NCBI GenBank assembly: GCA_012034865.1
Contig: JAAUOM010000037.1
Coordinates: forward strand, 1-35,947
Length of the DNA stretch: 35,947 nucleotides
Reading direction: 5' to 3'
Origin: Acaryochloris sp. CRU_2_0
GTDB taxonomy: Bacteria > Cyanobacteriota > Cyanobacteriia > Thermosynechococcales > Thermosynechococcaceae
Shown here: positions 1-35,947 of the stretch, piece by piece
Numbering within the stretch: position 1 is the first letter of the stretch
Layout: each line of letters begins with the position of its first letter
The notes under the pieces: generated by a model
Seen by the model: the letters and a program-made list of their open reading frames with translations, nothing else
What the model was told of the DNA's origin: nothing
Databases searched by the model: none
Program-made: the position numbers and the translations under genes

Positions 1-220
1 CTGGGATAATGCTGTGGCTGAAAGCTTTTTTGCCACACTCAAAATCGAGTTGATTTATCCGAGGATCTTCTCTACAAGAGCGATGGCTCGCACAGTTATT
101 GCAGAATGGATTGAGGTATTCTACAACCGACAGAGGTTACACTCGACGATTGGATATGTTTCTCCTGTTCAATTTGAAGAAAATTACTGGAGCACTTTAG
201 ATCACCCAATGGCTGCTTAA
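1..220 (+). CDS. IS3-family transposase (OrfB type), C-terminal part, cut by window edge
   Basis: The frame is open from base 2 and reads WDNAVAESFFATLKIEL, then YNRQRLHSTIGYVSPVQFE, the typical C-terminal end of IS3-family DDE transposases, including the last acidic catalytic residue (E of AESFF). The enzyme cuts and joins IS ends. Only about 72 codons lie in the window; the rest is to the left, so whether the element is intact cannot be judged. The stop is followed after 6 bases by a terminal inverted repeat, so this is the right end of the element. The family call is secure; the exact IS is not named. Confidence 0.88.
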   Translation, partial: WDNAVAESFFATLKIELIYPRIFSTRAMARTVIAEWIEVFYNRQRLHSTIGYVSPVQFEENYWSTLDHPMAA

Positions 221-226
221 CTTACC

Positions 227-251
227 TGTCCACTTTTTCAGGGGAAGGTCA
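227..251. repeat. Right terminal inverted repeat of the IS3-family element
   Basis: The bases from TGTCC to GGTCA, read on the other strand, begin TGACCTTCCCCTGAAAAAGT, matching the usual IS3-family tip (TGACC...CCCCTGAAAA...GTGGACA). It lies 6 bases after the transposase stop. The left repeat and the target duplication are outside the window. Bases 252-473 hold no gene that I can recognise. Confidence 0.75.
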
Positions 252-473
252 GGTAACGGATGTATTGATATTGATAAGGTGTACAAACCCAGAGAATAAC
301 TCAAACCGACGGAAGTTCATCAATCTAAACTGCAAATTGCTGCTGAGATGAAGGGATAGAGCAAATTTCAGTCCGATACAGTACACTAAAGTCGGCGCAG
401 CAAGAGAAACACTATGGCTGTTGAACTGTAGATAATTGAAATTCGCTGCGTTTCTACTTGTTCCTATGTAACA

Positions 474-2375
474 TCATTGGTATTGGCCAAGAGCAGTTAA
501 AGGAAAATGCTGCTGATAGAGATGATATTTCAAATAAAAATGGCCTGGAAATCCTGTGCCTGTGAAATAATCTTCGTCCCAGGTGCCATCCAGTTTCTGA
601 GTCGTTATGAGGTACTTTACTCCCCGATCAAGGGCTACCTGAGCATAGGTTCCCATTGCTTCGCCAGCAGATAGTAACCCAATGATGGCCCAAGCAGTTT
701 GCGAGGCCGTACTGGAGCCTTGGCCTTTGAGTTTAGGGTCATTATAACTGGCGCAGGTTTCTCCCCAGCCCCCATCAGGGTTTTGGCAACTGACCAACCA
801 AGCAGCGGCCTGCTGAATTTGAGGTTGGAACCCTTGAGAATCGATCAAGGCTAAAGCCACAATCACGCCACTCGTGCCGTAGATATAGTTGACGCCCCAA
901 CGACCAAACCAACAACCTTCGGTTTCTTGTTCTTGGCGCAGATAACTGAGGGCGCGCTCCACACTATGCTTCCCCGTTGTTTTCTGGCATCGACCGATCA
1001 TTTCTAAGACTCGTGCCGTCACATCTGCGGTATTGGGGTCAATCATAGCTTTGAGATCCCCATAGGGTATGGTGTTCAGCCAATTTTGGTCGTTATTGAT
1101 ATCGAAGGCAGCCCAACCACCTGGGCGACACTGCATCGTAGCGATCCAGTTGATAGCTCTGGCGATCGCAGCTTCCTTGGCCTGCTCATCCGGTAACTGA
1201 ACTTCATTTAAGGCCATCACTACAACAGCGGTATCATCCACATCAGGATAAAAGCGATTGTCAAATTCAAACGCCCAACCCCCCGGTTCACCCCCTGGAT
1301 TTTTCACCGACCAATCGCCATAGTCGAGAATTTGCTTCTCTAATAACCATTCTCCCGCTTTGACTAAGGCAGGATGGTCTGATGCTAAGCCTGATTCGGC
1401 TAAGGCCCGCACCACCAGGGCTGTATCCCACACAGGGGAAATACAGGGTTGAATCCAATAGTGATCGGCTGTTTCTAGGGCAAAGGCATCAATGGCAGCC
1501 AACCCGCGTTCGATAATCGGATCGTGGACACTGTAATTGAGGGCTTTTAAGCCTAGTAGGGAATTAAGCATCGCTGGGATAATCCCCCCCCAATCGCCTG
1601 TGGCTTCTTGGCGCTCTAGCACCCAGCGTTCGGCGGCTTTAATGCCTTCTTCTCGGAAGGGCACTAGGTTCGTGGCTTCCGCAAATTTGAACAGACCATC
1701 GAGATGAATAAAGACATCGGTCCAGTTGTTTTGAACGGGCAGATCAAACTGGGAGCGATCGCGCTCTTCTGCATACAGCTCGTCCAGATTAAACCCTGGC
1801 TCAAGGCGATACACAGGCTTGCGATCCATGACGATCAGCAAGGGCACCGTACTACCCCTAGCCCAACTGGACATTTCGTAGATCGTAAAGGGGAATTGCT
1901 CTGGCAACAGCATCACCCAAGGCGGCAAAGATGGGATGCCTCGCCAGTCATAACAGCCCATCAATGCCAGGTGCAGCTTCGTAAAGATCCGAGCACGACG
2001 GATGCCACCCCGCGCCACAATAAAGTCTCTAGCCCTCACCATGGCCGGATCCGTGGCGGGCACACCTAACAGCTTCAAGGCCATGTAAGCTTCCACAGAG
2101 ACGCTAATTTCACCACCATCGCCAAAGTAGAGTTCCCAACCGCCATGATTGCGCTGGTGCGATCGCAAATAGGTTTCCACTTTCGCTAAAGGCCGAGAGC
2201 GATCGCTGCCCCAAATCCTATGCAGCAGAACCACTTCCGACGTAATGGAAACATTCGATTCCAGCTCAGCCCACCAGTAGCCTTTCTCATCTTGTTGCGT
2301 GAGCAGGTAGCTTTGCGAGGCTGCGATCGCTGTCTCTAAGGTTTTGATATTAACTGGATCTTGGACGTACATCAT
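474..2375 (-). CDS. shc: Squalene-hopene cyclase
   Basis: Cyclises squalene to hopene/hopanol in the cytoplasmic or thylakoid membrane, the committed step of hopanoid synthesis. Seen in the protein (about 633 aa, normal for the family): the catalytic DVDDTA motif near residue 377, repeated QW motifs (such as QEATGDWGG, QNPDGGWGE, QKLDGTWDED) across both alpha-barrels, and the GTGFPGHFYLKYHLY signature at the C-terminus. The frame opens with TTG at 2381, but adjacent ATG codons at 2375 and 2372 are likelier starts; I chose 2375. It stands alone: no squalene synthase or hpn genes are nearby. Long antisense frames inside it are shadows. Confidence 0.96.
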   Translation of the reverse strand: MMYVQDPVNIKTLETAIAASQSYLLTQQDEKGYWWAELESNVSITSEVVLLHRIWGSDRSRPLAKVETYLRSHQRNHGGWELYFGDGGEISVSVEAYMALKLLGVPATDPAMVRARDFIVARGGIRRARIFTKLHLALMGCYDWRGIPSLPPWVMLLPEQFPFTIYEMSSWARGSTVPLLIVMDRKPVYRLEPGFNLDELYAEERDRSQFDLPVQNNWTDVFIHLDGLFKFAEATNLVPFREEGIKAAERWVLERQEATGDWGGIIPAMLNSLLGLKALNYSVHDPIIERGLAAIDAFALETADHYWIQPCISPVWDTALVVRALAESGLASDHPALVKAGEWLLEKQILDYGDWSVKNPGGEPGGWAFEFDNRFYPDVDDTAVVVMALNEVQLPDEQAKEAAIARAINWIATMQCRPGGWAAFDINNDQNWLNTIPYGDLKAMIDPNTADVTARVLEMIGRCQKTTGKHSVERALSYLRQEQETEGCWFGRWGVNYIYGTSGVIVALALIDSQGFQPQIQQAAAWLVSCQNPDGGWGETCASYNDPKLKGQGSSTASQTAWAIIGLLSAGEAMGTYAQVALDRGVKYLITTQKLDGTWDEDYFTGTGFPGHFYLKYHLYQQHFPLTALGQYQ

Positions 2376-2613
2376 TCCCAATGCCTTTTTACTTCCGCAT
2401 AGCGGTACTCATTATACTCTGCCAGCTTTTTTAACCAGAGAAAATGAGAGCGTTACTTTTTCTGTACATCCAGCACGTGAGAGAAGGCAAACGCTTATGC
2501 TGGGGCTAAAGCGAACAGGATGGACAATCATTCAGTTTCAAATTGTTTCTTGAAACCTTAGTGGGCAGCAGATCACAAACGTTATGATAACTTCGGTAAG
2601 CGAGGAATAAGTT

Positions 2614-3921
2614 GTGTACCAAAGAACCCATAGATCCGCATCTTGGAATTTGCCAGCCGAAGGAAAAAACACTCAATTGTTTCGACGGCTCTCTGTTGCC
2701 CAATCACAGCAGGATTCTCCTAGATTTCCCACTCAGGAGAGAATAGAAAATGTAGCTTTCGACCAGAACACATCAGAAATGTTTAACCTTCAGAAGGAAG
2801 AAGGTACCATCACACCTGTAGAGCAGGAAAGACTGGGTGTGTTAAAAGGCAAAATGGATGATTTTAGGTCGCAGAGACAAGAAAGAGTATCGCGGTTGGC
2901 TGGCGACTTTACCCACATTCCGATTCAGACCCCTGGGAGATATCCCGCAGTACAACTACAGTCCAAATTGAGGTTTGGGATCTCAGATGAAATGCCAGAG
3001 ATCCAATCACCACCTAAGAGTCGCTGTTCGCCGCTCAATACAGCGGAGAGTGCTGTGCAGCGTCAGGAAATGCTAGTCGGGGAAAGCGCTGATGGGAGGG
3101 GGGATCAGCCTCTAAACGCTGATTTTAATCCTCAGCCAAAGGCAATCAGGGTCACTACTCATCCTCAAACCCTAGAGGAAAACTTGCAGCGAAAACAATC
3201 CTCATCACCCGTGATTCAACGAATGGTGGGGATGAACTCAAAGGGGATTAATGGAGAAATACAAGCTCTGATTAGTGACCCATCGAATATTGAGAAAATG
3301 ACCGCAGCCTATACTTTTTTACAACATATTTCATGGGCTTATAATATTGTTGGAGGTAAGCTATTTGATATGAGTAAACCTGCCTTCAAAGATATCGGCA
3401 CAACAGAAAATTTAATCTTAGTAGCTCATGGATCAGAAGGAGAATCTGGCCCATACAATGGTGCTACCATTGCTGGATTTTTAGCTGATAAAACCACGGG
3501 TCTCCCCGATAATTGGGAAGGAAGTGTATACATCACCTCCTGTTATTCTGGGACAGGCGCTGCCCCGCTTGTGCAGGCTGTAGCAAAGAATTTAGAGAAA
3601 CTTGGCAAACCAAATATAACTGTCACAGGCTATGCGGGAACAACGGTTACTCATAAAGAATTTGATGAATTTATCTTTGTAGTCAACCCAAAAAAAGAAT
3701 CAGAATTCAAAAATGTTTCTGCTCAAGTTCAATTAAAATATCAGCATTTATTTAAGGAATGGTATATAGCAATGCAGAAATTGACTCCTGATAATATTCT
3801 TGAGATGGCAAATTACACATCTAATCTGACTGCTGAAGCTTACAAAGAAATTGTTACAGCAGCAGCAAAACAGGATGTTTTTTTAGATGAAGCGCAGGGC
3901 GAAGTTTCCCGTACTTCATAA
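2614..3921 (+). CDS. Putative secreted toxin-type protein: eCIS-cargo-like N-terminus and caspase-like C-terminal domain
   Basis: A 435-aa protein without a signal peptide. The first 220 residues are polar, low in hydrophobics and rich in Q/E/R. They contain GDFTHIPIQTP (from about residue 97) and LQSKLRFG, resembling the GDFSxIPVHxxxxxxxQxKLxIG leader that precedes DUF4157 in cargo-like proteins linked with extracellular contractile injection systems. PVIQRMV near residue 205 marks the end of this leader. The C-terminal domain has LILVAHGSEG (His272) and YITSCYSGTG (Cys310) on predicted beta-strands: the His-Cys spacing of clan CD cysteine peptidases (caspase, CHAT, C80/CPD). The DUF4157 HExxH core itself is missing. 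Start: GTG with GAGGA 7 bases upstream and an in-frame stop just before it. No eCIS structural gene is in the window. The peptidase role is inferred. Confidence 0.6.
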   Translation: MYQRTHRSASWNLPAEGKNTQLFRRLSVAQSQQDSPRFPTQERIENVAFDQNTSEMFNLQKEEGTITPVEQERLGVLKGKMDDFRSQRQERVSRLAGDFTHIPIQTPGRYPAVQLQSKLRFGISDEMPEIQSPPKSRCSPLNTAESAVQRQEMLVGESADGRGDQPLNADFNPQPKAIRVTTHPQTLEENLQRKQSSSPVIQRMVGMNSKGINGEIQALISDPSNIEKMTAAYTFLQHISWAYNIVGGKLFDMSKPAFKDIGTTENLILVAHGSEGESGPYNGATIAGFLADKTTGLPDNWEGSVYITSCYSGTGAAPLVQAVAKNLEKLGKPNITVTGYAGTTVTHKEFDEFIFVVNPKKESEFKNVSAQVQLKYQHLFKEWYIAMQKLTPDNILEMANYTSNLTAEAYKEIVTAAAKQDVFLDEAQGEVSRTS

Positions 3922-3957
3922 CAAAACAACAAGGATGTACCCGTTATGATTGGTCTG

Positions 3958-4806
3958 TTACAGCTCCAACGTCCCTGAAAATACTTTTTCAGCGGGGCCT
4001 GTCATATAAACAGGGTTTTGCCCGCCTTCCCAATGAATCTTTAACAATCCTCCTGGCAGTTCAATGGTCGCTGAGGACTCGCTCTTGCTGGTAAGGACGC
4101 CAGCCACTAATACAGCGCAGGCTCCAGTACCACAGGCTAATGTGGAACCTGCCCCTCGTTCCCAGACTCGCATTTTTAGGTAGTCAGGACGGATGACTTG
4201 AATGAACTCTGTATTAATCCGCTGGGGAAACGCGGGGTGATGTTCAAATTGCGGTCCTAAGATCTGCCAATCAATGGCTTCTAGATCCTCGACAAACGTA
4301 ATGCAGTGGGGGTTGCCCATGCTAACACAGGTGACCAACCAGGACTGACCGCCAACGCTCAAAGGTTGATTAATCACGGTTTCGCTGTCTGCACCTAAGG
4401 TGGTGGGAATGTCCTGAGGCCGCAGATAAGGCGATCCCATATTCACCTGGACTAGGCCATCGGCTTGCAGACTGGGGGTTATGGTTCCCGCTAGGGTGTG
4501 GATTTGGTAGGTGAGCGGTATTTGGGGGGAGTGACCTTCTAGGTCTGCTAGAAAGCGGGCTAGGCAACGAATGCCATTCCCACACATCTCCGGTTCAGAA
4601 CCATCCGAGTTATAAATACGCATCGTGTAGTGGGTCTGGCCTTCTGCGGGGAGGGCAAAAATGACGCCATCGCCGCCAATGCCGAAGTGGCGATCGCACA
4701 ATTGTACTGCTTGCTGGGGTGTCAAACAGGGTTGGGCTTGGCGGCGATTGTCAATAAGGATAAAATCATTTCCTAACCCTTGATACTTTGTAAACTCAAC
4801 TCGCAT
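3958..4806 (-). CDS. dapF: Diaminopimelate epimerase
   Basis: Converts LL- to meso-diaminopimelate, the last shared intermediate for peptidoglycan and lysine, in the cytoplasm. The 282-aa protein has the family landmarks: GLGNDFILID at the N-terminus, GIGGDGVI, the first catalytic cysteine in MCGNGIRC (Cys75) and the second in ACGTGAC (Cys225), the PLP-independent two-base pair. Length is standard. ATG start at 4806. It is divergent from hfq with about 174 bases between the starts; a dapF-hfq neighbourhood is known from other cyanobacteria. Its 3' end faces the toxin-like gene, with 36 bases between the stops. Confidence 0.97.
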   Translation of the reverse strand: MRVEFTKYQGLGNDFILIDNRRQAQPCLTPQQAVQLCDRHFGIGGDGVIFALPAEGQTHYTMRIYNSDGSEPEMCGNGIRCLARFLADLEGHSPQIPLTYQIHTLAGTITPSLQADGLVQVNMGSPYLRPQDIPTTLGADSETVINQPLSVGGQSWLVTCVSMGNPHCITFVEDLEAIDWQILGPQFEHHPAFPQRINTEFIQVIRPDYLKMRVWERGAGSTLACGTGACAVLVAGVLTSKSESSATIELPGGLLKIHWEGGQNPVYMTGPAEKVFSGTLEL

Positions 4807-4980
4807 TAGTCTTCCTTAGAGAACCCAAACAAAATCCCTTTGTATACTACTCTGGCACTCAGGGAACCCAATTTATAAAGTTTGCCAGTATTATGGCAGC
4901 ATAGGCTATCACTATTAAATAGCGCTAGAAATTCTTACCGCGACTGAGTTATCCTTTTACCCTTTTGTGTAGCGAAGCGA

Positions 4981-5196
4981 ATGTCCACTGAACTTGATGT
5001 CAAACTTCCTAGCTTCCGACAACTTCAGACCCTCATCCAAGAAGGGTCTGAAGTTGAGATCAAATTAATTACCAACGATTTGCTTGTTGGTAAAGTGCGT
5101 TGGCAGGATAATTTTTGTCTTTGCCTTCTCGACCACTACGATCAACCCACTATTGTCTGGAAACAAGCCATTGTCTTCCTCAAACCCAAGTCCTAA
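4981..5196 (+). CDS. hfq: Cyanobacterial-type RNA chaperone Hfq
   Basis: Sm-fold protein of 71 aa. The Sm1 core (LPSFRQLQTLIQEGSEVEIK, then LVGKVRWQDNFCLCLLD) and the Sm2 strand (TIVWKQAIVFLKP) are visible. As in other cyanobacteria, the Sm2 YKHA motif of enterobacterial Hfq is absent and there is no long C-terminal tail. Cyanobacterial Hfq binds RNA weakly, and in Synechocystis it is linked to type IV pili and motility rather than to sRNA pairing; that role here is inference from the family. Divergently transcribed from dapF. The ATG start has no strong Shine-Dalgarno sequence, common in cyanobacteria. Confidence 0.9.
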   Translation: MSTELDVKLPSFRQLQTLIQEGSEVEIKLITNDLLVGKVRWQDNFCLCLLDHYDQPTIVWKQAIVFLKPKS

Positions 5197-5354
5197 AAGG
5201 GTAGGGGGTTTAGTCTTGAATAGACCAAAATCCCTAACTTTGGGTCATATGTTAAGATCTTCACTAAATTCACCAGATACTAGAGTAGTATCCAGCCTCT
5301 AGAATCTTGTCAATGGCCTTGCCTACTGGTTTTGAGTGACGAGGAAGCTAACAT

Positions 5355-5699
5355 ATGATCAAGAATTTTGCAACTCAAGCCCTTGAGAATTACAGACCCT
5401 TAGGGGCATACCTTGTAGAAGCTGGACTGCTAACCGATGCCCAAGTAGGTGTCGCCCTTGCTGACCAAAGCATCACATCCATGCTCTTTGGCGAAATCAT
5501 TGTCGCCAGAGGTTGGTTGAAAGAGCAGACCGTCGAGTTCATTATGAACAAAGTTGTCTTACCAGAACGTTCACCCCAGGCTGATGATATGCAAGATTGT
5601 CTGACCCATCGCCGTCGCCCCATTTCTGGTCAAGCTGCTGTCAAGTCTCAATCTCGCCCTGCCTCTATCGATCAAGGGGGTATTTCTTGGATTGGTTAA
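5355..5699 (+). CDS. Small protein with MshEN-like (GspE N-terminal-like) fold
   Basis: A 114-aa protein whose first 70 residues (RPLGAYLVEAGLLTDAQVGV ... FGEIIVARGWLKEQTVEFI) follow the repeat pattern LGxxLVxxGLLTxxQxxxAL...RGWxxxxT seen in MshEN-type domains at the N-terminus of type II secretion/type IV pilus ATPases, some of which bind c-di-GMP. The C-terminal 45 residues are polar and probably disordered. It does not carry an ATPase domain, so it is a free-standing version. It sits 158 bases after hfq on the same strand. Function unknown; the domain call is from pattern only. Confidence 0.6.
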   Translation: MIKNFATQALENYRPLGAYLVEAGLLTDAQVGVALADQSITSMLFGEIIVARGWLKEQTVEFIMNKVVLPERSPQADDMQDCLTHRRRPISGQAAVKSQSRPASIDQGGISWIG

Positions 5700-5778
5700 G
5701 GCATTCTTTCTAGTCATTGTTAGGACTCTAACCCCTTCCATTTAGACTAGAAATATAACTTGCTGTAGCTATCTCTCC

Positions 5779-6650
5779 ATGGATGATCAGAACGTTCGTC
5801 GGTTAGGCTCTCTGTTGCTAACCGTGTTGGGAATTTTTAGTTTAAGGCCTACGCCCTCTTTAGCCATTGAAGTCACGGTTACGCCTCAAAAACCACGTTT
5901 GGGTGACACCCTGTCCATCATAGTCATCCCTGATCCTGGAGAGCAGCTTACCCAAGCCCCTAACGTTAAAGTTGGGGGCAAACAGGTTCCTGCCTATCGC
6001 ATTGCTCCCCAGCGCTGGCGAGCCTTATTTCCGACAATTCCCTTAGACAAACAGGGTCGTCGGAGTTTAGTGGTAACGGGGAATCAACAAACCCGCAATC
6101 TGGTTTTATGGATTGGCAACCGTTGGTTTGCAACCCAAAGTATTTGGTTACCCGCTGGCAACAGTTCTGGTACAGACCATGAGTTTGATCGCGTTGATGC
6201 GTTTAAGGCGATCGTCTCGCCAAAAAACTGTGGCAAGGGCCTTTTGTGCGCCCTAACAATGGACCGCTGACGGCAGGTTATGGTACTAAGCGAATTTATA
6301 ATGGCGACTATTCCGATCCAGACTATCATCGCGGCCTAGATTATGCGGGCTGGAAGGGTTCTCCGGTTAAAGCCGCAGCAGCGGGTAAAGTGCGGCTGGT
6401 GGGTCGAGAATCACAGGGGTTTCGGCTGCATGGCAATATCGTCGGTATTGATCATGGTCAAGGGGTCAACACGGTTTATTTACATTTGCAGCAAATCAAT
6501 GTTAAAGAAGGCCAAATGGTGCGTGCAGGCCAAATTATTGGCACGGTCGGCTCTACAGGGGCGTCTACGGGGCCACATCTACATTTTGGCTTGAATGTTA
6601 ACGGCAAAGCCGTGGATCCGACTCCTTGGCTGAAATGGGGATTTCAATAA
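5779..6650 (+). CDS. M23-family (LytM) metallopeptidase, split by a one-base shift
   Basis: Two overlapping frames together give one periplasmic peptidoglycan hydrolase of about 290 aa. Frame 1 (5779 to 6270) has a signal peptide (LLLTVLGIF...PSLA) and the beta-rich N-terminal domain, ending in FDRVDAFKAIVSPKN. Frame 2, open through 6650, continues LWQGPFVRPNNGPLTAGYG and carries the whole catalytic domain: zinc/catalytic residues in YHRGLDYAG (HxxxD) and in PHLHFG (HxH). The join is at A6222-A6227: six A where a continuous frame needs seven. Without a shift the product has no catalytic domain. The site reads A AAA AAC in frame 0, a classical -1 slippery heptamer. One missing base in the data, a real mutation, and programmed shifting or slippage are all possible. 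Confidence 0.85.
6222..6254 (+). other. Candidate -1 frameshift site: slippery heptamer plus downstream hairpin
   Basis: A AAA AAC occupies 6222-6228 in exactly the frame-0 phasing needed for tandem slippage. Seven bases later a small hairpin is possible: AGGGC (6236-6240) with GCCCT (6250-6254), 9-base loop. A -1 step here fuses the signal peptide and N-terminal domain to the M23 catalytic domain. The stem is short, and three other genes in the window lack one base without any slippery site, so an ordinary indel is a strong alternative. Confidence 0.35.
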
Positions 6651-6809
6651 AAACGATCTCCCTTCGACAAAATCATTGGCATAGCCTCTCCTGAGGAGAC
6701 TCGCGTTCTTGCCCAACACTACGACTTCACTGACAAAGAACTTGACGTCCTCATCAACTACGGCATCAAATACCATGTGGGGCGCAATGCAGGAGGTGAT
6801 GACGGATGA
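6651..6809 (+). pseudogene. Remnant: C-terminal tail of an Eco57I/N-6 adenine DNA methylase-like gene
   Basis: Directly after the M23 stop an open frame without a start reads PFDKIIGIASPEETRVLAQH, then YDFTDKELDVLINYGIKYHV and GRNAGGDDG, ending in TGA at 6807-6809. This resembles the extreme C-terminus of cyanobacterial class I N-6 DNA methylases or type IIG enzymes (HYxFTxEELDxxINYxIKYRxG). All catalytic parts are missing, so nothing functional remains. Its stop overlaps the hicB start (ATGA), the signature of former translational coupling. The family call is from memory of the tail motif and is moderate. Confidence 0.5.
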
Positions 6810-7027
6810 AAATTCGGGATTATGCAGTCATTTATGAGCAAGGCGAAACAAATTGGGGGGCCATGGTTCCCGATCTACCCGGCTGTATCAGTATTGGAGG
6901 TACCTTTGAAGAAGTTCAGCAAAATATTCAAGAAGCCATTGAACTTTATCTTGAAGTTTTGCAAGAGCGTGGTGAATCTATTCCAGAACCAACCACTAAA
7001 GTTGGGTTGGTTGGAGTTGCTGCATAA
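6806..7027 (+). CDS. hicB: HicB-family antitoxin-like protein, orphan
   Basis: A 73-aa protein of the UPF0150/HicB N-terminal type: MKIRDYAVIYEQG, WGAMVPDLPGCISIGGTFEE, then the helix IQEAIELYLEVLQERGESIP. The partial RNase-H-like fold is complete, but there is no C-terminal DNA-binding HTH or RHH and no hicA toxin on either side. In cyanobacteria such stand-alone HicB-like proteins are common and may not act in a toxin pair. A very strong Shine-Dalgarno (AGGAGGTGA, 6791-6799) sits 6 bases before the ATG, inside the end of the methylase remnant, and the ATG overlaps that remnant's stop. It is therefore probably a survivor of a methylase-hicB unit. Confidence 0.8.
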   Translation: MKIRDYAVIYEQGETNWGAMVPDLPGCISIGGTFEEVQQNIQEAIELYLEVLQERGESIPEPTTKVGLVGVAA

Positions 7028-7251
7028 GCTTCCTTGTTGGCAATAGCCGTGATATTTTCACTCAGGTAATGGGGAATACTAGGCATTAATGGGTCTATGG
7101 GTTAGGATCACCCGCATATTCATAGCCCAAAGCTCGGATAACTTAACACCACCATCATTCAGCGATAATCTGTGCCTCTAGATACACATTTTTTAATAAA
7201 TCAAGCTATGATGGCCCTAACTTTTATTACTCTAATGGAAGTTTAACCAGT

Positions 7252-7830
7252 ATGTCAGGTTCCAATCGTGTTATAAGTGTTCCGTCTTTGGCTGTTGATC
7301 AATCTTTAACCTCTTTTCCTCCTCAGCAAATGCTGGATTTATTACAAGGTGAGATTCTGCTGGATGTGCGCTCCCACACGAATTGGGGCGGGGCTGTGAC
7401 GGCTACCATGTATTTGCCAAGGGTGCGATCGCACCTTTGGTCTCAACTGACCCACTATAGCTCTTGGGTTAATTACTTTCCAGACATCGTTAAAAGCGAA
7501 GTTCTAGAATATGCTTCCCACACGGTCGAACAGACTCATCGCTTGTACCAAGCAGCCCGCAAAACCTTCTTTCTGATGTCCTTTGAAGTCGAAATCTTTC
7601 TGCGCGTCTCCGAGTGCTTTCAGCAGCATATTCAGTTTTCCATGGAACGCGGCAGTTTTAGTGATTTTTCCGCCGACCTCAGGTTGCAAGACTGCGGTGA
7701 AGGCACGATCCTAACCTACTCCGTAGCCGCAACTCCACTGATTCCTATGCCCTCTATCTTTATTCAAGAAGCCATCCGCGCCGATCTTCCTGGCAATATG
7801 AGGCATATGCGCCAATCCCTCTGTCAGTAG
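7252..7830 (+). CDS. SRPBCC (START-like/cyclase-dehydrase) superfamily protein
   Basis: A 192-aa soluble protein with the helix-grip pattern: an early strand, WSQLTHYSSWVNYFPDIVKS as the 'xLTDYxxWxxYFPxIxxS' helix-loop, then alternating strands and a long C-terminal helix (FIQEAIRADLPGNMRHMRQ) that would close a hydrophobic pocket. Similar cyanobacterial proteins are annotated as polyketide cyclase/dehydrase or SRPBCC family. The ligand is unknown. Monocistronic by spacing: 224 bases after hicB and over 500 before the next gene. ATG start at 7252. Confidence 0.65.
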   Translation: MSGSNRVISVPSLAVDQSLTSFPPQQMLDLLQGEILLDVRSHTNWGGAVTATMYLPRVRSHLWSQLTHYSSWVNYFPDIVKSEVLEYASHTVEQTHRLYQAARKTFFLMSFEVEIFLRVSECFQQHIQFSMERGSFSDFSADLRLQDCGEGTILTYSVAATPLIPMPSIFIQEAIRADLPGNMRHMRQSLCQ

Positions 7831-8355
7831 GTCAGTCACACCTAATAGATCAGGGTCAACCCTATCCATCCAGTTGACTTCAGCAGTCAATCGATCGTGG
7901 TCTAGCTTATTGATATAAAGCTACTGTTTATATACTTCTCTAGTAAATTGCGGTATCAATGCCGCAACCCTTTAAAAATTCCCAAAAAGATGATGGTTCA
8001 CGGTTTTTGCCTTTTACCTTTTGACCTTTGACTTGCGCCCTGGATTATCCCCCAGCCCTCCTTTGTTTGTAGCTTTCTTCCTGTAAGGTATGCTGAAGGC
8101 TATGGTTGGGGGTGAGAGCAACGTCTTTTGGGTTTCCCAAAACTGGTTTGTACGCCATAGCTTTGCCAAGGAGAAGTTAAATGCATCCTATGGTATTAGA
8201 TTAAAAACTATTTTTCTACCGTAATATAGAAGACATTGGAAATTCTCTGAAGTAATTTGGAAGCATCTCAGCTTTTGTAACTATAAAATTCTCCTGGGAT
8301 ACAAAAGACAAAGCCCCTCAGTTCATTGCCATTTGAATTCATTGATATCAATAGC
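7831..8355. other. Intergenic region, 525 bases, no gene seen
   Basis: Between the SRPBCC gene and the prepilin-like gene I see no supportable coding frame. It contains a short pyrimidine-rich direct repetition (CCTTTTACCTTTTGACCTTTGAC near 8011-8032, a common type of cyanobacterial spacer text) and a nested inverted repeat (listed separately). The promoter of the prepilin-like gene presumably lies here, but no clear -10/-35 pair stands out. Confidence 0.5.
8099..8161. repeat. Nested inverted repeat / hairpin
   Basis: Outer arms GCTATGG (8099-8105) and CCATAGC (8155-8161) enclose a perfect 7-bp hairpin TTTTGGG-TTT-CCCAAAA (8126-8142). It could be a terminator-like structure or a fragment of a small mobile repeat; it is not followed by a T-run on either strand. 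Seen in sequence; function unknown. Confidence 0.45.
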
Positions 8356-9627
8356 ATGTATAAACGATTTATCCGGAACAGATTATTTCGGTCTAACACA
8401 ACTATAAAGGGGTTTACCCTACCTGAGCTTCTGGTTGCTGCCGCTATTAGTCTGGGGGTTGTGGCTCTCGGTGGATTTGGTTTGGTTTCCATCCTAACGT
8501 CCAGTCAGGCTGCCAATGCCCAAAACGAAAGAAGGACAGAGCTTAACCGCTCCTTAGACTTTATTGCCACAGAGGTACGCCACGCAGAAAGCCTTGTCAA
8601 AGAAGTTGCCACCGAAACCCTACCTAGTGCCTTCACCACCTCACGACCCGCAGATGCCCAGCCTGTGCTGATACTGAAACTCCCAACGAGCAGCACCCCC
8701 ATCATTTATTATGTGACCTCCCCATCCGATAACACTTGGCTCGGCCCAAAAGTCGTTTATCGTTGGGGACCCCGCTTTGAAGAAAATGGCAGCTATCAAG
8801 ATGCCAATACCCCTAGCAATTGGCTCCATGAACCCCTCATTGATCGTATTGAAGACACAGGAGTGCTACCCACCTGCCGTCCTGAATGGACGGGGAATGG
8901 AACCCCTGGCTTTTTGGCTTGTGTGAATAACACTGGTAGTATGGCTGAGCTGCACCAAAATGGCAGAATCTTCAAGAATCTGGGTACCAACGAAATCTAC
9001 AAAGCCAATACAACCGTTTCGACTCGGTCTATGCATGCCAGTGTCTCAACCTTTACACCGCCAAATGGCAACACTTTTACCGTTGGTAGCGGCACTGTCA
9101 CCTTTGGTGCGGATGCCAGCATGACGATCCGTGTGATCGGGGGTCAGGTGAGCTGTGGACCAACCGGTCCGAGTATTCCCAGCAATGCAACGCTTAATTT
9201 TGTTTTACCCGATAGCACCACTGATCGCATCACCCTCAATCCAGGCTCAACCTACACCCGCACGGTCAATTCTGGGACAACCCTTACCGTTACCGGCAAT
9301 CTTCTGGATAATACGACCGACTCCTGTGGGGATACAACCAGGAGTTATCACTCGGCTGCCAATGATTGGAATACTTCTAACGCCAAGCAAGCGATCACCC
9401 TTTATAACGGGGATGCTGCACCTTCATTTCAACCCTATGGGGGGCAAAAATCGTTGATCTCTTTCTTGGAAGATGCAAATATTTTGGAGGACAATGTCCT
9501 CCAGCTTGCTGATAATCAAGTGGTGATGACCTTTGAGCTGGGGGTGGAGTATGATGCCAATTACACAACCTCATCCGCTTTCGATATGCAAGATGTCGTA
9601 GTAGAAGCAGACATTAGCCCCAGTTAA
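8356..9627 (+). CDS. Prepilin-type N-terminal cleavage/methylation domain protein (PilW-like)
   Basis: A 423-aa minor-pilin-like protein. The type III signal is visible: a basic leader, then KGFTLPELLVAAAISLG, where PilD would cut after Gly and methylate Phe, with Glu at +5, followed by a roughly 20-residue hydrophobic helix. The rest is a large extracytoplasmic, Ser/Thr/Asn-rich beta domain (TPPNGNTFTVGSGTVTFG and similar around residues 230-330) with a few Cys that may form disulfides. Much longer than major pilins (about 150 aa), so a minor pilin or pseudopilin is likely. Start set at ATG 8356; an upstream TTG at 8326 is in frame. No other pilus gene is adjacent. Its stop overlaps the convergent Rrf2 gene by 14 bases. 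Confidence 0.8.
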   Translation: MYKRFIRNRLFRSNTTIKGFTLPELLVAAAISLGVVALGGFGLVSILTSSQAANAQNERRTELNRSLDFIATEVRHAESLVKEVATETLPSAFTTSRPADAQPVLILKLPTSSTPIIYYVTSPSDNTWLGPKVVYRWGPRFEENGSYQDANTPSNWLHEPLIDRIEDTGVLPTCRPEWTGNGTPGFLACVNNTGSMAELHQNGRIFKNLGTNEIYKANTTVSTRSMHASVSTFTPPNGNTFTVGSGTVTFGADASMTIRVIGGQVSCGPTGPSIPSNATLNFVLPDSTTDRITLNPGSTYTRTVNSGTTLTVTGNLLDNTTDSCGDTTRSYHSAANDWNTSNAKQAITLYNGDAAPSFQPYGGQKSLISFLEDANILEDNVLQLADNQVVMTFELGVEYDANYTTSSAFDMQDVVVEADISPS

Positions 9628-10123
9628 AGCCTAATGATGGTTTGAACCTGCCTAAATTCAGTGCCATTCTAGACCACAAACTAGTCTCAGCGCCTTGGGT
9701 AGCCTGCCAACTGCGTGCATCGAAATAAAGATCTTCTAAGGAGATGTTGTACAAAGACTCTTGCAGTTTTTGATGCAAGCGTTTCCACAGGGTTAAGGTA
9801 ACCCAGTCTGCTGCTGGTTGATTGCTGGTAGGTGTCTCAGCCCAGGGTTCAATGGTTTCGCCCACAGCTTCTAAAATTTGCCCTAGGGAAATGTGTACCG
9901 GCGAACGGGCTAATTGGTATCCGCCCTTCGAGCCACGAAGGGAGCGGACTAATCCAGCTTGGCGCATCTCAATGAGGAGTTTTTCTAAGTAGGGAGCAGG
10001 TAAAGCTTGCCGCTCAGCAATGGTATTCACTGAAGCTGGTCCATAGTCTGGCTGCAAACTTAAATCTAGCAACGCCTTAACACTGTAATGACCCCGAGTG
10101 GTTAACTTCACCTTCACCCCCAT
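9614..10123 (-). CDS. Rrf2-family transcriptional regulator without cysteines
   Basis: A 169-aa winged-helix repressor of the Rrf2/IscR type: KLTTRGHYSVKALLDLSLQP at the N-terminus, the recognition region APYLEKLLIEMRQAGLVRSL, then the family hallmark RGSKGGYQLAR (wing). IscR and NsrR use three cysteines after about residue 90 to hold an Fe-S cluster; here that stretch reads TIEPWAETPTSNQPAADWVT and the whole protein has no cysteine. Cluster sensing as in IscR is therefore not possible. It is divergent from pyk with 143 bases between starts and may regulate itself. Target unknown. Confidence 0.88.
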   Translation of the reverse strand: MGVKVKLTTRGHYSVKALLDLSLQPDYGPASVNTIAERQALPAPYLEKLLIEMRQAGLVRSLRGSKGGYQLARSPVHISLGQILEAVGETIEPWAETPTSNQPAADWVTLTLWKRLHQKLQESLYNISLEDLYFDARSWQATQGAETSLWSRMALNLGRFKPSLGFNWG

Positions 10124-10161
10124 CCTGTAGGAATAACCTATCCGTATTCTCCCTCATCAAT

Positions 10162-10193
10162 CTAGACAAATATTCGCTTGGCGTAACGTCTAG
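10162..10193. repeat. Inverted repeat in the rrf2-pyk divergent intergenic region
   Basis: CTAGAC (10162-10167) and GTCTAG (10188-10193) form a perfect 6-bp dyad separated by 20 bases, between the divergent Rrf2-type regulator and pyk starts. This position would suit an operator, but the half-sites are short and could be chance. No other copy was noticed. Confidence 0.25.
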
Positions 10194-10266
10194 GCCTAAA
10201 CTGTTAAATTGATGGTCAAACCCCTTGCTTATTTATCTTACCGCCTAGCCTTTTGCGAGTGAATAC

Positions 10267-12042
10267 ATGTCTTTGTCTGACGCCTTTCGTCGTACCAAAA
10301 TTGTGGCCACAGTAGGTCCTGCGATCGCTCATCCAGACATACTGCGAGCGGTGATCAAAGCAGGTGCGACAACCTTACGGTTGAATTTTTCCCACGGCAC
10401 CCACGACGACCACCTCCGTTCCATTCGACTAATTCGACATCTCTCTTACGAACTCAATCAGCCCGTTGCTATCCTCCAGGATTTACAGGGGCCAAAAATT
10501 CGCTTAGGTCAATTTGCAGACGGATCTATCACCCTGAAAAAAGGTGATCCCTTCGCCCTCACCAGCCAATCCATCCCAGGGTCACAAACCAGCAGCAGGG
10601 TAACCTACGACAAGTTGGTGGAAGAAGTCGCTGTGGGGGCAACCATCTTACTAGATGATGGCCGCATCGAAATGACCGTTGAGGCAGTTGATCGAGAAGC
10701 GCAGACCCTACATTGTCGTGTTGTTGTTGGCGGCAAGCTTTCCGATTCTAAAGGGGTCAATTTCCCTGACGTCTATTTATCGGTAAAGGCACTCACAGAT
10801 AAAGATCGCGAAGACCTGGTATTTGGTCTCACCCACGGTGTTGATTGGGTGGCGCTGAGTTTTGTCCGTAACCCCCAAGATGTCATTGAGATTAAAGAAA
10901 TTATTGCCAAGGCAGGTAAATCGACCCCAGTGATCGCCAAAATTGAAAAACATGAAGCCATCACCCAAATGGAAGAGATTTTGAGCCTCTGTGATGGGGT
11001 GATGATTGCCCGTGGCGATCTGGGGGTAGAACTACCCGCTGAAGAGGTACCCATTTTGCAAAAACGGTTGATTGCCACGGCTAATCGCCTGGGGATTCCT
11101 GTCATTACGGCCACACAAATGCTAGATAGCATGGCTCACTCTCCTCGACCAACCCGTGCAGAAGTCTCTGATGTGGCCAATGCCATTTTAGATGGCACTG
11201 ATGCGGTGATGCTCTCCAATGAAACGGCTGTCGGTCACTATCCGGTCGAAGCGGTAGCCATGATGGCCAAGATTGCCGAATGCATTGATCGCGAACGCAT
11301 TACCCAAGACTATATGCCCTTAGATGATTCCGAAACAGCCATTCCCAATGCCATTAGTCAAGCCGTGGGCCATATTGCGGCCCAACTCAAGGCTAAAGCC
11401 ATTCTGACTTTGACCAAAACTGGCGCAACGGGGCGAAATGTCTCCAAATATCGACCCCATATTCCGATTTTAGCCGTGACACCCCATGTAGAAGTTGCGC
11501 GCCAATTACAGATGGTTTGGGGTATACAGCCGTTACTAGTGCTTAACCTCCCCTCTATTGATGAGACCCTCCAAGCCTCCCTTAACATAGCCCAAGAAAA
11601 GGGGCTCGTTGAAGAAGGAGATTTGGTCGTGATCACCGCCGGAACATTGCAAGGCGTCGCTGGCTCAACGGATTTCATTAAAGTGGAAATTGTCACCGCT
11701 GTCATGGGTCAAGGCAGGGGGATTGGCCAGGGCTTGGTGAGCGGCCTAGCCCGTGTGACGACAACCACCAGCAGCATTAGTGGGTTTAATCATGGAGAAA
11801 TTTTAGTGGCCACCGAAACGGACGCCCGTTATGTAGATGCCATCCGTAAGGCCGCAGGTATTATTACTGAAGTCGGCGGAATGAACAGCCACGCTGCTGT
11901 TTTGGGTTTACACTTACGAATTCCAGTGATTGTGGGGGTCAAAAATGCCACCCGCATGATTCGAGACGGCACCCACCTCACCTTAGACGTCAAAAAAGGG
12001 CTAGTTTATTCCGGCACTAAGATCTCAGGCAAAGGCTATTAA
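10267..12042 (+). CDS. pyk: Pyruvate kinase with C-terminal PEP-utiliser (phosphohistidine-type) domain
   Basis: Transfers phosphate from PEP to ADP to make ATP and pyruvate, the last step of glycolysis. The N-terminal TIM barrel and B domain show TKIVATVGPA, LRLNFSHGTHDDH, LQDLQGPKIRLG, VIAKIEKHEAI (catalytic Lys), MIARGDLGVE and ITATQMLDSM. The allosteric C domain follows (TLTKTGATGRNVSKYRP). The 591-aa length exceeds the 470-aa core because an extra mobile domain is attached, with GGMNSHAAVLG (His542), the motif that carries phosphohistidine in PPDK and PEP synthase. Such long pyruvate kinases occur in Bacillus and cyanobacteria; the extra His is usually thought not to be needed for catalysis. 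First of three closely spaced same-strand genes. Confidence 0.96.
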   Translation: MSLSDAFRRTKIVATVGPAIAHPDILRAVIKAGATTLRLNFSHGTHDDHLRSIRLIRHLSYELNQPVAILQDLQGPKIRLGQFADGSITLKKGDPFALTSQSIPGSQTSSRVTYDKLVEEVAVGATILLDDGRIEMTVEAVDREAQTLHCRVVVGGKLSDSKGVNFPDVYLSVKALTDKDREDLVFGLTHGVDWVALSFVRNPQDVIEIKEIIAKAGKSTPVIAKIEKHEAITQMEEILSLCDGVMIARGDLGVELPAEEVPILQKRLIATANRLGIPVITATQMLDSMAHSPRPTRAEVSDVANAILDGTDAVMLSNETAVGHYPVEAVAMMAKIAECIDRERITQDYMPLDDSETAIPNAISQAVGHIAAQLKAKAILTLTKTGATGRNVSKYRPHIPILAVTPHVEVARQLQMVWGIQPLLVLNLPSIDETLQASLNIAQEKGLVEEGDLVVITAGTLQGVAGSTDFIKVEIVTAVMGQGRGIGQGLVSGLARVTTTTSSISGFNHGEILVATETDARYVDAIRKAAGIITEVGGMNSHAAVLGLHLRIPVIVGVKNATRMIRDGTHLTLDVKKGLVYSGTKISGKGY

Positions 12043-12063
12043 AATTGCAAAAGATAAAATGCC

Positions 12064-12447
12064 ATGAACACCATTTTTAGCGCTCAAACTGCTATCAACG
12101 ATAAACTCTCTCAACGCTTTATTGCCCTGGATCCGGGTGGCTACTTTTTGATTTATTTAGATCGAGAGGCGCAGTGTATTTGTATGGATCATTATGCCAA
12201 TGACATTGACGACAGAGGGCTAGCCGTGGATCCAGACACTGGTGAACCCATTGCTTGCCGTGGCAAGGTAGAGCGCCAACCAGATGCCCAATTTCGAGCC
12301 AAAACGGCGAAGGAGCTGTGTATTGAAATCTTTGAAAAACCAGAAATTTGTCTGGTGACTAAGCTGGATCACGCTGCCTATTTAGGTCGAGAGTTGATTC
12401 GTGCAGAAATTGCCTTAGCTCAAGGACAGGAGTATATTCAAGATTGA
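12064..12447 (+). CDS. DUF4346 family protein
   Basis: A 127-aa protein of a conserved, largely cyanobacterial family: RFIALDPGGYFLIYLDREAQ, then DIDDRGLAVDPDTGEPI, TAKELCIEIFE, TKLDHAAYLGRELIRAEIAL, ending in GQEYIQD. The function is not known; homologous stretches occur attached to tetrahydromethanopterin- and thymidylate-related proteins in other organisms, but I would not transfer a role. Starts 21 bases after pyk and ends 10 bases before the phosphoesterase, so the three are probably co-transcribed. Confidence 0.8.
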   Translation: MNTIFSAQTAINDKLSQRFIALDPGGYFLIYLDREAQCICMDHYANDIDDRGLAVDPDTGEPIACRGKVERQPDAQFRAKTAKELCIEIFEKPEICLVTKLDHAAYLGRELIRAEIALAQGQEYIQD

Positions 12448-12457
12448 TATCGTTAAG

Positions 12458-13488
12458 ATGAATATGCAGCCCTCACGGCCAGCTTCAGACGGGAGAAGAG
12501 GATTGACTGCGCAACCCGCCCCCAATTCAGTCCCTCAGACCCTGCTTATTGCCGTTGTTGGGGATATTCATGATGCTTGGGATCAACAGGATTCCTTAGC
12601 CCTAAAAGCCCTAGGGGTGGATTTAGTCCTGTTTGTCGGTGATTTTGGTAACGAAGCCGTTGAGCTTGTGCGAGCTGTGTCTAGGTTGGATTTGCCCTAT
12701 GCTGCTGCATTTGGCAACCATGATGCCTGGTATACAGCTACCCCTTGGGGCACTAAACATTGCCCTTATGATCGCAGCCAAGAAGATCGGGTGAGGCAAC
12801 AATTGAACCTGTTAGGGGAAGCCCATGTGGGGTATTCCCATCGTACCTTTTCCCATTTAAACCTCAGTGTGGTGGGGGGGCGGCCCTTTAGCTGGGGGGG
12901 GCCTGAGTGGCGCTGTGCTCAGTTTTATCAGGAGCGCTTTGGCGTCGGTGGTTTTGCCGAATCTACGGCTCGGATCACAGCAGCGGCGACGGCGGCCCCG
13001 GCGCAGACTATTCTTTTCTTAGGGCATAACGGGCCGACGGGCTTAGGAGAGCAAGCAGAAGATCCCTGTGGCAAGGACTGGCAGCCCCTCGGTGGAGATT
13101 TTGGAGATTGGGATTTACGGGCTGCGATCGCAGCACCCAAGCCGCAGGCAAGCAGATTCCCCTTGTTGCTTTTGGTCATATGCATCATACCCTTCGCCAC
13201 ACCAAAAAGGTGCAGCGGCAACGGCTCTGTGTCGATACAGCCGGAACGGTTTATTTGAATGCCGCCTGTGTTCCTCGGATTGTCAAAACCAACCAAGGGC
13301 TGCGTCGGAATTTTTCCCTCGTCACCCTGCAAGATCAGCAAGTTACAGAAGTAAAACTGGTGTGGTTAGACGAAACCTTCACCATTGTCACCGACCCATC
13401 CGAGCGGGTTGCAACTTCTGAAACCCTCTACACCAAATCAGCCAACGATCTTACTGCCCCAGCCCATTACACCCCTTCCGTTTTTTAG
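12458..13488 (+). CDS. TIGR04168-type metallophosphoesterase, split by a one-base shift
   Basis: Calcineurin-like phosphoesterase of the cyanobacterial/plant TIGR04168 group. Frame 1 carries most metal-ligand motifs in order: VVGDIHDAW (DxH), VLFVGDFGN (GDxx), AAFGNHDAW (GNHD) and LFLGHNGPTG (GHxGP). The last ligand motif, VAFGHMHHTLRH (GHxH), lies in the next frame. The switch is near 13133-13137: AAIA then TQAAGKQIPLVA would be continuous if one more base (for example an A in GCAGCAACC) were present. As written, frame 1 runs to 13258 with an unrelated tail and lacks one metal ligand, so the product would be inactive. No slippery heptamer is present, so this is a base-calling gap or a true pseudogene. 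ATG start at 12458. Confidence 0.85.
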
Positions 13489-13518
13489 AGTTTAGATCTT
13501 TACTCCTCTTCTGTCACT

Positions 13519-13743
13519 CTAGGCAGAGGAAAACAAAGATAGTGAATTCAATTGATGCACAACTGGACAAATGAATTGATTCATGTTGCCGATAAGCTGC
13601 TCAAAACCTTTGTTTAATGAGGGGATAGGGTAAACTTCTAACCAGCGATTGAGCCAGTTAAACCCACATTCAGCAGTCATGTGGATTGTCAACCACTCGT
13701 TTTGAGAACGACCTTCGACAATGCAAAAAGCATTATCGCAACA
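13519..13743 (-). pseudogene. Open frame without start: fragment of an unrecognised gene
   Basis: On the minus strand a 74-codon frame runs from just after two stops at 13744-13749 to TAG at 13519. It reads like real protein (CIVEGRSQNEWLTIHMTAEC, then GFNWLNRWLEVYPIPSLNKG, ending FICPVVHQLNSLSLFSSA) but has no plausible start before an internal Met about a third of the way along. I do not recognise the family; a broken mobile-element or accessory gene is possible. It fills most of the 297-base gap between the phosphoesterase and the DUF29 gene. Confidence 0.3.
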
Positions 13744-13785
13744 TCATTAGCTTGATATAATAAGAACCTCGGTTGGAATAAGCTG

Positions 13786-14289
13786 ATGCACATACCCAAA
13801 ACAAACTCAGAGACAGCAAAACACCCTATATCTGCACTCAATCTTTACGAAGCTGACTTCTACGCTTGGACACAGGAACAGGTAATGCTTCTCCGTAGCC
13901 AACAATTGAGTCGGGTTGACTTGCCAAATCTAATTGAGGAGATTGAATCTTTGGGTAAGCAACAGCGCCAAGAACTGCGTAACCGCTTGAGTGTGCTGGT
14001 TGGGCAGTTGCTAAAATGGCACTATCAACCCCAACATCGTAGCCGGAGCTGGTTAGCGACCCTTCGCATCCAACGATTGGATATCACTGAACTACTTGAA
14101 GATAATCCCAGCTTAAAACCATACATCGAAAAGGCACTTGATAAGGCATATCTTAAAGGAATTGAACTAGCGGTTGGAGAAACTAACTTACCACATCGTG
14201 CTTTTCCAACGAGATGCCCTTACACCTTGCTAGAGATATTGGATAGTCACTTTTACCCTGGTGAACCGAGTGAATTGGTAGAAGAATAA
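13786..14289 (+). CDS. DUF29 family protein
   Basis: A 167-aa protein of the DUF29 family, abundant in cyanobacteria: LYEADFYAWTQEQVMLLRSQ, then VDLPNLIEEIESLGKQQRQE, LSVLVGQLLKWHYQPQHRS, SWLATLRIQRLDI and LEDNPSLKPYIEKALDKAY, in the expected order. The fold is all-helical; biochemical function is unknown. Genes of this family occur in many paralogous copies, often near mobile or toxin-antitoxin genes. ATG start at 13786; the first 18 residues are less conserved. Convergent with ppsA, 38 bases between ends. Confidence 0.85.
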   Translation: MHIPKTNSETAKHPISALNLYEADFYAWTQEQVMLLRSQQLSRVDLPNLIEEIESLGKQQRQELRNRLSVLVGQLLKWHYQPQHRSRSWLATLRIQRLDITELLEDNPSLKPYIEKALDKAYLKGIELAVGETNLPHRAFPTRCPYTLLEILDSHFYPGEPSELVEE

Positions 14290-14327
14290 TCCTAGTTCCA
14301 CATTGAAAGTAAAACACTGCCGACAGC

Positions 14328-16841
14328 CTAGCCTGATCGGCGTTGAGATTCAACCTGGGCGATCGCCAATCGCGTTTTCAACACAGCATCGGGATTGAGG
14401 CTGATCGAATCGATCCCTTGCTCAACCAAGAACTCAGCAAATTCAGGATAGTCACTGGGGGCTTGGCCGCAGATGCCAATTTTGCATCCCTTGGCTTTGG
14501 CAACCCCAATCACCTGCTGCACCATAGCCTTGACGGCATCGTTGCGCTCATCAAAGAGATGAGCAACCAAGCCAGAATCGCGATCGAGCCCCAGGGTAAG
14601 CTGAGTCAAGTCGTTGGAGCCGATGGAGAACCCATCAAACACCTCGGCAAATTGCTCCGCCAAAATCACGTTACTGGGCACCTCGCACATCACATACACT
14701 TGCAGATCATTTTCGCCCCGTTTCAGTCCATGCTTCGCCATTTCATCAAGGACGTGCTGACCCTCTGCGGGCGTGCGACAGAAGGGAATCATGGGAATCA
14801 CATTCCGTAACCCCATATCATCGCGAACCCGTTTGAGGGCTTGACATTCTAAGGCATAGGCATCGCAGTAGTTGGGGTCGTAGTAACGAGAAGCCCCTCG
14901 CCAACCGAGCATGGGATTTTCTTCCGTGGGCTCGAATTGCCGTCCCCCCAATAAGTTGGCATATTCATTGCTCTTGAAGTCGGACATACGCACCACCACT
15001 GGATTGGGGTAAAAGGCAGCAGCAATCATGCCCACACCCTCAGCCAGTTTGTCTACAAAGAAGTCTGGCTTATAGGCATAGTGGGCTGTGAGTTCAGCAA
15101 TGCTGCGTTTGGCGTCCACATCGGTTAACTCGTCATACTTCAATAACGCCAAAGGATGGGTCTTAATTTGATTGGCAATAATGAACTCTAAGCGAGCCAG
15201 CCCGACACCATCGCAGGGAATAGCTGCTAATCCGAACGCTTCATCGGGGTTCCCCACATTCATGAGGATTTGGGTGCGGGTGCGAGGCAGCTCATCCAAG
15301 GCCGTCTCTTCTAGGGCAAAAGGTACGAGTCCTGGGTACACCTGACCCGTTTCTCCTTCAGCACAGGAAATGGTTACCTCTTCACCCGTTTGCAGGATCT
15401 CTGTGGCATGACCACAGCCAACAATGGCCGGAATTCCCATTTCACGGGCAATAATCGCAGCGTGACAGGTGCGTCCCCCCTGGTTGGTGACAATGGCGCT
15501 GGCCTTTTTCATGATCGGTTCCCAGTCTGGATCCGTGCGATTTGTCACCAAGACTTCTCCAGCCTGAAACTCAGTAATACTGTGAACAGAAGCAATGACT
15601 CGTGCTTTGCCTTGACCGATGCGATCGCCCACCGCTCGACCCCCAATTAGAGGTGTTGGTAGCATATCCGCCGTCAGTCGATAGGACAACAGGCGGTTAG
15701 CAGCTTTTTGGGATTGAACCGTTTCTGGACGAGCTTGAACAATAAATAATTCTCCGGTTTGTCCATCCTGGGCCCACTCAATATCCATAGGTGAGTCCAC
15801 TCCGCGAACCTGAGAATAGTGATCCTCGATCAGACAAGCCCAGCGAGCCAGGGTGAGAATTTCTGGATCATTGATGGCAAATCGAGCCCGGTCAGCATCG
15901 TTAACGGAGATGTTTTTGGTGAGCTTACTTCCGCCCACATCATAAATCATCTTAATTTCTTTACTGCCCAGCCGCTTCCCTAAAATTGGCCGAAAGCCTT
16001 CTTGGAGTGTGGGTTTAAAGACCAGGAATTCGTCAGGGTTGACGGCACCTTGGACGACATTTTCACCTAATCCATAGGCTGCCGTAATCAGGGCTGCATT
16101 TTTAAATCCGGTTTCGGTGTCAATGGAAAACATAACGCCAGAGGTGGCCAAGTCTGAGCGCACCATTTTTTGCACCCCTACCGACAAAGCCACTTGGAAA
16201 TGATCAAAGCCTTTGAGGGTGCGGTAGGAAATGGCACGGTCTGTGAAGATCGAAGCAAAGCACTTGTGGCAGGACTCTAGCACCTGTTTAACGCCGTGGA
16301 CATTCAGATAGGTTTCCTGTTGCCCAGCAAAACTGGCATCGGGGAGATCTTCTGCCGTAGCACTAGAGCGCACTGCGACATCAAGGTTGTAGTGGTAGGT
16401 CTGTTGTTGATCTGGAGAAGAGAGATGGCCGCTCTGTTTGGCCTCAGTCCCTACGCCATATTGTTCACAGAGCTGGTAGTAGGTCGTGGAAATGGCCAAT
16501 TCTAAATCCTTGGGGAAGGGGGTGTGCAGAATTAGCGATCGCGCCTGTCGACCTCGCTGGCGCAAATTATCGACATCCTCCACATCTAGATCCGCAAAAA
16601 TCTCGCGCAACTGCGACTCAATCCCAGCTTGGGTAATGAAATGGCGGTAGGCATAGGCAGTGGTGGCAAAACCATTGGGTACATTCACTCCTAAAGGAGT
16701 CAAGTGTTGAATCATCTCGCCTAAGGACGCATTCTTACCCCCCACGAGGGGAATATCAGCAATACCCACTTGATCAAACCCTAGGATCAGCGCTTGATCT
16801 CTGCTAGTTTCAGGGATAGAACGGGTTGTAAAGCTAATCAT
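14328..16841 (-). CDS. ppsA: Phosphoenolpyruvate synthase
   Basis: Makes PEP from pyruvate and ATP (giving AMP and Pi), the gluconeogenic counterpart of pyruvate kinase. 837 aa, a little longer than the usual 790-800. Domains in order: ATP-grasp N-terminal domain (VGGKNASLGEMI; RSSATAEDLPDASFAGQQET), the swivelling phosphohistidine domain (GGRTCHAAIIAREMGIPAIV, His460), and the C-terminal PEP/pyruvate TIM barrel (GVGLARLEFI, MLGWRGASRYY, VMCEVPSNVILAEQF, FSIGSNDLTQLTLGLDRDS, KIGICGQAPSD with the catalytic Cys). All key residues are present. An insert near residues 145-160 (EAKQSGHLSSPDQQQTYHYN) explains part of the extra length. ATG start at 16841; about 2.3 kb from pyk and on the opposite strand. 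Confidence 0.96.
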   Translation of the reverse strand: MISFTTRSIPETSRDQALILGFDQVGIADIPLVGGKNASLGEMIQHLTPLGVNVPNGFATTAYAYRHFITQAGIESQLREIFADLDVEDVDNLRQRGRQARSLILHTPFPKDLELAISTTYYQLCEQYGVGTEAKQSGHLSSPDQQQTYHYNLDVAVRSSATAEDLPDASFAGQQETYLNVHGVKQVLESCHKCFASIFTDRAISYRTLKGFDHFQVALSVGVQKMVRSDLATSGVMFSIDTETGFKNAALITAAYGLGENVVQGAVNPDEFLVFKPTLQEGFRPILGKRLGSKEIKMIYDVGGSKLTKNISVNDADRARFAINDPEILTLARWACLIEDHYSQVRGVDSPMDIEWAQDGQTGELFIVQARPETVQSQKAANRLLSYRLTADMLPTPLIGGRAVGDRIGQGKARVIASVHSITEFQAGEVLVTNRTDPDWEPIMKKASAIVTNQGGRTCHAAIIAREMGIPAIVGCGHATEILQTGEEVTISCAEGETGQVYPGLVPFALEETALDELPRTRTQILMNVGNPDEAFGLAAIPCDGVGLARLEFIIANQIKTHPLALLKYDELTDVDAKRSIAELTAHYAYKPDFFVDKLAEGVGMIAAAFYPNPVVVRMSDFKSNEYANLLGGRQFEPTEENPMLGWRGASRYYDPNYCDAYALECQALKRVRDDMGLRNVIPMIPFCRTPAEGQHVLDEMAKHGLKRGENDLQVYVMCEVPSNVILAEQFAEVFDGFSIGSNDLTQLTLGLDRDSGLVAHLFDERNDAVKAMVQQVIGVAKAKGCKIGICGQAPSDYPEFAEFLVEQGIDSISLNPDAVLKTRLAIAQVESQRRSG

Positions 16842-17390
16842 CTTTCTTCAGTTATGACAGGGTAAAGAATATAAATCGCAGAGAAAATAAAGAAGGAATA
16901 AAAAACTTTTAGTGGAATTAAAAAAGGTGTTTTTTAGCGATGAAATAAATCCATAAAACTCATCAAAGCTATAAAGGATAATTTATGTAACTCTATTCAA
17001 TTATATCAACAACAATATTGCCAATAAAACACATAACCTAAAATGAATCTTTTCTTAATTAACAACCTATGCCTTCATAAACTCTCTTCCAAAAAACAAT
17101 ATATTTGTTGTTTAGTAGCATTAGCCACTCGTTGTGCCAATGCTAACAGAATTTTGTATCCACTTAATTTCTGGTGCGGATAAAGTTGTAATTTAGCTAC
17201 TATTAAGATGGTCAGAATAGAGACTAAAATTACAATCATATCGAATGATTTCAGGATGACAAAATCATATCGAATGACTCTTGTTTCAGGAGCTGTATGC
17301 AGAAGATGGCGGTGGTCATCCGGCATATCGTAAGATATCAGAGTGCTATCAAGCCACTGCAATTTCTAGTGGGAAGTATAAAGGCTTTAG
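16842..17390. other. AT-rich intergenic region with gene debris
   Basis: About 550 bases upstream of ppsA. The first 230 are very AT-rich and carry no gene; the ppsA promoter should lie here. A minus-strand frame (17075 to 17362, ending LALAQRVANATKQQIYCFLE) and a plus-strand frame (17281 to 17403, with AEDGGGHPAYRKISECYQAT) look partly protein-like, but neither matches a family I recognise. A 15-base direct repeat (AATCATATCGAATGA) stands at 17234-17248 and 17263-17277. Together with the Crp-type remnant next to it, this looks like eroded genes. Confidence 0.4.
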
Positions 17391-17549
17391 AGTGTCACAT
17401 TAGATGCAACCAAAAGCCAACTTGCTGCAGCCCTCGGCACAATTCCCGCTACGCTTTCGAGAGCCTTTTATCGTCTCAGTAGTGAAGGAATGATTACAGT
17501 CAATGGTTCGCAGATTGAAGTGCTGGATCGCGATCGCCATTGGGCTTGA
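17391..17549 (+). pseudogene. Remnant: C-terminal HTH of a Crp/Fnr-family regulator
   Basis: A 52-codon open stretch without a start reads TLDATKSQLAAALGTIPATL, then SRAFYRLSSEGMITVNGSQI and EVLDRDR before TGA. This is the Crp-type winged helix (HTH_Crp): LxLxKxQLAxxLGTxPETLSRxFxRLxxEGxI is the family pattern. No cNMP-binding domain precedes it in any frame, and a stop lies directly upstream, so only the DNA-binding end remains. It cannot be translated as it stands from an obvious start. Confidence 0.7.
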
Positions 17550-17562
17550 TTGAAGGATAGTA

Positions 17563-17584
17563 CTCTAGATCTAGAGATCTAGAG
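17563..17584. repeat. Palindrome and tandem octamer
   Basis: CTCTAGATCTAGAG (17563-17576) is a perfect 14-base palindrome, immediately followed by another ATCTAGAG, so the octamer occurs twice in tandem (17569-17576, 17577-17584). It lies 107 bases before the tRNA-Cys gene and may belong to its upstream region or to the remnant beside it. Function unknown. Confidence 0.45.
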
Positions 17585-17690
17585 ATGTTGTATCCCTACC
17601 AAACCATGATAAAGTGAGTGGTTGCTGTGTCTTTGGACATCCTGTTACCCTATGGGTGTAGTTAAGTAACACTCAGCGCTTTTCCCTAGC

Positions 17691-17761
17691 GGCGGCATAG
17701 CCAAGTGGTAAGGCAGGGGCCTGCAAAGCCTTTACCCCCAGTTCGAATCTGGGTGCCGCCT
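17691..17761 (+). tRNA. tRNA-Cys (anticodon GCA)
   Basis: A full cloverleaf can be drawn. Acceptor GGCGGCA (17691-17697) pairs with TGCCGCC (17754-17760), followed by discriminator T, the usual base for tRNA-Cys. D arm GCC...GGC encloses AAGTGGTAA. Anticodon stem GGGGC/GCCTT (two G-U pairs) holds loop CTGCAAA with anticodon GCA at 17723-17725. T arm CCCAG-TTCGAAT-CTGGG. No intron and no encoded CCA. Confidence 0.96.
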
Positions 17762-17839
17762 TTCAATCAAATCAGCACTAGTCAACTCATTGCTTCTTTG
17801 TTTGGATAGAATCTCATTATTTTAGGGGTTCCCTGACGG

Positions 17840-20776
17840 TTATTTGGCGTCCATCCAATTGGCTCCTGTGTGAATCTCGGCCACGAGGGGGACACTTAAG
17901 GGTAGTGCCATTTCCATGATGATTTTGATTTGCGATCGCACTTCTTCCACTTCTTTTGGGGGCACCTCTAAAACTAATTCATCATGGACTTGCAGCAATA
18001 ACCGACTCTCGTAGGCTTTTAGGGCGGCTTGGAGTTGGATCATGGCAATTTTAATCAGATCCGCACTGGAGCCTTGAATGGGGGCGTTGGCGGCTGCCCG
18101 CAGGAGACCGCGATCGTAGCTGCTCAGTTTGATGTCGTTGAGATCAATTTCAGCCAAGTGGTCAAGATCTTGATCACGATATTTTTTGAGGCTGCGGCTC
18201 TCAAACTCAAAGTAGCGGCGTCGCCCCAGAATCGTTTCCACATAGCCTTGGCTAATGGCTTCCCGCTCCATGCGCTGCAAATACGCAAATACTTGGGGAT
18301 AGCGATCATAAAAGCGTTGAATAAAGTCTTTGGCCTCGCCGTATTTGACCCCTGCTTCGCGGGCAAACCGATGGGGACCCATGCCGTAAATGACGCCAAA
18401 GTTGATGATCTTAGCCAGCCGCCTTTCCTCGGCAGAAATATTCTCTTTTTCTAGCAAGAGGTTGGCGGTGAGGGTATGGACATCTTGACCTTGGCGATAA
18501 GCCTCTAGCAATCGTGGTTCTTGGCTCAGATGCGCCAGAATCCGCAGCTCAATTTGCGAGTAATCCGCCGCCACCAATAACCAATCTGATTCAGGAATAA
18601 AGGCTGCCCGAATCTGACGACTAAATTCTGTGCGAATGGGAATATTCTGCAAGTTGGGATTAGAAGAAGATAGACGGCCTGTGGCGGTGACCGCTTGATT
18701 AAAATCCGTATGGATGCGTTGGGTATCCGCCCGAACCAAACTGGGCAACGCATCCACATAGGTGGATTTGAGTTTAGCCAGGGTGCGATATTCCAGGAGG
18801 ACATCAATAATGGGATGGTCGCCTTGTAATTTCTCTAGGGTAGCTGCATCGGTGGAGTAGCCCAGCTTGGTTTTGCGCGACTTTTTAGGATCTAGCTCTA
18901 AGCGGTCAAACAAAATCTCACCCAACTGTTTGGGCGATCCGAGGTTAAAGATTTCTCCGGCCAGTTCATAAGCACCCGCTTCCAAACGCTGTAAGTCGGT
19001 ATCCAGTCGCTGGGAGAGGGTGTGTAAATAGTCGGGGTCAATCCGCACCCCAGCAGTTTCCATCGCCGCCAAAACTCCTTCTAAGGGGAGTTCTACCTCT
19101 AGAAATAACTCGTGCAAGGGCGGGATCTGAGTCAGTTCAGCCTGCAATTTGGCGTGGAGTTGATAGGTGGTAAACACATCTAGGCCGCAATATTCGGCAA
19201 CCTCAGCCACGGACAAGTCGGCAATCGATTGCCCCTTGGGCACCAAATCCTTGTAGCTTTTGGCAGTAACCTGTAAATAATGGCGCGATAGATCCGTAAG
19301 ATTATGGCTGCGCTCTGGATTGAGAACATAACTCGCCAGCATCGTGTCAAAGACAACGCCAGCCAGATCAATCCCTTGAAATTGCAACACCAGCCGATCA
19401 AATTTGGCATTCTGAAATACCTTGGGATAGGTGTCACTTTCTAAAATGGGACGCAAGCCTTCTAGGGCCGTTGCTAAATCGAGATTGGAGCCGTCTTTGT
19501 GACCCAGGGGAATATAAGCGATCGCTTGTTCATCTTGCTGCCAACAACAGCCAATACCCACCAGATGGGCATCTCGCGGCGACAGGCTATCGGTTTCTGT
19601 ATCCCAGGCGACGGGGTGTTCAGGATTGGTATAGGTTTGCAAAAGCGTGATTAACTCAGCCAACTGGTTCGGCGTATTAACAATCCGGGGCAGGATGGCA
19701 GGTAGAGAGAGGGTTTGAGCAGCTTCAGTATCGGCTGCACTAAAGAACCAAGTATCATTGTCTGGATCACCTGGATCCGGCGTGACGGGATCAGGTGTGA
19801 CGGTGGAGGTTGGTGAGGGGCGGGGAATTTCGGCACCGCCTAATTGCTGCTGGAGTTGATTAATCTGGCGCAGAAAAGACTGAAACTCCAGTTTTTCTAG
19901 GACTGGTGCTACTTTTTCAGGATCAAAGCCTTTCAGCTCAAAGTCTGAGAGCGTCACGTCTAGAGGCACATCCAGGACGATGCGGGCTAAAAACTGGGAG
20001 TGATAGGCAACCTCTTTGCCCTCGACGAGCTTTTGCTGCACCGCCCCTTTGATTTGAGCAATTGAGGCATAGATCTGATCTAAGGTGCCAAACTCCGTCA
20101 GTAGTTTGACGGCGGTTTTATCGCCAATGCCCTTGACGCCGGGAATATTATCCGACGCATCCCCGCAGAGGGCTTTATAGTCCACCACTTGGTCAGGGGT
20201 AATCCCCATTTTCTCCTGCACTTCTTCGGAGCCAAAGGATTGGGGAGCAGTACCACTGCGGGCAGCAGCACTATAGATGCTACTCATGTACAGGATGCGG
20301 ATGCGATTGTCCGGTTCAACCAACTGGAACAAATCGCGATCGCCACTCAGGATCTTTACCTGAAACCCTTCCTGGCTGGCTTGGCAGGCCAATGTTCCCA
20401 AAACATCATCCGCTTCGTAACCTGGGACCACGATAATGGGCAAATTGAGCGCCCTCAGCAGCTCTTGCAGATTCTCCAAATCGGCAATAAAGTCTTCTGG
20501 GGTTTCGATGCGATTGGCTTTGTAGGTGGCCTCGGCTTCGTGACGAAATGTGGGCCCCCCCAAATCAAATGCGATCGCTAAGTAGTGGGGGGCTTCGGTT
20601 TTAATCAGGTCTAAGAGGTTTTTTAAAAACCCATAACAGACACTGGTGGGTAGCCCGGTAGAGGTACGCAACCCTCCATCTCGGCTTTTAGCAAAGGCAT
20701 AATAGGCCCGAAAGGCTAAGGAATGCCCATCGACCAAGATCAAGGTAGGTTGTTGTGAGTCAGCATTCACAGACAT
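17840..20776 (-). CDS. polA: DNA polymerase I
   Basis: Repair and primer-removal polymerase, 978 aa. The 5'-3' exonuclease (FEN-like) domain is N-terminal: LILVDGHSLAFRAYYAF, VPGYEADDVLGTLA, ILSGDRDLFQLV, GIKGIGDKTAVKLL-type helix-hairpin-helix region. The 3'-5' proofreading domain keeps its acidic residues: AWDTETDSLS, FQNAKFDRLVL and EYCGLDVFTTYQL, so proofreading is probably active, unlike in Taq-type enzymes. The polymerase domain has ATGRLSSSNPNLQNIP, VAADYSQIELRILAHLS (motif A), the O-helix RRLAKIINFGVIYGMG and LLQVHDELVLEVP (motif C). ATG start at 20776. It ends 78 bases from the convergent tRNA-Cys. Confidence 0.97.
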   Translation of the reverse strand: MSVNADSQQPTLILVDGHSLAFRAYYAFAKSRDGGLRTSTGLPTSVCYGFLKNLLDLIKTEAPHYLAIAFDLGGPTFRHEAEATYKANRIETPEDFIADLENLQELLRALNLPIIVVPGYEADDVLGTLACQASQEGFQVKILSGDRDLFQLVEPDNRIRILYMSSIYSAAARSGTAPQSFGSEEVQEKMGITPDQVVDYKALCGDASDNIPGVKGIGDKTAVKLLTEFGTLDQIYASIAQIKGAVQQKLVEGKEVAYHSQFLARIVLDVPLDVTLSDFELKGFDPEKVAPVLEKLEFQSFLRQINQLQQQLGGAEIPRPSPTSTVTPDPVTPDPGDPDNDTWFFSAADTEAAQTLSLPAILPRIVNTPNQLAELITLLQTYTNPEHPVAWDTETDSLSPRDAHLVGIGCCWQQDEQAIAYIPLGHKDGSNLDLATALEGLRPILESDTYPKVFQNAKFDRLVLQFQGIDLAGVVFDTMLASYVLNPERSHNLTDLSRHYLQVTAKSYKDLVPKGQSIADLSVAEVAEYCGLDVFTTYQLHAKLQAELTQIPPLHELFLEVELPLEGVLAAMETAGVRIDPDYLHTLSQRLDTDLQRLEAGAYELAGEIFNLGSPKQLGEILFDRLELDPKKSRKTKLGYSTDAATLEKLQGDHPIIDVLLEYRTLAKLKSTYVDALPSLVRADTQRIHTDFNQAVTATGRLSSSNPNLQNIPIRTEFSRQIRAAFIPESDWLLVAADYSQIELRILAHLSQEPRLLEAYRQGQDVHTLTANLLLEKENISAEERRLAKIINFGVIYGMGPHRFAREAGVKYGEAKDFIQRFYDRYPQVFAYLQRMEREAISQGYVETILGRRRYFEFESRSLKKYRDQDLDHLAEIDLNDIKLSSYDRGLLRAAANAPIQGSSADLIKIAMIQLQAALKAYESRLLLQVHDELVLEVPPKEVEEVRSQIKIIMEMALPLSVPLVAEIHTGANWMDAK

Positions 20777-20957
20777 CTGGAGAGCTGGGGCAACAGGTAC
20801 AGCAGAGGGGAAGTAGGAAGCATGTCCCTATTGTACGGATTTGCACAGCTTTAGCGGTAATTTGTCCAACTTTTACATGCATCTTAGAATAGGCAGCCTA
20901 AGCAATCCCGCCACCCACCATGCTACGATGCGGGACAACTTCAACCCACCACCCCGC

Positions 20958-21884
20958 ATGACCCGCACCCACCACGACCTCTTCGCCAAACAACACCTCG
21001 AAACCCTCCTGGAAATTGTGGGTGAAGTCACCAGCAGTCGCAAAATTGTCAGTGAAACCCATGAAGTCGATATTCTGTTTGTCCCCGATGCAAAAGTCCA
21101 GGAAAACCTCACAGCCTTGGGTATCCTCGGACAAATCGCAGCCCATATCTGCTTGATTGAACCGTTCCGCAACTCAGTCCAAATAGACGAAGTAGAAGAC
21201 TGCATTGGCAAGCTGATCCATTTCACTCAAGAATTACGACGCAAAGCCAAACGAGAAAAGCAGGTTTTGAAACGAGCTGAATATCCTCGATTGTGGATTT
21301 TAAGTCCAACAGTGTCCGAGGGAATGATTCAATATTTTGCGACCCTTCAGCAACCTCCCTGGCCATCAGGCTTTTATTTTTTGCAATCCTTGCGTACCGG
21401 ACTAGTTGCGATTCATCAGCTTCCGGTGAATGAGGCAACATTATGGCTGAGGTTGATGGGACGAGGCAGCGTGCAACAAAGGGCAATCACGGAGTTATTG
21501 GCATTACCTCCAGGCCATCCAATGAAGCGTAAAACGATGGAACATCTGTCGGTGTTGCAGATCAGTTTGAGTGTAAGGCAGAATTTGGATAGAACTCAGA
21601 GAGAACTAGCGATGAATTTAACTCCTGTGTATGAGCAATGGCGTCAAGAGACGCTGCAAGAGGGCAGACAAGAGGGCAGGCAAGAGGGGATCCTAGAGGG
21701 ACAGCGAAACGAGGGGTTAAGCTTTGTATTGAGACTCCTGACCCGTCGATTCGGATCGATTCCCTCGGAAACTGAAGCCCATATCCAATCGCTTTCCTTA
21801 TCCCAAATAGAAGAACTGGGCGAGGCTCTGTTGGATTTCTCTCAACCATCGGATTTAGACGAGTGGATCAAATCGCATTTATAG
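20958..21884 (+). CDS. DUF4351 domain protein (Rpn/PD-(D/E)XK nuclease-like)
   Basis: About 308 aa from the ATG at 20958 (MTRTHHDLFAKQHLETLLEI), which I prefer because homologues begin this way; the frame stays open upstream to 20841. The N-terminal part (VSETHEVDILFVPD) resembles the PD-(D/E)XK-like core of cyanobacterial Rpn/transposase-like nucleases. After a helical middle part comes a short QEGRQEGRQEG repeat (near 21657-21690), then the DUF4351 helix bundle (LLTRRFGSIPSETEAHIQSL, IEELGEALLDFSQPSDLDEW). Such genes are multicopy in cyanobacteria and are thought to be selfish or recombination-promoting; nuclease activity here is untested. Divergent from polA. Confidence 0.75.
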   Translation: MTRTHHDLFAKQHLETLLEIVGEVTSSRKIVSETHEVDILFVPDAKVQENLTALGILGQIAAHICLIEPFRNSVQIDEVEDCIGKLIHFTQELRRKAKREKQVLKRAEYPRLWILSPTVSEGMIQYFATLQQPPWPSGFYFLQSLRTGLVAIHQLPVNEATLWLRLMGRGSVQQRAITELLALPPGHPMKRKTMEHLSVLQISLSVRQNLDRTQRELAMNLTPVYEQWRQETLQEGRQEGRQEGILEGQRNEGLSFVLRLLTRRFGSIPSETEAHIQSLSLSQIEELGEALLDFSQPSDLDEWIKSHL

Positions 21885-22013
21885 CTGAAAGCGATCGCAG
21901 ATTACAATAAAGTGAGAACCTTCAATTTGAAGTTTGCAGACGCCTACACCAAGGAGGCATGGGCAAAGAGGGAGTCATCTAATGTATCCAAGTATGCATT
22001 GCGCTAGCAGTAT

Positions 22014-22697
22014 CTAGCTTGAAGTCATATCACTAGAAATCGGTGACTTTTGCCCCAAGCGGGGTTCGGTACCAGCCCATAACCGTTGGATATTCGGCCA
22101 ATGTCGCCAGATTACATAGAGACTGGCCGTTAGACTAAACAACCCATAGGCCAAGGGTTGGTGCCCCAAAACCATGAGGATGGGGAGGGCGATCGCAGCA
22201 CTGATCGAACTCAGGGAAACAATCCGAGACACGGACAAAACCACCGCAAAAATGCCCAAAGCCGCCAAACCGACAGTCCAGCTCATCACTAACAAGACTC
22301 CTAAGCCTGTGGCCACGGACTTGCCGCCGGTAAACCCCAGCCAAATCGATTTACTATGACCCAAAATCGCCATGAGAGCCGCCAAGACTACCATCCAAGA
22401 TCCCCACAAAGCAGGATTAATGGTCTCAGGGGCGAGGTTGAACATGGCACTGTTGGTATAGGCCCAACGCAGGAGTGCGATCGCACCCGCTCCCTTCAAA
22501 ATATCCACCCCCAAGGTCACTAAGCCCGGTCCTTTACCCAAGGTTCTTAGAACATTGGTCGCCCCTGTAGATTGAGAGCCATGTTCACGAATATCAATGC
22601 CCTGTAGTCCTCTACCTAGCAAATACCCTGTCGGGAAGGAGCCCAAACCATAGGCAACGATTAACAACACACCATTACAGAGCAGCCAAATCACCAT
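22014..22697 (-). CDS. plsY: Acyl-phosphate:glycerol-3-phosphate acyltransferase
   Basis: Integral membrane enzyme that acylates glycerol-3-phosphate with acyl-phosphate, the first step of phospholipid synthesis with PlsX. About 227 aa with five hydrophobic segments. Family motifs: GSFPTGYLLGR (first loop), HGSQSTGATNVLRTLGKGPG (glycerol-phosphate/acyl-phosphate loop) and GFTGGKSVATGLGVLL (third). The open frame begins at 22748, but MVIWLLCNGVLL from ATG 22697 matches family N-termini. It follows the MreB-like gene by 81 bases on the same strand, so the two may be co-transcribed, linking shape control with lipid supply. C-terminal residues after the last helix are polar. Confidence 0.93.
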   Translation of the reverse strand: MVIWLLCNGVLLIVAYGLGSFPTGYLLGRGLQGIDIREHGSQSTGATNVLRTLGKGPGLVTLGVDILKGAGAIALLRWAYTNSAMFNLAPETINPALWGSWMVVLAALMAILGHSKSIWLGFTGGKSVATGLGVLLVMSWTVGLAALGIFAVVLSVSRIVSLSSISAAIALPILMVLGHQPLAYGLFSLTASLYVIWRHWPNIQRLWAGTEPRLGQKSPISSDMTSS

Positions 22698-22778
22698 AGC
22701 GGATCCCTTTGTCCTTGTGGATATACCAATGCGGGGCACTCCTGCCATTGTTTCATGTCCAGTGGTTCAGGGTACACC

Positions 22779-23807
22779 CTAGAGCCGTTTTTGCAAGACC
22801 CTTTCCCATTGATTGAAATTTTCTAAGACCTTCCCTGTACCCAGCGCCACACAACTGCAAGGATCAGAAGCAATATGGACGACCAAACCTGTTTCATAAC
22901 GGATTAAGGCATCCAGTCCTTTGAGCAAGGCTCCCCCACCCGTGATCACAATACCCCGATCTATTAAGTCCGCCGCTAATTCAGGAGGAATTTTTTCTAA
23001 CACCCGTTTAATCGCTGCCACAATCCGCCCTAGGGACTCGGCTAGGGCTTCGCGGATCTCTAAGCCTTTGAGCACCACACTGCCCGGTAAACCAGAGAGC
23101 AGCCGTAACCCTGAAATTTCTAGGATAGCCTCATCTTGCTCAGGGTGAGGATAGGCAATTCCAAGAGCTATCTTCACTGTTTCGGCAGTCTTTTCCCCGA
23201 TCAATAAATCATGATTTTGTTTCACATGGCGACAAATAACCTGATCAAATTGATTGCCTGCTATCCGTAGCGATTCCGTCACCACGGTGCCCATATAACT
23301 GACCACAGCAATTTCTGTCGTGCCGCCACCAATATCAACAATCATATTGCCGATGGGTTCCTCTACCGGTAAATTTGCACCGATCGCAGCCGCAATCGGT
23401 TCCTCAATTAAGTAGACTTCCCGCGCCCCTGCTTGGGCAGCCACCTCAGCCAAGGCTCTTTTTTCAATACTCGTAGCCCCCACCGGACTACTGATAATCA
23501 CGCGCGGATAGAGAAGGGTTTGGCCTTTTTGCACCTGCTGAATAAAATGTTTCAGCATTAAGCGAGCCGTCTCAAACCCCACAATTACCCCATCGGCCAA
23601 GGGATGGCTGACCAGAATACTAGATGGGTTCCGTTGCCACATGGCCTCTGCTTCTGCACCAATGGCCAGTAGGGTCTGATGGGTTTGGTCTAGAGCCACA
23701 ACTGAAGGTTCGTTCAGGACGATCCCTTGACCACTTAGGTAAATTAGGGTACTCACTGTTCCAAGATCGACACCAATACCGTGGGATAAATGATTTAATG
23801 GCCCCAA
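22779..23807 (-). CDS. mreB: MreB-like actin-family cell-shape protein, without mreCD
   Basis: Bacterial actin homologue of about 342 aa. ATP-binding landmarks: GIGVDLGTVSTLIYLSGQGI (phosphate 1), NMIVDIGGGTTEIAVVSYMG (phosphate 2), IVITGGGALLKGLD (adenosine), plus the connect region LIEEPIAAAIGANLPVEEP. Start: the frame opens with GTG at 23831, but TTG at 23807 has GGAGG 9 bases upstream and gives MGPLNHLSHGIGVDLGT, aligning with typical MreB starts (MGLF..SRDLGIDLGT). Somewhat divergent in places (DQTHQTLLAIGAEAEAMWQR where MreB usually has VGxxAKxMxGRTP), and no mreC or mreD follows; plsY does. It may be a second paralogue rather than the main MreB. Confidence 0.88.
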   Translation of the reverse strand: MGPLNHLSHGIGVDLGTVSTLIYLSGQGIVLNEPSVVALDQTHQTLLAIGAEAEAMWQRNPSSILVSHPLADGVIVGFETARLMLKHFIQQVQKGQTLLYPRVIISSPVGATSIEKRALAEVAAQAGAREVYLIEEPIAAAIGANLPVEEPIGNMIVDIGGGTTEIAVVSYMGTVVTESLRIAGNQFDQVICRHVKQNHDLLIGEKTAETVKIALGIAYPHPEQDEAILEISGLRLLSGLPGSVVLKGLEIREALAESLGRIVAAIKRVLEKIPPELAADLIDRGIVITGGGALLKGLDALIRYETGLVVHIASDPCSCVALGTGKVLENFNQWERVLQKRL

Positions 23808-24380
23808 ACCCCCATACCTCCATGACAGCACTCACTCAAATCGGATAATCGACCTGATGACTAGCGTTAGATACATTGCCCGCTGGCTCCAACCCAGGTG
23901 TACTTCATCAATTCCTTGCCTAGTCTAGCTGATACATTTAAGCAACGTTGACTAACAATCGTTATCCTATGCACATTGGCAAACCTAAGGCGATCGCGGC
24001 TCTTTTGAGAGGCAACCATCGATATCCCAGATGGGTTCTGTGAAATGCGTCATCCCATCGAGCCTCATCTTGTAAATTGCTCCGATACTCTCGAATGATC
24101 TTGCTTATTGATATGCCTCTAACCCACCAATCCAAGTGACGACAGCACGGCGTTTACCTTGGCTCCTAAAAATGAAGACATACAGCCAATCGATTTTGAG
24201 CGGATTGTGGTCTCACTCCGTAGATCCCTAAAGTTTCAAGATAATCGCCATCGCGGCTGTGGTAGGAATTCTGCAAAAGACAGTAAAATGAGAGGCATAG
24301 CCTTCACTAGGCATGCACCATTGATGGATAAACTATCAAGCAAATATAGTAGTGAAAAATCACCAAGGAGAAGATAACTA
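23808..24380. other. Intergenic region, about 570 bases, no supported gene
   Basis: Between the divergent MreB-like gene and rpsU. The only plus-strand frame of any size (24159 to 24377) is basic and low in hydrophobics, runs into the rpsU leader, and matches nothing I know. One HIP1 octamer lies near 23992. Promoters for both flanking genes should be here; I see no convincing -10/-35 pair. AAGGAG at 24365-24370 is the rpsU ribosome binding site. Confidence 0.4.
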
Positions 24381-24560
24381 GTGGTTCAAGTGGTATTAGG
24401 TGAAGACGAGGGAATTGAATCTGCATTACGCCGATTTAAGCGTCAAGTCTCAAAAGCTGGAATTTTGGCAGATGTTAAACGTCGACGCCATTTTGAGACC
24501 CCATTGGAGAAGAAAAAGCGCAAGCGCATTGCTACTCGTCGCAAGCGTCGTTTTCGCTAG
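24381..24560 (+). CDS. rpsU: 30S ribosomal protein S21
   Basis: A 59-residue basic protein: [20 protein letters not shown], then [20 protein letters not shown] and [18 protein letters not shown]. This is S21, which sits near the anti-Shine-Dalgarno end of 16S rRNA and aids initiation. GTG start at 24381, with AAGGAG 10 bases upstream and an in-frame TAA just before it. The frame is too short to be caught by a 60-codon cut-off, and a longer overlapping frame (24400 to 24624) is only its shadow. Followed by a strong hairpin (24640-24673). Single gene by spacing. Confidence 0.96.
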
Positions 24561-24639
24561 AGTGAATACAGCAGCAGTTGGTCGAGCATTACTCAACAAA
24601 GCTGCTAAAACCCATAATTTTTAGCTCAATAATGCGAAC

Positions 24640-24673
24640 AGCCACTCCCTATCCATAGATACAGGGAGTGGCT
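24640..24673 (+). terminator. Probable rpsU terminator hairpin
   Basis: A perfect 11-bp stem, AGCCACTCCCT (24640-24650) with AGGGAGTGGCT (24663-24673), and a 12-base loop. No T-run follows (ATTGTGGG), as is often the case for cyanobacterial stem-loops, so it may terminate or stabilise the rpsU mRNA. It lies 79 bases past the rpsU stop and well before ilvC. Confidence 0.7.
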
Positions 24674-24763
24674 ATTGTGGGAATTGGATCCTTTCCCCTA
24701 TTATCGATCGCAGCGAGTAGAGGATCTATAAAGATTGATTCGTTCAGATTAATTGTAAAATGA

Positions 24764-25813
<1,050 letters not shown>

Positions 25814-25861
25814 CATTTGTCTTCCCTAACGGTGGGTGTTTTAATCTCTATAAATTGCGTC

Positions 25862-26358
25862 TTAACAGGCCCAACTTGGGCTTTGGAATTTAGCGTACCA
25901 TTCGCTCACCCTCGATTTTTGCCAAGTCCTAGACTGAACGGTTTGTTGGCCTTGATACAATTGGGTAATCAATTCAGCTTTGGCATCTGGGTATTTTTGC
26001 AACGCTGCTTGCAAATGAGATTGGTGTAAAACCAAACATCGAGTTGGTTTTAAGGTACTGACCGAAGCTGAGGTCGGTTGGTTATCAAAAATGTTAATAT
26101 CTCCAAAATAGGTACCCTCAGACAGCTCAGCTATTTTGACGCCATCAACGTGGATTTTAACCTTGCCCTCAACAATAAAAAAGATCAGGTGCTTGCGATC
26201 CCCTGGCTGCAAATGACATTCTTGGCATCAAAGGTCAGTTCTTCTAACCCTTCCGCCAAACATTCTAGAAAAGATTCATTGTCAATACCTCCTAAAAAAC
26301 CTGTCTTTTTCAGGAATATGAGGTGATTTGTCAGCGGTGAGGAGGATAGAGACAACAT
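25862..26358 (-). CDS. Cyclic-nucleotide-binding (CNB) domain protein, split by a one-base shift
   Basis: Two frames form one protein of about 165 aa. The first starts at ATG 26358 (MLSLSSSPLTNHLIFLKKTG, then FLGGIDNESFLECLAEGLEE and LTFDAKNVI). The second, open from 26212, continues LQPGDRKHLIFFIVEGKVKI, then ELSEGTYFGDINIFDNQPTS. The join at 26211-26213 has three A (T on the coding strand) where four would make NVILQPGD continuous. The CNB barrel is clear, but the phosphate-binding cassette reads FGDINIFDNQPTSASV with Ser in place of the usual Arg, so cAMP binding is doubtful. There is no HTH or effector domain after the barrel. Unshifted, the reading stops within a few codons of the break, before most of the barrel. 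Indel in the data or a pseudogene. Confidence 0.75.
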
Positions 26359-26427
26359 ATCTAAAATTTAAGCTATATACAATACAGTGCTATGACTATT
26401 AGTATCCCTATCGTCCTTTAGTCCATC

Positions 26428-26527
26428 GACCGTATAACTACTGAATCGATGGCCAATGCTCATCCCTATCTACAAAAAGTTCAAGTGTAACCTTCCATCT
26501 ATTGACCGTATAACTACTGAATCGATG
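26428..26527. repeat. Direct repeat, 24 bases, two copies
   Basis: The 24 bases beginning GACCGTATAACTACTGAATC and ending GATG occur without mismatch at 26428-26451 and 26504-26527, 76 bases apart start to start. Flanking bases are also partly alike. Only two copies, so not a CRISPR array. They lie between the CNB-domain gene and the kinase-TIR unit and could be regulator sites, a short duplication, or parts of a dispersed repeat. Confidence 0.7.
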
Positions 26528-26595
26528 ACCAAGCGATCGCTAGTAGCCTGTCAGGATAGATTTGTAGACAGCTACAATCTACAAAACCCATTGTG

Positions 26596-26634
26596 AGACT
26601 ATTTTGATGGGTTTAACCCAAATCAGAATAGTCT
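26596..26634. repeat. Strong hairpin in the leader region of the kinase-TIR unit
   Basis: AGACTATTTTGAT (26596-26608) pairs with ATCAGAATAGTCT (26622-26634): 13 pairs with one G-U. Inside, GGGT/ACCC adds 4 pairs with a TTA loop and two bulged A. An alternative stem, AAACCCAT (26584-26591) with ATGGGTTT (26607-26614), would exclude the large hairpin, an attenuator-like choice. No T-run follows. Could be a structured RNA, a terminator for an upstream transcript, or a small mobile repeat. Confidence 0.6.
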
Positions 26635-26660
26635 TAAGAAACCACTAGCCTTTGAATTCA

Positions 26661-26685
26661 AATACTCTGTTCTACTTAGAGTATT
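26661..26685. repeat. Hairpin, 8-bp perfect stem
   Basis: AATACTCT (26661-26668) and AGAGTATT (26678-26685) with a 9-base loop, 26 bases after the large hairpin. It adds to the unusually structured 600-base non-coding stretch 26359-26953, in which I find no coding frame. Confidence 0.5.
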
Positions 26686-26877
26686 GCTAGAGTCTGGGAA
26701 TCACCCTAATCTGAGGCCGTGGTTTGTGATGACGATATCCAAATTACTACAACCATCTCCACAAGCAGTTAGGATACGGTTGGGTTGTGTTCTCAGCCCA
26801 GGCTCCCTAAAGATTACTTTCTCTATCTGAGATAGGCCAATCTATAGCCATTCTAAATAGGTTATGAACAAGGGGGT

Positions 26878-26914
26878 GTGGGAGTAATGCCCCCACGCAG
26901 GGGTTTCTCCCTGC
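26878..26914 (+). promoter_or_regulatory. Two adjacent GC-rich hairpins just upstream of the kinase start
   Basis: GTGGG (26878-26882) with CCCAC (26892-26896), immediately followed by GCAGGG-GTTTCT-CCCTGC (26897-26914). They end 39 bases before the kinase ATG, inside the probable 5' untranslated leader, so they could affect translation or transcript stability. Seen in sequence; the role is inference. Confidence 0.4.
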
Positions 26915-26953
26915 CACCTATCCAGAATTTGAGAAAGATCGCTATATGTTTAG

Positions 26954-29613
26954 ATGGCAGACAATGCTAGTCAAGCAACACTTGGTTCAACCCTCAAACA
27001 GCAAACCTCATTGATTATGCTCGGTCGAACACTTGGTGGACGGTATCAGATCCTGGAGACTTTAGGCGGAGGAAGTTTCGGTCAGACCTACCTGGCTGTT
27101 GATATCCACCGTCCTGAGCGGCCACAATGTGTGGTAAAACATCTCAAGCCTGCAAAGCGAGATCCCGATTTTTTACCCAAAGCTCGTTCTCTTTTTGAGC
27201 GAGAAGCAGTAATGCTGGAAAAATTGGGAAGCCACGATCAGATCCCGCGCTTGTTAGCCTACTTTGAAGAAAAACAAGAATTCTATTTGGTGCAAGAGTT
27301 TATCCCTGGTCATTTGTTACGGACGGAATTATCCCAGGGCTGTCGGTGGTCAGAAGATCAGGTTGTGCAGTTATTGCAAGATATCTTGACTATTTTGGCG
27401 TTTATTCATCAGTTTGATGTCATCCACCGGGATGTTAAACCTGAGAATATTATCCGTCGTCAGCAAGATAATCGACTCGTTCTGATCGACTTTGGTGCGG
27501 TTAAACAGCTTCGCAAAGATCTCAGTGGCGATCCCTACTCATCCCTACCTGTGGGTGGCACCATTGCCATTGGTACCCCTGGTTATATGGCTCCAGAACA
27601 AGCCCAAGGTCGGCCTCGAACCAATAGCGATCTCTATGCCCTAGGCATGATTGGTATCGAAGCCTTTTTGGGTAAAAATCCCACACAGTTTAGGCAAACT
27701 GCCCAGGGAGAAATCGATTGGCAAGAAGAAGTTGCCATCAATTTAGGACTGGCCGATATTCTTCAACAATGGTACGCTACCACTTTCAATATCGTTACCC
27801 GTCTGCTCAAGCGGTTTTAAGTGACTTACAGCAGCGATCGCAATCATCCGGGTGGTTACAAAAAGTAGGCAAGATCTTGCGTTCACCCGTGCAAACTCTA
27901 TGGACTAGTGACCCGACTTCAACCGCTGATCGGAGTGTACAGACCTCTCCCCAAGGAAATCCTGTCGTTAATTCCCCCGGGTCTCCTCTAGGGGCTAGCG
28001 TCCTATCTGTTGATCCAGACAGTGCCACCCAACGAATTGAAGCCGTCACAACAATTCAGGTTTTTATCAGTTCTCTCAATCGTGAACCCGAGTTGCATGT
28101 GGCCAAGCAATTGTTTGCGGCGATCAAAGCGGCTGGATACCAACCCTTTATGGCAACGCAAAGTTTAGAGCTGAAGGAGAATTGGGCACAACATATTGAC
28201 CAGGCCCTCAAAGCCTGTGATTACTATTTGCTGTTATTGTCGCGAGCCTCGGCCCACAGTGAATTGATGCTGCAAGAACTGCGTGCTGTCAAAACTTTGC
28301 ACCAGCTCCGCTCCCATCAGCGTCCCAAAATTCTGCCTATCCGTGTGGATTTACCCATGGATGGTTCGTTGAACTATGAGTTAAGGGGCTATTTGCATCG
28401 TTTACAGCAACGCATTTGGCGAACTGCCGCCGATACACCTCAATTGATCCAAGATATCTTAGCGACCTTAGTGGCGAGTGATTCCATTGCTAAAACCTTG
28501 GAGCAACCTAGCTCTGGAGCCTTTCCCTCCGTACCACCGTTGAATCCCGGCTCGGATGCCCCGCCTTTACCCGTGGCGGAACCAGAACTGCCTGAAGGGC
28601 AAGTCAATGTGGCTTCAGGGTTCTATATTGAGCGGCCTCCTATTGAAACCCGCTGTGCGGAAACAGTGATGGAACCCGGTGCCCTGATTCGGATTAAAGC
28701 ACCGCGCCAGATGGGAAAAACGTCGTTAATGGCGAGAATTCTCCATCAAGCGGCCAGCCAAGGCTTGCATACCGTATCTCTTAACTTGCAGTTGGCAGAT
28801 GGCAAGGTGTTTACGGATCTCGATCAGCTTTTGCGGTGGTTATGCGCCAGTGTTAGCCGCAGACTGCGCTTGCCCAATCGCTTACAGGAAACCTGGGATG
28901 ATATTTTTGGCAGTAAATACAATTGTACGGCCTATTTTGAGGAATATTTGCTCACAGAGACTGAGGGACCGTTAACCTTAGCCCTGGATGAAGTGGATCG
29001 GGTATTTGAATATCCAGAGATTGCCAGTGACTTTTTTGGCTTGCTGCGCGCTTGGCATGAAGAAGCTAAAAACCAGGAGATTTGGCAAAAGTTACGGTTA
29101 ATCGTTGTCCATGCAACGGAAGTGTACATTCCCCTCAATACCAACCAATCTCCTTTTAATGTCGGTTTGCCCATTGATTTGCCTGAATTTACCCTGGCGC
29201 AAATTAGCCAATTGGCCGATCTGCATCAGCTAGAGTGGGATGAGTCACAAACGACCCAGTTACAAACCTTAATTGGCGGACATCCCTATCTAATCCGTTT
29301 GGCCTTATATCACCTGGCTAAAGAGGATATGGGATTATGCCAACTCCTGGAAACTGCACCCACCGAAGCGGGTTTGTTTCGAGATCATTTGCGGGGACAT
29401 TGGTGGAATCTCCAACAGCATCCCCAACTGGCTCAGGCTTTTGCCAAGGTGGTTACCTCCCATCAACCCATTGCCCTAGAACCATCTGTGTTGTTTAAGC
29501 TCCATAGTTTGGGCCTGATTCGCTTGGTGGGGAATGGTGCCCAGCCCCGTTGTGATCTCTACCGACAGTACTTTTCTGCGCTGGTGGGGGTAGAAAATAG
29601 AACAGGCGGCTAG
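26954..29613 (+). CDS. Ser/Thr kinase-TIR-AAA_35 NTPase fusion, split by a one-base shift
   Basis: Frame 1 (to 27820) holds a Hanks-type kinase: LGGGSFGQTYLAVD (P-loop), CVVKHLKP (Lys), VIHRDVKPENII (Asp160), LIDFGAVKQL (Asp179), GTPGYMAPEQ. At 27768-27769 two A stand where three would make ADILQQMVRYHFQYRYPSAQ continuous; frame 2 then runs to 29613. After a Pro/Ser linker it carries a TIR domain (about 28054-28480): IQVFISSLNREPELHVAKQL, LKACDYYLLLLSRASAHSEL and a Glu (28276) at the usual NADase position. Then an AAA_35 domain: FYIERPPIETRC, IRIKAPRQMGKTSLM (Walker A), LALDEVDRVF (Walker B), NQSPFNVGLPIDL. Joined, about 886 aa; unshifted, the kinase loses only its last helix and the TIR-NTPase part lacks its own clear start. 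It precedes the AAA_35-WD40 gene by 71 bases. A signalling or NLR-like immune role is inferred. Confidence 0.85.
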
Positions 29614-29684
29614 CGTAGGGGATTGGGGTTGCCATCCTTTATCTAGCTGCCGCTCAGATACAGTCTTTGGTTTTGACTCAGCTC

Positions 29685-32600
29685 ATGGATACTTCTGTTT
29701 CCGGTTGGCCGCAAAGCGATATGCCTGTTCCCATGAATCCCTACCAAGTGGGGGGGAGTTTACCCGTGGATGCGCGTACGTATGTGGTACGGCAGGCCGA
29801 TCGCGATCTATATCAGGCTCTCAAGGCCGGGGAGTTTTGCTATGTCCTCACCGCACGCCAGATGGGGAAGTCCAGCTTGCGAGTCCATACCATGAAGCGG
29901 TTGACCCTAGAAGGATTTGCCTGTGCCGCCATTGATGTCACCAAAATTGGCAGCCAGAATATTACCGATGAACAATGGTATGCCAGCCTGATCGGGGCTT
30001 TAGTGAGTGAATTTCGGTTGGCGAACCAGTTCGAGTTACGCGCTTGGTGGCGCGATCGCACCTTGCTATCCCCTGCCCAACGCCTGACTGAGTTTATCGA
30101 GGAAGTCTTGTTTGCACAGATCCCCGACAATATGGTGATCTTTATTGACGAAGTGGATAGCCTCCTCAGCCTCAGTTTTTCGGCGGATGATTTCTTTGCG
30201 CTCCTGCGCGCCCATTATAACAGTCGCGTCGATCGAGGGGATTATAAGCGGCTGACCTTTGCTCTGTTTGGGGTGGCCACGCCTTCCCAACTCATTCAAG
30301 ATCAGCAGCGCACCCCCTTTAACATCGGTCGAGCGATCCCCCTGCGGGGCTTTCAAACCTCAGAGACCCGTCCTTTAAGCCTGGGGTTGAGAACCATCTC
30401 AGAAAATCCTGAAGCCCTCGTTCAAGCAATTTTGACTTGGACCAATGGCCAACCGTTTTTGACCCAAAAACTGTGCAAGGTCTTGGCTGCTGGCTCTCCT
30501 ATCCTTACAGGCCAAGAAGCCAAGATTGTGGATGAACTGGTTCACGCTCAGATCATCCACAATTGGGAAGCCCAAGATGAACCAGAGCATTTACGGACGA
30601 TTCGCAACCGTTTGCTGCATGATGAGAAACGGGCAGGGCGGATCTTGGGCTGTTATCGAACCCTGTTAACCGCAGTCCAAGGGGACTGTCAAATTCGCAT
30701 TCCCACTGAGAACCGTCCTGAACAGATGGACTTGTTACTATCTGGTTTAGTGATTCAAACCCAGGGTCAGCTCCAGATTCACAACCGAATTTATGCTGAA
30801 ATCTTTAACTTGGCTTGGGTAGAGCAGCAATTGGCACAACTGCGTCCCTACGCGGAAGTCATGCAATCTTGGTTACGCTCCGGTGGCCAAGATCCATCGC
30901 GGTTACTGCGGGGTCAAGCCCTGCGAGAAGCCTTGGACTGGTCCAATACCAAAAGCTTAAGCAATCAAGATTATCAATTTCTCAGTGCCAGTCAGGATGC
31001 CGATAAACAAGCGGTAGAAATCAGTCTGGCCACGGAACGACAATCCAAAAAGGCCATTGAAGACGCCAACCAAATTCTGATGCAGGCTCATCGGCAAGCC
31101 CGCCGGATTGTGCGGGTTGCGATCGCAGCCCTGGCCATGGTATCGGGAATTTCAGTCTTGGCCATTAGTGTTGGCCTTCGCACGGGTCAAGATTTACAAG
31201 AGTCCCAACAAAGCCTTGCCCTAGAACAAGAAGGTGTGGTGATCCTCAGACAGTTTCCCACAGAACAACTGCAATCGTTACAAGCCGCGATTAAGCTTGG
31301 TCAAAGCCTGCAAGCCTTAGTTACTCCTAAGCACCCTCTGCAAGACTACCCCACGGTTAAACCCATTTATGTTTTGCAAACCATTCTAGATAGCATCTAC
31401 GAAAAAAATACCTGGAAAGGCCATCAGGGTCGTATCAACAGTGGCTTCTTTAGTCCCGATGGCCAACAACTGATTACCGCAGGACAAGATGGCTATGTCC
31501 GTCTTTGGTCCGCTCAGGGCGAAAAGATCCGAGAGTTCCAAATCGATGCAAAGGGATTGAGATATGCTGACTTCCTCAGGGATGGTCGCATCATCACCCT
31601 CACTGTTGAGGGTCAGATCCAAATTTGGCAGCCTTCCGGTCAACCCAGCACCACCGTTTTGCAAAGCATCGGTATTACTGAAAGTATTCGGTTTAGCCCT
31701 AGCCGTCAACAGTTTGCCACGGTCACAGCCAAAGGCCAGGTTCAAGTTTGGGATCTCAAAGGTCAAGAAATTGCCCAATTTAAGGCCAATCATGAACAAG
31801 CCAGTAGCTTGAGTTTTAGCCCCGATGGTCAGCGTTTAAGTACGGTAGGAACCGATGGCACCATGCAGTTGTGGACCCTATCCGGCCAAAAACTAAAGGA
31901 GTGGAAAAGTCACACCAATCCCAACCTCAAACTCAACAGCGTCAGTTTTCTGCCCGTCTCCACGCGAGATTCCCCATCCGGTACGCCCGCAGACCAACCC
32001 TTTGTCATGGTGGGATCCGATGGCCTCATCCGGTTGTGGGATGCCACTAGCAACCAACCTGTGAATGTTTGGCGGGGCAGTCAAGCCCCCCTTTATTTGA
32101 TCGATGTTAACCCCAAAAGTCGCCAGTTTGTGACCCTGGGAGAAGACAGCACCATCCGGCTGTGGGATGATTCCGGCAGGCAACTGGCCGAACTCAGAGG
32201 CCATTCTGGGTTAGTGAGTAGTGCGAGTTTTAGTCCCAATGGCAAACGCCTGCTCACCACAGGCAAAGATGGCAGCTTACACCTGTGGGATCTCGCGAAC
32301 CAACAGCAATGGCGGGGAGGACATCAAAGCATTTGGAGTATTGCCCTCTCTCCCCAAGGAGACTCCCTGGCGACGACGGGGAAAGATGGTAAGTTGCGCC
32401 TGTGGAAGACTGCCGGAAACCTTCTTTGGCAAGTTGACGCCCATAATCAAGGGAACGACGTCATCTTTAGTCCCGATCAAACCCAGTTGGCCACTGCAGG
32501 CGAAGATGGCCATGTCCGGCTTTGGGATTTGCAAGGACATCTCCTCCAAGATCGCCACTTCACCTCAGAAGGGGTTTACGCCTTGAGCTATTCGTCTAAA

Positions 32601-33242
32601 GGAGATGTCCTTGCCGCTGCTGCTGGGGATGGCAAAGTCTATTTATGGCATCTGAAATCTGAGAAGCACAAGCAGTTTGCGGCCTCTCAGAAGCCGATTT
32701 GGGCGGTTAGATTTAGCCCCAATGGCCAACAACTTGTCACTGCTGGCAAGGAAGGGCAGGTTAAAATCTGGACAAAGACGGGGAAGGAGTTGGCAAACTT
32801 TGATGCCCAACAAGGCTGGCTGAGTGATGTCCGCTATACTCCAGACGGGAAAGAACTTTGGACAACGGGCAAGGATGGTTCAGTCCGGTTGTGGTCTGTG
32901 CAGGGTGAGCCGCGTCAGCAGTTTCGCAGTCATCCCAATGACATTCTGCGCATGGTTCTCAGTGCAGACGGTCAGCGTTTAGCCACCGCCGGACAAGATG
33001 GCAGTGTCAGAGTGTGGACCTCAAGAGGACAACAGTTGGCAGAGCTGATCAACCATCAAGGTGCTGTTTACGGTCTGCAATTTTCAGCGGATGGCCATTC
33101 TTTGCTCACGGTCGGCAAAGATGATGTCATCCGAGTATGGCAAACGGGCAGCCTCTCCCAATTGTTGGAGCGGGGGTGCCAATGGTTAGAGGTTTATGTA
33201 CAGCAGCATCCAGAGGTTACCAATCCTTGTCGTCAAAATTAG
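29685..33242 (+). CDS. AAA_35 NTPase-transmembrane-WD40 protein (14 blades)
   Basis: About 1185 aa. N-terminal AAA_35 domain: [39 protein letters not shown] (Walker A), [16 protein letters not shown] (Walker B) and [13 protein letters not shown]. Then a winged-helix-like region ([14 protein letters not shown]), a coiled-coil-prone stretch, a single membrane helix near residues 474-499 ([20 protein letters not shown]), and a C-terminal array of 14 WD40 repeats recognised by DGxVRLW-type ends (GYVRLW, GQIQIW, GQVQVW, GTMQLW, GLIRLW, STIRLW, GSLHLW, GKLRLW, GHVRLW, GKVYLW, GQVKIW, GSVRLW, GSVRVW, DVIRVW), enough for two seven-bladed propellers. Start: ATG 29685 preferred over in-frame TTG 29667. 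Same strand and 71 bases after the kinase-TIR gene; both share AAA_35, so they may assemble together. The STAND-like sensor role is inferred. Confidence 0.88.
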
Positions 33243-33311
33243 AGATCTGGGATAATAGAGAGTCCTTGAAGGGGGTATAGCAGTTATTGATTAAGGAGTA
33301 GATGAACCCGG

Positions 33312-34496
33312 ATGTTATATCGTCGATTTGGACGAACGGAACTGCAAATACCCGTATTTTCCTGTGGAGGGATGCGTTATCAGCATTCTTGGCAGGATGA
33401 GTCCGGCTGGAAAATTCCCCGTGCCAATCAAGACAACCTAGAGGCAACTATTCGGCGATCTATTGAGTTGGGTATTCATCACATCGAAACCGCTAGAGGC
33501 TATGGCACCTCAGAGCTGCAACTGGGGCGGATTTTGCCTAAGTTTCCTCGCCAACAATTGATTGTTCAAACTAAAGTTTCTCCCAAAGAGAGTGCTAAAG
33601 AGTTTCAGCAAACCTTTGATCAATCTCTACTCAATTTAAACCTGGACTATGTGGACTTGCTGGGCATCCACGGCATTAATACACCTGAACTTCTGGAGTT
33701 TACCCTGCGTCCGGGCGGTTGTCTGGAAGTAGCTCGGCGGTTACAAGAACAGGGCAAAGTTCGGTTTGTGGGTTTCTCTACCCACGGGGCTACGGATTTG
33801 ATTGTGAAAACGATTCAGACGGATCAGTTTGACTATGTCAATTTGCATTGGTATTACATCAATCAGTTCAATTGGCCAGCCATTGAAGCGGCAAACCACC
33901 ATGATCTGGGGGTATTTATCATCAGTCCTGCTGATAAGGGCGGTATGCTCTACAAGCCTTCACCCAAATTGGTGGCGTTGTGCCAACCTTTAAGTCCGAT
34001 GGTCTTTAATGACCTCTTCTGTTTGAGTCATCCTCAAGTGCATACCCTCAGTGTGGGGGCAGCTCGTCCAAGTGATTTTGATGAGCACTTACGAACGTTG
34101 GATTTATTAGAGCAAGCCGAGACCCTGCTGACTCCGATTTTAGAGCGGTTACAAGAGGCTGCGATCGCAACCCTCGGCGCAGACTGGGTCAAGACTTGGC
34201 ATCAGGGTTTACCCAGCCATGAACACACCCCTGGCAATATCAATATTCCCGTGATCCTGTGGCTACGCAATCTAGCCATTGCCTACGACATGCACGAATA
34301 TGCCCAGATGCGCTACAACTTACTGGGACAAGCGAGTCATTGGTTCCCCGGTCAAAAAGCCACTCAGGTGACTCGCTTGGATCTTAGCCAATGTCTACAA
34401 ACTAGTCCCCATGCCGCCCGCATTCCTGAATTATTGGTCGAAGCAGATCGCCAACTGGCAGGTGAAGCCGTGCAACGCTTATCCAAAAGCCCTTAG
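33312..34496 (+). CDS. Aldo/keto reductase
   Basis: A 394-aa NADPH-dependent oxidoreductase: N-terminal MLYRRFGRTELQIPVFSCGG, then HHIETARGYGTSELQLG, QLIVQTKVSP, YVDLLGIHGINTPE and VRFVGFSTHG, the TIM-barrel order of the family. Catalytic Tyr (GYGTSE), Lys (QTKVS) and His (LGIHG) are visible; the first acidic residue of the tetrad is Glu (IETA) rather than Asp, as in a known bacterial subgroup. The C-terminal 120 residues form a helical extension without the 4Fe-4S cysteine motif seen in some relatives. Substrate unknown. It starts 69 bases after the WD40 gene but is probably separate from it. ATG start at 33312. Confidence 0.88.
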   Translation: MLYRRFGRTELQIPVFSCGGMRYQHSWQDESGWKIPRANQDNLEATIRRSIELGIHHIETARGYGTSELQLGRILPKFPRQQLIVQTKVSPKESAKEFQQTFDQSLLNLNLDYVDLLGIHGINTPELLEFTLRPGGCLEVARRLQEQGKVRFVGFSTHGATDLIVKTIQTDQFDYVNLHWYYINQFNWPAIEAANHHDLGVFIISPADKGGMLYKPSPKLVALCQPLSPMVFNDLFCLSHPQVHTLSVGAARPSDFDEHLRTLDLLEQAETLLTPILERLQEAAIATLGADWVKTWHQGLPSHEHTPGNINIPVILWLRNLAIAYDMHEYAQMRYNLLGQASHWFPGQKATQVTRLDLSQCLQTSPHAARIPELLVEADRQLAGEAVQRLSKSP

Positions 34497-34521
34497 AGGT
34501 CTGTCAATGGCCGTGCTGAGA

Positions 34522-34944
34522 CTATTCTGCCGAGATTTTAACTGACAAAATTTTATCGCCTTGGCGAATCGCATTGACCACGTTCATATCTTGGGTTTGG
34601 CCGAAGGTGGTATGGACGCCATCTAAATGGGATTGGGGAGAATGACAGATAAAGAATTGGCTACCGCCTGTATCCCGGCCAGCATGGGCCATCGATAAAG
34701 TGCCGGATAGATGTTTATGATCGTTAATTTCACATTTTATCGTGTAGCCAGGACCGCCCGTGCCCGTGCCTTTAGGGCATCCCCCTTGGATCATAAAATT
34801 AGGAATGACGCGATGAAAGGTTAAGCCGTCATAGAACCCCTGCGTAGTCAAGTCCACAAAGTTCTTAACTGTATTGGGAGCCTCTTGATCAAATAAATCC
34901 AGGTGAATTGTACCTTTATCGGTTTCCATAATGGCTTTGGTCAT
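34522..34944 (-). CDS. Cyclophilin-type peptidyl-prolyl cis-trans isomerase
   Basis: A 140-aa single-domain cytoplasmic cyclophilin that speeds proline isomerisation in folding proteins. Signature [20 protein letters not shown] carries the catalytic Arg and Phe-Met-Gln; [20 protein letters not shown] and [11 protein letters not shown] (in place of the eukaryotic HLDGKHxVFG) follow. No signal peptide, so cytosolic. Short loops are typical of the bacterial small form. ATG start at 34944. Convergent with the aldo/keto reductase, 25 bases between stops. Confidence 0.94.
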
Positions 34945-35047
34945 AATTGTGCTCGTTTCCTGATATTTTCTGAAGATATGTTCTGCATCCTATCTTGGCA
35001 GCAAAGTGAATGCAAATTGAGTCTTGAGCTAGGCTCATGCAAGGCTG

Positions 35048-35782
35048 ATGGGTAATTTTTTGAGGGCAACCTCCCGGAGATTATGGCGGTTGATACAGAA
35101 AAGGCGTCGCTGTATTGGCGTAGTCCTGGGCTTCAATGGCTGTCTATGGGGAATTCCCGCAATTTATATGGCTCTGTTTACCCCCCCTGCTCCTGAGATT
35201 AAGCTGCCGAGTATTCAGCAGTTGCAGCAGTCTCAATACGATGTGTACGTTGTCAATTGGGGATTTCATACGGCCATTATTGTGGAACAACCCCAAGGCT
35301 GGACTTTAGGACCGCCCAATCACCCTCAAGCTGCCTATGTTGAATATGGTTGGGGAGATAAGCGGTTCTTTATGTTGTCTGATACCTCCATCCCGGCAAC
35401 GGTAGCAGCAGCAATCCTACCGACTCCTTCGGTGGTTTATCTGCGCGGACGTGATGCTCCGCCTACGGCTGAAAATTATGCTCGACAACTGTACCATCGA
35501 CAGGTCTCACGCCAACAGCTCTATGCTTTGATTGGAACCCTAGAGCAAAGTTTTCAGCGATCGCCCCAGGGCAATCGAGTCAAGCCTTACCCTCAGGTTC
35601 CTGAGTTTGTAGGGTACTTTTATCCAGGTCGGGAGTACTATATTATTTGGTCAGATTGTAATGCTTGGACGCTTAAGCATTTACACCGTATCAATGTTGC
35701 TCAATCGGATATTCCTGTCATTTTTGCTGAACAAGTTGGCCCCAGTTTGCAGGGTTTTCAGTTAATTCAAGGCTCACCCTAA
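35048..35782 (+). CDS. DUF2459 (TIGR02117) family protein, membrane-anchored
   Basis: A 244-aa protein with a basic N-terminus and one hydrophobic segment (CIGVVLGFNGCLWGIPAIYM), then a periplasmic domain: YDVYVVNWGFHTAIIVEQPQ, YVEYGWGDKRFFM, a VVYLRGRDAPP stretch and WSDCNAWTLKHL near the end. The conserved His (GFHT), Asp (WGD) and Cys-Asn-x-Trp (CNAW) could form a Cys-His catalytic pair of NlpC/P60- or transglutaminase-like type, but this is speculation: the family has no proven activity that I know of. ATG start at 35048. Single gene by spacing. Confidence 0.82.
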   Translation: MGNFLRATSRRLWRLIQKRRRCIGVVLGFNGCLWGIPAIYMALFTPPAPEIKLPSIQQLQQSQYDVYVVNWGFHTAIIVEQPQGWTLGPPNHPQAAYVEYGWGDKRFFMLSDTSIPATVAAAILPTPSVVYLRGRDAPPTAENYARQLYHRQVSRQQLYALIGTLEQSFQRSPQGNRVKPYPQVPEFVGYFYPGREYYIIWSDCNAWTLKHLHRINVAQSDIPVIFAEQVGPSLQGFQLIQGSP

Positions 35783-35890
35783 ATAAGGTGGCTTCTCATT
35801 ATATGGAAAAGCAATTAGAAAAGATTAGGGTCGAGAATTTAATAAAGTGTCAAACTATTCTCAGCAAAACGGTAGCCCTCACCCCCCCAG

Positions 35891-35920
35891 CCCCCCTCTC
35901 CCAATACTGGGCGAGGGGGG
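35891..35920. repeat. GC-rich dispersed-repeat hairpin
   Basis: CCCCCCTC (35891-35898) pairs with GAGGGGGG (35913-35920), with inner CCC/GGG and loop AATACT. It is preceded by CCCTCACCCCCCCAG, the text of a widespread intergenic repeat (CCCTCACCCCCxxCCCCTCTCCCA) seen in many cyanobacteria and other bacteria. It may also end the DUF2459 transcript. The window stops 27 bases later. Confidence 0.6.
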
Positions 35921-35947
35921 AGTTGTTCAGAGATGGATAGGTTGTCC

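Follow-up and report, generated by a model that had tools for sequence, protein, structure and literature searches.

Do two neighbouring genes of Acaryochloris sp. CRU_2_0, each encoding an NTPase domain of the Pfam family AAA_35, work as one signalling or immune unit, and how would the task be shared between their products? We addressed this question in the window, that is, the whole stretch of 35,947 nucleotides in which a sequence-only reading had picked out the pair, and in related loci and genomes. The NTPase of gene 1 is called AAA1 and that of gene 2 AAA2, both labels being coined in this analysis.

Domain make-up of the two genes

Both genes lie on the forward strand. Gene 1 begins with an open reading frame of 288 amino acids for a Hanks-type Ser/Thr kinase (26954..27820) and continues in a TIR-AAA_35 frame of 639 codons from stop to stop (27694..29613, first listed start TTG at 27718). 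The latter holds a TIR domain (28057..28488, matched by Pfam and modelled as a block with pLDDT 80-97 over most of its length) and the STAND-like AAA1 domain with its Walker A Lys and Walker B Asp (28573..29592, by Pfam, alignment and model). Pfam E values were 6.5e-38 for Pkinase, 4.3e-13 for TIR_2 and 1.1e-153 for AAA_35 (PF14516), the last scoring 511 bits, above the gathering cut-off of 27. No other TIR_2 match occurs in the source genome, which is 92% complete. Gene 1 had been read as joining a complete Hanks kinase, a TIR domain and AAA_35 in one chain; the three domains and the type of the kinase are borne out, but as assembled the kinase and TIR-AAA_35 parts lie in different frames, and the kinase frame covers positions 1-208 of the 263 of the Pkinase profile, compared with 1-258 in the relative L078.

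Aligning the window with L038-L042, five related copies found in four genomes, placed the frame change at 27760..27775, where the window has one single-base gap (at about 27767) that is absent from all five copies, the remaining indels being all multiples of three. It is because of this gap that the kinase frame loses its C-terminal end. We set aside a programmed frameshift at the kinase/TIR border, since the five related copies are in frame and a slippery heptamer is not obvious by eye. Gene splitting as a conserved state was also considered: in L071 (G035) the kinase, TIR and AAA1 lie in different frames, but an unresolved base at the first border makes this poor evidence of gene fission.

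An intact single-chain kinase-TIR-AAA_35 protein exists in relatives. The uninterrupted frame, of 864-957 codons, was present in 19 of the 28 same-family genomes searched, 11 of these 19 belonging to one genus (g6) of the Thermosynechococcus group; it was broken in a twentieth (G006) and not found in the other 8, several of them incomplete. Outside the family, the one-chain form is intact in L050/L090 and L087 and interrupted by a stop in L157 (Oscillatoria sp. PCC 10802).

Gene 2 (29667..33242, 1191 amino acids, in-frame ATG at 29685) is intact and contains all three parts that had been attributed to it, namely an AAA_35 domain, a membrane helix and a WD40 array. The AAA2 domain (29742..30962, by profile and alignment) is a divergent AAA_35 match (E 2.2e-28; 99.5 bits, again above the cut-off of 27). 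It is followed by a transmembrane helix predicted by Kyte-Doolittle analysis (31116..31172), with an Arg-rich stretch ahead of it, and by a WD40 region (31395..33149; Pfam E 6.1e-89) that is modelled as two seven-bladed propellers. A second Kyte-Doolittle helix lies mostly ahead of the start codon. When the whole gene 2 model was submitted to fold comparison, its match list was filled by WD40 proteins.

Partnership of the AAA1 and AAA2 families

AAA_35 divides into two partner families. The loci of the linkage set, to which some genomes contribute twice, gave 128 ORFs of the AAA1 type and 88 of the AAA2 type by score, and none came within 50 bits of both. The families are homologous (hhalign probability 99.6), with the Walker A Lys and the Walker B Asp invariant in 14 of 14 rows of each. 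The predicted AAA1 model has an NTPase plus winged-helix fold like that of NLR and apoptosome proteins and resembles the NTPases of the apoptosome and the resistosome; searches of PDB sequences with AAA1 and AAA2 profiles yielded no usable match.

A census of 194 genomes of the phylum, each at least 90% complete, found AAA1 in 66 and AAA2 in 63, and all 63 AAA2 genomes also had AAA1, so that AAA2 alone occurred in 0 of 194. For the 3 of 66 AAA1 genomes without AAA2, the scores from a more permissive search were all weak, at the level seen with AAA1 proteins themselves. Since 9 or 10 top candidates were scored in each genome, high counts are lower bounds; the totals were at least 204 AAA1 and at least 199 AAA2. 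Within that scoring 39 of 66 genomes had as many AAA1 as AAA2, and in 61 the two counts differed by at most one, with a Pearson r of 0.91. Among the 21 genomes with a single AAA1, exactly one AAA2 was found in 16, four or five in two and none in three.

The sequence-only reading had called for a search for conserved adjacency, and such adjacency was found in most of the loci assessed. In the best 80 of 570 loci by similarity to TIR-AAA1, 70 AAA1 genes had enough downstream sequence to be assessed (14 more were not judgeable), and in 54 of these 70 the next gene downstream on the same strand was an AAA2, with a median of 36 bases and a maximum of 2.1 kb between the open frames. The remaining 16 include four with a divergent AAA2 upstream (L145, L147, L151 and L153) and one near another complete pair (L120). 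Between positions 20000-35947 of the window and four related loci, the pair itself was the only common feature among ORFs of at least 130 amino acids, indicating that it was kept together while its surroundings changed.

The trees of the two families also match. Across 74 adjacent pairs the AAA1 and AAA2 trees correlated with r 0.85, compared with at most 0.40 in 500 shuffles, which leave species history uncontrolled; inside single genomes the correlation was r 0.94 for G002 (rank 101 of 5040 orders) and r 0.77 for G001 (rank 6 of 120 orders). The strongest test of the partnership comes from genomes in which the genes are unlinked, where the partner is still present and mostly orthologous. In the Thermosynechococcus group, kinase-TIR-AAA1 and AAA2-WD40 are separated by 40 kb (G011), 0.6 Mb (G020) and 1 Mb (G022). 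For six unlinked AAA2 (L170-L173, which represent one genus, L175 and L176), the nearest of the eight AAA2 of the Acaryochloris-group genome G002 was the one beside kinase-TIR-AAA1, at distances of 0.80-0.93 compared with 1.08-1.28 to the next, and because the choice lies among eight genes of one genome, species history is excluded as the cause in these six. L071 and L045 agree with this nearest-partner rule. L087, with two AAA2, and L157 lend it no support: there the lone G002 AAA2 L164 is nearer than L040 by 0.02 (0.89, 1.00 and 1.02 vs 0.91, 1.02 and 1.04). Among the matches listed for G002, seven of the eight AAA1 adjoin an AAA2, which leaves one AAA1 and one AAA2 that each stand alone. 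The AAA2 gene of L174 (G018, Thermosynechococcus group) is broken, and L177 holds an AAA2 array. Co-occurrence, adjacency, matching trees and unlinked partners thus uphold the proposal that the two genes belong together.

Apparent division of inputs and outputs and the state of the TIR domain

All 58 gene-1 proteins examined carry AAA_35 and 54 carry TIR_2, a domain over-represented here because the set was gathered with a TIR-AAA1 query. Where a long non-kinase N-terminus precedes the TIR, it holds an enzyme-like domain in 18 of 18 cases (trypsin-like in 7, cyclase in 5, CHAT in 5 and caspase in 1); two short N-termini ahead of the TIR gave no domain match. The kinase is one of a set of interchangeable modules at the same place on the AAA1 chain. 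Neither TIR nor kinase is the general output, since a frame of 400-500 codons, which leaves no room for a TIR in addition, occurs in 75 of 150 AAA1 rows among the matches listed in the phylum census. The second AAA1 of the window's own genome, on contig C118, is of this short form, with an N-terminus that looks helix-turn-helix-like by eye, and C118 carries an AAA2-CHASE2 gene and then a CHAT gene.

The AAA2 chain carries a different repertoire. WD40 was found in 16 of 45 gene-2 proteins, and 20 others had, behind the NTPase, GAF (5), TPR (3), GUN4 (2), peptidoglycan-binding (1), trypsin-like (1) or histidine-kinase (1) domains, or nothing above the cut-off (7). Of 97 AAA2 ORFs, 69 had one or more predicted hydrophobic helices, as a rule directly behind the NTPase, compared with such a segment in 3 of 138 AAA1 ORFs; the five GAF forms of AAA2 have no predicted helix there. 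Lys and Arg are more frequent before than after the AAA2 helix in 55 of 68 cases, equal in 9 and fewer in 4. A periplasmic position of the WD40 part would fit this bias and the peptidoglycan-binding, CHASE2 and trypsin-like domains behind the helix, but GUN4 occurs there too (L118, L143), and we did not adopt it. From the domain make-up, AAA2 looks like the input side and AAA1 like the output side, the trypsin-like and histidine-kinase domains on AAA2 being exceptions. That the WD40 protein senses and the TIR or kinase responds had been suggested for this locus, and among relatives the separation of effectors and sensors onto different chains appears to be the wider rule.

The TIR domain had also been credited with a Glu at the NADase position. 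The codon at 28276-28278, which from the motif register we take to be that of the catalytic Glu, indeed aligns with this position, and the window TIR combines it with a TIR_2 score above the cut-off; weak PDB profile matches included Cat1 (E 1.4e-4) and AbTIR (E 0.0062). In alignment A6, the Glu is present in 44 of 58 TIR-bearing rows (which leave out L155) and absent in 14. Every one of the 24 proteins with an enzyme ahead of the TIR retains it, vs 20 of the 34 with a short N-terminus (Fisher p 0.00015, uncorrected for kinship). Its presence in the window and its retention in all 24 enzyme-bearing proteins make the window TIR probably catalytic, NAD+ cleavage plausible, and a role of the TIR as pure adaptor beside an enzyme a reading we do not favour; both enzyme modules may act. 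The TIR of some short forms, lacking the Glu, cannot be an NADase of the usual type.

A probable paired NTPase switch and its alternatives

Partner families, co-occurrence, linkage, matched trees, domain composition, the predicted AAA1 fold and nucleotide-binding motifs in both proteins form the basis of the model that we consider the probable one: a paired STAND-type switch of two subunits, AAA2 sensing and AAA1 executing, with dormancy or death as the outcome. Gene 2 would encode the membrane-anchored sensor subunit and gene 1 (kinase-TIR-AAA1) the executor subunit. Binding of a ligand or protein to the WD40 propellers would set AAA2 free to exchange ADP for ATP and, through direct contact, to nucleate co-oligomerisation with AAA1, the signal running from sensor to executor. 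Clustering would switch on the kinase and the TIR, leading to phosphorylation and probably NAD+ cleavage, and a stressed or infected cell would become dormant or die. In the window copy as assembled, the frame change would detach the kinase from this executor. To a broader form of the model we give an even chance: a phylum-wide two-subunit STAND system in which AAA2 and AAA1 would work only together, inputs and outputs would be freely swapped, one executor could serve several sensors, and many executors would have an enzyme and a TIR in series.

The alternative that survives best, and which we hold to be a tenable though doubtful reading, is ordinary transmembrane or metabolic signalling, in which AAA2 would sense the state of the envelope, light or tetrapyrroles, the kinase would be the true output and the TIR an assembly module, with neither killing nor NADase activity. 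The GAF, GUN4, CHASE2 and peptidoglycan-binding sensors fit it, as do the loss of the TIR Glu in 14 of 58 rows, the presence of the kinase-TIR gene in each of the 11 Thermosynechococcus-group genomes searched, where its flanks are common to up to 8 of 10 others, and the housekeeping genes near the pair in the window (among them those for ketol-acid reductoisomerase, MreB, an acyltransferase, DNA polymerase I and an aldo/keto reductase). The uneven retention of the Glu, complete where an enzyme precedes the TIR, argues against it, as do the caspase-, CHAT- and trypsin-like outputs.

These same outputs would suit an anti-phage NLR-like defence in which the WD40 part senses a phage component and the TIR depletes NAD+, a role that we think possible but unlikely. 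Copies on mobile elements point the same way: plasmid copies appear in 36 records, a Nostoc plasmid has two pairs beside a NACHT gene, an Abditibacteriota plasmid carries a pair, and one IMG/VR contig combines a TIR-AAA1/AAA2 pair with a weakly tail-spike-like gene. The window kinase matches 35 PADLOC families, including the anti-phage PD-T4-6 (best, E 6.7e-88) and mad6, which may reflect general kinase likeness, and the WD40 part of gene 2 matches HEAT-ARM_XIII. Against defence, TIR-AAA1 matched none of the PADLOC families and neither did any of ten other window proteins scanned, 50,697 phage records gave no match, the gene sits in conserved chromosomal surroundings in Thermosynechococcus, and the neighbours at the window locus include the housekeeping genes named above. 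The expected defence island was therefore not found, and of the earlier description of the genes as parts of NLR-like anti-phage systems, the NLR- and apoptosome-like fold of the AAA1 model is supported, an anti-phage role being no more than possible. No NCBIfam cut-off was reached by the window proteins.

We regard it as rather improbable that gene 1 of the window is a decaying pseudogene, with gene 2 alone active. The one-base gap does split the kinase from TIR-AAA_35, but neither gene has any other stop or frame change, and dN/dS is low where it could be computed: in the comparisons with unsaturated silent sites it was 0.037-0.060 for the two parts of gene 1, kinase and TIR-AAA_35 (3 of 8 comparisons), and 0.037-0.079 overall (5 of 12). 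A frame break by the gap only, together with these values, indicates either constraint until recently or a wrong assembly. The source genome is a draft of 259 contigs, and elsewhere in it (C84, C90 and C105) one and the same CHASE2 or CHAT domain is spread over different frames, which makes an assembly error a credible cause of the break in gene 1. Finally, independent paralogues with separate functions, adjacent through an old tandem duplication, would agree with the homology of AAA1 and AAA2 and with AAA2 arrays such as L177, but are very improbable given that none of the 194 genomes was found with AAA2 alone and that unlinked partners are retained and still nearest to the linked orthologue.

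The paired switch that we favour has a known counterpart. In plant paired or helper/sensor NLRs (RPS4/RRS1, NRC networks), two NTPase receptors cooperate, one mainly sensing and one mainly executing, with the TIR on the executor. By analogy, paired STAND receptors are the known kind and the AAA1/AAA2 pair would be a variant of it: the putative sensing/executing split, the TIR on the executor and the fold of the AAA1 model are alike, and, as with helper NLRs, one AAA1 executor may serve several sensors (L177). Unlike the plant receptors, many AAA2 sensors are predicted to be membrane-anchored, their inputs are WD40, TPR, GAF and GUN4 rather than LRR, the AAA1 outputs include kinase, cyclase and proteases, and the interaction of AAA1 with AAA2 is a predicted one. 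The STAND-type switch is likewise shared with MalT and CED-4/Apaf-1, whose fold the AAA1 model matches, and Apaf-1 also has WD40 propellers; these are single-chain receptors that are not known to have a partner NTPase, whereas AAA1 and AAA2 are two separate chains.

Bacterial systems offer further parallels. As far as the available parts of PMC10907252 describe them, Avs and bacterial NACHT proteins have a STAND-like NTPase with an N-terminal effector or C-terminal sensor, as here, but carry effector and sensor on one chain, whereas in AAA1/AAA2 they are divided over two NTPase chains. The VMAP and iSTAND ternary conflict systems (Kaur et al. 2020, PMC7159879), which combine MoxR-vWA with a third component, resemble the pair in their modular effectors (trypsin, caspase, cyclase), in GUN4 in cyanobacteria and in forming a multi-gene unit; the pair is not built on MoxR-vWA, and AAA_35 pairs were not found in the available sections of that paper, nor did searching main texts for AAA_35 turn it up. 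Taken together, the accessible portions of the conflict-system papers PMC7159879, PMC8195603 and PMC10907252 describe related modularity, and the AAA1/AAA2 pair was not found in them. In the open-access literature searched, AAA_35 as a domain received one passing mention, as an accessory domain of sigma factors in the excerpt available from PMC11119718. Within the extracts at hand, PMC9679502 mentions an 'AAA-like domain-containing protein', PMC7517822 concerns retroelement targets, and a 2007 survey of cyanobacterial kinases names 14 types of additional domain in these enzymes, of which TIR is not one (PMC2176072).

That pairs of this kind are found throughout cyanobacteria, with sensors and effectors that can be exchanged, suggests a two-receptor system for signalling or cell suicide that has so far gone undescribed. 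If so, bacteria would have their own version of the sensor/executor split between the NTPases of plant immune receptors, recognisable by a simple 1:1 genetic signature, and small genomes with a single pair, such as those of Thermosynechococcus, would offer a small system in which to test how a signal passes from NTPase to NTPase. The Pfam family AAA_35 would gain a function, as would many WD40, GAF and GUN4 proteins of cyanobacteria.

TIR glutamate and the adaptor alternative

In the alignment of TIR-bearing proteins of AAA1, the proposed executor family of the two partner AAA_35 NTPase families, the column of the catalytic glutamate holds Glu in all 24 enzyme-TIR-AAA1 proteins, whereas only 20 of the 34 proteins with a short N-terminus carry it, the remainder having Gln and other residues. 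An adaptor role of the TIR domain beside an enzyme would predict the reverse of this pattern.

A second pair and broken reading frames

The Acaryochloris sp. CRU_2_0 genome contains a second pair of AAA1 and AAA2 (the proposed sensor family) genes on contig C118 (607-7323), where the genes for a short AAA1 protein, for a membrane protein combining AAA2 with CHASE2, and for a CHAT protein containing TPR-like repeats lie consecutively. On contigs C84, C90 and C105 of this genome, single CHAT or CHASE2 domains are split over different frames, suggesting indel errors of the draft assembly or decayed genes. In one Thermosynechococcus-group genome (G018, C1:2215500-2221500) the AAA2-WD40 gene is split into three ORFs, and the kinase-TIR-AAA1 frame nevertheless remains open.

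Pairs on plasmids, an IMG/VR contig and a tandem array

The pair is not confined to Cyanobacteria, since an Abditibacteriota plasmid (AP024153.1, 23792-28178) encodes a TIR-AAA1/AAA2 pair whose members are both annotated as hypothetical proteins. A Nostoc plasmid (NZ_CP040298.1, 123467-138999) carries two AAA1/AAA2 pairs side by side, adjoining a NACHT gene and transposase genes, and on the IMG/VR contig IMGVR_UViG_3300031236_000894, which also bears a weakly tail-spike-like gene, a TIR-AAA1 gene overlaps its AAA2 neighbor. Finally, in genome G050 (C1:4594700-4614500) a single AAA1 gene precedes four tandem AAA2 genes, three of them with WD40, an array in which several proposed sensors may serve one proposed executor.
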